Below are positions 1 through 64,000 of a DNA stretch of 64,000 bases, piece after piece. This stretch comes from Diadema setosum (taxonomy: Eukaryota; Echinodermata; Echinoidea; Diadematoida; Diadematidae). Below the pieces are notes generated by a model. That model saw only the letters and a list, made by a program, of their open reading frames with translations. It had not been told where the DNA came from and did not search any database. The stretch spans positions 18,258,403 to 18,322,402 of the forward strand of contig NC_092688.1 in NCBI RefSeq assembly GCF_964275005.1, in the 5' to 3' direction. A program made the translations under genes and the position numbers. Within the stretch, counting starts at the first letter, position 1. Every line of letters begins with the position of its first letter.

Positions 1-997
1 ATAAAGAGAAACAATACTCAAAAAAAAAAAGAAGAGAAAAAGCTGAATGACTGCACACAGGCACAATTTCCATCTCATTGATCTCTTCGTCATGAGAGAC
101 ATGACAACCATATGAAACAGAAAGGAAGTGATAAAAAAAAAACACCCAACCTAAACAAATATTTTTCCTCTCCTTTTAATAGCATATGAATTCAGATAAA
201 GTCATGAATAAATGCATTTTCCACCAAAGGAAACAAAGCAATAATACCTTGGGCACCCTTTTGGGCAGAGGCACAACATCTTCATCTTTAAATGAAGAGA
301 GTAAACTGGGAAGCACTCATGCTCCTCCAAGGCATACTCAATTACACATCCACTGATGAACTGTTGCCCACAGCAACCTGTCTGACGCGTGCTCATCTGG
401 ATGCAGAAAGCGGCGTAATCCCATCCAAAGGAGGGATATCTCCATCAAAGTTCTTCCTTGTGCATACCAATAAAAAAATTGTATTGAAGAAAAAAAATAA
501 TCTACTTCAAACTTTCTTCTCCTGTTTCCTGGTGGAGCCATGGTCATCTTGGTTTCACAAAAGTTACATTCACACGCAGTTGCCAATCTTGACATTTAGG
601 TCGAAAACTTAACTGTCGAAGATTAGCTCCAATCATGAATTCACAACATGGGTTCAGTGCGCACCTAAAATTTAAGATGCAACTTACGAGCAAATCCCGC
701 TCGATGATTACACCGGAAGTGCAGAGTTTTCGCTATGACCTTTTGCCCATACAAAATAGTACAGCTGGAGGTTGGCCCAGAAGCGAATGCGAAGCAAGGT
801 TCAAGCTACAATGTAACTCACAAGCTCGTTGATTATTGTGTCCACACGGAGTAAAACTACGAGTGGGACCCCCAGTGGCTCATGGATAGAGCATAAACCC
901 GAAGATGTTGTGTAGTTCTAATCATCGATTAAACTTTAAGACTGCTGACTTTCGAGTGCGTCCACACGGTGCTAAACTGTAAGCTAATCATCAAGAG
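1..997. other. Non-coding stretch, no gene supported
   Basis: No exon can be defended here. A minus-strand stretch around 250-420 has an AG-like acceptor and a GT donor and is open in more than one frame, but no frame resembles a known family and no partner exon was found nearby. The rest is AT-rich with short A runs. Confidence 0.5.
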
Positions 998-1564
998 TTA
1001 AAGGGAAGGTAAACCCAAAAAGCAATGTGGATTGAGTGAAAGCAGCAACATTAGCAGAACACATCAGTGAAAGTTTGAGGAAAAATCGGACAATCGATGC
1101 AAAAGTTATGAATTTTTAAAGTTTTGGTGTTGAAACCGCTGGATGAGGAGACTACTAGAGGATATGACGTATGAGTGGACAACAATACAAAGAAAATATA
1201 AAGGAAATTCAACAAAAATTCACTTTTCTAGAATTATGAAAGAGCAATGGACCAACCTCTTTCAGAAAGCAGGGGGAATAATTGCAACCCCTAACATATG
1301 TCAATATTAAGTTGATGGAATTTGTGATTTTCATGAAAAATGGATTTTTGTAGAATTTTCTTTATATTTTCTTGGTATTGTTGTCCACTCATACGTCATA
1401 ACCTCTAGTAGTCTCCTCGTCCAGCGGTTCCAACACCAAAACTTTAAAAATTCATAACTTTTGCATCGATTGTCCGATTTTCTTCAAACTTTCACTGATA
1501 TGTTCTTCTAATGTTGCTGCTTTCACTCAATCCACATTGCTCTTGGGGTTTATCTTCCCTTTAA
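998..1564. mobile_element. Palindromic MITE bounded by TTAA, family 1 copy 1
   Basis: The two halves are near-perfect reverse complements. The left arm begins TTAAAGGGAAGGTAAACCC and the right arm ends with the complementary sequence finishing CCCTTTAA, each arm being roughly 230-250 bp. The arms share motifs such as GAGGAGACTACTAGAGG and its complement. TTAA at both ends resembles piggyBac target duplications, but no transposase is present and the superfamily is inferred. The same family occurs at 16938-17514 and 50163-50739. Confidence 0.85.
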
Positions 1565-2078
1565 GTTTTTGATCTAAACTTAAAGTTTAGGAATAGCGTG
1601 TGAATGTAACTATAATGTCTGAGGAGCATCCCTCTTCCATTCCCCCCCCCCATTAAAACTGCCCCACAAGCTGCTATTCCAGCCCGCTTATACTTCCCCC
1701 ATGCAATTTACCACCCCCCCCCTTTCTTTTCTGTCCTCTAGTGTCCAATCTACCACCTCCCCCTTTCTTTTCTGTCCTCTAGTGACCAGGGACATTATAA
1801 TCCTGGTATTCTCAACAATTTAGGGAGACATAAATTCAGAAAATATCTCGTTTCTTTCATGTAAAAGGCATCTCGAGTAGCTGATCATCGACATGACAGA
1901 AATTCCAGTTGACGGAGTTTAACAGGAAGAGATAGGCCTATACAGGCAATTGCTGTCAAGGTTATTTTAAGCCACATGATTTCTCTCGCCAAGGAAAGGG
2001 CTTCAATCAAAGTGATGGTTCACCATTGGATCTCACTCATTGAGAATGAAAACACTGGCTCTTGTCCAAGCTGTTATC

Positions 2079-2092
2079 GTTGCCATGGATAC
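2079..2092. promoter_or_regulatory. X-box-like motif, near match
   Basis: GTTGCCATGGATAC fits the RFX-factor X-box consensus RYYNYYATRRNRAC at 13 of 14 positions. Whether it is bound is unknown. Confidence 0.3.
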
Positions 2093-2331
2093 TGCAACTT
2101 AACGTCAGAGGTTAATTCCTCTGTCATTCAAAAACTTGACATTTCTTGCCCCCCTCAACATCTTTTCATTCTTATCTCAACCTTGACTGACTTTATGACT
2201 GAATGACGTCCCTTCCTTCCTTCTTCCTGGGAAAACGCACCAGCAGATAGGGGAAATTTATTATGAACAACGCATTGAATACGCACACATCATTCCATGA
2301 CAATTATGAACATCCACCTGGCATCATTATC

Positions 2332-2345
2332 GTTACCATGGAAAC
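2332..2345. promoter_or_regulatory. X-box (RFX) motif, consensus match
   Basis: GTTACCATGGAAAC fits RYYNYYATRRNRAC at all 14 positions. RFX factors bind such sites in promoters of ciliary genes. No transcription start is evident next to it, so function is inferred only from the motif. Confidence 0.4.
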
Positions 2346-3299
2346 CGACATGCACTATGCCAGAGAATTCCAGTACTGGTATCATAACTGCAGAGACTGT
2401 GCAATGAATTGGTTCAGCTCCACGTCATTGAAAGCCCCTTGTTATCTTCCATCATTACTCTCCACACCAATGAGACATTCCATAACTCCACAAATAATGG
2501 ATGCTATACATCCCTTTAATTCAAATACAGTATGCTCCATTATGCCCCATCTGTCCATCAACTTGGAACAGTATGAAGTGAGGAAATTATTGTGAAATTT
2601 GGTCAATATTAACAAGGTTTGCGACGAAAGATTGCTGTGGGGACTTAAGCTGAAATGATGGTAACTGTCCCCTATAAAATGTTCTGTCTACTGCAGATAA
2701 AAATGTAGCTGCTTTATATAAACTGAAGGTGACAGGAAAGTGGCATATCACTTCACATGCAGTGTATCATCACTATTTTGTCAGTTGAAAGTCTGAAGGT
2801 TAGAATTCATGCACAATACAGTAAAATCATAATGACTAATGAAAGTAAAATGCCCTCGACAGTGTTTCTCTACACAGTGCATTGAATGCAAGTGGCAATT
2901 CATGAAAGTTTCATGCTGTGAGAAAGGTCCCAAATGTTCCTGGTTTTACAGTACATTCTATAAAATCAATAACCTTCTGTGAATTTGAGTGGCTGTCTGC
3001 TCATTGTATAAAATCAAATGGATTTCATAAAATCCCCAGCAAATAGATGAAATTGATTGATCTCAAAATTTACCAGATAGGTAAGGGCAAATAAAGCGAA
3101 CCACTTTGCATATTAATGAAACCATCCATACCTGCCAAATCTCAACCACTGTCATTATCTCTGCAGAGTATTCCACACAATTTTTGTTTTTTCAACGCTG
3201 TATGGTTCTTTAGAGTTTCAGTTATGAATCACATCGGCGGTGGCGAGGCAAAAACTCGGCAAATTGATTATACACAAACACAACCCTGCCGCCCGCCTG

Positions 3300-3313
3300 G
3301 TTGCTATGGCGAC
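3300..3313. promoter_or_regulatory. X-box-like motif, near match
   Basis: GTTGCTATGGCGAC is two bases from the symmetric form GTTGCCATGGCAAC. It lies in a locally GC-richer patch (3230-3330) with no supported gene. Confidence 0.3.
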
Positions 3314-4169
3314 ATTTGGATGCCGTCTCTCCAATGAAAGAAAATGAGGCATGGCGGGAGTTATGTTGCGTAGCAGGAATGGCAGACCGCAGCATGAATA
3401 AAGGTAGGTGTGAAGTGTGGATGCAAGGCATGATGGTGTCGAGTACCAATGCACACATACTTTGGAGTGGAACATGAATGAACCGCATCCATCTCTGTAC
3501 AATTGGCATAAACATGGCCGCTGGGGTTCCACTGTATCATGTAACAAATGCCAGTCGAAGCACATGCAGTGTGACAGACTCAAACTGCTTGACAGAATGT
3601 TTGCGAACACTTTTTAAAGAAACCTTATCTTTCTTACTCTGTAATATTTTCTTCTTTTTTTTCATTTTCCATGTACGCAAGAAAAGAAAGGCAAAATGTG
3701 TCATGGCAGAACAGTTCGATCTATACTGACTTCCCACTCAGATTTTGTTCTTTCTTTTTTTTTCCAATTTCGAATATTTAGTTATGTCAAGCAGTCTCAT
3801 ACATATTAAAGAGAAACTGATTTTTCCTGAAAAGAAATAAATCTTATGTCTTATATTCTGTCGTTGTGGTTCTCAATTGTGAATTAAATTACACTCACTA
3901 AATTGTCTTACAAGTCGCAATCATTCAATTATCATACAACCTCTAAAATTATGAAATATAAATGCCATATACAGTATACTGCAAATCATTACTGGCTGCA
4001 TCTCAATCATTATACTAGAAAGAGAAGTATAAATTTGCATTACAGGACATTCCACTTATCTTGAAAAACAACCAAAAAAAAAAAAAAAATCCATTCATCT
4101 CAACCTTGCACTCTGTGAATTGAATGTTTCACACCATCAGAATTCAAGAGATGTGTCGGAGACATAATA

Positions 4170-4247
4170 GAGAGAGAAAGAAGAGAGAGAAAGAAGAAGA
4201 AAAAGAAGAAGAAGAAGAAGAGGAAGAAGAAAAAGAGAGAGAAAGAA
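4170..4247. repeat. Purine-rich (GA/GAA) microsatellite
   Basis: An almost uninterrupted purine strand of AGAG and AAGAAG units. Such tracts can form triplex structures; nothing else is visible in it. Confidence 0.8.
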
Positions 4248-4496
4248 TGTCACGTAAGTTTATGTACCAATGCGTAAATTGATGTGACAGTTGAAAGCAT
4301 GCCTAGAGGTAGAATTTCAAAATGATCAAAGTCTAAAAAAATTTGCCAGTGGGGTGGCGGGGGAAACACATATTTGCCAAGTTTCCCTTTCAAGTTCAGT
4401 GTGGGTTCCTCGAAGGAACTAATGCACAGGCATGAAATCCTGAGAGGGGGCCATTCACACTGTAAGAAAAAGAGGGGAAAGAATGCTAACATGACA

Positions 4497-4538
4497 TTGA
4501 TTTTATGACATTATTTTTAAAATAATGTCATAAATCAA
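4497..4538. repeat. Perfect AT-rich hairpin
   Basis: The arms GATTTATGACATTATTTT and their complement are nearly contiguous, with one extra T in the left arm, forming a stem of about 20 bp with almost no loop. It may be the remnant of a tiny palindromic MITE. Confidence 0.7.
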
Positions 4539-5497
4539 AATTTTGCAACATCTGGGTGAAAGTTGCTAAAAGCAAATTATGCTAAAAACCACTAGAAACA
4601 TTGCCAGAAAAATGACAAACCAGAGGGTAATTTCTCTTTATGGTGACTTCACATTAAGTTTGCTGAAGCATAAAATATGAAAAAACTGGCTGGCTACAGC
4701 AAATTGGCAACATATGTCACTTGACTCTGGCTTACTCATCACTACCACGTACAAAATGTGCAGTTTGTCACCCGAGCTTCTGTTACGTCACGGCCGCAAC
4801 GCGTGCAACATATTCCCGCGCCAAATAGGCATGGGCATTATAGTGGCAAGAAACTCAATGATACATGCGTCTTTTGAACTTCACTGATGTTTAATGCAGT
4901 GTGAATGCAAAGCTCAAAACACTGCAATTGTTTTAAGTATGGTATCTCTGTATTTTGCAATGAGAATACACCTAGGAACGCCAGACTCCAATCCAGTGAT
5001 CACTTTCCTCGACCCCTGCATGCAGCCTCAAAAAAGTGCATCATATTTCAGAGTAGATTTCAGCTCTGACTTTTGCAAAAGGCCATCCTACTTTGATAAT
5101 GAATTGGTTCTGAAATGGGAGAGGGCGTAACACGGATGTTAAGGTTTTTTGCTTTTGTTTGTTTATTTGCTTTTTGAGCCACCGGTTCGCAGTCTCGCCA
5201 AATGTGCAGTAAGTGGACAGGAATTCATCAGTTATTGCTTGGCATTCTGAATGACCTCTTCCGACTTTAGTCGACAATTTTCTTTTCTTTTTAATAACGC
5301 ACTTAACCTATTCTGACCTTTGCAATGACTCACTTAAGAACTTCGTAGGATCAGCGATGACGAATAGGGTCAAAAACCAGATTCTTGTCACACATGCCAC
5401 GTATCAATTCATGATGAATTAAAGAATAAATGAAACTTGAAACCAAGTAGGCAGCGGGAAAATTGCTTTCTGCATTCCACGTATCATATTGGTAATA

Positions 5498-6351
5498 CAG
5501 TATTCATCGCATAATCGGGCATCTGATAATCGGGAACCTCGCTTAAATGACATACGCTTCCCAGAAACATTTCCAATGCACGTTATTTTCACTGGATAAT
5601 CGGGCGGGGACCTCTGATAAACGGGACAATTTTTCTTCAAGCGATCTTTGATTTTGTTGATATTTTACACAAAAAGTCTACCAAAATACCACAACAATAT
5701 TTCAAAGATTCCCTATCAGTTGTCGTTTACATCAAACTTACAAAGCAAGCTTCGGACTGGTGTGTTTTGACCTCCGTCCATCCACTACACGTACATTATA
5801 GCTCGCTGCCCGCCTTCGCTTTTCTGTACATGTGTATAATGGCGAGCTAGATCGCTACAACACACACACAGTGCAGTGATTGCGGCAAGTAAACAATCAA
5901 GCAGTGATGATTGAATGATTGAAGGACTTTTCATTGACGTTCCCACATCAGTTCTGGGTAATCATTGCCCATGGTTGTGGATATGTATTTATACGGAACG
6001 CCCTACGTGTCCAAGAATTCTACGAATGTTTAAGAAAGTGCTAGCTTTTAATCCACATATTTTGTGTTCGAAGAGAGGTGACAGAAGAAGAACCCGGTTG
6101 CGATTACTCTACATCATTGCGAGAATGCAGGGAGAGCTAGAGGGTCGTGCCGAGGGGTAGCGTGGTTGTGTATTCATGTACATGTACAGTACGTCAGTAT
6201 GCATGTGTGTGTGTGTGTGTGTGTGTGTGCACTACATGTACATGTCGTATGCAGTTAGTGTATGGTGAGTGCTCATCGCGAAATCGGGCACCCCGCTTAA
6301 AGGGGCCGTGTTTGCTACTCCCAACCTGTCCCGATTATGCGATGAATACTG
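5498..6351. mobile_element. Pogo/Tigger-like TIR element, non-autonomous, 854 bp
   Basis: Terminal inverted repeats of 22 bp are identical at both ends, starting CAGTATTCATCGCATAATCG at 5498 and ending with its complement at 6351. TA flanks both sides (5496-5497 and 6352-6353), as expected for the Tc1/mariner superfamily, and the CAGT start is typical of pogo-type elements. Subterminal TCGGGC motifs recur several times. No transposase reading frame of useful length is present, so it must have been moved in trans. It contains a GT microsatellite near 6202-6229. The perfect TIRs suggest a fairly recent insertion. Confidence 0.85.
6202..6229. repeat. (GT)n microsatellite
   Basis: About 13 GT units inside the pogo-like element. 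Confidence 0.9.
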
Positions 6352-7559
6352 TACTACTTGTCCGAACTCTGATGATGTCAGCTGCACCACATGGGGGGGG
6401 GGGGCCAAAAGTAAGATAATTGAAATCATCTGCTATATATTATGTATTAGCTGCTTTTCCATCCTAGATAAAGGTTGAACAACAACAACAACAATAACAA
6501 ACAAAGACAAAACAGGCCACAATATTGCAACAGAAAAAGAGTCTCCAGCATTCATTTTATATCAAACAATTGATATAATGATGTCCAAAATTACCATGTT
6601 CATGAATGTTTTACATCTAAAGGCTTCTAATAATCATTATGCTTCACTAGGTTCTCTAATTTTCTAGGCCATTCAAAGGATGCAAAAAGCATTATAATTA
6701 TTGTCATTTTCATCACTACTACTACTATCATTACTACTATTATTATCATCATGACATAATGTTGTAGCAAAGTGAGCCTTCATCAACCTACGGTACTTCC
6801 ATTATAAAGGTCATGAAAAAAGCTGATAAAATGTCCAATACTGTCAATATTGTATTCCCAGTTTTATATCAAGATATATCAATATGGTGATGTTTGAATA
6901 CTGATGTTGATATTAGATATATGTTAAATGACATCGTTTTCCATGTTTTATAATTTTGGCAACATGATGTCTCTCTGTTGTCATAATTAAATGTTTGTAT
7001 GTAATTGAATTGTATATCTTTTTTTTTGTAGAAAACATGTGAACAAAACAAATATCCTTGATATGGACAAAAAATGATCGCAATGAATTAAAGAATGAAA
7101 TGTGGGAACTTTGTATCTCTTGTAGTAGCTCTCAAATCTCTCCCTGTTATCTCTCATATCCTAGGTCTTTCTTTTTTTTTAAGTAGATCTGGGTATTAAG
7201 TTTATCATGGGCCTCTTGCCAGATTAAAAGGTGGAATAAGGCATCTTTTCACCTTGGAGGCCACCATGTGTGTCAGCTTCCATTAATGCAGTGTGCAAAT
7301 TAGGCTTCTTGCGGTGAGCTTTTCTAAGAACAATCCTTCAGTCACAGCCCCTGGACAAGATGAAACATCTCGCTATCTGCACACAGTTCTCGGGTGAAGG
7401 ATGGTGCCACATCATGTACACAGAGATACATGAATTCGAGACATTGGCGTGGTGTCAACCGAAGCTTGAACCCGCAACCTCTGGATCAGAGGTCGAGCAA
7501 TTTTGTAACGAGACCGGAATGATAATACAGCTGTGGGAAATTGTGTTACCAGTACCACG

Positions 7560-7905
7560 TCATCACGCTCGTAGTAAAGCACTTCCAAATTTACGGTTGG
7601 CGCTGTGTGCCCTTTGATTCTTGATCAGTATCATTCTATATAGAGGATTTGCCCCCGGAGTCAACAACATTACACACAATCACTATAATTCAAGCACTTC
7701 CAAATTTACGGTCGGAGCTGTGTGCCCTTTGACTCTTTATTAAAACCCGTTGAGGATGGACTGATTATGCTACAACACGCATTTCCCATAGACACTTGCC
7801 CAAGTATACTCGGGACTTGTCCTCAACGGGTTAATGTCATTTACAGAGGACTATCCCAGGAGTCAACAATGTGACACACAATCATTATAATTGAAGCAAT
7901 TCTAT
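7560..7905. repeat. Tandem duplication, second copy split by a MITE
   Basis: The segment containing AAGCACTTCCAAATTTACGG, TGTGTGCCCTTTGA, a GAGGA block, GAGTCAACAA and ACACACAATCA occurs twice in a row (about 7585-7695 and 7693-7905). The second copy is interrupted after CTCTTTA by the 95-bp palindromic MITE at 7740-7834; the first copy therefore shows the empty site. Confidence 0.75.
7740..7834. mobile_element. Small palindromic MITE with TTAA ends
   Basis: Begins TTAAAACCCGTTGAGGAT and ends TGTCCTCAACGGGTTAA, giving an inverted repeat of about 15 bp. The adjacent duplicated segment gives an independent empty-site comparison. No coding capacity. Confidence 0.8.
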
Positions 7906-8169
7906 GTCTGAACGACCCCTTTAATTCAGAGGACAAAGATATGCTCCTGTTTGCACATTCTATCAAAAATGCAAAATGAAAAAAAGTTACATTCTTTCTT
8001 TTGTCATTATCATTCACACCCAGATTGGTTGGGTAGTAACAAAAGAAAGGAAATTTTATTTGGTTTGAACAAATATACACCTGTAGATCTAACACTTTTC
8101 AGTGAGCTACAGAGACACAAGTGCTGTATACTGTATTGATTTGAATAGGATAGTTGAACAGTGCAATAC

Positions 8170-8356
8170 CACGGAAGTTATCGTCGGTAAGATCAGTGAT
8201 AACATGAAGAAGTAGATGTGGGAATATGAAGAAGGGTCTGTGTGGGAAGACAACAGCTGCCTGGATCTCGACTTTTTGGATACAAGTCTGTGTGCCTCGG
8301 TTATTCAACCGCAGCTCGTTCTCCGACACAGGAAGTGAGTCAGGACAATATTCCAT
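8170..8356 (-). CDS. Possible exon of unknown gene, weak
   Basis: Read on the minus strand, a pyrimidine-rich acceptor ending TTTCTGCCAG precedes an open frame beginning MEYCPDSLPVSENELRLNN. It stays open to a possible GT donor just after 8170 and beyond. The frame has balanced codon use, but no family is recognised and no partner exon was found. It lies beyond the stop codon of gene A, so it would belong to another gene. It may well be chance. Confidence 0.2.
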
Positions 8357-10645
8357 CTGGCAGAAAGCACAGCGCCCCCGACAGTGAACGCCACAGACAA
8401 TGATCCCCCTTGGCCTTTAAGACTTTCACTACCAAGGGGGTGTGATGTTGGCATGGTACAGGAATCAATTTGGGGGGGGGGATAGGGGGCTGTTTCAGCA
8501 ATGAACAGCTTAAACGAGACCATAAAAGCACTTCTCAGAATAGTGGAAACGATGCCAAAACAGACACTCCTTGTGATGTTTCATTTTTGTGTGAATAGTA
8601 TAAAGGCATCCCCAGCATCAAGACTATAAACCCTTGTTAGTCCATCATGAACCCATAGTATGGGACAAGCCACCTATAGCAGAAAACTAAAGTCACATTC
8701 CTGAAGACTAGGAAAACACAATCAAAATGTCGGATGAGAAACATTGCATTGATAACAGGAAAATCTGTAGGACATTTTATTCAGCTTCATGCTCCCTGCA
8801 GACATTAAATTTTGCTGGATGCTTAAAATACTATTTTACCACATGAATGATGCCATCTTATGACTACATTCAATACAGAATTGCTTCAACTGTATAATAC
8901 CCATGATGTATCTATGATCAACATGTCGAGGACCTCGCTAACACCATTGATTGGAGACAAAGGCCTCATCAGAAATTGGATCCTGATGATGCTCCCAGAT
9001 GCATCTTACCAGCAATGTATTGTCATATACACCAAACGTCCTATTTTATTGGCGATAATAACATCATTACGCCCACACACAGCATTTAGGAAAGTGATAA
9101 TCTTTGGGTAAGAATAGCTCTTTTGTGGAAAAGAAGAATAGGGAAGCCTTACAAACCATTTTCTAAGTGCTGGAAACAACATGCCCAGATACCATTAAAT
9201 TATGCTTTTCACTAACAAAGGGCTTCACATAACATGTCACATACATACATGTATATCATGCAGCTTTGCAAATATTAATCAAAGCTAACAATGCTTGGAC
9301 ACAAAAGCGTATTTCTTCTCCTTTTGATTCTTTCTTTTATTAACCCATCTTCATCATTACACTTATCAACCCACTCTTTGTTATATCATCGGCTGAGAAC
9401 CAGAAAGACGTTATCGTAATGGGGGGGGGGGGTATTGACATATTGGTATCATGTTGAAGAGCTTGGTCTCCTCTACATTACGGTGTCAATTCTAAATCCT
9501 TTTCACGGTCAGTAAAATGTTCAAATCAAAACCACAAGGGCACTATTTTACCTGATATTTGGAACAATGGTTATATATTTAATTTCAATTTCATGAAAAT
9601 TGATTGTTTTGTTTTTATCAACGCTCAAATCTCAGAATGCAATAGCGCTCTTCTGGTTCTCAGCTGAGGATATATTCTATATATTTTATGTCATTTGCTC
9701 CCACTAATATTCCTCCATCTATTAAAACATTCATTTTTCTCTATGCTGCTTTCACTTTTGCTACCAGTATGACTAATGACTCTCAATGGATTCATCACTT
9801 CTGTCGGGTCAAATGATTTGGCTTGTACAGCCATATCTTGCATTCGCACTCGTGGCAACCACAGTCTACAGCAAAACCCCACTCAACAGGAACTTGATAA
9901 AGTGATTCTCATATACACTCACATCCGTATGGCTAAACTGAACTGGGTTGAGAAAAGAAATAATAATCTATTACTAGTGATAGTTCCAGTAATCACTGCT
10001 CTGGTTCACTTCTACGAGAACTACAAATTGTCTGTCTATTTGCAGTTTTTAAGAGTCTATTTTGCATATATCGATACTATGGCATCTGAAGGCATGTGTC
10101 GTTGTAGTCGCTATTGTGGTCTTGTACTATAGACTATTTCCAAATTGAGTGAAATGAGGCATTCATACATTATGCAGGAGCTAATACTAACATCTTGTCG
10201 GCCGAAGTATATCTCTTGTGAGGAACAAGATAACATCATGCACCACTGTGCAGAATCATGAAAAATTCAGCAATGTTGGGGTGGAGGGGGGGAGGGGGAG
10301 GAATATACGGGGATATACATGATGTTGCATGATAAAATGCAAGATGATAAATCATACATGTAATGCGTCCATCTCCCTTGTTGTGAAGTAGATATCATTC
10401 AAATCTGCATTAGGGAATTGTTGAGATGACCAGATTATACAATGTGCATTTTGATGCCAGTGATAATGATTACAGCAATGATAACAACAGTGAAATCTAT
10501 TCTGTACTCTGGGCAAGGGTGGAAGCTCCAGATTTTGATGTCTAGTATGATGTTTGATCCACAGGGTTGACCTGGGGAAGACAGACTTTAGTGGTCAAAG
10601 TGGAGGGTATACACCCTCATCCAAAACTGTTGCAGACATGAAACT

Positions 10646-10658
10646 GTTGCTAGGCAAC
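10646..10658. promoter_or_regulatory. X-box, perfect inverted repeat
   Basis: GTTGCTAGGCAAC is the 13-bp symmetric form of the RFX binding site (complement GTTGCCTAGCAAC). It lies about 150 bp beyond the probable stop codon of gene A, so it could sit in its 3' region or serve an unseen promoter. Binding is inferred from motif only. Confidence 0.45.
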
Positions 10659-10807
10659 CACTGCAGCCCGAGCATGGGTAGACCAGGCACATGGGGGAGA
10701 TGACTCGCTTTATACGAGCTAGGCAGCAGAAAAGCATTGAAATCCATCAAAACTCTGCAAGGACTGAAACCTTTTATTCCTCCCCTCCAGCTATGACATC
10801 ATCAGGG

Positions 10808-10984
10808 TCACGAACTAGACGAGAGCTGTCGGATGAGCTCCTCGAAGTGTGCCAGCTCTACGCATCGGGGAAACGAAGGTTGTATAAAAGGCAGATCGTC
10901 ACTCCACCTTCCGCTGTTATCACTGCGAACATCTCCACTAACAAAGAGCTGAGTGCCTCGGCACACGAGTCTATTCAGAAGTCG
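10808..10984 (-). CDS. Gene A, probable last coding exon
   Basis: A 59-codon minus-strand frame starts RLLNRLVCRGTQLFVSGD and ends LIRQLSSSS before TGA (10808-10810). It has coding-like composition including GDVRSDNSGRWSDD and FPRCVELAHFEEL. The acceptor chosen (GATGAAAAG just before 10984) leaves phase 0, which agrees with the phase-0 donor of the exon at 12130-12321 and gives EQEYK followed by RLLNR. An alternative acceptor eight bases earlier (GCAAAG) would need another phase. The opposite strand is also open over this stretch but has no splice support. The protein family is not recognised. Confidence 0.5.
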   Translation of the reverse strand, partial: RLLNRLVCRGTQLFVSGDVRSDNSGRWSDDLPFIQPSFPRCVELAHFEELIRQLSSSS

Positions 10985-11495
10985 CTTTTCATCTTTGCAA
11001 TCGAGAAGTGAATGAAATGCCAGTGCATGAAGAAAGATAACTCAATAGATGTGTGGCAATATCACTACAGATCACATCCTCATTCGTCATTCCAGTAGGA
11101 AAAAAAAATAAGCTCTTTTATTACACGGCAGTCACATTCAATCCATCTTCACCTTTTCAAAGCCCACTATACACTGTACATGCCAAGCCACACAAATACA
11201 CCTACTGCATGATAAATGCATTTATTTTGTACATCTAACAGAAGCGTATCATCAGTCTATTATAAACAACACCACAGAACTCAAATATTCTCGTCGAAGG
11301 GATGACAATCACATTTTGGCCATCGCCAGAAAGATTTGCACAAAACTTGCCATCATTTCAAGTCAGTAAGATTGATACATACAGCATGAATTTCCACTTT
11401 TAATATACGTATACACTCAGATGGTTGAGGATACATGTATGTGGCATAATAGAATGTACTTGATCTTAGATACAATGAGCGAAGGATACAGAATA

Positions 11496-11893
11496 TTCAA
11501 AGGGATTGTACCGTTTTGGTTGAGACTTAACTTCAGGTTTTTATCATTTTTGGTGAGATAGTAAGAAACCTCTCATGAAATATGAAAGAGCATGTAATTC
11601 TATGAGGATTTCAACGTTAATTAGATGAAAATTGATTTGGAAATGGCTGAGATATCCAAAACAGAGCAATCCTAATAAAGTGTGGGACCCACATATCATT
11701 ATTAAGATCGTTTTGTTTTACTTTGTTTTTGGATGTTTCAGCTATTCCAAACCCGATTTTCATCAAATAAAATTTGAATTCCTCTTAAAGTGGTATGCTC
11801 TGTACTATTTCATAAGTGTTCTCTTGGTATCTCGCAAAAAAAAAGTTAAAGCCCAAATTTCATCTTCACCAATACTGTACCATCCCTTTAAAG
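11496..11893. mobile_element. MITE with AAAGGGAT/ATCCCTTTAA ends, about 400 bp
   Basis: The left end CAAAGGGATTGTACCG and right end TACCATCCCTTTAA are imperfect inverted repeats, and subterminal regions also pair loosely. The inside has no coding capacity. Boundaries are approximate. Confidence 0.55.
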
Positions 11894-11984
11894 CTTATAG
11901 TCCAGGTGCATCAAACAATCAATGTCCTATATTCAGAACATATCTACATTCATGGGTCTAGGGCAATTAGCCTGGACCCTTCCC

Positions 11985-12058
11985 CTTCCCCTAACCCTAT
12001 TCTAATCCTGAACCTAATCCTAACCCTAACCCTAATCTTTACTCTAACCTTATCACGA
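11985..12058. repeat. Interstitial telomere-like (CCCTAA)n tract
   Basis: Degenerate CCTAACCCTA and CCTAACCCTAACCCTAAT units run for about 70 bp, with CTAATC and CTAACC variants. The hexamer matches the vertebrate-type telomere unit also used by echinoderms. It lies 70 bp from the gene A exon at 12130. Confidence 0.65.
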
Positions 12059-12129
12059 ACCAGTATTTAGCTCTCATGAATGAACTTTGGAAAAAAAAAC
12101 CAAACAAACAAAAAGGAAAGAAGTCATAC

Positions 12130-12321
12130 CTTGTATTCCTGTTCGGCACTGCGGGGGCTCACTTCATACTCGGGCAGAAACATGGCCTCACTCTGCGGTA
12201 CTGGCCACGTGGTGCGCGAGGCCAGGTATGGGTCCGTGAGGGACACCACACTGCGCCTTCTCCGCGACGTCCGCGACCATATTCGCTGGAAGCTGTGGTC
12301 ACTGGAGCTCCTACTAGGAAT
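12130..12321 (-). CDS. Gene A, internal exon
   Basis: On the minus strand a good acceptor (GTGTGTGAACACAG) at 12322 leads into 64 open codons ending AAG at 12130, followed by a GTATGA donor. The exon is phase 0 on both sides. It starts IPSRSSSDHSFQRIWSRTSR, passes a basic cluster (RTSRRRR) and SLTDPYLASRTTWPVP, and ends PRSAEQEYK. GC content and codon use stand out from the AT-rich surroundings. I do not recognise the family; the basic serine-rich stretch suggests a disordered region. Open frames on the plus strand across the same bases look like shadows. Confidence 0.65.
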
Positions 12322-13242
12322 CTGTGTTCACACACATACACATAAAAGAAAAAAAAAACAATGAAACCTCATTAAAAAAAATATAGCAAATTGTAAATCA
12401 AATTCAAATTGTCATCTTCTAATGACAACCTATGGCTGTCCAATGTCTCTTCATCCCACCAAATGTCTTTCTATTATAACGATCACAAGTTTTACATTAC
12501 TCTACATTCATATAATGTATGATTTTCAAACATCTTTTTACAAAGGAGGGGAATTTGAAAAATCATGTACTAGTACCTGCATTCTTTTCTTTTACTGGTA
12601 CCTGATTCAACTCGGTTGTCCTGCACTCCATTCCACTTGTGATGCAGATGCATCAATATATCATACATTCAAGAGTAAATTCTGATATTCAATACAGGTA
12701 GGTTGAAAAGAAAAAGAAGAAGGCAGGGAGACGGTGCTCTGCTTCATTTGTCAGAGTGTACTTTGTTGTAATTTCATACTGTGACTTGCCATGATCCACT
12801 CCTGCAATTAAAAACCAAAATATACTCCCTCTTGATACTTTAAATACACTGATTTGAAGGGAATATATGATTTATGCTTAATTTGTTGGAGCTATGATGA
12901 TAGATATGTGGGTTATATGGAACCATTCTTACCATACGAGAAAATTCTTCACTTGTATAACATTTAGATTGATGGTTTTAGATACACAGCAAATAAAAAA
13001 TGAATAATAACGGTAATGTAAATATGACATTTTTTATATGTCTGTAGGGCATCATGTCACTTGATATACCACTTATGAAATGACAATTTTGTAAAATACT
13101 GTCTTTTTTGTCTAGCTTAATGATATTTTCTTTTGCTTGTATTATGTTCAGTACCATGATGCAAGATATGATGATGGTGAAACACAGGGTTATTACAATG
13201 TATAAAGTAATATATCTGCTTTACAACATATTTACTCCCTCA

Positions 13243-13568
13243 GGCCCGAATTCACGAAGGTGGTACAAATGAAACCATGGTTTAAACCATGGACAAAAAC
13301 CATGGAATGCCAAGTGTCGCATGCGATAGTTCGCTACGAAATCAGTCATTTCGTCGATGAAATGATTATTTTGTAAAGAAATGACAACATTTTGTAACTA
13401 AATGAACATTTCGTCCACGAAATGATAATTTCGTTAACGAAAAAGTCATTTTGTCGACGAAATGACCAATTTCGTAACGAAATATTCTGTTTGACACTTG
13501 GCGCTCCATGGTTTTTGTCCATGGTTTAGACCATGGTTTTGTTTGTACCACCTTCGTGAATTCGGGCC
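13243..13568. mobile_element. Palindromic MITE, GGCCCGAATTCACGAAGGTGG ends
   Basis: The left arm GCCCGAATTCACGAAGGTGG and its complement at the right end are near perfect, continuing through repeated CCATGG motifs. TCA on each side is a possible 3-bp target duplication. The interior contains about eight short repeats of the type TTCGT-n-ACGAAATGA, some inverted. No coding capacity. Confidence 0.85.
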
Positions 13569-14026
13569 TCAGAGTATAGAAACTGTAAACAGCCCCTTTA
13601 AGTCTGCAGATGTCTCATCTGCTCTATTTGCTTTTGAAAGGTTTTATCAACCGCAATTACATCAAAGTCAATTGCAACTTGTAATGCAGTGGAGCACTTC
13701 ACTTCTTCATACATCTTACAATACCTCCCCTCACCTCCTTCACCTCGAATATATCTATATCTTGTAGGGACACGGATCATTCCAGCCTTTTAACATTCAA
13801 TCAATAATGCAACAAGGGGCCTGGATGGCTACGAAATGATGAATAGTCTGCAACGGCAGACACACTTCACTACTATATCTCAATGGGATGGCCATGTTTC
13901 AGAGTAATTTGAGCCTAAAAATAGGGCCTATTGATAGTTGAGACTTCAAATAAATAAACACAAGGTCCCTGATGGAGCATCATCTTTGCTGCAGCAAAAC
14001 AAAAAATAAAGAATTGAAGCAGAAAC

Positions 14027-14276
14027 CTGAAGATTGGCCCGCAGAGACTTCACGGCAGTCTGGGCTACAGTCGTCCCGGGTGCAGCTGACCGTTCATCCG
14101 TGGAAACGGTACAATTGTAAGGCGAGGGGAGAGAAATCCATCGGACACACCGAAGAGCACAAAAGACCCCGAGGGTCGGCAACAAGTCAATATTTAAATT
14201 TCCCTCGTGGTGTGTGGGGAAACCTAGATAGGGAGACCCTTTATCGTCTCTCAGACACAGAGCACGCAGCTCATAC
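14027..14276 (-). CDS. Gene A, possible additional exon
   Basis: After an acceptor ending CCCATTTAG, a frame on the minus strand stays open for 83 codons (YELRALCLRDDKGSPYLGF to VAQTAVKSLRANLQ) and ends at a CAG|GTTTCT donor in phase 0. That would join in frame to IPSRSS of the exon at 12321. It needs an unseen preceding exon ending in phase 2, since the first coding exon ends in phase 0. The plus strand is also open here, so this is only a candidate. Confidence 0.35.
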
Positions 14277-14281
14277 CTAAA

Positions 14282-16937
14282 TGGGTTTCTTACCTTCCAA
14301 TTTTATGACACACCATTTTCATTTCTAGAAATCCCATTTATAAGTAAATAATTTGAATGTTTGTATACTAGTTCTATAATCACTCTAATTCATGAAGTTG
14401 AAAGCAGGGTGTTGCTCTCCTTAAAAAGTAGTTCTTTATTTTCAGAGAAATGCAAAGATAAAGAAGAAAAGACAGGTGTATCGCTTTTACATAACAACCC
14501 TCATCTTGGCCCTAACTTGCTTTTTCCCCCCTTGCTTTTGTTTCATGTACTTTTCTTTCCCCATGTCTTCAATACTCGTGTGATCTTGCCATCATCACTT
14601 ACAGATCGTATACAAATACACTCTCACACGTACAAACACATTTATGCTTTTTATCACATCAAATACTAATGTTTAATATTTGTTTAGTGTAAGATAAATA
14701 CATAATCATTCTAACTTTGATTAGGATTTCAAAAAGAATACTGAATAGCCTAATATACAAATTTGTGTGATTTCATCCACTACCTACTTCCATTTCAATT
14801 CTTAAATTCACTGATTCATTGTTAATTCAAATTGATAATTTATTTCAGGATTCAATCTCAGTACTCCCCATAACATAATTCATATGGTATCACTCACTGT
14901 GTATACCCATCAATGTCATAATTGGCTTCACTGTGGCATACAACACAACAAAAGAAGCTGGAATAATGAGAAAAGACACTAGTTCTCTCACAAATCACAC
15001 TTTTTTCCAAGCATTAAAAAATTATTTAAACAAATAAAATGTCTACAACTACATTGACATCATAACATTTAGTTTATATTACTTAGTTATTAGTTATGAA
15101 AGTTACGACATAGACGCTTGAAAAAAAAAAAACACCCTACCAACAAGTGCTGAAATTGAGCTAAACCTATTTCAATACACCCCCCCCCCCTTTGCCCTCA
15201 ACTGTGACAATATATATATCCACTATGTCAATTTTCCAGCGAAAACAATTTACGCTCATTCTTTATCCTCCCTTCCCTCTGGGACTAAATTTAGATGGGC
15301 TGTGACTCAGAAAACCCCTAGCAAATCTGAATTGTGCAGCACAGCAAACTCGCAGGTGCCTGTCATAAAACCCTGCAACATCAAGATCACTGCTGTGGTG
15401 ATGATGTCTTTGTCGCTACAAGACCTGTGTCAACTGCATGTGACAAATGACACTAAGACTTAGATAGCTTTCGATCCAAGCACAGGCTTTGTAGAAAGGT
15501 AGGGTGCAGAGGAGCCCACCTACTATGCACCCCTGTGCCAGAACTTACCAATGGTACGTCATAAAAACCTCTCAGGATGCAAACAGTTATGTGGTAACAT
15601 CCAGCCGTTCTTCAAAATGTATTCTTTCAAATAACTTCAACTGATATTAACACCATACACAGAGATTATCTTTGATAAAAACTGCTTTTTAACTTTGTCA
15701 AATCCAATGGTGACATAGAGATTTCTACAGTTTTACAGGAATTCATATAACAGCACATGCATTAACAAATATTAGCATATGTTCTCATGACTAGAAAATA
15801 TCTAAAATATCATACATGTTTGTTTGTTTGTTTGTTTCATTTCCCATCTGAGAAGATGGCTTAAAGAGTCTATATTCAGCTGCACTGGCCGGTCTTCCAC
15901 TGGGTCCAGTCAATTGTGAGGCAGAACAACTTCACTGGGATATGCACCCTGCTCTTTACAATGAATGAATGAAGTGGGATCTTTTATGTACATGAGTTGT
16001 GACTCTCTCACACACTGGACTTCCATTTGTATGTCTTATCCAATGACAGAGTGTTTTGTCTCTTGCTAGAGGGGACATATGATTACACACAACACTACTC
16101 AGTTAAGACTCGTTCTGAACAAATTAGTAATGAAGATAAAGCCATCTCCATACAAATTTGGGAAAGGGTGGGGATGGTGAAGGGATGCTGCACACACTGG
16201 TAACCATGACGATGTGGCCATGCCCATTTGCCCCTCCCCTTCTCTCCTTCCTTTCCTGAGGACAGCTTTCTTATCTTGAGATATTAGGCCAAACACATTC
16301 ACAAATTAAAATTATCAATTCAATGATCTCTCTGCAAAATTGATTGCTTAAAACTGGGTGTGAATGGGCCCCACTAAAGCAGTATATTACGTAGAGAAGA
16401 CTAGTAGGGGGGGGGGGGGAATGAGTGATGACATATTCCACTGAAAAGATTTCTCCAATCCCTCCCTTGGTACCCCCTACAGGAGTGGGATGCGATGGTA
16501 TCAATCCCCTGCCCCATGATGGGATTATTTGGTGGCCGCTTAATACCATTCCCCATCCCTGTTTCAGGCAACATACATGTACTTTGGCAGCATCAGATAC
16601 CCGTGGATACATTTTTCTTGCAGTGTGTATATTCTATACTATGATTCACACCACACACTTGCGTTTATAATATTCGAGAGTTGAAAGTTAAACTGTCTTG
16701 AACCTTCAGGATAGATTCATACATGAACATTTGTTTTAAGAAGAAACTGGCAGAATGTTGTCCTCTGTATTTACTTTAATACTTAGAAAGCAATTTAAAT
16801 AAATACCTCTATCAATTTGTGACTTTAATGATTTCTCTACTTCTCCATGAAAAATACAAATAAAATAAAATCACAGAGTTCAAAATTTAGCCCCTGTGTG
16901 TGTAAAGGAATGACCGGTAAATACAAACTGAAACAAC
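14282..16937. other. Intronic or intergenic DNA, no exon seen
   Basis: AT-rich sequence within the span of gene A on the minus strand. It contains A and C runs near 15121-15132 and 15180-15190, a G run near 16410, a short (TTTG)n run at 15818-15836 and a segment that reads like a dispersed repeat (about 15837-16085). No reading frame has splice support. Confidence 0.5.
15837..16085. repeat. Possible dispersed repeat
   Basis: The segment from CATTTCCCATCTGAGAAGATGG through GGGATCTTTTATGTACATG to the GACAGAGTG region has the look of a dispersed family known from marine invertebrate genomes. No second copy is present in the window, so this rests on memory of similar sequence and is uncertain. 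Confidence 0.3.
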
Positions 16938-17514
16938 TTAAAGGAAAAGTTCACCTTCATTAACATAAGGATTGAGAGAATGTAGCAATATTAGTAGAAC
17001 ACATCATTGAAAGTTTGAGGAAAATCGGACAATCCATTCAAAAGTTATGAATTTTTGAAGTTTTTGCACAGTCACCGCTGGATGAGAAGACTACTGCACT
17101 GTATGATGTCACATGCGTACAACAATATAAGGAAAATATACAGAGAATTTCACAAAATTTCATCTTTTGAAAAAAGTACACATTCCCTTGACTCGTTACT
17201 GACATATGTTATGGGTAATATTATTCCCATTGCCTTTAGAAAGAGGCAAGTGAAGTGTTCTTTTATTATGCCAAAAAAAGTGAAAATATGTTGAATTTTC
17301 TTTACATAAATTTCTTTATACACTTACTGTTGTACCCATATGACATCACGAACCTTAGTAGTCTCCTCATCCAGCGGTTCCAACACAAAAATTTTAAAAA
17401 TTTATAACTTTTGAATCGATTGTCCCATTTTCCTCAAACTTTCGCTGATGTGTTCTACTAATATTGCTGCATTCTCTCAATCTTTATGTTTATGAAGGTG
17501 AACTTGTCCTTTAA
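16938..17514. mobile_element. Palindromic MITE bounded by TTAA, family 1 copy 2
   Basis: Starts TTAAAGGAAAAGTTCACC and ends GGTGAACTTGTCCTTTAA, with long inverted arms carrying the GCTGGATGAGAAGACTACTG motif and its complement. The unpaired middle contains GTTATGGGTAATATTATTCCC, shared in reverse orientation with the copy at 50163-50739. Confidence 0.9.
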
Positions 17515-17644
17515 ATGTATTTTTAAAAATCTATACTAAAAACAGCCGACTTTCTGCATGCCAAAGTAATTAAAAAAAACAAGAAGAAATGGCCAAGAAA
17601 CAAACTAGGAAACAACTACCCCTTGAAAATTTCTGCTCTCTGGG

Positions 17645-17856
17645 TACTGTAAAACATGATTCATTCGCAGCATGAATTTTTCGCAAATTGGAGCCGACGG
17701 CCTTTTTTTGCAGCATGAAATTTTCACGAACTGCCACTGGCATTCAATGTATATAGTGTAGACAAGAACTTTCGCGCGCATTTTGATTTCGCGAATTTTG
17801 TCGCTCGCGAAATTCGAGAAATTAAAATGCACATGAACATTCCTCGTTTTACAGTA
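17645..17856. mobile_element. MITE with TACTGTAAAAC ends
   Basis: Left end TACTGTAAAACATGA, right end CGTTTTACAGTA. The interior is full of TTCGCG and AATTTTTCGC motifs in both orientations. TA at each end fits a Tc1/mariner-type target site. About 210 bp with no coding capacity. Confidence 0.8.
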
Positions 17857-19494
17857 AGTTACAGTTCATGTGGCCATATCTCTCTGAAATCACACCTTTC
17901 ACCTGTTTCAAGACATACATGTACTATCCAATACTTGCGCCTTTCATCTCTTATGGTCACCATACAACAACTAACTGTACTGACGGCCGATTGATTGCTA
18001 TCAAGTTGCCTCTATTCTGACTAAAATACTGATAATCACAAATTGCAAGCATCACCAAGTGCAACACAAACCAGAGCCATGCATCACACATACTTGCGGT
18101 CGACTACAAGTTTGTTCAGCTAGCCACTGAATCAAGGTCGACACCAGTTTTAGAATCAATTGCAAGACTTTTACCATGAAGGGGCCCCTAGAAGTGGGGC
18201 CAATAGACATTTGACTTTCATCTGAGTAAGTCATGACATCATAGGACGGGTAAAAGACTTTGCGGCATGACAGATGATTCACGGCGATGATGCTACGCGG
18301 AGAATACCGCCATGGGGGAAGGAACAAGGTGGGAACCCTTTCTACAAGGTGCATTCCATCCGCAGCGTGCTATTGCAATGCTAATTAGAGGCGACTTATT
18401 GAGTTTTTGGGGGTCATTAAGTTTGTGTCGAGATATGACTACTCCAGCTGTGTGCGAGAGAAATGAGTATGTACCGTCTAAATTGTTACTTAAAGCGTTC
18501 TAGCTTCAACCAGTCATCAAAAGCGCCCGAGGTGTTGCCGCTAATGGGTTATATATGATGAACACCTACACAGAAGATAGGTTAATGGCAAGCATAGCTG
18601 AAAAAAGGGCAAGGTAAGGCTCTTGATAATACACTTTAGTTCTCGGGTAGACTGGCTCCACATACATGGAATATTCACGAGGAGATTTTCAAGGTAAAAC
18701 CTAGTGTACACTCACTGTAGGTGTAGGTTTGACCCTGGATGTAATACATCTGATTTTCATGTGATATCCTTAACCTTGACCTGCTTAATTCCAACAGATC
18801 GTACTGGTACAAAACTTTTGGAAAAATATTTGATTTCATGACTGGAAAAAAGGAGGCAATGATATTTGATACAAACAACATATAAGCCATGCTTTTTTTT
18901 TTTTGTGCTCATTATTAACACATGTACAATAATATGTAGTATGAAATATAAAGGAATAAAAGAGGTTTCTAGTTTTAACAACTTTTTGTGATGCACCAGA
19001 GGTCAATTCCTCCCCATGTTTATAAAGCTCATGTAACTACTGTATGTACTTGTACACTTTGTTTCTTTCTCTACAAATACAATGTGAAATGGAACAAACA
19101 CCAGGATTTCACAAGACACACTGCAAGCTCCTTGTGTCATAGCATGGAGTTGAGATCCCCCAGGTGGGGCAATAATATTAACGAAGCCATAAAAAGTTTT
19201 CAGTATCTGTACACTATCCCATTAGATATACCATGGCATGAAACTACACAACTGGCATAAATGGCCACTGCTGTATGCTCCTGATCAAATTATAAAATAC
19301 CGGTACAATTTTTATGCAGCTTATTAGCAGAATTGTCGGTATCATCAGATCAGTAGTCATTGGTTTTTGCCTCAAAACAAATTCCTTGTTGTATGTATAA
19401 CTAATTTTCTGTCAAGCCTCGGCCTGAGTAAATCTAACTGCTGGGTGCATTTGGAGTTCAAAGGCAAGTCAACTCCAGTTGACAGTTTCTGGAA

Positions 19495-19764
19495 TCAATA
19501 AACATTCTTCATTTCATCTTCTTCTTCTGCCAGCCTATTTTGACAAGTTGAATTGATTCTTTCTTGCCATGCCTTGACAAAGAAATTGAAATGCACAACA
19601 TTCCTTCCATTATCCGAGACTTGGCACAGTACCCCGCCCCCAGTGTCATTCTTCCATTCATATTGATCCAGACTTGAGTCGGCGTCAAAACTACCTGCCT
19701 GAATTTCCCCGGAGCAAACAATGTGTTCTTCCCGAATCATTGCCATGAATATTTGCTCTTTCAT
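19495..19764 (-). CDS. Open frame, possible terminal exon, weak
   Basis: An 89-codon minus-strand frame ending AEEEDEMKNVY then stop, containing GSFDADSSLDQYEWKND and GRNVVHFNFFVKAWQERIN. A CAG acceptor inside it (before AGSFDAD) is possible. A second frame is also open over most of the same bases, which weakens the case. No family recognised. Confidence 0.2.
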   Translation of the reverse strand: MKEQIFMAMIREEHIVCSGEIQAGSFDADSSLDQYEWKNDTGGGVLCQVSDNGRNVVHFNFFVKAWQERINSTCQNRLAEEEDEMKNVY

Positions 19765-20305
19765 CGCACGATGAATGTGTCATTTCAAAGAGGCCAGCAT
19801 ATATTTATTCTCGAGCTATGACAATGCCATACAACAATCTCGTATTTGTTAAAGGGAATTTTGTAAACAGTTTATCTTCATGGTGAAAAGGGGCGGCATA
19901 TTTAATGGCCTTGTGAAAGTGTCAAACCTGACAGCATCTTTATGGTAAAAATATCCTTGTTCCCATTCTCCATTTTATTTTGTCTAGCCTGTTTGCCCAA
20001 GTTCAAATATGCAACTACATTAAAATTCCTCAATATCTTTTTTTTCTACCCACTCCCACTCCTGATCTTGTAAAAAAATTAAAAAAAAAATTTTAAAAAA
20101 TGATCACTTAGTGATGGTACCTGTCAGCACGTAGGTGCAAGTGATTATTGGTAGTATATTATCTGTGCATTTGTGCAATATTCAAGGAGTCACATTTAAT
20201 GCACACAGAATATCTTTTTACTTCACATGTAGTCTGCATGACAACATACATACATGTACAAATCTGAATAATAATCCAATACAGACCTGACTAGAAAACA
20301 CTTTC

Positions 20306-20350
20306 TGCATTTTATTTTATTTTATTTTATTTTATTTTATTTTATTCTAT
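20306..20350. repeat. (TTTTA)n microsatellite
   Basis: About eight TTTTA units followed by TTCTATTTG and a T run at 20361-20372. Confidence 0.9.
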
Positions 20351-21081
20351 TTGCTTGTCTTTTTTTTTTTTTCAATTTAACTTCATTAAAAATAGTTAGG
20401 CCCTAGATCCTAAGGATCTCCTCATTGAATAAACAATCATCAGTTGATTTATGGAGTCAAATTTCTGCTCTTAATTAAATAATACCAATGTGATCATCGT
20501 ATTACACCTGCCATATGCAGGGTCAGGATGTAAATCGACACTGACACTTTTCCATTGAAAAGCCCAAATATTTGGCCCAATATCAACATTCCTCAAAATG
20601 AATATCAATTGTGCTACTTAACTGCACAAGTTCTATGCGCTTGACTTTGCAAACGAGAATTTCAGGCATATGAAAGAAAATGGCATGGTAACCTTGAAAT
20701 TCATCACGGTAACTGCACACTAAATCATAATGAAATTTGTATTCACTCATAAGATGAAAATGCAGTGAACCACAGGTAACGTCCCATGCACATTTAGCAA
20801 TATCAATTGATCTCAAGAACAATTTACATTTTCAACCTGTGACTCACACATTTGCACCTGTTGCAATCTCAACATTCTTGTGTTGATTCTTCTCCCAGGT
20901 ACCTGCAGAGAATCATGGGAAATTTCATTTCCAGGCACATAGTTTTGTTATCATATTTGTGAGATAAAATCATGCAAGCCCCCTGTTCCTCCAGATTTCT
21001 GGAGTTATGGGCCCAATCCGGTTCCATGATATTTGCTCCAATGATCTGCACGCTAAGCCAAACATACAAAACCTACCCAAA

Positions 21082-21155
21082 AACATAACTCGAAACCTAA
21101 TCCTAATCCTCACATCAAGCTGAACCTAAAACCCTATCACAACCCCAACCCTAAG
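21082..21155. repeat. Degenerate telomere-like tract
   Basis: CCTAATCCTAATCCT and CCCCAACCCTAAG type units, more degenerate than the tract at 11985. Confidence 0.45.
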
Positions 21156-23312
21156 TCCTTGGAAAAAAATAAGACTGGAGCAGTTGTTGCAGGAGCAAAT
21201 TTTGTGTCACACCCAATCCACATACACGTATACAGAGAAGAAGTTTGAATTAGTTTTTTGAACAAACAGGCATAAATAATTTTGTCCGTGACCACAAAAA
21301 GAAAAACAAATTATATCAAGGTATAATGCAGGCTTCTTTTGAGCTTAATTCTTTAAATGCTCTTTTCAACAGTAAATGCTGGGGAAATGGAGCAAGTGAT
21401 TATAAATGTGAAATTGCCTGTCTATCAATATTTGCTTAGAATATTGCATTTGATATAAGAGCAAAAAATTATAATTAGAACTTCATAGCACAGACCAAAT
21501 CCTAATCAGGCAAGCGAAAATAATAATTTTCTGGGACACCAAGATGCATGTCATATTCTCCCACACATGTATACTATGTTGATGAGAGTAGAGAAAGTTA
21601 GATGTACATGCGTACACCCACACTTTATAAGCCTTACAGGCATGATGTTGCTGTGGGGAGTATCTCGAGTCCCCTCTGACTTGAGCAGGATTAGCAGGTG
21701 AAAGTCCCATAATTGAGCACTTAATTCCTGCAGGAAATGAAGAGGAACGGGCCCTGAGCCACGACAGACACCGACCAGCGAAGCGCTGCCAGCCATCTGG
21801 GCACAGATGGATTGCTTACACGCAGAGGGTTGAATGTTTTGGTATTATCCAAGTCTAGTCGTCACCTATCTCAAAAGAGCATGCAAGCAAGCGCTACATG
21901 CTCAGTGTTGTGTACTAGAGTTTTGACAAACTGCAGTACATGCCTTCTTGCTACATTGTATGTCAGTAAAGCATATTTATAGGGATAACTAATAACTGCT
22001 ATGATCTGAATATTACCAGAACCAAGCACAGTCACTGATTATTAAAAGCAGACCATCCTCTGTGATAAATTTGTGCATCAATGACTGATCCTAACTATAG
22101 AAATTAAACAAATAATGTGAAAAATATTATACATACTGCTGTACATATTAACTCAATATGTTCACCATTCGCAATGGGTTTGATCTAGCCAACTTAACAA
22201 CAGCTGTGACAAACCAATAACAGTACACATATGTTTGTAGTATGATAAATTTCAAGGAATATGATAGATATTCTGTGTCCTGAAATGTATTAGAATGACA
22301 AAGAATGATGCATTAATTTGAAATCTTGCAAAACCCATATGGAGAATGTATAAATAAAGACAAACTAACCAAACAAACAAAATACGGCATACCAGAGATG
22401 GCAGCCAAGAGTGGCATGGAATTTAGAATTTAGAATAGTAGCCATATACAGCAGAAGGCTGAAAATGCCTTCTCACGTAACTTTTTTATAAATTTGTGTT
22501 TCTTGTCAAGCAAACCAGGGGCTGTGTTACATATAGATGTAACTGACACCAACAAACAGATAGATGGTTCATATTTATGGCTGTTGTATTCTCTTTCAGC
22601 TGACAAGAAAGTTTCTTTTCACTAAAAGGAGCTGTAGTAATCCTATGCTGGAAATACTAACTTTATACAGATGAGAGCATTTTACACTGTAGATGCCTTA
22701 GATGATGAATGTTTTAATCAAGCAAGTACACTTTCAGCCCCCGGAAAACAAAGAATGTCCAAGACACGAGATTCTCCTTTCCCCCCTCCCCCATCCCCAC
22801 CCCAAACCACAAAAAAGAAAAAAAAAAAATAAGGACAGTCCAAGTGATCATCTGAGAAATGTAAAAATTGCAGCATTTATGTTGGTCTATATTTCTGATA
22901 TCTTTTGGATATTTTCATTTCATTTCATTTATTTCCACTTTCACCATTGGTTTACAAAGTTTGCATAAAAAAGCAAACAGTAATGCATGGTATCAAATAT
23001 CTTCTAGTATTACAAATAGGCATGTGACTTTATGAAACCTACAGAAAATAAAACAGCACAAAACTATTGCAAATGACTCTGGTGACATTGGGTCATTCAA
23101 ACAAAAAGATACCATGAATTTAATACACTTGTAATGTTTAGACACACACACAGAAAAATCAGACAGGATTAAAGTTTTCAGCATAATGTTTAAACATTTG
23201 GTCATGCTTCAATTGCAGCAAACAAGAGCACCACTCCCCCCCCCCCCAAAAAAAAAAAAAAAATCAATAGCACAATGCAATGTCTAGAGATTATTTGATT
23301 CCCTATTCACAC

Positions 23313-23546
23313 TACTGTATAAGCTGTTATTTTTGGGAGGGTTTAACTTATGCAAATTTCGCAAATCACAGTTGGATCGCGAATTTAACAATACATGCGA
23401 AAATGTCTTTATGCGGCAGGGTAATACTTTAATAGTGCATTTAAAGTTAGCGTCGGCGTCAGTTCACGAAAACAACATCTTGAGAAAATGTCTATGACCT
23501 CGTCATTCGCGAAAATATCTGTACGCAAAAATATAACAGCATAGTA
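23313..23546. mobile_element. MITE, TACTGTATAAGCTGTTATTTT family, copy 1
   Basis: Left end TACTGTATAAGCTGTTATTT and right end AAAAATATAACAGCATAGTA are inverted repeats. It shares GAAAACAACATCT, ATGTCTATGA and ATCTGTACGCAAAAATA blocks with the copy in a CENPJ intron (62727-62944), so they are one family. TA target site likely. Confidence 0.8.
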
Positions 23547-23596
23547 CTTTGATGCAGAAATTGTGTGTAGACATTACTCCCTGCCCATGAGAGTAC

Positions 23597-23655
23597 AGTT
23601 TTATTTTGTTTTGTTTTGTTTTGTTTTGTTTGTGTGGGTTTTTTTTTTTTTTTTT
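23597..23655. repeat. (TTTTG)n and poly-T tract
   Basis: Five to six TTTTG units followed by a 17-base T run. Confidence 0.9.
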
Positions 23656-24251
23656 TAGATCATCATCTGATCTGTTTGTTAAACCAGGGTTGGGATCTGC
23701 ACACAGGATCAAGAAAATGTTAGTGGGTCTTGTTGTTGTACCACACTACCGGGGCTCAATTGTCAATCCAATTTACCAAAAAAGAAATAAACAAAAAAAC
23801 GAAACATCTGAATGGTGAAAAAAAAGCCTTGAACATTGCAAGTAAATGTCCTAGTAGTAGTGTAACCTCGTAAAGAGTCATACTGAGTGGAACGCCAACA
23901 TAACACTAGTGAAGAAATTATAAAGGAAACAAATTCTGCAAACACTACATCACGAATTAAATTCATCAAAGTGTCTTATTGTTGTTTTTATTGTTAATGT
24001 TAGTATCTTGCGTTGAATAACCTTAATATTTATTGATACTACCACTTGCGTGTAGTAGATCATTGATATGCACTAGCACTGCAGTATGGTACATGTGATA
24101 TGTACAGTAGCAGCAAGCCAGAGGTAGCTGAACGGGAGGGTTCTGTGTCCTAGCGCCGACCCCAACCCACCATGTATCCGGTAGACTCCCGTTAGCAATC
24201 ACCTGGTGTTGCATGACCAGAAACGCCCTATTATTTTCGTTCTTCACTTAC

Positions 24252-24314
24252 CGAACGTTGAGACTGAGAAGCAGACGATTGCCTACGTTGATTCCTAGAA
24301 TGTTTAACTCCCAT
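24252..24314 (-). CDS. Gene A, first coding exon
   Basis: On the minus strand an ATG at 24314 opens a 21-codon frame beginning MGVKHSRNQRRQSS and ends in TCG at a near-ideal donor GTAAGTGAAG (24242-24251), phase 0. The flanking 200 bp are locally GC-richer than the surroundings, as expected for a promoter-proximal exon, and an ATTGG (CCAAT box on the minus strand) sits at 24605-24609. The N-terminus is basic and serine/glutamine-rich. The link to the exons at 14.0, 12.1 and 10.8 kb is inferred from strand, order and phase; other exons probably lie between. Confidence 0.55.
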
Positions 24315-24650
24315 TTTGGGTGAACAGTCGAATACAGTCCCGCATGATCCTGAAAGTGTACCGTTCTTGTCCACGTTTAACAGTCAGCTGTAAACTAGCT
24401 AGACAGGCTTGCTTCACTACAGCCAGGCGCAGGCGCGTGTGAGCGAACGAAGCCAGCTAGCCAGGCAGGCCAGGGTGTACTGTATGTTTACTTTATCTTC
24501 ATTGAACGTATGAAGCGGCTTGGCGCACTACTCTGCATTCGTTTCAAGTCCCAAGGAATTGCTACGAGACAGCCACATCGCCGTGCAGGCCAATGAATGA
24601 TTTTGATTGGCTAAATCTGACGAAAGCGCGGGTACTCAACATTATTAGCG
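24315..24650 (-). promoter_or_regulatory. Probable promoter and 5'UTR of gene A
   Basis: A GC-richer patch upstream of the first coding exon with CpGs (GAACGAAGCC, GGCGCAGGCGCGTG) and a CCAAT box (minus strand) at about 24605. GGCGCAGGCGCG resembles an NRF1-type GCGCA site. No TATA box is obvious. The transcription start cannot be fixed from sequence. Confidence 0.4.
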
Positions 24651-25024
24651 GATATCGGCCTCGCCACCAATTCAAAGCCACAATGCAAGACCGCTTTCTG
24701 AACTGGTGGCATGGAACTCCGACACTCGATACAATTGTTTACTTTTCCTACCAAAAAGGAAGTCTATCTTGTCGTTGCTGGAAAGTGATCATTATGGCTT
24801 CATGAAGTCACACGAAACTTGTTTATGTAAGTCAGTGCGTCAAAACAGAATGGATTTTTTTTTTTTAAAGTCTATTTTACATTCGATCAAAATAAACAAG
24901 TACGTTAATACGTTGTTGACTTGTTGTTGTTGTTGTTGTTTTTTTTTTTTGAAAGAGATACTTTTGTAGTTCATGCGCAATTATTGTAGACCTACATGAC
25001 ATTGTTGTTGCTACAAGTTGTACT

Positions 25025-25736
25025 CTAAAGGGATGTTGCAAGAAAGTCGAGTTGCACTACTAGCAAATATCTATTGCAAAATTTGCAATTTGTAGATCAA
25101 TTGCAACTTGCAACTGTTTTTTTTTTCAATTAAAGAATATCTTTAATTTCTGAATATTTCATCATACAATATTATTAATGAAGAATAATTAATGACAAAA
25201 TTATTTCCTTTAATGAACATGATTGGCACAATCCCCCCAAAAAACAAACAAAAAACACATTGATCCCCTTTACCAACAATAACATCGCCAAACAAATCTT
25301 CCAACTTTTCTTGAGGTCCACATCTCACGACCTTCACAGAGTTCTTTGCAGTTTTATGTAGTGTTTGGACGTTAGAAGTGGTACATCACAAATCATACAT
25401 CGGCGAGCTGGCGATTTGTAGCTAGCCATTTCCAATCTCAAGAATAATATTCCAAGTCATCATCGAATCTGGGCACAACAAAGTCCAAAACACAACGTGA
25501 AAGTAGGTCTTGATGACTGCAACCATAACTTTCAGCCAGTCAAAAAAGTTGCACGAATCAGCTGTGCAACAATGCATGGTACGGATCACTGAAGTACTGA
25601 GTTTCGCATTGCATTGTGATCAAAGAGTTGGCTCTTTGATTGTGATAATGTTTGCAAATTTGAATCGATTGCAGGATTTGCGATTACTTTTTGGGAGGTT
25701 GCAATTGATTGCAACTTTCTTGCAGCATCCCTTAGG
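25025..25736. mobile_element. MITE with CTAAAGGGATG / CATCCCTTAGGG ends, about 710 bp
   Basis: Left end AAGGGATGTTGCAAGAAAGT and right end ACTTTCTTGCAGCATCCCTT pair closely, and internal TTGCAATTGATTGCAA motifs recur in both halves. No transposase frame is visible. Confidence 0.7.
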
Positions 25737-25805
25737 GCCTATATCCCTTCCACACATTAAATGTTTGGTTTGTTGATTAGTTTGCTCAGTTGTATGCATT
25801 TATCA

Positions 25806-26200
25806 TCTTCGCCGAGGAGATTATGTTTTTGCAGGCGTTGGTTTGTCTGTCTGTTTGCAAAATAACTCAAAAAGTTACACGGATTTGGATGAAACTTACA
25901 GGGAAAGTTGTTAATGACACAAGGAACAGATAATTAATGTTGGTAGTGATTTTTTTTTTTTAATTTTCGAAGGATTTTTTTTTTTTAAATCTCTTGCCAA
26001 CCTAGAGTCAATAAACTTGAGAGTTCAAGCTGGACTTATTTGAGGCTCACATTATTAATTTTTGTTTTCTCTTTTTTTTGGGGGGGGGATTGGGAGAAAT
26101 TTCATTATGCGTGTATAGGGTCCTATAGCTGATGGGTGGAATATGAGCTGCTTGACAGAGGTCTGCACTTTCCGACTGCTTTTTCTAGTTTCGTAATTAG
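25806..26200. repeat. Dispersed repeat starting CTTCGCCGAGGAGATTATG
   Basis: The run CTTCGCCGAGGAGATTATG, GTTTGTCTGTCTGTTTG, AATAACTCAAAAAGTTA and GGATTTGGATGAAA is recalled as a dispersed repeat from other genomes. No second copy lies in the window. Contains T and G runs at 25951-25990 and 26070-26090. Confidence 0.4.
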
Positions 26201-26266
26201 TATACTGATTACCATGCAGTAAATGCGCCCTTGCATGACTCCCATAAGCCCAAAGACCATACTGAA

Positions 26267-27445
26267 ACTAGAAATGTCGCTTTGGCGACTGGTATGCCTC
26301 CGCCATAATGCATGATTTTCCCAATAGGTCTAGATAGTACATGTGGACAATGTGCGATTACATTTTCACAAAATTGGCAAAATATTGAAATGACAAGTTT
26401 GTCACAAATGTGTTGAATGTTCACCTTCCTTGACCTAGGTTTAATTGGATGAATAGGAGAGCATGTATCTAGGGATTTAAGGACTTTAACTCGACTTTGA
26501 CCCATTCATACATTTAGGCATTGAGTAATTTTCAAGGTACAGGTGTGGAGAAAAAGTGCAATTTCTGAATTGAATAAATTGTTACCATTTTCAACTGGCC
26601 CTTGACCCTAAAATTCATAAGATAATCACTTTCAAGTAGAACATGCATAATATGTACTAAGTTTCAAGATAACTTGAGCCACTTCCGAGATATGGAGGAA
26701 AAAGTTAGTTCAGCACTTTCACTTGATCTTTGACCTTTTGACCTTTGAGGCAAAAAAAGAAGAAAAAAAAACTTTCCAGAGAATTTCTATTAGGTTACAC
26801 ATGTATGCATACACCAAGTGTAAAAAAAAATAACCCTGCTGGCATTGCATGATAGGAGGGAAATAGTAAAATTTTGAAGTGTTGCACTTGACCTTTGACC
26901 CCTGACCTTTGACCCCATGAACCCTACATTCTCTAGATAATCACTTCCAGTCAGTATATGTATATACTATGTTCCATGAAGATACCTTGAACAATTTTCC
27001 AAGGTATGGAGAAAAAAAAAAGAAGTTTTAATATTTTTACTTGACCTTTTGACCTTTGACCTTTGACCTCATGACCCAAACTTTCACCAGAGAATCTTAA
27101 TTGGGTAATACATGTATACACTAAGTTTCAAGAAAATATCTTCAGGCATTCAATAGATATGGTGGAAATAGTGAAATTTTATGTATTTGACCTTGACTTT
27201 TTGACCTTTGACCTTGAGCATGTGCACCCAAAAGTTGATAGGCACAACTTCACCCCCTAATACACATACATGCCAAGTTTCATTAGGATACCTCAACAGG
27301 TTTTGATAGTTACCTTGTCCACAAAATTCATTACGGACGGACGGAAGGACGGACGGACGGACGGACGGACGGAAGGACGGACGGACGGACGGACGGACAA
27401 CCCGAAAACATAATGCCTCCGGCACCACTTCGTGGCGGAGGCATA
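26267..27445 (-). mobile_element. AGGTCA-rich non-autonomous element, copy 1
   Basis: One end carries ACTAGAAATGTCGC then GGTATGCCTCCGCCATAATG; the other ends with a (TCCG/CGGA)n run and GCCTCCGGCACCACTTCGTGG then CGGAGGCATA. TATGCCTCCGCCA thus appears inverted at both ends. Between them, diverged units of about 140-160 bp each contain TGACCTTTGACC hexamer repeats. An inverted, longer copy is at 38241-39744. No protein is encoded; the superfamily is unknown. Confidence 0.75.
27330..27400. repeat. (GGAC)n / (TCCG)n microsatellite
   Basis: About 16 GGAC units with interspersed GGAAGGAC variants, inside the AGGTCA-rich element; the same tract, complementary, is at 38284-38374. Confidence 0.9.
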
Positions 27446-28780
27446 AAAAACTATAGCTATACACGGTCCGCGTTGCCGGTAACAACCCAAGCCTGAAAAC
27501 TCTGAACATCATCTATAACTAGAATCTTGTCTCCATTCAGTGTACGTGCTTTATAGTAGAGTAGAGAGCTATAGGGTCCATAATAATATGGCCTCCATGG
27601 TTTCCCTCAGAGATACGAGTAGGGCCTACATATCCGTATCCCTTACACTCCTTGAACTGCATGGGTACCATGACGCACGCTTATAATACTGGACACTATA
27701 ACCTGAAACCCCGAAGAGTTGTCATAGTAGGGCCCTATCTTTCGCACAAAACTCTCTAGGCCTATATCTCAGATGTAATTTTACTCTTTTTCTTATTCAG
27801 TCGTAATCAAGAAATATTGATATGTTTGGTATGTTGGGCGTGGTTTCTGTTGAGTCAACGTAGATGAGGAGCTATCAGATACGAATTTTTAAACTGTTAT
27901 CGACAAAATAATGACGGACACTGTATGGCAAATAGCCTACCACACCAAATTTGCAGACTCCCGCGCTTCGTCCTGCCCGAACCCTGCAACTGCTGCGCGT
28001 TATAAACATTGAGGAATGTGTATATTTGTAGATAATAGTCATTAATAGTGACGACATTTTCCAAATAGACCTACCATATCGTGTCAAACATGCTAACATT
28101 CTGATCATAGTTCAAAATACATTATGATCACCAACGGCGTAAATCCGTACTGAGGAGTGGGGGGGATGGTCACCATCACCACGATTACAAGCCCATAACC
28201 GGACCGGCGCAGCCTTTGGGGGGGGGGGGGGGGGAGGCAGAAGCTTGGTGCCCCCCCCCCCCCCACACACACACACACGCACACACTTTACAGGGATCGG
28301 ATGTCCCACTCTTTTGCATGAAATATAAAGTGGGAGGAAAGTGGCAGCAAAAATATGAAGACTTGTTGTTCTTGTTGCTTTTTTTTTTTGCTTGTCAGAT
28401 GACTTTCGGCGGAAAATCAGACCTTAAAAGTATGAAAACAGGGGGGGGGGGTATCCCTCTCCCACACGTGGAAGATTTTGCATTTTCAGACCTGAAATTC
28501 AGCGATCTGGTGCACACTTTTGGTGAAAATTTTGTTTTCTTTTCTTTAAAAAAACAATAAGAAAATGAAATATTCACAATATATTATTGAATGACTAAAT
28601 CGTGGGATTTCAGCTCTTGCTCCGCCTGTGCGACATCACTGTGAAGGCCTACTAAATAATGGGGCCTATCACCGGCGTAGACAGGATTTGTATAGGAGGA
28701 GCGGTTATGTGAGGGAGCGAAGCAAGCGAGGGGGGGGGGGGGGAGGAGGGTATGGTAGGGGGATTTCCCCCTCCCACGGT
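27446..28780. other. Non-coding, G and C homopolymer rich
   Basis: No exon is supported. Runs of 9-17 G or C occur near 28218-28234, 28250-28262 and 28441-28450, with a (CA)n run at 28263-28285. The block from about 28430 (GATCTGGTGCACAC, GTGAAAATTTTG) resembles sequence right of the tandem array at 31160-31320, suggesting the array sits inside an older repeat. Confidence 0.5.
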
Positions 28781-31160
28781 GAAATCTTTTTGCATTGAAA
28801 ATTTTGACATTTTTACAGTCCCCAAACTGCCGTTTGTAACTATATTCTTCGCTTTGGAAATTAAGGGGGCGGGGGCGCACCGGGCGAAAACTGCTGGCAA
28901 TTACTGGCAGCAACATCAGGAGAATGGCATAGCGATTAAATGCGAGCGAGCGAAGCGATCGAGCTTGAAAATTTTGATATTTTACAGTCCCAAAACTGCC
29001 GTTTGTAGCTATATTTTTCGCTTTGGAAATTAAGGGGGGCGCACCGGGCGAAAACTGCTGACAATTACTGGCAGCAACATCAGGAGAATGGAATAATGAT
29101 TAAATGCGAGCGAGCGAAGCGAGCGAGCTTGAAAATGTTGACATTTTACAGTCCCAAAACTGCCGATTGAAGCTATATTTTTCGCTTTGGAAACTAAGGG
29201 GGGCGCACCGGGCGAAAACTGCTGGCAATTACTGGCAGCAACATCAGGAGAATGGAATAATGATTAAATGCGAGCGAGCGAAGAGAGCGAGTTTGAAAAT
29301 TTTGATATTCTACAGTCCCAAAACTGCCGTTTGTAGCTATATTTTTCGCTTTGGAAATTAAGGGGGGCGCATCTGGCGAAAACTGCTGGCAATTACTGGC
29401 AGCAACATCAGGAGAATGGAATAATGATTAAATGCGAGCGAGCGAAGCGATCGAGCTAGAAAATTTTGACATTTTACAATCCCGAAACTGCCGTTTGAAG
29501 CTATATTTTTCGCTTTGGAAATTAAGGGGGGCGCACGGGCTAAAACTGCTGGCAATTACTGGCAGCAACATCAGGAGAATGGAATAATGATTAAATGCGA
29601 GCGAGCGAAGCGATCGAGCTAGAAAATTTTGACATTTTACAATCCCCAAACTGCCGTTTGAAGCTATATTTTTCGCTTTGGAAATTAAGGGGGGGCGCAC
29701 GGGCTAAAACTGCTGGCAATTACTGGCAGCAACATCAGGAGAATGGAATAATGATTAAATGCGAGCGAGCGAAGAGAGGGAGCTTGAAAATTTTGACATT
29801 TTACAGTTCCCAAACTGCCGTTTGTAGCTATATTTTTCGCTTTGGAAATTAAGGGGACGCACGGGCGAAAACTACTGGCAATTACTGGCAGCAACATCAG
29901 GAGAATGGAATAATGATTAAATGCGAGCGAGCGAAGCGAGCGAGCTTGAAAATTTTGACATTACGGACAGTCCAAAAACTGCCGTTTGTAGCTATATTTT
30001 TCGCTTTGGAAATTAAGGGGGGCGCACCGGGCGAAAACTGCTGGCGATTACTGGCAGCAACATCAGGAGAATGGAATAATGATTAAATGCGAGCGAGCGA
30101 GGAGAGCGAGCTTGAAAATTTTGACATTTTACAATCCCCAAACTGCCGTTTGTAGCTATATTTTCGCTTTGGAAATAACCAAGGGGGCGCATCGGGCGAA
30201 AACTGCTGGCAATTACTGGCAGCAACCTCAGGAGAATGGAATAATGATTAAATGCGAGCGAGTGAAGCGAGCGAGCTTGAAAATGTTGACATTTTACAGT
30301 CCCAAAACTGCCGATTGAAGCTATATTTTTCGCTTTGGAAACTAAGGGGGGCGCACCGGGCGAAAACTGCTGGCAATTACTGGCAGCAACATCAGGAGAA
30401 TGGAATAATGATTAAATGCGAGCGAGCGAGGAGAGCGAGCTTGAAAATTTTGACATTTTACAATCCCCAAACTGCCGTTTGTAGCTATATTTTCGCTTTG
30501 GAAATTAAGGAGGCGCATCGGGCGAAAACTGCTGGCAATTACTGGCAGCAACCTCAGGAGAATGGAATAATGATTAAATGCGAGCGAGTGAAGCGAGCGA
30601 GCTTGAAAATGTTGACATTTTACAGTCCCAAAACTGCCGATTGAAGCTATATTTTTCGCTTTGGAAACTAAGGGGGGCGCACCGGGCGAAAACTGCTGGC
30701 AATTACTGGCAGCAACATCAGGAGAATGGAATAATGATTAAATGCGAGCGAGCGAGGAGAGCGAGCTTGAAAATTTTGACATTTTACAATCCCCAAACTG
30801 CCGTTTGTAGCTATATTTTCGCTTTGGAAATTAAGGAGGCGCATCGGGCGAAAACTGCTGGCAATTACCGGCAGCAACCTCAGGAGAATGGAATAATGAT
30901 TAAATGCGAGCGAGCGAAGCGAGCGAGCTTGAAAATTTTGACATTTTACAGTCCCAAAACTGCCGTTTGTAGATAAATTTTTCGCTTTGGAAATTAAGGG
31001 GGGCGCACTGGGCGCACCTGCTGTCAGTCACTGGCAGCAACATCAGGAGAATGGCATAGCGGTTAAATGCGAGCGAGCGAGCGGAGCGAGCGAGCTTGAA
31101 AATTTTGACATTTTACACTCCAAAAACTGCCGTTTGTAGCTATATTTTTCGCTTTTGAAA
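28780..31160. repeat. Satellite-like tandem array, 14 units of about 163 bp
   Basis: The block TAAATGCGAGCGAGCGAAG recurs at 28937, 29101, 29265, 29429, 29592, 29756, 29918, 30084, 30249, 30413, 30575, 30739, 30901 and 31064, i.e. every 162-166 bp. Each unit carries GAGCTTGAAAATTTTGACAT, AAACTGCCGTTTG, TTTTTCGCTTTGGAAATTAA, GGGGGCGCAC, GGCGAAAACTGCTGGCAAT and CAGCAACATCAGGAGAATGG. The period is not a multiple of three, so the short open frames seen in the units are incidental. Two adjacent 326-bp dimers at 30249-30574 and 30575-30900 are almost identical. Confidence 0.95.
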
Positions 31161-33195
31161 GAAAGATCTGCTGCACACTCTTTGATAAATTAGGGAAATA
31201 TACGTCAATGTCAAAATTGTACAAAGTTTATCGAAAGGGATCCTGTATAGCGGAGCTTTTGCATGTTTATGATTGAAATACAACGATCTGGTGCAGAGTT
31301 CTGGCGATTTTTCGACAATTTTCCATTAAGAAAGTTCGAGATTTGTCCTCATCTCGGGAATTGCTTGGGGGATAAATTATTTGTCTGCCTAAACGCTTCC
31401 GCAGGGGCGGGGCAAATGCCCCTTTGCCCCCCCCCCCCCATAGATTCGACGCCCCTGATCTTCTCTGGGTATGCCCATAGATGTATCCTGACTGAGTCAT
31501 TAGTCACAGTCGTTTCTCAGGAATGATTCAGGAAATGGAGGGGGTTCAATTATGGCGATGTAGTTTTTGTTATTGTTTGTTTGTTTGTTTTCGTACATAT
31601 TTTGCAGATGGTCCCCAGTTACTCGCGTCATAGCATTGACGTTGTCAACGTCTGAGCCATACCTTACAGTGTATGTCAATGTTACTTTCTTCGCGAGCGA
31701 GCGAAGCGAGCGAGCGCTTGAGAAAATTATGTATACATTTTCCTACAAGATAGAATACTGTTCAGCTCTGTTACCTGTCTGAAGGCCGGCGTACAAACGT
31801 CATGCAATATGCCAAAATTGATACAATCACATTTCTGCTTCCTCCATTTTTCCCCTCAAAATTCAGGGGGGGATGATTGTACAGGCCATCCCCCCCTCCT
31901 CCATTTCAGGGGGGGATATATCCCCCCCATCCCCCCCGGGATTTACGCCCATGATGATCACACAGACTCTTTCAACCGATCACTATGTCTTGACGATGAT
32001 ATAGATAGATGATATTATATATATATACAGTATATCTATATATATTCATCTTGGAATTTTCCACGTGTTGGACTTCGAATGTTGTAATTATTAGAAGAAA
32101 GAGTCTCAAGTACGCCATGAATCCAACGATTACAAAAAAAAAAATTATGACAAAATTTTCGGTCTGCCTCAGACCTTCGTCAGTGCAAAGACAATGATGG
32201 ACAATGATAAACATCCATCATTTTTTGTAATCGTTGGATTCATGGCGTACTTGAGACTCTTTCTTCTATATATATATATATATATATAATCCAAAATATA
32301 AGCCCATTGATACACCTTGGTGAGGAACCCACTGTGGGAAGAAGAAAAAAATGAATAAATAAAATATTGCGGGCGCGAGGATTTGAAGATGGGTGCGATC
32401 TTAAATAATTATTATCTCACGGACTAGTTGTTTAGAAATTCAGAACCGGAGTAGCCTACTATAATTTGTCTGTGAGTTTGGTTCGATCAAATATTGCTGT
32501 CTTTATAGTGTCAAGAACTTTCGCTAAAATGAAATTTTGCTTTCGAAATTAAAAGCCCCAAACGAAGATCATTTGAATAGAGTTTGAAGTAATCAATCAA
32601 TGCGTTAATTGATTTTCACTGCAGAGTATGTTTGATATATCAAGTTATTGATGGATTGGTCGATCGATACGTTGATTTCTTTTGCAAGTAATAAATTCAT
32701 CATTAATCATTTATGCACCGATGCTATGTCACTAATTCTTCATGTGCACCTTCATTCAATCATTTTTCAGTAATTGACTTATATAGATTTACACTTATCC
32801 ATCGTCCATTCATTCACTGTGATTCATTCATACAGATTGCTGATTGTTCCTTTTGGATGACTCTTTTAAACAGCTTTCTAGATTCTCTCATTTTGAATAC
32901 AGCATGTAGAGTTTATGGAATTTTCTTTGTTTTCATTCTTTCCCTTTCTTCCCTTAGACTATCTTTGTAAGAGCGTTGATTTATGAAAAAACGCTCCAAA
33001 TGAGAATTCTGCATGGGCTTTTGCCAAACTAGTTCTTTGGCTTATTCACAACGATCACCAGACACAGGCCTACTGGACTGCTTGCGAAGTTCATTACAAT
33101 AAACCAAAGAGGTGGCTACTCCGAGTATATGCAATAAACCCATGCGGGTACTTTTTCGGATCCCCACTTTTTCCACGCGGTATTTTATCGCATCG
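31161..33195. other. Non-coding, repeat-derived
   Basis: Holds C runs at 31428-31439, 31910-31940, an isolated GCGAGCGAGCGAAGCGAGCG block at 31692-31718 like the array unit, a long hairpin at 32093-32267, (TA)n at 32014-32045 and 32265-32288, and AT-rich unique sequence. No gene supported. Confidence 0.5.
32093..32267. mobile_element. Foldback hairpin element with 48-bp perfect arms
   Basis: The left arm (32093-32140, beginning AGAAGAAAGAGTCTCAAG) is exactly complementary to the right arm (32220-32267). The loop contains GGTCTGCCTCAGACC and TTCGTCAGTGC. The complement of the loop, of the form CTGACGAAGG-n-CCGAAA, resembles a motif found near the ends of some retroelements, which is only a suggestion. 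(TA)n flanks both sides. Confidence 0.75.
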
Positions 33196-33235
33196 CGCGC
33201 GTATGGCAAGCCATATTGCTTTTTAAAAAGATTTT

Positions 33236-33356
33236 CTGATATCACGAATTCCCTTTCGTGATATCAAAAATTCGAATTTCTGATATCACAAATTCAATTT
33301 TTGATATCAAGAAATACATTTTGTGATATCACTAATTCCAATTTGTGATATCATTA
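33236..33356. repeat. Left TGATATCA array
   Basis: Five to six palindromic TGATATCA octamers spaced about 20-24 bp, separated by AATTCGAATT-like linkers. Mirror of the longer right array. Confidence 0.85.
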
Positions 33357-33359
33357 ATT

Positions 33360-34020
33360 TACATGGAATTTCAGCACATATCTTTCGCAAAGAAATGATT
33401 TGATTTCGAGCATTAGTTTTGCGCTGAAATTCAACCGTAAATTCTAGCGTTTGTTGAGCGCAGAAATACACAGGGAATTCGAGCTTTAGTTCAGTGCAGA
33501 AAACCAACGGGAATTTGAGCGTTAGTTGAGCGCAGAAATACATAGGGAATTCGAGCATTCGTTTTGCGCTGAAATTCAGCTGTGAATTCGAGCGTTAGTT
33601 GAGAGCAGAAATACACAAGGAATTCGAGCATTAGTTTTGCGCTGAAATTCAACTGTGAATTCGAGCGTTAGTTGAGCGCAGAAATACACAGGGAATTCGA
33701 GCATTAGATTTGCGCTGAAATTCAGTTGTGAATTCGAGCGTTAGTTCAGTGCAGAAATACACAGGGAATTCGAGCATTAGTTTTGCGCTGAAATTCAACT
33801 GTGAATTCGAGCGTTAGTTGAGCGCAGAAATACACAGGGAATTCGAGCATTAGTTTTGCGCTGAAATCCAACTGTGAATTCGAGCGTTAGTTGACCGCAG
33901 AAATACACAGGGAATTCGAGCTTTAGTTTTGCGCTGAAATTCAACTGTGAATTCGAGCGTTAGTTGAGCGCAGAAATACACTGTGAATTTGAGCATTAGT
34001 TTAGCGCAGATATTCCTTTG
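33360..34020. repeat. Left arm tandem array, 72-bp units
   Basis: About nine units, each made of two related halves: AATTCGAGCATTAGTTTTGC-GCTGAAATTCAACTGTG and AATTCGAGCGTTAGTTGAGC-GCAGAAATACACAGGG. Confidence 0.9.
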
Positions 34021-34811
34021 GAATTTCAGGTGTTATCTTTACATAGTACAGGCTGTATATAACGATAGTTACAAAAAAAAACCTAAATGAAGAGTTTTGG
34101 CAACTCGTCTTCATTTAAAGTGATTAGGAATTGGTTTTAAAAGAATCGATGAAAATAAATCGTTTAGCAACATATCTAAAATGCCATTATTTATATGTTG
34201 TCAATTGCTTCAAAGTCATTGTTATATTCTCTTTTTTTCCCTCCATTTCTCGCCACTGATTTGGCAGAGACTGGTTGACTTACAACTTTTGTTTGCGTTT
34301 CTCTTTACTCTGTCATGTGAAAGATACTCTCTCCCGACCTCCCCCTGTTACTTAATAAGAGAGATTTCTCATTGCGCAGATTAACAAAATTGAAGTCCTT
34401 CGTACCACTGCTTTTTTCCTACTACAAATTCTAACTGTTTGTTTGCCATGCGTACTGCTGCATAAACTCCTCATAAGATCTGGCTATCTTCACTCTTCTT
34501 GCTCTGGTCTGAAGACTTTTGGGCTTGTGCGTTCCAGTTTTGTTCTCCCCGGTTTTGGTTCTTGAATAAACTTGCCTATATGATTACACTTTAAATCATT
34601 TTACAAAATCATAAACATACTGGGGCAGGCAAACTGTACACCCAACACAATTGGTCTTAATGGATACACCCCTTTGTTCTGGAGGACTGATTTTGAGGAG
34701 TGAGAAAATGTCTTTAAAAGAAAAACGTTGCTTTATGTGACCACCAGCCGACACCAGTGGTGGACATTAAATTGGCAAGTTTACGACTCCCTCTCGCACC
34801 CCGCATGACTC

Positions 34812-34850
<39 letters not shown>

Positions 34851-35295
34851 CTCCGCTGCTGACATACACAGACCAGAGGGTTGATTGCCCTCGGTCGGTC
34901 CTCCGCAATACAAACACATAGTATATGCTTTTATAACACACATACACATACCACCACACATAATATCGATTTGGTGGAAGAGTCTACTGTAAAGGGGATT
35001 ACCACATGAAAAATGTATCATAATTAACAATAATGTATAGTAATAGATGACAATTTGAGGACCAAAACGTTGAATTAAATGTAAGCCCTAAGTGAACATA
35101 GTATCATTGAATTTATGATAACATGTTGCAAAACAATTGATTTGTATCAATAATTCATCGAATATACCTTGATGATCATTTACGGAATGATGGATGTGTA
35201 AATCTCTCATAATAATATAGTTATTGGTATTTTGAACATTGTTCTAAAAAAAGTTAGCAGTAGTATACCTTCCATCTGAATATCAGCTCAAAAGT
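34021..35295. other. Central spacer of the foldback element
   Basis: Single-copy sequence without recognisable coding. Contains a (CT)n microsatellite at 34817-34846. It may be captured host DNA or the residue of a degraded internal gene. Confidence 0.5.
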
Positions 35296-36095
35296 AATGT
35301 TCCAATTCCCTGTGTATTTCTGCGCTAAAAAAAAACACAACAAACAAAACCGCTCGAATTCACAGTTGAATTCCAGGGCAAAACTAACGCTCGAATTCCC
35401 TTTGTATTTCTGCGCTAAACTAATGCTCGAATTCACAGCGATTTTCTGCACTAAACTGACGCTAGAACTCCCTGTGTATTTCTGCGCTCAACTAACGTTC
35501 GAATTCACTTTGTATTTCTGCGCTAAACTAATGCTCGAATTCACAGCGATTTTCTGCACTGAACTAACGCTCGAAATCCCTGTGTATTTCTGCGCTCAAC
35601 TAACGCTCGAATTCACAGTTGAATTTCAGCGCAAAACTAATGTTCGAATTCACTTTGTATTTCTGCGCTCAACTAACGCTCGAATTCACAGGGATTTACT
35701 GCACTGAACTAACGCTCGAAATCCCTGTGTATTTCTGCGCTCAACTAACGCTCGAAATCACAGTTGAATTTCAGCGCAAAACTAACGCTCGAATTCACTT
35801 TGTATTTCTGCGCTCAACTAACGCTCGAATTCACAGGGATTTACTGCACTGAACTAACGCTCGAATTCCCTGTGTATTTCTACGCTCAACTAACGCTCGA
35901 ATTCACAGTTGATTTTCAGCGCAAAACTAACGCTCGAATTCACTTTGTATTTCTGCGCTCAACTAATGCTCGAATTCACAGGGATTTACTGCACTGAACT
36001 AACGCTCGAAATCCCCGTGTATTTCTGCGCTCAACTAACGCTCGAATTCACAGTTGAATTTCAGCGCAAAACTAACGCTCGAATTCCCTGTGAAT
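35296..36095. repeat. Right arm tandem array, inverted relative to left
   Basis: About eleven units, the complement of the left arm (TTCTGCGCTCAACTAACGCT-CGAATTCACAG and variants). Open frames of 77-136 codons across it are products of the unit length and are not genes. Confidence 0.9.
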
Positions 36096-36640
36096 TACTG
36101 ATATCACAAATTCGATTTTGTGATATCAATAATTCAATTCGTGATATCACAAAATGGAATTTGTGATATCAGAAATTCGCATTTGTGATATCACAAATAA
36201 GAATTCTTGATATCACAAATTGAAATTAGTGATATCACAAATTTATTTCGTGATATCACAAATTCGAATTTGTGATATCAAAAAATCATTTTGTGATATC
36301 ACGAATTACCATTGGTTTTTCACGTGAAACCTATTTTTGATATCAAAAATTCGAATTTCTGATATCACAAATTCATTTAGTGATATCTCAAATTGAATTT
36401 TAGATATCACAAATTCGAATTTCTGATATCACAAATTGATTTTGTGATATCAAAAATGGATTTTGTGATATCACAAATTCGATATCTTGATATCACAAAT
36501 TAAGTTCATGTGCTACACTTACGGGAATTTGTGATATCACAAATTTAATTCTTGATATCACAAATTGAATTCTTGATATCAAAAATTTGATTTTTTATAT
36601 CACAAAATGGAATTTGTGATATCAGAAATTAACTTTAAAT
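36096..36640. repeat. Right TGATATCA array
   Basis: More than 20 palindromic TGATATCA octamers at spacings of about 18-26 bp with linkers such as CAAATTCGAATTTG. Ends about 130 bp before the TMX2 start codon. Confidence 0.9.
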
Positions 36641-36665
36641 GTAAAAACGGCTTGCCATACGCGCG

Positions 36666-36767
36666 GCGGCGCGGCGGCGCAGCCACCCTGCCGGAACCGG
36701 AAGCCACAATTACTACTAGTAGTGTACGTGTGGAGACCTGCGTTGTGACTTTGGAGTAAGCGTCGGT
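36666..36767 (+). promoter_or_regulatory. TMX2: Probable TMX2 promoter and 5'UTR
   Basis: A GC-rich 100 bp between the foldback element and the TMX2 start. It contains GCGGCGCGGCGGCGC and two ETS-type cores (GCCGGAA at 36690 and ACCGGAAG at 36696-36703). ETS sites are typical of housekeeping promoters without a TATA box. The start of transcription may lie here or within the end of the element. Confidence 0.45.
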
Positions 36768-36938
36768 ATGAAAAGCACCGTCATTATGCGACAGATTATG
36801 CAATATAGGCACTATTTCAGTGCCTACCACATGTCGAATCTTATACTTTCGATTTCATTTTTGTTCGTGAGGCTGGTGAGGCCATTCTGTACCATATTTC
36901 CGGAGAATGAGGAGAGCAAAGAATGCCAGTTGTCGTGG
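36768..36938 (+). CDS. TMX2: TMX2 coding exon 1
   Basis: 57 codons starting MKSTVIMRQIMQYRHYFSAY and ending CQLSW before GTATGT; phase 0. It holds the first hydrophobic segment. The position right after a GC-rich patch supports this ATG, although the MRQI or MQYR methionines are alternatives. Confidence 0.8.
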
Positions 36939-39900
36939 GTATGTATGATTTAGTCCGACATATAAGGATCCGTGTATGGGGTTTTATCGTGTATCCTACA
37001 CGCGCATAAAGATAATAAGAATGTTGTAAAGTTACTTGTATTACTATGAATAAGGCTTTGCCTTTGTTAAAACAGACTTAAAACAGAGATAAAACGGGCT
37101 CAGAATACTACCCCAGGTAAGTTTCTTATTAAATAGTCTCTTTCCATATATTGCAAGCGAATTCCATATGGTAGAAGATAGATTTTGAGCCCTTCCGAGA
37201 ACTATGCTTTAGGCCTAATGCCTTTATTAAGTTTGAAAGAGCACAAAGCACAAAATGGCATCCACTGTCTGAAGCACCACACAACAAACCCTCATCCATT
37301 TGCTGAACAGGCTTTGATGAGAAGCACCGTAGAAGTAGAAGTTTGACTACAATGTAGATCTATGTCTACATTCTATGAGTATGATAGTTGATACTTTTGC
37401 CCTTACCCTTGGCCTGGGTGAGTTTAGATGCAGCCACGATTAACAATTGACAACTCGCCTTGAACAAATCATTATGTGTCATACACTTATATCGGCGCTA
37501 GTGTACTGTCACACCTGTACCTCCTTGTCAAATTATCTCCAAACATGCACAAACTCACCCTAGTTACAACGTATTCAGTAACCTAAATAATTGTATCTGA
37601 GCCTCGCTCTAAAAGTCGAATAGAAATTAGGTTTTAACACTTTTTCAAGTGTTGGAAAAGCTTGGATCGCTTGAAATGTTTCTCTGTACACAAGCAGTCG
37701 GCGCAGTACGAATGCGTTCAGTGCATGCAGTAAGGGTCGATCATTTGATCTGAATGTAGCGATCACAGCAGCTTTTCTATGGTGTCTTTGAAAAGCTAAA
37801 AAAAAAAAATTCCCCTTTTCCTCAACTAAGTCTTGCGGTAGTGGTTTAGCACGTGCATGTGTGCGTGCAGCCCCTTATATCTGTCTCTTTCTTTTCTGTC
37901 TTCTTTCATTTTCTGGTATTCCTAACTTTCCTTTCCCTTTCTTCCCTATTAATAATTTATTTGGGTTTTCCTCTTTTCTAACTTTCTAAATTTCCTATTC
38001 AATCTTACTTTCTGCCTAATTGTTCTTTGTTTCCTTCATGGGTTTTATCTTTCACTCCATCTACCGTTCCTTTCTTTCCTCTCCAATATCTCTTGCTTTT
38101 GTTTCATTTTGATGTATTCATTTCTTTATTTCATTTACAACCTGTACAATTCTTTCATCTTTGCTTTCATCCAGTTCTGATTCATGTCTCATTCTCTTAT
38201 TCTAACGAGTGCTTTTTTGTTTTCAATATTTATTTGTTTTTATGCCTCCGCCACGAAGTGGTGCCGGAGGCATTATGTTTTCGGGTTGTCCGTCCGTCCG
38301 TCCTTCCTTCCTTCCGTCCGTCCGTCCTTCCGTCCGTCCGTCCTTCCGTCCGTCCGTCCGTCCTTCCGTCCGTCCGTAATGAATTTTGTGGACAAGGTAA
38401 CTATCGAAACCTGTTGAGGTATCCTAATGAAACTTGGCATGTATGTGTATTAGGGGGTGAAGTTGTGCCTATCAACTTTTGGGTGCACATCTCAAGGTCA
38501 AAGGTCAAAAGGTCAAGGTCAAATACATAAAATTTCACTATTTCCAACATATCTATTGAATGCCTGAAGATATTTTCTTGAAACTTAGTGTATACATGTA
38601 TTACCCAATTAAGATTCTCTGGTGAAAGTTTGGGTCATGAGGTCAAAGGTCAAAAGGTCAGGGTCAAATACATAAAATTTCACTATTTCCACCATATCTA
38701 TTGAATGCCTGAAGAGATTTTCTTGAAACTTAGTGTATACATGTATTACCCAATTAAGATTCTCTGGTGAAAGTTTGGGTCATGAGGTCAAAGGTCAAAG
38801 GTCAAAAGGTCAGTGTCAAATACATAAAATTTCACTATTTCCACCATATCTATTGAATGCCTGAAGATATTTTCTTGAAACTTAGTGTATACATGTATTA
38901 CCCAATTAAGATTCTCTGGTGAAAGTTTGGGTCATGAGGTCAAAGGTCAAAAGTTCAAAAGGTCAAAAGGTCAAGTAAAAATATTAAAACTTTTTTTTTT
39001 TTCTCCGTACCTTGGAAAATTGTTCAAGGTATCTTCATGGAACATAGTATATACATGTACTGACTGGAAGTGATTATCTAGAGAATGTAGGGTTCATGGG
39101 GTCAAAGGTCAGGGGTCAAAGGTCAAGTGCAAGACTTCAAAATTTTACTATTACCCTCATATTTATGCAATGCCAGCAGGGTTATTTTTTTACACTTGGT
39201 GTATGCGTGTGTAACCTAATAGAAATTCTCTGGAAAGTTTTTTTTTTTTCTCTTTTTGCCTCAAAGGTCAAAAGGTCAAAGATCAAGTGAAAGTGCTTAA
39301 CTAACTTTTTCCTCCATATCTTGGAAGTGGCTCAAGTTACCTTGAAACTTAGTACATATTATGCATGTTCTACCTGAAAGTATTATCTTATGAATTTTAG
39401 GGTCAAGGGCCAGATGAAAATGGTAACAATTTACTTTTCAATTCAGAAATTGCACTTTTTCTCCACACCTGTACCTTGAAAATTACTCAATGCCTAAATG
39501 TATGAATGGGTCAAAGTCAAGTTAAAGTCCTTAAATCCCTAGATACATGCTCTCTTATTCATCCAATTAAACCTACGTCAAGGAAGGTGAACATTCAACA
39601 CATTTGTGACAAACTTGTCATTCCAATATTTTGCCAATTTTGTGAAAATGTAATCACACATTGTCCACATGTACTATCTAGACCTACTGGGAAAATCATG
39701 CATTATGGCGGAGGCATACCAGTCGCCAAAGCGACATTTCTAGTTTTGGTTCTGCTTTTCTTTACATACATATCCATCTCTCCCTTGCTTTCCTTTATAA
39801 TGCAAGTTTCTCTTCTCTATTTATTTCTATTATCTTTTGTTTTTATTTTGAATTTACTTTCTATTTTGTAAACCTTTTGTTTCATTATTTCCAGGTTTAC

Positions 39901-42900
39901 CTTTTTGGTATCTTTTCATTCATTTCCTCCCCCTTTTCCTACCTTTTCTCTTTATATTCTTTCACCCTTGCGATAACCATGTTTTTCCCAATCTTCTCTG
40001 ACACACACACACAAACACGAAAAACAACCCCAAACCTCAATCAGTTGCTACGGCAAGACATAGTACAAGGTGAGGGAAAGGTGGAAATACAGGTTTATCT
40101 TTTTAATAATACCATAGAACTTGCTATGATCACTATGAGATCACTACATTCAGGTCAATCGCAGCAGTGCTTACTGCCATACCGTGAACATGTTTTGTAT
40201 ACATTTTGTACCGTGCGCTGCGCCACCTGCTCCTGTGCAACACAGTTATCGCAAAGCAAACTACATATTGATAAAGCTAGCTGTGATCGACTTATTCTTG
40301 TAATTATTAAAGTGTCAAAACAGCGAAAATTTCATTTCTACTGGCCATGGGTGTCGCGCAGATGCAAATATTTGTGGTTGTTGGATATTTAGAGTGAGTT
40401 TGTGCATGTGTGGAGATCAATTGACAAGGAGGTGCAAAAGTACACTAGCCCCCATATATATCTATGTGCATGTTGCTCCCTCACTCCAATCCTCTTCCTC
40501 AGCTCAGCTGAGCTCATAGCCCTATCCTCATTCAAACACCAAGATTTGAGTTTACTTTATTCTAAAAGTTAAGCTTTTGTCTTGTAAACTTTCATGGCAT
40601 TTCTTGCAATGTGATGGAAAAATTTGAGTGAGGCCAAATTCACAAAAGCTTTATCATCAGCCACATTGCATTCATACTGTCTTATGTAGTGTGGTACACA
40701 GAGTTTGTGTCAAGATTAAAGGTCAACCATTTCCAGTTTTAAGCATGCAAAGCTTGAAAAGAGTTGTGCTGTGGTATTTTACAGCATGAATGTATTCTAC
40801 ATTTTTTAGTGGGCTGTGCATGGTACTGTATACGCCATATCCAATTTAACAAGTCTAATTTTTCGCGAGATGGGACTTCGTGAAAATTTTGCGAGTCGTT
40901 AAATTCGCAATTGTGGAATACAGCGCTGAACGAAAAAAAATGTACGCGTGCACGACACATTCATGTTGGGATGAGAGTTTATACTTTTAAATTCGCGAAT
41001 AGCACCCAACTCATGAAAATTAAAACCTTGCAAAATATTCGGCATATACAGTATGTGTTATTATGATCATTCATATTTATAGTTTTATCAATACTGCAGT
41101 AAGCAACTCTGCTGTCAAATGTCAACACAGCATCATGTTAAGACAGAGGAATTTTGAAAAGATTACTTATTTAATATTTTAACTGTGAGATAGAAAAGGC
41201 AATTTTACGTTCACTTTTGATACATACAGTTTTATTAACTGTAGTTCAAATTCAAATATATACATTTTGTGAGTATTCATCACTGCAGAAGTATTTTGTT
41301 TCTCGTGTTTTATTTAAATATTCATTTTCATTTCACTTTTGTTTTATGGAGAGTGCCACGAGTGCTACATTGTATACCATTGATATTTGATGCTATCTCT
41401 TGACGATTTACTGTAGATTTTCTGCACATTCATATTTTTGTATGTTAATAGATTCCTCATGACTAAGATGGTCTAGTGATGAATTTATTGTTTTATCTTC
41501 CACTTGTAGAATGAGAGCAACATACTTCTGTTCCTGGCATGCACCATTGCTGTCAAGAATCGTAAGAAGCCACCACTCAAGGAGCTCTTAACAAAGGTTT
41601 TCCTGTTCTGCAAAGTTGCAAATACACTCCTATTTGGGCTCACAGATCCACGACTGTCAATTTTGTTTGTTGCAGTTGCTGTAGGTAAGAAATTCATCCT
41701 TTTTTGCTGCATTCTATCTGAATATTACCTATAATTCTATTTGAATATTATATAATATATGACAAGGCTCTATGAAAAGCTAAATTGTTTTGATGAGGGA
41801 TAAATTTGTTTGAAATTTAGCTTGAACAGTAAGCCGTGTCAAATAATGCTGAAAGACTGAATCAGCATGTTGACACAGTATGGTGTTAATTTGACTTCCT
41901 TTAAAGATGGCCCTTCCCTTTTGCATTCCTTCCCAAATAGCACAGAACATGATATATTCCACCAGAATGACAAGACTATTGTAAATCTATAACGTTCCTG
42001 TGATATTTGAAGGTTGTTAGCCGTTAAAATTCAAATAATGCACCAAACGCTCACCGTAACGTATTCTGTGTACTAGGCACAGCTGCATACATTAATCCTC
42101 CTGTGGTTGTAATATGATACTTAAACTTCGAACAACAGATATATGCATGTTAAAGCTGTCAGAAAAGAAGAATTCACTAGCTTCTCTTACTTTGTTATCA
42201 ATGGCAAATAACAACACATCACTTACATGAATTACATGTACAACTAAGTGCATCACACAGGTCTGTAAAACTAGACTAGTATTTAGATTTGTAATTTTTG
42301 CGAAGTTCGCAAAAATTATTCAAATCTTAATGGTCGATTTAACTAAACAAATAAAGACCCTCTTGAGTTCAAAATTTACAGGAGGTTGCCAAATAGTGTT
42401 TTCTTCAATACCTAAGTGTTCTCACCAATTTTTCACAAATTTGCATACAAAAGGGATTGGCTGTCTTTAAAGTAAGCTACAAGACTGGTTCTACCTTTGA
42501 CATACATATATGCTTGTTATTTGCTTAGAATCTACTGATGTAATGTCAGTAGATTTCTTTATAAATCTCAAAACATCATTTGTAACCCCCTTCAAAAACA
42601 ATATCATGTAGGTTTACATTGATTTGTCACTATGTGAGTTTTATCTGCAGAAACCTCCAATACATGTAATTTCTTAGATTGCAGTAAAGTTTGTACTTTC
42701 ATGTCAGGGGGAGCGTACATATGGATTGCTAGTTTTTGTTTTGTTTTGTTTTGTTTTGTTTTGTTTTGTTTTGTTTTGTTTTGTTTTGTTTTGTTTTGTT
42801 CTTTTTCAAATGTATACCGCCAGAATGTCGTCAATGTTATTAAACATTAAGTACAATTCAATGTACAACTTGAACATATTCATACATCTCAGCAAGTACT

Positions 42901-45900
42901 ATGAGTATATAATTATAATGATCAGGAGTATAGTCTGTTTTGTGAAGATTAACACTCAGTTGTTTTGCTGTTGCATTTCAGGTTGCATGGTTGTGTTTCC
43001 AGAACCTGCATATGTTGGACCCCAGAACATTGTGTATTTCAAAGGAGATTCTCTGGAGGTAATTCTCAATTTCCAGGTCTTCCTGAGTAGACAGTGTTTT
43101 GTGAAGTGAAGCATCCTTGTGTTATTTGTTGTTAAACCAGGTCTCTGATAAGGTCAGTGCACTCTACATCACACATTCCTCCAGTGCCTATTACTTGTGT
43201 TTTGCTGCATTACGTGAATTACCGGTACACAAATTTGATGTGCTGTACTTTTTATGTGACACAAGCATTGTAAAATCATAACATCTAACCATTAATTGCC
43301 TTTACATTTTTTTTTTTTGTGTGTGTGGATTGTCTAGCTCAGAGTTTTTGATGAATGTATAAAGTATCTTCAAGTTACAAAGTTTTGATGAGTGAAGCCT
43401 TTTTTTTTTTTTTTTTTTTTACTCCTTGAAGTTCATTATCAATCATTACATCTTATAAAATAAGAGTATGTTTCATTTGTATTTGAACAGTGAATTTCAA
43501 GGGATGATGAAGAACATTGTTGGTTGAGTTGAGTATCTGTTTGTTTTATATTACAGAAAGAAAAATCACCAACTTTTTATTACCACAGTTCATGATTTCT
43601 TAATGTGAAATTATGGACATATATAAGTTGATATAGAGCAATCACTTCATTCAAAGTGTAACAATCCATTCACCACAGTGGTCTCCAAATATGTTTTGAA
43701 ATACAGTGTATTTACCCTCCAGGGTTTGGCAATGGGTTGAAGCTAGTATTTTGCACTCATGTGAGAGAAGGCATATTGTACATGAATCATATATACCGAG
43801 TATTTGAAGCATTTGTAATTTTTCTGTTTCTTGTTTCCTAAATTTACTATCAGGAGGAACTTAAGGCCAACCCAAGGACCACCTGGGTCGTAGAATTCAT
43901 GGCAACATGGTCTGCTAGCTGCCACACGTTTGCACCAACATTTGCCAAGCTGTCCATGGAGTAAGTGTGCTTTCAAAAACAGTTATCCTGCAAGTGTATG
44001 AATGCAAGTCAAGTGCATAGAAATTATGGAATTTTTTGTCTTACATCACGTGTAATTTGTTTGTTTGTGGTACATGTACTTGTTAATTAGACATAAAACC
44101 AGAGTAATTTCAAGCATTTGTGACATACTCTGTATGATATTTTTCAACAGGTTTTATGAGTAAGATGCTTTCATGCCAAATTGAAAAGTGTCTTCTGAAA
44201 CTAGCAGTAATTTTTGTCTTTTGTATCTTTGTATTGTGCTTGCAGGTACTCACATAATCATCTCAAATTTGGAAAGTTTGATGTGGGCAGATATCCTGAA
44301 ATTGCTGAAATGTGAGTATTGTGGCAGGATTTATTTAGTTACACACTCAGACATCTGCTATTCCAGCGATTGATATGGAAAGACATCAGTCAAGCCCAAA
44401 GGTCTGAATTCTTGGAAAATACTTATTCTAGTTGCGGACTACGGGCATGGGTTTCAAATCAATTCTTCCACCTGTGGTTGAATTGAAATTCTTGCTTTGT
44501 CTGTATGGGGCAAACTTAACTCAACAGTGTGATCCTCAAGCTTTGTTATACATTGCACTCCCATTATAACGAACATGGTTATAACGAAATTCTGGTTATA
44601 ACGAACTTAAAATTCAGGTCACAGCATTATCCGCTCAATGTCTTATATTGTTTACTTGTTCGGTTTTGACGAAATTTCAATATAACAAAAGAAACCTGCC
44701 GGTTCCTTAGGACTTTATTATAATGGGAGTCCACTGAAGTAGCTTTTGCTAATGCTCCTGAACTTACTACCCTGGCATGCCAGTGCCATGAGCCAAGAAA
44801 GAAGTTATTAACTGCTTTGAAGAGACAGACCATGATATTAAACCAGTCTTCATTTGTCTGTGCATCTGAAACCAAGAGATGATCCTTGAACCTCATGAAG
44901 GAAACTTGTTAGTGTAGCAGGACATTATGACTTTATATTCTCTTTACACGTCAGTATTGAGATGAGTGCAGAAGATCTGTCTTTAAAATGTGTTCTTGTA
45001 AATTTGTAGTATAACAAACGTTGGTTCCGCTGATGTCACCCCAGCATGCAGAATAAGTATTTTCTTTCATAAACTATATTTGAAGAGTTTTATTGTAAAA
45101 CGAGCTAACTCCAGTCTTGTTGAGATATTTGTGATGAAAGCTGCTAAAAAACAAAGAAAATAATAAGAAAATACAGGATAATTTTAATCATAACTTCTAG
45201 AACATTCCTTGTTATGTCACAAGTGAGGTATTACTTGATGGACTTTGAAATGTTTAAAAATGGTGAAATGGGAGAGCAGTTTAGTTATGAAATGTTATTT
45301 GACTCCTACATTTTGTCGCTGTTTCAGTTTCCAGGTAGACAGTTCCTCAATATCCAAGCAGCTTCCAACCATAGTCTTGTTTCAAGGAGGCAAGGAGATC
45401 ATGAGAAAGCCAGGCAGGAACAGCAGTGGACAGACAGTGAAGTACCAGTTTACCAAGGTTGGTTGACCACTAGATAAAGGACAACAGTCACTCCTCACAG
45501 GCATGAAGAAGAAAATAGGATGCATTAGGCCTAATATCATTTTGAATATGATGCATCCTCCCATGAAAAAAACAAAAACAAAAAACAAACAAACACACTT
45601 CATGCTTTGAATTTGCAAGTGAAGTACCAGTGAAGTATCAGTTGACCAAGGTCAGTTAAACACTAGATATTGGACAATAGTCACTTATTACAGTCATGGA
45701 AAATGAAACGGGCTGCAGTAGGCCTAATTTCATTTTGAATATGATGCATCCCCCCCCCAAAAAAAAAACAAAACAAAACAAAACAAAACAAACAAATAAA
45801 CAAACACTTCATACTTTGAATTTGTGAATGGCTATGATGTGAATTCAAAGGGAATCTTCAAAGTGATGATAATATGCTATCTTATTGACCAAAAGAGAGT

Positions 45901-46783
45901 TTCATTGAAGTTGTCAACATTTATTGTTGTGGTCTGAAAACTCCGTAATTGGCATGCAGTATCTTATGTCTTGTTGACGGTCATTTCAAAGTCATGATGT
46001 GTATTTAAATCCAAGTTTGACATAAATTCCACTGTGCTTATGTAGAGTTTATTTTCATTTTTTTTTTCCACCATAGTCTTTTGAAGAATTTGTTGGTCTT
46101 GTTACCATTAGGGGGAGAATAGGTAGCATCTCAAACAGAAAAGGGTTTGTGGATGTTTGTGAAGGTAACTCATTTTGATGAAGATTATTTCACAGAGCTT
46201 AGTTTATGTCGATACATGAACATTTTTCATGAAAGTGAAGGTGAAAGGGAAATTTAAACTTAAATTCAGAAACGATATGTTTCAGTATCTCTGAACCAAA
46301 ACTTTTGCAGATACACTGATGCCAGATGCTGTCTCGGGTGAAACTTTGATGTATGTGGAGAAACCCTGCAATTAAAGTCAAATACCCATTTAGCCCAATT
46401 ATTGCAATAATATATATGGAAACCTCGTTATGACAAGCTCTCTTCCAACAAGTTGGCACATTTAACGCGGTGAATGCAGCGCTCCTGAGTGTCAATTAAT
46501 GCATTTATCTGGTCTCTTTTATAGTACATGCGTATGAGGTGGTACCTGTTGTAAGGAGGTAAAATCAGCAGTCCTGTAGGCCTCATTATAACAGGTTTCC
46601 CTGCACAATTTAACACACATTTACATACTTATTTCTGGTTGTGTCAATATCTCACCCTTACAGGAAAACGTCGTGAGGGACTTCAACCTGGACAGCCTGT
46701 ACCAGAGTACCAAGAGCAAGGCCCAGAGGAAAGCCGACAAGCTGGAAGCCAAAACCCAAGAGCAGGAAAAGAAGGACAACTGA
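36768..46783 (+). CDS. TMX2: TMX2, thioredoxin-related transmembrane protein 2
   Basis: Coding exons: 36768-36938, 41510-41684, 42982-43058, 43854-43960, 44246-44311, 45328-45457 and 46664-46783. All have GT/AG borders and matching phases, giving 281 residues (human about 296). Hydrophobic segments lie near residues 24-38, 60-70 and 105-120. The thioredoxin-like domain begins near residue 142. The active-site loop reads WSASC (160-164), lacking the first cysteine of CxxC, as in vertebrate TMX2 (SNDC). The cis-proline loop is KQLPTIVLFQGGKE (Pro212). The C-terminus ends KKDN, a dilysine KKxx ER-retrieval signal like that of TMX2. TMX2 is an ER-membrane protein linked to redox and calcium control at ER-mitochondria contacts; a lone cysteine argues against classical oxidoreductase activity. 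Identity rests on motifs such as FCKVANTLLFGLTD and FGKFDVGRYPE. Confidence 0.93.
38241..39744 (+). mobile_element. AGGTCA-rich non-autonomous element, copy 2
   Basis: The reverse orientation of the copy at 26267-27445. Begins TATGCCTCCGCCACGAAGTG, has a (TCCG)n tract (38284-38374), then units with AGGTCAAAGGTCA and ATTTCACTATTTCC, and ends GGCGGAGGCATACCAGTCGC and CATTTCTAGT. Three near-identical units of about 145-150 bp (about 38490-38940) explain its extra length relative to copy 1. No coding capacity. Confidence 0.8.
38495..38507 (+). promoter_or_regulatory. DR1 nuclear-receptor-type motif
   Basis: AGGTCA-A-AGGTCA is a perfect direct repeat spaced by one base, the DNA form bound by RXR heterodimers, HNF4 and COUP-TF. 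Further perfect DR1s are at 38640-38652, 38785-38804 (three hexamers) and 38937-38949. All lie within a mobile element in TMX2 intron 1; binding is untested. Confidence 0.5.
40824..41053. mobile_element. MITE with TACTGTATACGCC ends
   Basis: Left TACTGTATACGCCATAT and right GGCATATACAGTA are inverted repeats with TA ends; the interior has TTTTTCGCGA and AAATTCGCGAA motifs like the elements at 17645 and 23313. Within TMX2 intron 1. Confidence 0.8.
41510..41684 (+). CDS. TMX2: TMX2 coding exon 2
   Basis: Acceptor CTTCCACTTGTAG; frame NESNILLFLACTIAVKNRKK, then the conserved FCKVANTLLFGL and the start of a membrane segment LSILFVAVAV; ends one base into a Gly codon before GTAAGA. Confidence 0.93.
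42733..42799. repeat. (TTTTG)n microsatellite
   Basis: Thirteen near-perfect TTTTG units in TMX2 intron 2. Confidence 0.95.
42982..43058 (+). CDS. TMX2: TMX2 coding exon 3
   Basis: Acceptor TTGCATTTCAG; GCMVVFPEPAYVGPQNIVYF and KGDSLE, matching the PPLYMGPEYIKYF region of human TMX2; donor GTAATT, phase 0. Confidence 0.92.
43854..43960 (+). CDS. TMX2: TMX2 coding exon 4, thioredoxin active-site loop
   Basis: EELKANPRTTWVVEFMATWS then ASCHTFAPTFAKLSME; the active-site pair is Ser/Cys rather than Cys/Cys. Donor GTAAGT, two bases into a codon. Confidence 0.94.
44246..44311 (+). CDS. TMX2: TMX2 coding exon 5
   Basis: YSHNHLKFGKFDVGRYPEIA, equivalent to NFGKVDVGRYTDV in human; acceptor GTGCTTGCAG, donor GTGAGT. 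Confidence 0.93.
44551..44736. mobile_element. Short TIR element, ACTCCCATTATAA family
   Basis: Left CACTCCCATTATAACGAAC and right TTATTATAATGGGAGTCCAC are inverted repeats; TA precedes the left end. Related to copies near 46415, 47227 and 53873. In TMX2 intron 5. Confidence 0.7.
45328..45457 (+). CDS. TMX2: TMX2 coding exon 6
   Basis: Acceptor GTCGCTGTTTCAG (45327). The frame reads FQVDSSSISKQLPTIVLFQG and GKEIMRKPGRNSSGQTVKYQ, ending FTK at a rather weak GTTGGT donor. A second AG, 8 bases downstream, would open onto an in-frame stop and is rejected. Confidence 0.92.
45437..45830 (+). repeat. 193-bp tandem duplication spanning exon 6 end and donor
   Basis: The last about 20 bases of exon 6, its donor and the following intron are repeated with about 85-90% similarity: GACCACTAGATAAAGGACAA versus AAACACTAGATATTGGACAA, then TAGGCCTAAT and GAATATGATGCATCC, then an AC-rich run and TTTGAATTTG in each copy. 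The second copy contains ACCAAG|GTCAGT at 45651, a decoy donor. Confidence 0.8.
46415..46606. mobile_element. Short TIR element, GGAAACCTCGTTATGAC family
   Basis: Left GGAAACCTCGTTATGACAAG and right CCTCATTATAACAGGTTTCC pair imperfectly. In TMX2 intron 6, ending about 57 bp before the last exon. Boundaries approximate. Confidence 0.55.
46664..46783 (+). CDS. TMX2: TMX2 last coding exon
   Basis: ENVVRDFNLDSLYQSTKSKA then a charged tail ending KKDN and TGA; matches ENVIREFNLNELYQRAKK of human TMX2. Acceptor CTCACCCTTACAG. Confidence 0.94.
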   Translation, partial: ENVVRDFNLDSLYQSTKSKAQRKADKLEAKTQEQEKKDN

Positions 46784-48900
46784 GGCTCTCGACAATTATA
46801 CTTCCTTATAAAGGGGATGTTACCTCAAAGGAGAAATTTGAGTGTGATGTCAAGTGGTTGAGCGTGAGCAACATTCGAGTGGTGTGTTAACTGACAGATA
46901 TTACAGGGGAAGTGTGATGGCCATTGCACTTTCAGTAATGTGTGCCTAGTGATGCCTCAAAAAGACCCAGCAGTCGTATGAATTCATATGTACCTTTTTC
47001 TTCCACTCCCTTTTTTCATTCAAATTTTATGGATGAATAGACATACCCTGTATCGAGAGATCCATGGAACACATACCTTTTTCCCCCATATAAAAGTACA
47101 TGTTATATCTTTTATTAAAGACTTAAATTTATGGCATTCCATGTGTAAATAGCATTGCTATAATTGCACATCAAAACATGTTGAAGTTCCCATAGACTGT
47201 CTTGTTGAGTCATGCCTTCTCTTGTACAGTGGACTCCTAGAGTGGATAATGTTAGAGCCTGGATTTTTACTTCGTTGTAACAGGAATTTCGTTATGACCA
47301 TGTTTGTCATAACGGGAGTGCATTGTAGCTTCAACAGCTTCTCTTTCTGTTATAATAAAACAAAGCATATTTCTTTTCTTTTATTTCACCAGTTTGATTC
47401 AAATTTACTCCTGCACTGTGGGTTAGCTTTTCCCCATGTAGCTTTTCCTGACAATCCCTTACGACCTTATACCTTTCACTTGCTCTGAAATACGACTGCT
47501 TCTTGGTCCCTTGCATTTGCTCCGAGGTCATTTTGTTAAGTCTCCCCACAATGTCAATGTATGTAATTGATACCAAGTAAATGCTCCACATCAAGAAGGG
47601 GTTCATGTTGAGCTGAAAAGACTCATTTGTATAGTTTTGACATTTGAAAACTACACTGTAAATTAATTTTCCATGCATGCCTCGTTTGTGTAAGTGTACT
47701 TTTCCTAGTCATTCTTAGAAGGAATGTTGTGTGTACATTTTGGCAGATCGAATAATCTGCAAATGATATTGTATCATGCAGATGTGAAAGAAGAGGGAAA
47801 TATTCATCCTGTATTTGCAAATAAAACAGACATATGTACCAGTAATTTTTTTTTTCATTACATGGAGTTGTCCGAGTGAAAGGCACACATTATGTTCATT
47901 CTTTTGTAGCATTATTTCTGATGCCTTGATATAAATGCAATTCTTGAAGCATTTTCATTCTCAAAGTGATTATACAGTACATGTACATTGAAGTCACTGA
48001 GCCAGATAAAACTTTTGACATGTTACCGTATCAAACCTCATAAATTTCTTGGTGATTATAAATGTCCCATTTTTCCTTGTTTTTCGATGTGATCATGATA
48101 GCAGTGATTTCACCATCGTTCCGAAATGGATGATAAGAGGCAAGTTTGTTGTACACATTATGAAAATTGATAGTGGATAGTCTAGTTGGTAAATACTGTA
48201 TACTACAGTGTACTCCTATTGCCCATGTATGAATATTGCTTATGTTTATTGTCATTACCTTTCAAGATTAACCCAATATTTCCTCAGCAACTCAAACATG
48301 AATTGGAATACACTGTACTTATAGACAGGTGGATGGAGCTCACAACTTGCCAGAGAATACGTCAGTATTTAAGCGTTTGCATGCATTGTATGAATTTATT
48401 ACAAGCACATTTAAAATAGGATGCATCACGAAATACATGTATAATGTGTGTGTGTATCCCTGTCTTAGTTATGTGATACCAAAATCTCTATGGCTACAAT
48501 GCCATGGTGGATAATATTAATGTTGTATTAATATATGATGTTTCATTAAGAGGAACCAGGATTTGACTAATGACTGTGCTTGTACTGGCACTGGACAAGT
48601 ATGACCCTCACAGCTGTTGCCCTTGTATCAGAGTGTACAGATCATTGCTACATAATTTTGGTTTCTCTTGATACATATATTTATATGATACATGTATGTT
48701 CAATCTACCTGATGTCTTTTTTTCTTCTAGGATGCTGTCACAATGTACGGCATTGAGTATGCATGTGTATATACTGTACATGTACTCATGCAATAACATT
48801 TTTCTTGAATTTGCATTGTGCTAGTTGTATTATGTACACAGTTCAAAGAATAAACTGACATTGACAAAGACTGACAAATCATGTGCCATCTTTAATTACA
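46784..48900 (+). other. TMX2 3'UTR region with candidate poly(A) signals
   Basis: Candidate signals are ATTAAA at 47113-47118, AATAAA at 47820-47825 and AATAAA at 48849-48854. A short TIR element sits at 47227-47325. The true transcript end cannot be chosen from sequence. No further coding is seen. Confidence 0.45.
47227..47325. mobile_element. Short TIR element, 99 bp, TA target site
   Basis: Begins CAGTGGACTCC and ends GGGAGTGCATTG with TA on each side; TAACAGGAATTTCGTTATGA and CATAACGGGAG match the 44551 element. Probably within the TMX2 3' region. Confidence 0.65.
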
Positions 48901-50162
48901 TGTATCTCTTTAAAAACAGCACTAAAATTGCATGCAGTATATAATGTTTATCAATTTCCATATGCAATCATACTCTATAACCTTTGCACAAGAAAAAAAA
49001 ATGCTTGGTATGATATAAAAATACAATGTACATGTACCTTGCAAATTATATAGATATTTCATTCATTGCTGCTTCCACTACATGTTTTCTGCAAGTATTG
49101 AAACACCTCTTGAAAAATACATGTACTGTACAAATAGTGTGTATATTTCCACAATCACTTTCTCTCTGCAGATAATAAACCCAGTGGAGGAAATTTGATC
49201 AAGATTTATCTGTGAAAATGGGAAACCACAGAGAATAAGGACTTCCTCATACTCTACATATAAAGACACACATTGTCTGTCGACCAACTCATACATGTGT
49301 ATGTAATAATTCTTGTGCAGTTACACTTGCTCATATTGGGCCATTCCCAATGAGATTGTGAAATCCCACTAGGTTTATGTACGCAAGGGGTTAATGCCTT
49401 CTGCTTGGGCTAAACAATTGGAGAAGTGTGCAGAATATGCATCTGATTTAGACAATTACACTCCACCTCGCCTTGTGACCTCACATAGGCCCCAAGTCAA
49501 AAATAGAAACTGTACCGTAAATGGGTATAAATACATTGTATGCTTAAATTCTATTATGCAAGTGGAAATTCAGGCAAGTCAAAGAATTTTCTTTTGTCCC
49601 CGTCCCTTTGGATTAAAGGGATATTCCAGACGATTTCCATAATTTCACATCATGTAGTACATAAATCTACAACTCCATGTATAGATTTGTGGAATTTACT
49701 GTGGTTCTTGAGCAGAGAAACAATGCTTTGAAAAACCTTAAACAAATTACACTGAACAAGGATGATGACATAGGAGGTTCACATATTTCAGAAATGTAGC
49801 AGTGTAATTCCATTACAATACCGCTTGCTTGCGAGTTCACCTGCGTATAATCTATGCATGCCTTCTTCTTTTGTTCTGCTTCCTTGAGCCCCAACTCATG
49901 CATTCTTATGGTGACTCTGCCATGTCATCATCCTTGTTCATTGCAATTTGTTCTAAATTTTGAAAATATTCTCATTTTTCATCCCAATCATCACAAATTC
50001 TGAAACTCTGTCCTCTGTATAACTAATTTATAGTTGTCCAAATGTAAAAATCTGAAAATTATCTGGAGGTCTCCTTTAAACTTGGGATTGACTGTACAGT
50101 CTGTCCATTTTGTAAGGCAATACACCAACCAACAAAGTATCTTTTCACAATGACAGTTGGGT

Positions 50163-50739
50163 TTAAAGGACAAGTTCACCTTCATAAACATAAGGATTGA
50201 GAGAATGCAACAATATTAGTAGAACATATCAGTGAAAGTTTGAGGAAAATTGGACAATCGATGCAAAAGTTATGAATTTTTAAAATTTTTGTGTTGGAAC
50301 CGCTGGATGAGGAGACTACTACAGCTTGTGAGTCATATGCGTACAACAGTATAAAGAAAATGTAAAGAAAATTCAACATATTTTCACTTTTTTCCCATAA
50401 TAAAAGAGCACTTGACTTGCCTCTTTCTAAAGGCAGGGGGAATATTATTACCCATAACATTTTGTCGGTAACGAGTCGGGGGAATGTGTACTTTTTTCAA
50501 AAGATGAAATTTTGTGAAATTCTCTTTATATTTTCCTTATATTGTTGTACGCATGTGACATCTAAGTTATTCACACACTGCAGTAGTCTTCTCATCCAGC
50601 GGTTACTGCACAAAAACTTCAAAAATTCATAACTTTTAAACGGATTGTCCGATTTTCCTCAAACTTTCAATGATGTGTTCTACTAATATTGCTACATTCT
50701 CTCAATCCTTATGTTTATGAAGGTGAACTTGTCCTTTAA
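50163..50739. mobile_element. Palindromic MITE bounded by TTAA, family 1 copy 3
   Basis: Starts TTAAAGGACAAGTTCACC and ends GGTGAACTTGTCCTTTAA. The unpaired middle is inverted relative to copy 2 (GGGGGAATATTATTACCCAT). Length 577 bp, identical to copy 2. Confidence 0.9.
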
Positions 50740-51398
50740 CAAGTGGTACCAAAATTTAGTTTACGGACCAGAAAATACATCTTCAAGACCGTATGGAAAA
50801 AGTTACAATTTGGCAATAGAAAAAATAAGGCAATACAACAACCAACAAGTTATCTTTTTGCTATGACAGGTTAGGTTTAACAAGTGCTACTAGAAAATCT
50901 TCAAGACCATATGGAGAAAAGTTACAATCTGTCAACAGAAAACATACGTCGCGAGTCAGAGAATATCGGGAGGCTATTTGATCCTTCAGAATTAATCACA
51001 TTTTTAGTATCAAAAAATGCAGCAGTTATTCACAGGTCAATGAAATTCTTATTGATACACGGCCTCTAACATTGTCACGTTGCTGCATAAGGCGCTATAC
51101 AACAGAATGTCGACAGCAAGTCCCAGTTATACTGTACTGCAAGTACCAGTATACATTTGAAACATTCATGTAGTACATTTAGAAGTGATTGTTACAGTAA
51201 CAGATTCCTGGGGCCTACATGAACAGCACAAGTGTTGTTCATGTATAGGTAGGCAAGCATTATTTTTTTTTTTCCCAAAAAAAAATCTCCGGGTGGTGGT
51301 GGGGTAGAGCTGTGGCCCATCAATGACAATGCAATAAGAAATTGATGACAGTACCCAGATTTGATATGTTACTGTATGTATGTGTGTGTCTGTAAGTA

Positions 51399-51867
51399 CA
51401 GTCCGACCTTGATTATACGGCAATCGATTAACTGGATCTCACTGTTATCCGGACGATGACTGGCTGACTTAAAAAAAAATGTTGTCATGTGTGTATTTTC
51501 AGTGCCAAATCTCACTCCAAACAAACACACACGCTCAACCATTATTGCGCAAATACACATACAGGACATACAAATGTACTCCAATCACTGCATCAGACTG
51601 TAACTTAATCAACACTTTGCTTTCAAAGCGGAGATTATAGAGAATGAGATTTAGAGTTACCGCCAGTATTTGAGATACCTTTATCAGCAGTGTTATCGTA
51701 AATACAGACAACTCCCAGGTATCGAGCAATAAATTGGTAGTAACATGTGCATACCCCTAGAATGATATGCTACAAAGTGCTGTATTTGAGCATTTTTTCC
51801 TTATCCAGCCATATCTTATCCGGATTTCCGCCGGTCTCAACATGGCCACTTAATTGAGGTTGAACTG
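51399..51867. mobile_element. Pogo/Tigger-like MITE, 469 bp
   Basis: Left end CAGTCCGACCTTGATTATAC, right end (complement) CAGTTCAACCTCAATTAAGT; subterminal TTATCCGGA occurs in both halves, as often in pogo-group elements. TA flanks both ends (51397-51398, 51868-51869). Non-coding. Confidence 0.8.
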
Positions 51868-51918
51868 TATGTATGTATGTATGTATGTATGTATGTATGT
51901 ATGTATGTATGTATGTAT
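51868..51918. repeat. (TGTA)n microsatellite
   Basis: About 12 TATG units directly abutting the MITE's right end; interrupted TGTA units continue to about 51965. Confidence 0.95.
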
Positions 51919-52105
51919 CTAACTATCTATGTATCTAGATGTATGTATGTATGTATGAATGTATGTATACATGCATGCACACATGTACATAAAAATTTGT
52001 ATGTGTGCATACACATACACTTTCCTATACTAAGGCAGACACATAGAAGATGCACATCTCGCATTGCACAGTCCCGTATCCATGTCAGACAAGGCAGATG
52101 CGTTG

Positions 52106-52280
52106 TCATCTTGTTCCTCCTTTGACATGGCTTGTCCCATCCTTTAGTCCCACCCCTTTATTTCTGCGCTCCTTCTTCCTCATGTATGTGTACTGTATGA
52201 TGCTCCAGACCCCTCTACACATGTTGATGAGGCGTACGTCTGTGTGCTCCCCGAGGGACAAGGCGTACCTATACTGCTGC
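52106..52280 (-). CDS. Gene B last exon
   Basis: Acceptor TTGTTCACAG; the leading G completes an Arg codon from the previous exon, then QQYRYALSLGEHTDVRLINM to DGTSHVKGGTR and TGA. Another frame is also open, but only this one agrees with the previous exon's phase. Confidence 0.75.
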
Positions 52281-54325
52281 CTGTGAACAAGTCAAAACAA
52301 TTAGTGAACACACATTTATCTGTAATACTCCAGACACTTGGTACCTGTTGGCAAAGGATTGAAAAGGACAATGAAGACACTATTAGTGTCAGAGTCTGTG
52401 AAATTGATACACTTGTAGGTTTTACACTACAAACATAAGTACATCAGAATGTAATATTGATGCATACCTTCATATTAGTTACTAGATATTGGCCTTTTTG
52501 ATGGCCATAATCTCATTGAGACAAATGAAAACAGCACAATACATGAATACGGGGACTATTTTTTTTTTTCTTTTACGCATTACGTTGAGTACAATTTCCC
52601 TTTAAATCTTAATAATATGATTGCTTTCATTTGTTAAGTTTTCCACTTTGAAATGGAATGCCCTTTAAGCTATTTGCTGATTGTATGAGGAAATCAAATG
52701 ATTGAGAATCATACATGAGATGGTGGGGAGTGTGTCTATGCTGTACAGAGATCCTCAATTCTGGCAAGCTATAGAATGTAAATACACAACAATTTTCCCA
52801 TCACAGCCATCACGGCAGACAATAACATGAAGTGAAAATACTTTCAAAGATTTCAGTACTTTGTCAATTCCACCTGCACTTTAAGCTTTTAAGCTCCTCT
52901 TAAAAAGAGTGGATGCATTTAAAAACAACTAGAAGCCCTCCTCCATTATTAGTAGAGGACATGCTACAATGGTCTTCAAATGTAATGCTTATAGCAACAG
53001 TTGAATAGTTGTTGATTGCCTGGTTGTAGTCCTGATGGCAAGTTTGTTTTCTCGTAAGTTACAACCTGTAACTGTTATTGCAAGTCCCTATGCAGCAGTG
53101 AACAAGTCACTGAATTTATTCACCATCATTTAATGAACGTGTTTGAAAACAAACATAAAGATAAGAATGTTTACCTGATGACGGCCATTGCCTGACGAAT
53201 GAACCCCTTTTGTAAGAGACTCTGTGCTATGTACACTTTGCAGCGGGCCTGTAAGATAGGATCACCCATCTGGAAGGCCAGCTTCATCTGATGGAGGGAT
53301 ACCCTGCCTGCCTTGTCAGCCTGAAGTGGGGGATCACATGACGAGAAAATTTAGTCACATGATAGGATTTATATACACATACTTATTGCACAGTGTTTTG
53401 TGACTTTTCAATTCAAAACAATTTAAACACCCAAAACATATCATGTATTTGAAAATATTTCCATGAAACTCGATCCTCAGTGAAAGTTATTCAGTATCAT
53501 GGTACAATTATACTTATTCCAAATGCAAAATTAATGTTCACCCCTTCAACTTTAACAATTATCAATTCAATTTTATTGTATAAAAATTATCAATTTTGTG
53601 AATTGCCAATTACACACAAAAAAGGGTATGAATATATCTCATATCCCCTAGTAATTATGTGCAGTGTCCAATTTACAAGCATTTTGCTACAGAAGTAGAA
53701 GTATCTGAATGAAATCATTCTATTTCCTTATAAATGATTACTCTGACGACAAAACACTGCACTGGAACAAAACTGAACGCATCACAGGCAGTATAACATA
53801 CTGGTGGTAGTATGTGGAAATAAACAAGATTGTTGACAGTAAATAGATGCTGGTATGGTATACAAACAGATACAGTGGAACCTCATTATAATGGGGTTGG
53901 ATGTAGCGAGATACCTGCTACAACAGGGTCATTTTGCAGGTCTACTTCTTTTTACATCTATTGTCTTGTTTTCATCACTGATAAAATGAAATATCCGACA
54001 TAGCAAAGGAAATCTCAGTGGTCCCAAGGAGCTCACTTTAGTGAGGTTCTCTTGTAAATGCAGGGAATAATTTTCCTGGTGTATATCACATATGGATATG
54101 ACTGAGCAAACTTGTCATTTGTATAGCAATTTCATTACATAGAATTGTGTGCCATTTTGTTCAAAGTATGTATCCATCAACTCAAAATAATTGCTATTCA
54201 ATTTCAAGAGGGGAAATTATTCCCTGACGTGATGTCTTGTACCTTATAATGATATGGAATAATGACGCGTAAACATTCCAGACAATGGAAGCACTAGTGA
54301 AAGAATGTGCAAACCCCCCCCCCCC

Positions 54326-54374
<49 letters not shown>

Positions 54375-56818
54375 AAAATCTTGCATACAAAATGCTGGAA
54401 GTCGTCTCCCAGTGCTGAAAAAGCGCCACCAAGAGTCGACAACCATGAGAAGGCATCATCCATTGACATTCGAACCAGCCAGAGAGGTAGCATCCTTTTA
54501 CTCCTGATGAAAGCAAGTCAGATCAGCATACAGTTATTTTTTTTTTTCCGCTCTGTCAGTATCTTGTTGAAGAAGGATGTTTCTATGGTAGACAAAATAA
54601 TCTATCTAAACAGAGAAATACAACATTTTGTTCTATTTTTATTTCCAAAGGGAAATATCAAGGGTTTTCACCTGCTTGTTGTCAACAGATTTGTTCAAGT
54701 TTTACAAAAGAATTTTAGGGCAGGAAATCTTTGGCTGGGAAAATCTTCATTTGTTTTATAAAAATCAGAAATCAGATCCACTAATCATTTCAGGCATACA
54801 AATAATAATCAAAATTTAGATGAATGGAATGATAAACAAAATAAAACATCACATAGACAAGAGATGTAAAATGTACACTGTACTTAATTTCCACTAATGT
54901 AACTATACATGAACACTTGTCAAAAATACACATTGCACACGTTTAATCTGCAGCATCACAACAATACAAAGTCAGCTTACCATCTGATATCAGGCTCTAA
55001 GCTGAACAGTTTTGAGTCGGTCAATCCAATCTCAAGCCTTATCCTTCCTGTCCGATCTCTGCAATCTGTTTCATCTTGACCGACGGCTGGAAACTTCTCA
55101 CAGAATCCACGAAGAAAGATCTTCCTGTAAGCCTGGGAACATCTGATTTCATGCATGAGACAGGATGCTATGACAGGATCCATAAGTTGGTGCACGTTTA
55201 TACAACCGGCACAGACTCCTTCCAAAGCCACACCAGAATGCAGTGCCTCATTCTTTCTACTTTGATTGGTCGTGGGTTCACGACCTTGGGAAAACTTTCC
55301 TCCACACTGATCTCTTTCAGTGTGACACTCTGTCAGTGAAAGCCTGGCCATTGATTCTTCATTTCCCGCTAGAACTGGATTTCGGTCTTTGATTAGAGGG
55401 CGATCATGACATGGTGAAGGCTCTGCTAACTCTTGGCAGATGTCTCCTACACATTGTATGTGTTCTACCGTTACTTCATCACCATCTTGCTGACACCAGT
55501 GTAAACAAGCAGCATCAAGCAAAGTGCCCAGCGTACGTGTAAGAACTGCTATCTCCACATTTGTCTTCCAGCAATTAGGGTCCATCTAAAAGCAAATAAA
55601 CAAACAAACAAATAAAATTGAAATATATGTAAAAAGGAGGGTTAATTTTTCTGTCAAAATTCATGTGTTTTCATACTTCCTTGTAAATAATGAAATATAT
55701 CATAGATCATACAGGTGTATCTTATATTGAATGTTAAAAAAGAAAATGAAAATATTGTGGTTTTTGTCACAACTCCATCACTTCAAGTTCATGTCATCAC
55801 TTCATCAGTGTGCACGGGATGTGCGCAGTGACATTCCATATCCCCAGTTTCTTAACCCAACACACCCAGAGTGCTTTAACCAGTAAACTTGTATGTATCA
55901 TGTTGGGGTCGCATCGCCAGTGCAGTTTATTAGATGGATTCTTCAATTTTGTACACACTAACAGTTAGAACCTACATCTTACCAAGTACAGAGCCTAGAG
56001 GTCGAGGGGACACGGCCTGCGGGGAAAAAATGGGGGGGGGGGATAACCATAGACTACTGCATATTTGTTCACTAAAAGAATTTCAACTTACACAAGACTC
56101 GAGAGCATTTGCACATTTCATAATCACAATTCATATTCATCATGTTCATCGGGCATGGGCCAAAGCAAGGGGTGGGGTCTTCAACTTTAGGCCCCGAGCC
56201 TAGGCCTAGGCCTAGGCATGTCATTTTTTTTTTTTACGTTACTTTGTGCGAGGTCGCATTGTCATGCCTCATGAAGGTTTAATCAGTAGTCTCCATACAT
56301 ACGTATACAGTGACGACCACGACGACAGTGTCAGTAGTGGTCATTATTGGCGAGGTTGATTGTTTATACGATATTAACCGGGGAAGGCCTGGGCCTGGGG
56401 CCTGGGGCGAATCGTGTGGGGTAACTGCGACCAGCCCGAACGCGAAGCTAACATTGTTAGTGAGTAGTGTGAAGGAGCGCCCCGAGGTTAATCCAATCGT
56501 GGGCAATGCAATTTTGTGTGGGGTGAATTATCATGATTATACTAGAGAGGTGTTCTACACGTTACACTACACGGGGGGTACGTAAACTGTACTCTGTAAT
56601 TACTGTATTTCTAGTCTTGTGTAGAGTGGTATAAAAATATATTAGCGGGGGTACACAAGGAAGGAACTCTTGCCTAAAGTACATTTACCTTCATGACATG
56701 TCACAAGCCTCGATGCTGGCTGGAAACTTGTAAGTGTTACACTATCCCTCAAACATAATGAGCGAATGCACTGCCGTTCGGTCTCTTCATGGGAGCTGAC
56801 ATCTTTAGGCTTTATCAT
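52106..56818 (-). CDS. Gene B, unrecognised protein, minus strand
   Basis: Exons that can be defended on the minus strand are 56689-56818 (start), 54981-55585, 53175-53303 or 53320, and 52106-52280 (stop). The last three carry long open frames and good borders. The C-terminal part reads VSLHQMKLAFQMGDPILQAR, then IAQSLLQKGFIRQAMAVIR spliced to QQYRYALSLGEHTDVRLIN and VWSIIQYTYMRKKERRNKG. These alternating helices suggest a helical (possibly TPR-like) domain; no enzyme motif is visible. At least one small exon of length 2 mod 3 is probably missing between 55.6 and 56.7 kb, because the first exon ends one base into a codon while the 605-bp exon starts in phase 0. The gene is head to head with CENPJ. 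I do not recognise the family. Confidence 0.65.
53175..53320 (-). CDS. Gene B internal exon, two possible acceptors
   Basis: The donor is ATCAG|GTAAAC. The acceptor is either CCACTTCAG (53321), giving ADKAGRVSLHQMKLAF in phase 0, or GGCAGGCAG (53304), giving a one-base start that joins directly to the 605-bp exon as EPDIRW-VSLHQMK. The first is the better acceptor but then needs another exon between; the second gives an unbroken frame. Confidence 0.75.
53873..54054. mobile_element. Short TIR element, CAGTGGAACCTCATTATAA
   Basis: Left CAGTGGAACCTCATTATAAT, right end (complement) CAAGAGAACCTCACTAAAGT, TA at both sides. In a gene B intron. Confidence 0.65.
54307..54371. repeat. C run followed by a long A run
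   Basis: Twelve C then about 45 A. The A run makes lysine-rich and phenylalanine-rich spurious frames. It could be a retroposed poly(A) tail or simple expansion. Confidence 0.9.
54981..55585 (-). CDS. Gene B large exon
   Basis: 605 bp open on the minus strand, acceptor TTTGCTTTTAG, donor ATG|GTAAGC. Starts DPNCWKTNVEIAVLTRTLG after ATG; contains a low-complexity acidic middle and ends with ASCLMHEIRCSQAYRKIFLR, CEKFPAVGQDETDC and RIRLEIGLTDSKLFSLEPDI. Cysteine- and histidine-rich, but no clear zinc-binding spacing. The ATG at its first codon could be an alternative start. Confidence 0.75.
56689..56818 (-). CDS. Gene B probable first coding exon
   Basis: ATG preceded directly by an in-frame TAG; reads MIKPKDVSSHEETERQCIRS to ASRLVTCHE and ends one base into a codon at GTAAAT. 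The TAG could also be an acceptor AG, making it internal. Confidence 0.5.
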
Positions 56819-58417
56819 CTAGTAATAATGTAATGCATTTTGTTTTTTTATTTTATCCTACAAGATATAGATATCAATTGTAATGAATATTATAAATCAT
56901 TAATAATATATTTTTACAGCTCATTATGTGCTGAATATATATGTAACTATTTTTATATTATTAAAAGGAAGGATAGCCGCGAATATCATCTGCCCTCGAT
57001 TCCCTGCCTGTTGTGTAGTTCAGGCGGAATGTTTGGATGTTGTATTCTGTAAATGGCAGTTGTGAATTGTGTCAACAGAATTGGATCGAACATTAGAGGG
57101 TAGACATTCGTTTAAAAACGGTGGTGACAATCTGGATACTAATTAGTAACTAGGCGGCCCCTAAACCCTGCTCAGAATCGTAGAGTGAGAAGGTAAGTCC
57201 ATGTCATTCCTATGAAATAATCACTCCTTGACCGACTAGATGTCTAGTTGATGAGGGAAATTTGGCTAAGTGCTAAGTGGCCGTGGGACGTGGGTCACTG
57301 ACACTGTTTCAACGCAACAGTATGGCCTAACACTTCACTTTATAGCTATCTTTAATTAATTTATATGATTGATATGAGTATAAAGTATCGCCACAAAGGC
57401 ATCCCAGATTTCCCAGGTTTGTTTTTGACTTTTAGTGTGTAGGCGAGAGGTGGTTGGGTAACGTCATTAGGATGATACCCCGCCGAGCAATTGAGCTTTG
57501 ATGGGTGATTTTAACCGCAGCAGCGACCCCATACGGACAAATACGTACCGTATTGCTGTTACTGTGTTACAGCGCCCCGCGACGGGGTTAGGGTGATTTA
57601 CCACTGGTTGGAGATGTGGTGAGAGAATGATGGAGGGCAGGACAGGAGTTTCCATGTCCATGACCCAGGACGGCGTGCGGCGGAGAGTAGGTCAAATTTT
57701 AGGTGTAAATTAGTGCAGTGATGATTGAAGTTTTAGCTGACTGCTTTCTTGATCTTGATGGTGTCAGTGCCATGTTCTTCCACAGCACATCTCACACTTG
57801 GCAAGTATGGAGGCCACCTCATTTGCTGTTCTGCGGTGGAGGCCAGCGCAAGGATAGCTTTTGGAGAGGCTGCACTGCATTCTGTCAAAGTCGGCAAGCA
57901 TTCGTTTGCTCAGATGACAAACCTCCACTCCATTCCATTCCATTCCATTTCATTGTTCTTTATAGCTGGTATTTTTATGATTTTGATTTGTGCAGTGATG
58001 GAATTTGTGGTTAGGGATTGCAAATACGTAGAAATTGCATTTTTTTTTTTTTTTTTTTTTTTGCCCCATGGACGTAGCGCAAGGGCTCATTGTGGACTGA
58101 TGTACCATACTTTAGTCCAATCATGTACTTTACGTGAGTATAACATAGAATTTGTGGTAAAATGTATGAATTTTTATCAGCTTTGTAGTTGTGTTTGGGG
58201 TGTAGCCATGTTGGTTCTATACATGTACTGTAGGTAAATGCATTATAAGATAACTAGGGTTGTCTTGCAATGTTTTTATTTGATATTTTGTAGACATTGT
58301 CAATGACCATGGGTTGTATGCATCTGTCTTTCTCTTCCTCCTCTAACTCCTTCAAAGTTGTCCATGTCTCAAACGTAACAACCATTCATATTTCTCCCTT
58401 CTCCATGATGCATTCAG
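56819..58417. promoter_or_regulatory. Head-to-head intergenic region of gene B and CENPJ
   Basis: About 1.6 kb with scattered CpG-richer patches (57470-57700) between divergent starts. A candidate untranslated first exon of CENPJ could lie near 57600-57720 (a TTTTAG|GTGTAA donor-like site at 57702), and a 24-base T run lies at 58040-58063. No TATA box is evident. The upstream exons of either gene cannot be placed with confidence. Confidence 0.4.
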
Positions 58418-58569
58418 CATTTGGCTCCTCATGATGGAGTCCAGTCAATCAGGAGCTGGAAGCAAATCCTCGAGAGAGACTTTTCACAGCATCAACACTT
58501 GGACATCAAGGGCAGGGGTCTTGGTAGATCCCACACCCCTCCAAGGAAATGGTCCAACCCTAAAGACAG
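58418..58569 (+). CDS. CENPJ: CENPJ first coding exon
   Basis: Acceptor GATGCATTCAG at 58417, so a 5'UTR exon lies upstream. The chosen frame starts MMESSQSGAGSKSSRETF at 58431 and ends one base into Asp47 at GTACAG. The other frame (starting HLAPHDGVQSIRSWKQ) ends in the wrong phase for exon 2. Similarity of WTSRAGVLV to the human N-terminus decides the frame. Confidence 0.8.
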
Positions 58570-61500
58570 GTACAGCAGAGATGCCAAGTTCAAAAAGCTT
58601 TTATGAGTGAGATTTTTATGACTCGGCGTCTCGGCGTTCGTGCGCATGCGCACGCGAACGAGGAGGGTGTCCCCCTCCCATGGTAGGAAGCTTTTTTAAA
58701 TTATTAGCTCTTAATGATGTGATCTGGTACATACTTAAGTGACTATTTTTTACTATATTTTGAAAGGCAAAAGGGAAATATACCTTCAATTGCAACTATC
58801 ACTCTAATACTTTGAGCTCTGCTCCTTAATTTTGGCCCAAATTGCAGACTTCACAAGATGCGTGAGAAAAATAGGTGCCGTACGTGAGATCGTGAGACAG
58901 ACCCTAAATGCATGAGTCTCACGCAGAATGCGTGAGACTTGGTAGCTCTGGTACAGTTCATGATCCCTTTTGCTTGTGTCTATGGTGTAAATGATGTACT
59001 GGCAGAGCTCATTAAACAAAACAAACAGACTATAAAAAAAAAAAAAAATAGACAGCAGTATACCCTTGCTTGATGAGGGATGATTCTAAGATTTTATGGT
59101 ACAAGTGTAATTCTGCTATTACTTATTCTTGAGTTTGATTGGAATGCTCTACTGCTGAATGTTCATCAGTAAACTCATGGTGTATAAAACTGATGATTAC
59201 AGTTTTGTGATGTTATCTTAAAAAATTATGAGTATGTTTAAAACATCATTGAGGATTGGAAAATGTTTGTTCAAGGAAATCGCAGTGTGATTAATGTTTC
59301 TTTTTTGTGTGGGGCCCTTTCTTTGAATGGAGTCTGCACTCAATTTTTTTCGGACTGTTATTGTTTATGTGCAGCAATATCACCGTGTCATTGCACTTGG
59401 TAAGAAATATTGAATATATATCCTTCACAAGGTAATGGAAATAAAATTGATCTTACAGAGAAGTGATTATATGTGAAAGAAAATACATCAAGGATATCAT
59501 ATGTGGTTGCACTGGAAAAGAAATACTATCCTTTATGAGGTAAAGAAAATCAGATTGATCTTACGTAGAAGTGAATTCGTATATATCAAGAATTTTACCA
59601 AAGTTTCAAGTAATGATCATAGACCAAACCTAAGATGGACCCTCATGTTGACCAAGGCCTCTCTCTATCTCGCTTACCACAACCCTGCACCATTCCCCAA
59701 CCCCTGCCCCACCACCCCCCCCCCCCCATTTTGTCACCAGACATAAGCCAGGACCTGATGGAGCAGAGAGGGACCCAGGAGCAAGCCAAGCTGCTGGAGA
59801 AGTTCCGCCTGTTGCGGCAGTGGCAGCAACAGCAGCAGGCCCAGCTGATGGTGCAGCAGCAGCAGCAGTTGGAGATGCTGAAGAACCAGCAGGAGATGGT
59901 ACAACAGGCACTGATGCAGCAACGACTCAGGCAGTGGGGTGGTGAGTCAAATTTCCCTGAGAAATTTTCACTGAGAAAGTCAACTGAGGACTCAGGCAGT
60001 GGGCTGGCAAGTTGATCATCTTGTCCGGAACTTTGGCACATAGAGGTCTTGGGTCTACATGATACTTAGTAACTTCCCCAGATGTAGACGAATAGGGTTA
60101 GGTCATAGAGCATTTGCAGTTTTAATTTTCACATGGATGGTCAGTTGAGGATAAGGCATTGTGATGGATATTTTGTGTCTTCTGCAACCTAGAATTGTTT
60201 TAAGGAAATATTTGGGAGTCGAATGTCAATAATTTACATTTCTCAGGGTTGTTTTAAACAATTTGGTGTGATATTTGTTATTTCCGCAGAAATTGTAGGG
60301 CTTCTATTAATATCCCTTAACGTTCAGTACCAGTTTTAACAAAAAAGGGGGCAAAAAAAAGATATTTGTAGGAGTCAATGAAAAGTTTTTATGTATCCAT
60401 TTCTTTTCTGATAGGGGTCCAGGAGAAAAGGTCGCCACCTAAATCGCCTGGTAAGAAGAAAAGCCCTGTGAAGTCTCCAGTGGCTAGTCCATCCCAGGGG
60501 TCCAAGAGAATGCCAAGCTCCCTGCCCAGAGCTCTGGCACAGGCAACAGCAGCCTTGTCCATCTCTCAGAACACTGGACCCGTCTTGCTGGAAGGCATTG
60601 GGTCAAATATCGACCAGTCTGCAGGAGCAAATGGTCATTCACAGGTTAGTGCTGATAAAATAAGAATGGCATACATGTTCTGCAAATTTTGACAGGTTGC
60701 CTACAAATCCACTTTTAATGTCCATTCTTCCTTGCCCCCAATGCTTTCAATTTATGCTCGTTAAACAATTCTCTCAAACCTTTTCCCACAATCATATTTC
60801 CCTAGAATGATTTTTTTTCTTTTCCAAATAATGTTCATGGACATGTTTCCCTACAAAATCAACAAATCTAAAATCATCATTTGTTTCTAATCTTCTTTGT
60901 ACCATAAAAAGATAGAAATAGAAATAGAAATAGATAGAACTGGATATTCTAGCAGCCACCTGTGCTCATATTACTCACAGGAGGGTGAGTGAAGTCCATG
61001 CTTAAGTGAGCCAATGGTAATACTGACTGCACAAATATTGCAGTCGAACAAGAAGCTGATGTATAACATGTTCTATCTTCGCACGTCTGGAAAAGATTGT
61101 ACTTTCACCCTTTAAGTGGCAGTGAAGTATGTGGAGCATAAATTCCACATCCTATCCATTGCAGTAATGTAGGAAAAATGTTACATGGCTGCTCTGTGAC
61201 TTCAAGTGGATGTCTATTCTAGACAAAACAGTTTGTTGAAATCAGCGGAGGTTATGTCATTCGTGCAGTGCGTGTATAGAACAGATGGAGATAAATCTTT
61301 TGCCTCATTAGTTTTTGTGAGCGCTAGCTACAGTAAGACTGTGCTGGTCTTTTGCTGTGATTGGTGTTTACAATCACTAACATGCACTGCCACATTCATT
61401 GGGCAGAGCATATGTTTTAAAAGTAGTATGCAACACAGATAAAGCATGCAGAAACAAACAAAAGTATGTATTGACACTTTGATCTCTGAAAATGATGTTG

Positions 61501-64000
61501 AGAATGATAATCCCTGTTTCACTTTGACAGTCAACCAAGACGGAATCATTTTCCTGGTATCACATCACAATTTGCTACACATTTTTCATACTGTTGCTAA
61601 ACATGCTTTCTTTTGTGTAGTAGTTTTCTTTGATAAAAGTGTACAGGATAACAGGACCTGCTAAAATTTCTCATCAAATTCAATTTTAAGAATAACCCCT
61701 GAGAAGAAACAGAATTTAATGAAGTACAGTGTAGTAGAACTTTGATAATGCCACATCATTCTTCCCTACATGCAACCCCATTCCATCTACCCTTTCCAGG
61801 AAGAAGGCACTGATCTTGATTCAGGAAGTGAACATCCAGGCTTCCTCTCTCTCGACGGTGTCTACCCCTTACCAGACACGGCATCAGAGACCAGTGAGAT
61901 GGGTACGGCTGAGAAGGAGAACAGTCACCACGGTGACACACTCGGAAGTGATGGGGAGCAGAATCTCGACACAGATGACGAGATCTTTCCCTCCGTGTCA
62001 GACCAGTGCATGGTGAGATCTAGTGTCTTCTAATATTTTACAATATTGCATGTTCCCAAATGTTACGTGCTATCTTCTTGCCTAAACTGATGTACCTGGT
62101 ATTTTCATCTTTGTTTTATGATTAATGATTACCCTGTTGATAACATGCAGTACCAGGTTATATGAGTCTTTCTAGAGCTTGCATAATCATGTGCTAAGTG
62201 ATGAAAATTGGCTTCCTTTGTTGTAATGTTTAAGGTCTTGTGGTTGAAGTCATTTGACCACATATGTTTACTTTCATTATTTATTGAGCAGTCAGTTAGT
62301 TGTTTGTTGCTTGTTTTATTTGTTTTTATATCAGGTGATGGAAACCCATTTTTTTTTTTTAACTAACCTTGTCATTCATTGTAGGTAATTGCTCACTTTG
62401 TTTCATTATCTATGCATCTGTTTGCTAGACGCCCACCAGCGGTAGCCCTCGTCACGTCCAGCACTTGTCGGTCCACCTGCCGGACTCTGAGCGGACAGCT
62501 GAGAGCGACTTGCCTCTCTCCCCAGACCGGTGTCCACCCTCACCATCCATCTCCCCCCAGCTGTCTCCCTTCTCACCCACCACCCCGTCCCACCGTGGAC
62601 GGGGACATGGGCCGGTCTTAGAGCAGGGGGAAGATGGAGACAGGCCGATCCAGTCCCAAGTTGGCATTGAGTTCAAGTCCTTTGAGGAGCTTGTGGATTT
62701 CCAGCTAAAATCTACTGGAGGAAAGGTACTGTATAAGAAGTTATTTTCACAAGGGTTTAATTTCCTAGAATTCCATGAATTGTTGTCGCACTGCAAATTC
62801 AAAAACACACGAAAATGCGCGAAGGTGAAAGTGCAGTTACGATAGCTTTGGTATCTATTCGGGAAAACAACATCTGGCGAATATGTCTGTGAGATCCTCA
62901 TGCGCGAATTTGAGCATCTGTATGCAAAAATAACAGCCTATATGGCAGACTAAAATGAGTGATGTTTATAGAAGTATTTCTAGGCAAATGTTCTACATAT
63001 TTTGGGAAACTGTATTTTGTCCCGTGCAGACTTGTTGCATTCATCTACATGATGATGAAATGTTTTACTTTATAAAGATCTAAAAGTTATTCTGTACAAT
63101 CCTCTGAAAGAAGTAATGTCATTTGCCATCTATTTCTTATGTCCACTAGAAGGAGAGAAGTGAATAAATACTTCAGACATCAATTTTTCACAATTTAGCC
63201 TACTGGAAATAAAAAAAAGGTGTTGATCACTTATGTTCACATTCATCTAGTATTTAATGCATGGTCTTGTCATGTGAAGTTTTGAAAGACAGTAACTCCA
63301 CTGCTGTGTGCTTTGCACATACTGATGAGCATACGTAGTTTGTCTTCAAGTGTATGAAAGGACATTGAAGAAGAATATTTACATTGCACATGAGAAAACA
63401 GGCCAAGAAACATTCTTCTGGGAATTTGATAGGGTATGCCAAAAATTTGGTTTGCTTGAGATGCACCCAGTGTCTGTTGAGTAAAGACTCACTGAAATAG
63501 ACTTTAGTCACAGCAAAGTTTAACCTTTGGACTATTCTACAGGTGCCCCCAGCAGCTTCCGCCACCACCACCACCGCTGAGCCGACATCGGCCACTAACC
63601 GTCACGCCTTCCTCAGGAGGGGCCAGGGCATCGCCCGCTTCGGCATGAAGCCCCGGAAGCTAAAACCCAGGAAGACACAGGCATCCAGACAGGGCCAAGA
63701 GACCAGCAGTGGACCTGGGACTGAGAGAGATGGCCAGAGAGATAAACAGAAGACTGGCGTTGGCAAGACAAAGAAGACCAAGAAAGATGAGCCACCGAAG
63801 GTTGGCTTGTTTTCCTTCTATCCTGCAGCACAAATTGTTTTCTAGCAAAAAGACCAGTTCGCAGTTAGCAATGGCTTTAATGGCCCCAAATTGTAAACCA
63901 TCACAACAAAATAGTTATAAAGCTAGATATCACCCACTTCATACATAATCCAAATTATTTTCGTTTTTTTAATAGAAAGCTCCCTTGAATACAGTCAAAT
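58431..64000 (+). CDS. CENPJ: CENPJ/CPAP (SAS-4 family), 5' part
   Basis: Coding exons: 58431-58569, 59741-59941, 60415-60644, 61800-62012, 62429-62725, 63543-63800 and 63976 to beyond the edge. Phases agree throughout, giving 446 residues before the last one. The N-terminus contains NTWTSRAGVLVDPTP, like WMTNPSRAGVILN of human CPAP. Residues 48-113 form a Q-rich coiled coil (LLEKFRLLRQWQQQQQAQ). A basic SP-rich part (115-145), an acidic part and an SP-rich part follow. FKSFEELVDFQLK (about 342-354) and AFLRRGQGIARF (383-394) match TFEDYLEEQ and PFLKRGEGLARF of the tubulin-binding PN2-3 region. In human CPAP the Phe and basic pair of PFLKR are needed for capping tubulin; here Phe and Arg-Arg are kept. 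CPAP controls centriole length and binds STIL through its C-terminal G-box domain, which lies outside the window. Confidence 0.88.
58576..58950. mobile_element. MITE inserted at +7 of CENPJ intron 1, TSD GTACAG
   Basis: TIRs are CAGAGATGCCAAGT (left) and, from the right end, CAGAGCTACCAAGT (12 of 14). The 6-bp GTACAG occurs on each side (58570-58575 and 58951-58956). The inside has GTGCGCATGCGCACG palindrome and repeated GCGTGAGA motifs. Non-coding, 375 bp. Confidence 0.75.
59741..59941 (+). CDS. CENPJ: CENPJ coding exon 2, Q-rich coiled coil
   Basis: Acceptor TTTTGTCACCAG after a C-rich tract. ISQDLMEQRGTQEQAKLLEK, then Q-rich heptads to QQRLRQWG; donor GTGAGT. Human CPAP has a comparable coiled coil (KLEQLKEVQQKKQEQL). 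The other frames are open because of CAG repeats but lack splice agreement. Confidence 0.9.
60415..60644 (+). CDS. CENPJ: CENPJ coding exon 3
   Basis: GVQEKRSPPKSPGKKKSPVK then PSSLPRALAQATAALSISQN and ANGHSQ; the repeated K-S-P sites are candidate proline-directed phosphorylation sites. Donor GTTAGT, phase 0. Confidence 0.88.
60645..61799 (+). other. CENPJ intron 3, no feature
   Basis: 1.15 kb. Only a short (AGATAG) type run near 60910-60935 stands out. No exon or clear element was seen. Confidence 0.6.
61800..62012 (+). CDS. CENPJ: CENPJ coding exon 4, acidic region
   Basis: EEGTDLDSGSEHPGFLSLDG, then TAEKENSHHGDTLGSDGEQN and LDTDDEIFPSVSDQCM; phase 0 on both sides. Strongly acidic and probably disordered. 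Confidence 0.88.
62429..62725 (+). CDS. CENPJ: CENPJ coding exon 5
   Basis: TPTSGSPRHVQHLSVHLPDS, a proline/serine-rich stretch, then SQVGIEFKSFEELVDFQLKS and TGGK, the start of the tubulin-binding region. Acceptor TGTTTGCTAG; donor AAAG|GTACTG, whose T is the first base of a MITE. Confidence 0.9.
62727..62944. mobile_element. MITE at the donor of CENPJ intron 5, family copy 2
   Basis: Begins TACTGTATAAGAAGTTATTT and ends AAAAATAACAGCCTATA; shares internal blocks with the element at 23313-23546. Its first base is the T of the intron's GT. Confidence 0.75.
63543..63800 (+). CDS. CENPJ: CENPJ coding exon 6, tubulin-binding motif
   Basis: VPPAASATTTTAEPTSATNR, then HAFLRRGQGIARFGMKPRKL and a lysine-rich tail ending KKTKKDEPPK; donor GTTGGC. 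AFLRRGQGIARF is the best single match to CPAP in the window. Confidence 0.92.
63976..64000 (+). CDS. CENPJ: CENPJ coding exon 7, partial
   Basis: Acceptor TTTTTTTAATAG; KAPLNTVK in phase 0, cut by the window edge. Confidence 0.7.

Follow-up and report, generated by a model that had tools for sequence, protein, structure and literature searches.

A mobile foldback-armed element beside the TMX2 gene of Diadema setosum, probably a non-autonomous IS3EU-type transposon

Structure of the element and its position beside TMX2

The window analyzed here is a 64,000-nucleotide (64-kb) stretch of the genome of the sea urchin Diadema setosum. It contains an element of 3,458 bp (33202-36659) lying between two copies of CGCGCG, a left target-site duplication at 33196-33201 and a right one, with the same letters, at 36660-36665. 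The left terminal inverted repeat (TIR), TATGGCAAGCC, occupies 33202-33212 on the forward strand and has an exact inverted copy, GGCTTGCCATA, at 36649-36659 on the reverse strand. The initial annotation described the ends as 17-bp TIRs. An exact 17-bp inverted repeat is present (CGCGCGTATGGCAAGCC, with one exact occurrence per strand in the window, at 33196 and 36649), but the real TIR is 11 bp long, and the remaining 6 bp are the duplication, which looked like more TIR because CGCGCG is its own reverse complement.

Two nested layers of arrays surround the centre of the element. The left outer array (33237-33353) consists of 6 palindromic units, each about 22 bp long, with the core TGATATCA, and the right outer array (36099-36630) consists of 23 such units, in both cases counted with at most one mismatch in the core; the element contains TGATATCA 26 times, and the rest of the 64-kb window contains it once. 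The right outer unit consensus from Tandem Repeats Finder (TRF), GAATTTGTGATATCACAAATTC, is a perfect palindrome, and the mean fraction of paired positions in the 29 individual outer 22-mers is 0.76, versus 0.50 when the core is flanked by random sequence. The inner arrays are satellite-like. That on the left (33405-34015, forward strand) has a period of 73, equal to two monomers of about 36 bp (8.4 copies and 89% matches by TRF, with the period also supported by autocorrelation), and that on the right (35351-36100, reverse strand) is inverted relative to it and has periods of 36 and 145. The ~36-bp monomer is common to both, arranged in pairs on the left and in fours on the right, and the autocorrelation peaks are the same in the four other copies examined (0.71 to 0.84 at 73 and 0.72 to 0.96 at 145). 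The longest ungapped inverted pair between the arms is 265 nt, with 86% complementarity. Because the outer units are self-palindromic, only the inner arrays are true inverted arms; the nested layout and its coordinates in the initial annotation hold, but describing the outer layer as inverted adds nothing.

The centre (34041-35270; 1.23 kb) has no transposase frame, as had been claimed. The longest stop-to-stop frame in the element (147 aa) lies within repeats, four frames in and beside the element had no match in Pfam, and Rfam gave 0 matches in the window. Long repetitive inverted arms around a middle without a transposase give the element a foldback-like architecture.

The predicted first coding exon of the downstream gene (36768-36941, forward strand) matches TMX2 (9kcm_T) by phmmer with an E value of 0.073, which is weak alone, and is followed by collinear TMX2 exons at 41510-41680 (E = 1.6e-7) and 45239-45463 (2dj0; E = 1.7e-8). 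TMX2 motif patterns gave no match, but the collinear exon matches to 9kcm_T and 2dj0 later confirmed the predicted gene as TMX2. Its predicted ATG, at 36768, lies 108 bp past the last base of the element (the initial annotation gave about 100 bp from the right TIR), and it is possible that the element alters TMX2 transcription.

A dispersed and mobile family with a constant end design

The genome searched comprised 912,680,840 bases in 102 contigs. The pattern CGNNCG plus TATGGCAAGCC has 76 exact ends, and the TIR with the first palindrome matches exactly at 52 genomic places when the pattern is narrow and at 105 when it is wider; the reversed-pattern controls gave 0, and the element is no chance find. 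From the 76 ends, 29 convergent pairs of less than 12 kb can be assembled, and in 28 of them the two 6-bp duplications are identical (10,000 shuffles gave a mean of 2.7 and a maximum of 10), although the pair pattern demands CGNNCG, so that agreement of the NN letters, and not of the CG letters, is the independent evidence. Seventeen copies were read directly; their selection allowed at most one mismatch in a 12-base TIR word and set no CGNNCG requirement, and the two duplications agree in 14 of them. In three of these the duplications are AGGGCG, AGGGCG, and CGCCCA; the CGNNCG target rule is strong but not absolute. The other three copies (L037, L039, and L049) have no matching duplication, which counts against reading the family as an IS3EU-type transposon (see below). 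Copy L036 is inserted in the centre of another copy with CGACCG on both sides, and the counterpart in the window centre (34892-34897, CGGTCG/CGACCG) has CGACCG once and is the empty site. Since there are dispersed copies with exact ends, duplications, and an empty site, transposition has occurred: the window element is genuine and belongs to a mobile family. The initial annotation had proposed a search for further copies with these ends and units, for target duplications, and for a long copy encoding a transposase; the first two were found, while the copies read include no case of the third. Other copies with the same ends exist, which removes the main ground on which that reading would have fallen.

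A query with the centre gave at least 44 genomic matches at 85 to 100% identity, some of them fragments, with 40 of 116 candidates scored, so that the family copy number is a lower bound. Part or all of the centre is present in 17 of 20 fetched regions, and the other three (L039, L040, and L049) are array-only copies of 302 to 484 bp; the common form is about 3.3 to 4.4 kb long with two nested array layers. The family looks young, because 12 intact centres are mutually 94 to 99.7% identical. The asymmetry of the outer arrays, initially attributed to unequal exchange, is real in the window copy (23 units on the right and 6 on the left) but is mostly a family trait. Thirteen other full copies were counted, all with 19 to 25 right units, and 11 of them have 11 left units (10 and 9 in the remaining two); the window copy additionally has about 5 fewer left units.

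The inner 36/73-bp unit, searched as a 38-mer with at most one mismatch, occurs at 411 genomic places (control, 0), the first 100 of which form 42 clusters. An association of arrays with TIRs, on which the initial annotation had staked its reading, holds for at least 34 clusters, which lie within 6 kb of a listed TIR, the other 8 having no listed TIR in that range; the TIR list is incomplete, this test used part of its places, and those of the remaining rows that were rechecked by eye were on other contigs or far off. All 13 of these clusters that contain both orientations have forward followed by reverse units. In the clusters listed, the longest one-way span of inner units within an arm is 510 bp, and one cluster joining two copies spans more.

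The ends have a constant design. Counted from the left end, the first palindrome (at most one mismatch) begins at base 36 in every one of the 17 copies read; counted from the right end, it does so in 15 (base 37 in L044 and base 596 in L046), and the same spacing between TIR and palindrome is found at 95 of 100 ends listed from the 105 genome-wide (control, 0). Exact TGATATCA is in reach at 64 of 73 checkable TIR ends. Five of the nine ends without it were read, and four of these have GATATC-like arrays (22, 11, 6, and 3 units, with only the 3 units in L064); L061 is a TIR end with no palindrome array to speak of. Two small copies, L040 (302 bp, duplication CGCGCG, only outer arrays matched) and one within L024 (531 bp, duplication CGCTCG, 20 units, no match to the inner arrays or centre), are made up solely of TIRs and the palindromic outer arrays. 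The constant part is therefore the TIR plus palindromes, and the satellite arms and centre are dispensable.

Insertion sites were compared for CpG content. Around 30 fetched ends, CpG per 100 bp is 5.10 at 6 to 106 bp outside and drops to 2.42 at 1.1 to 1.5 kb outside, the window mean being 2.13, and two of the 30 flanks (L007 and L016) contain TGATATCA. After second ends of the same insertion were dropped (L011, L016, L021, and L029), CpG 6 to 206 bp outside the remaining 26 insertions was 4.69 per 100 bp, versus 3.30 (95%, 2.50 to 4.15) at 37 CGNNCG sites of the window lying outside the element and nearby satellite and 2.63 at 15 thinned sites; the proportions of 5,000 resamples reaching the observed value were 0.0002 and 0.0000. 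These data are suggestive of insertions favouring CpG-dense flanks, as judged against a control drawn from one 64-kb window.

Candidate transposases and a second family in the same genome

The copies read yielded no transposase between TATGGCAAGCC TIRs. The longest frames in 21 copies or part-copies are of 293 aa (L041), 173 aa, and 147 aa (the last two in repeats), the rest being shorter, and the frames listed for L031 to L033, L042, L043, and L052 to L054 yielded no autonomous partner. Of seven long frames of family copies analyzed with Pfam, only one, in L052, gave a domain match, to a reverse transcriptase (E = 2.2e-33). Long family copies contain other insertions, of which this reverse transcriptase is an example, and the L041 frame looks endonuclease-like by eye.

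Integrases elsewhere in the genome were also considered. Searches with rve_3 (at least 126 matches, 150 of 809 candidates scored) and with the IS481 model (at least 66 matches, 66 of 1554 candidates scored) gave matches that, judging by their long frames, are apparently mostly LTR-element integrases. The one gene with rve and OTU domains that was fetched (L051), which we take to be Ginger1-like, has no window-family TIR in its 4.4 kb, in which the gene is cut by the end of the stretch. Alpha-kinase, present in fungal TET+ IS3EU families, has three matches in the genome, all on C8 and none in these elements, which counts against an IS3EU-type transposon.

Pfam rva_4 (PF24764) has 23 matches in this genome and none in any of 14 control genomes. 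None of the 23 places is closer than 73 kb to a listed TIR, which again counts against the IS3EU-type reading. Two rva_4-bearing regions (L057 and L058) are 99% identical over 6.6 kb and showed no window-family TIR in 14.6 kb; in L057, HTH_21 precedes rva_4 but is below the Pfam cutoff (23.1 versus 28.1 bits). One multicopy rva_4 group, here called the second family, has a left border, TACGAAAGACCATTAG, adjoining a palindrome array (TAATCTGTTTAAACAGATTA), and an integrase open reading frame that is 30% identical over 145 aligned positions to a related gene with HTH_21 and rva_4.

The second-family TIR TACGAAAGACCATTAG, a 16-mer, has 26 exact places, most of them paired convergently at distances of 0.7 to 27 kb; at one mismatch the reversed control (102) exceeded the hits (33), and only the 26 exact ends, which have no exact-match control, were used. 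Five spans bounded by TACGAAAGACCATTAG contain rva_4 matches, with matching duplications in four, and two of them, on C3 (13.8 kb) and C4 (12.1 kb), contain an inverted pair of such matches. Equal 6-bp duplications were found in 8 of 11 pairs with flanks read (the C20 pair by eye from L085 and L056), and the three pairs without them include the rva_4-bearing C1 span. The ends are TA, all three copies read (L055, L056, and L084) have palindrome arrays, and L084 (725 bp) consists of TIRs and palindromes only; the duplications read differ from CGNNCG. The integrase match of L055 has an in-frame stop in the scoring, and this copy may be inactive. From the IS3-like domains, ends, and duplications, we infer that rva_4 represents the IS3EU transposase. 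Ends of the TA, palindrome-array kind are accompanied in this genome by an IS3-like integrase, and the second family is the best in-genome model for the window family.

Superfamily assignment and relation to known systems

In the parts of the literature consulted, IS3EU elements are described as always having TA..TA ends and usually 6-bp target-site duplications (PMC10045372), and those of rust fungi as having ends TAYGG..CCRTA with 6-bp duplications (PMC12730594). The window family has TA..TA termini and 6-bp duplications, and its ends, TATGG..CCATA, fit this motif. We consider it likely to be an IS3EU/GingerRoot-type DNA transposon that moves by cut and paste, is non-autonomous, has foldback-like arms, and probably borrows an IS3-like transposase.

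The initial annotation placed the element with FB and Galileo, and membership of the Foldback/Galileo type proper (in Mutator or the P superfamily, the long TIRs being tandem repeats) would give the same layout of repetitive inverted arms around a non-coding middle. Galileo has a P-type THAP transposase and 7-bp duplications, and FB has 9-bp duplications; the 6 bp of the window family agree with neither length. Transposase-binding sites in the internal tandem repeats of Galileo, described in the part of PMC3688188 consulted, favour such kinship, but duplications of 6 bp in 28 of 29 pairs stand against the 8 to 10 bp of the FB/Tetris/Mutator group, as given for Tetris of D. virilis in the section consulted of PMC4079207, and the window family has TA ends and outer arrays of self-palindromic units with no single long inverted arm. 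Kinship with FB, Galileo, or Mutator is contradicted by duplication length, and we regard this origin as very improbable.

Another group with 6-bp duplications (e.g., Dada or hAT6) or an undescribed superfamily could have supplied a non-autonomous element, and this would accord with the absence, in the copies read, of a partner transposase with the same TIR and with a CGNNCG target unlike the targets of the second family. Such a source is nonetheless unlikely, given the exact fit of TATGG..CCATA to the printed IS3EU motif and the IS3-like integrase gene in the array-bearing second family. A chance or host structure, either an immobile dispersed satellite or a TMX2 promoter element, could be argued from the 108-bp distance to the predicted ATG and from the satellite clusters lacking a listed TIR nearby, 8 among the 42 listed. 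This has a negligible probability: copies are dispersed with exact ends, one-way satellite spans within an arm reach at most 510 bp in the clusters listed, and the duplications and empty site rule out a TMX2-promoter or plain satellite origin.

For the IS3EU-type transposon that we favour, an IS3-like transposase with a helix-turn-helix (HTH) domain would be supplied in trans and would recognise the TIR. A dimer may also bind the palindromic ~22-bp units, a prediction made by analogy with the tandem repeats of Galileo, which hold transposase-binding sites (PMC3688188, in part). The first of these units lies at a constant spacing from the terminus, and the array would multiply binding sites. 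The inner satellite-like arms and centre would be passengers, amplified in a progenitor by unequal exchange or slippage and then copied. More tentatively, and with the balance somewhat against it, animal IS3EU-type ends may have a conserved but unnoticed design, a TIR plus a fixed-spaced array of transposase-bound palindromes, that has repeatedly given rise to foldback arms, the window family adding CGNNCG selection that leads it to CpG-dense, promoter-like targets.

The family varies an established type of jumping gene and does not constitute a separate type of system. Its significance is that a foldback architecture is combined here with IS3EU ends and duplications, rather than with the usual Mutator assignment. 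The second family, with integrase genes in the same genome, makes transposase binding of palindrome arrays testable, and the apparent youth of the window family suits tests for segregating insertions. A CGNNCG target with CpG-dense flanks would make the family promoter seeking, which is relevant to copies altering gene regulation. In the open-access literature covered, a foldback or palindrome-array IS3EU was not found, although Repbase may already list this family; in the parts consulted, an oyster satellite paper mentions IS3EU solely among tabulated similarities of satellites (PMC8268682), and the palindrome passage of the rust-fungus paper concerns TET/JBP gene borders (PMC12730594).

According to the part consulted of PMC4079207, which also cites sea urchin foldbacks, elements with a foldback architecture are for the most part placed in Mutator, Galileo (P superfamily) being one of the exceptions. 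Tetris and other Foldback/Mutator elements resemble the window family in having tandem-repeat arms, a non-coding middle, and no autonomous copy found, but Tetris seeded kilobase satellite arrays, of which there are none among the 42 window-family clusters listed (PMC4079207, in part). Galileo likewise has long repetitive arms, in its case with several transposase-binding sites (PMC3688188, in part). The protein-less copies of 302 and 531 bp, with TIRs and duplications, are like MITEs, whereas the common form, at 3.3 to 4.4 kb, is not, having two nested array layers. The TU elements of sea urchins, likened here by description, also have modular inverted arms, with short tandem repeats, and have 8-bp duplications. 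With IS3EU/GingerRoot the window family shares TA..TA ends and 6-bp duplications, and IS3-like integrase genes are present in this genome; unlike them, it is non-autonomous, with an 11-bp TIR followed by palindrome arrays and satellite arms and with a strong CGNNCG target.

Arrays and genes around the element

CpG observed/expected reaches ~1.5 to 1.6 in the arrays of the foldback-like element (window 33196-34040 and 35271-36665), compared to 0.61 in its centre and 0.58 in the window, as would be expected if the arrays were young or unmethylated. A tandem array of a 164-bp unit (28795-31160; ~14 copies, 91% matches) lies 2 kb upstream of the element. A short array of palindrome-like ACGAAATGATCATTTCGTA units, each ~20 bp long, occupies window positions 13336-13483; it resembles the outer arrays of the element in style and may represent a further array-bearing element. 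Downstream, TMX2 is probably followed by a CENPJ/CPAP-like gene, since an exon at 62429-62842 matches the tubulin-binding region of CPAP (PF25779; E, 2.3e-4; 21.8 bits versus a cut-off of 22).

Possibly joined copies of the family

Two ends of the element's family meet head to head near position 6665 of a fetched genome region (L050, C4:21575100-21584300), where their TIRs are separated by one base. This abutment suggests that one copy has either landed on the terminus of a second copy or become fused to it.

Long spans of the second family

Four long spans belong to the second TA-ended family in the same genome (G000). Two are bounded by its TIRs and matching 6-bp duplications, on contigs C5 (39655919-39678442; 22.5 kb; TAATGG) and C20 (4916016-4943058; 27 kb; GATTGT), and their interiors may hold nested insertions or cargo. 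The others, on C4 (24605797-24617920; 12.1 kb; 6-bp duplication CAAATG) and C3 (13623032-13636803; 13.8 kb; ATTTTG), each contain a pair of rva_4 integrase matches that point in opposite directions; both are apparent giant foldbacks, with one transposase gene per arm.
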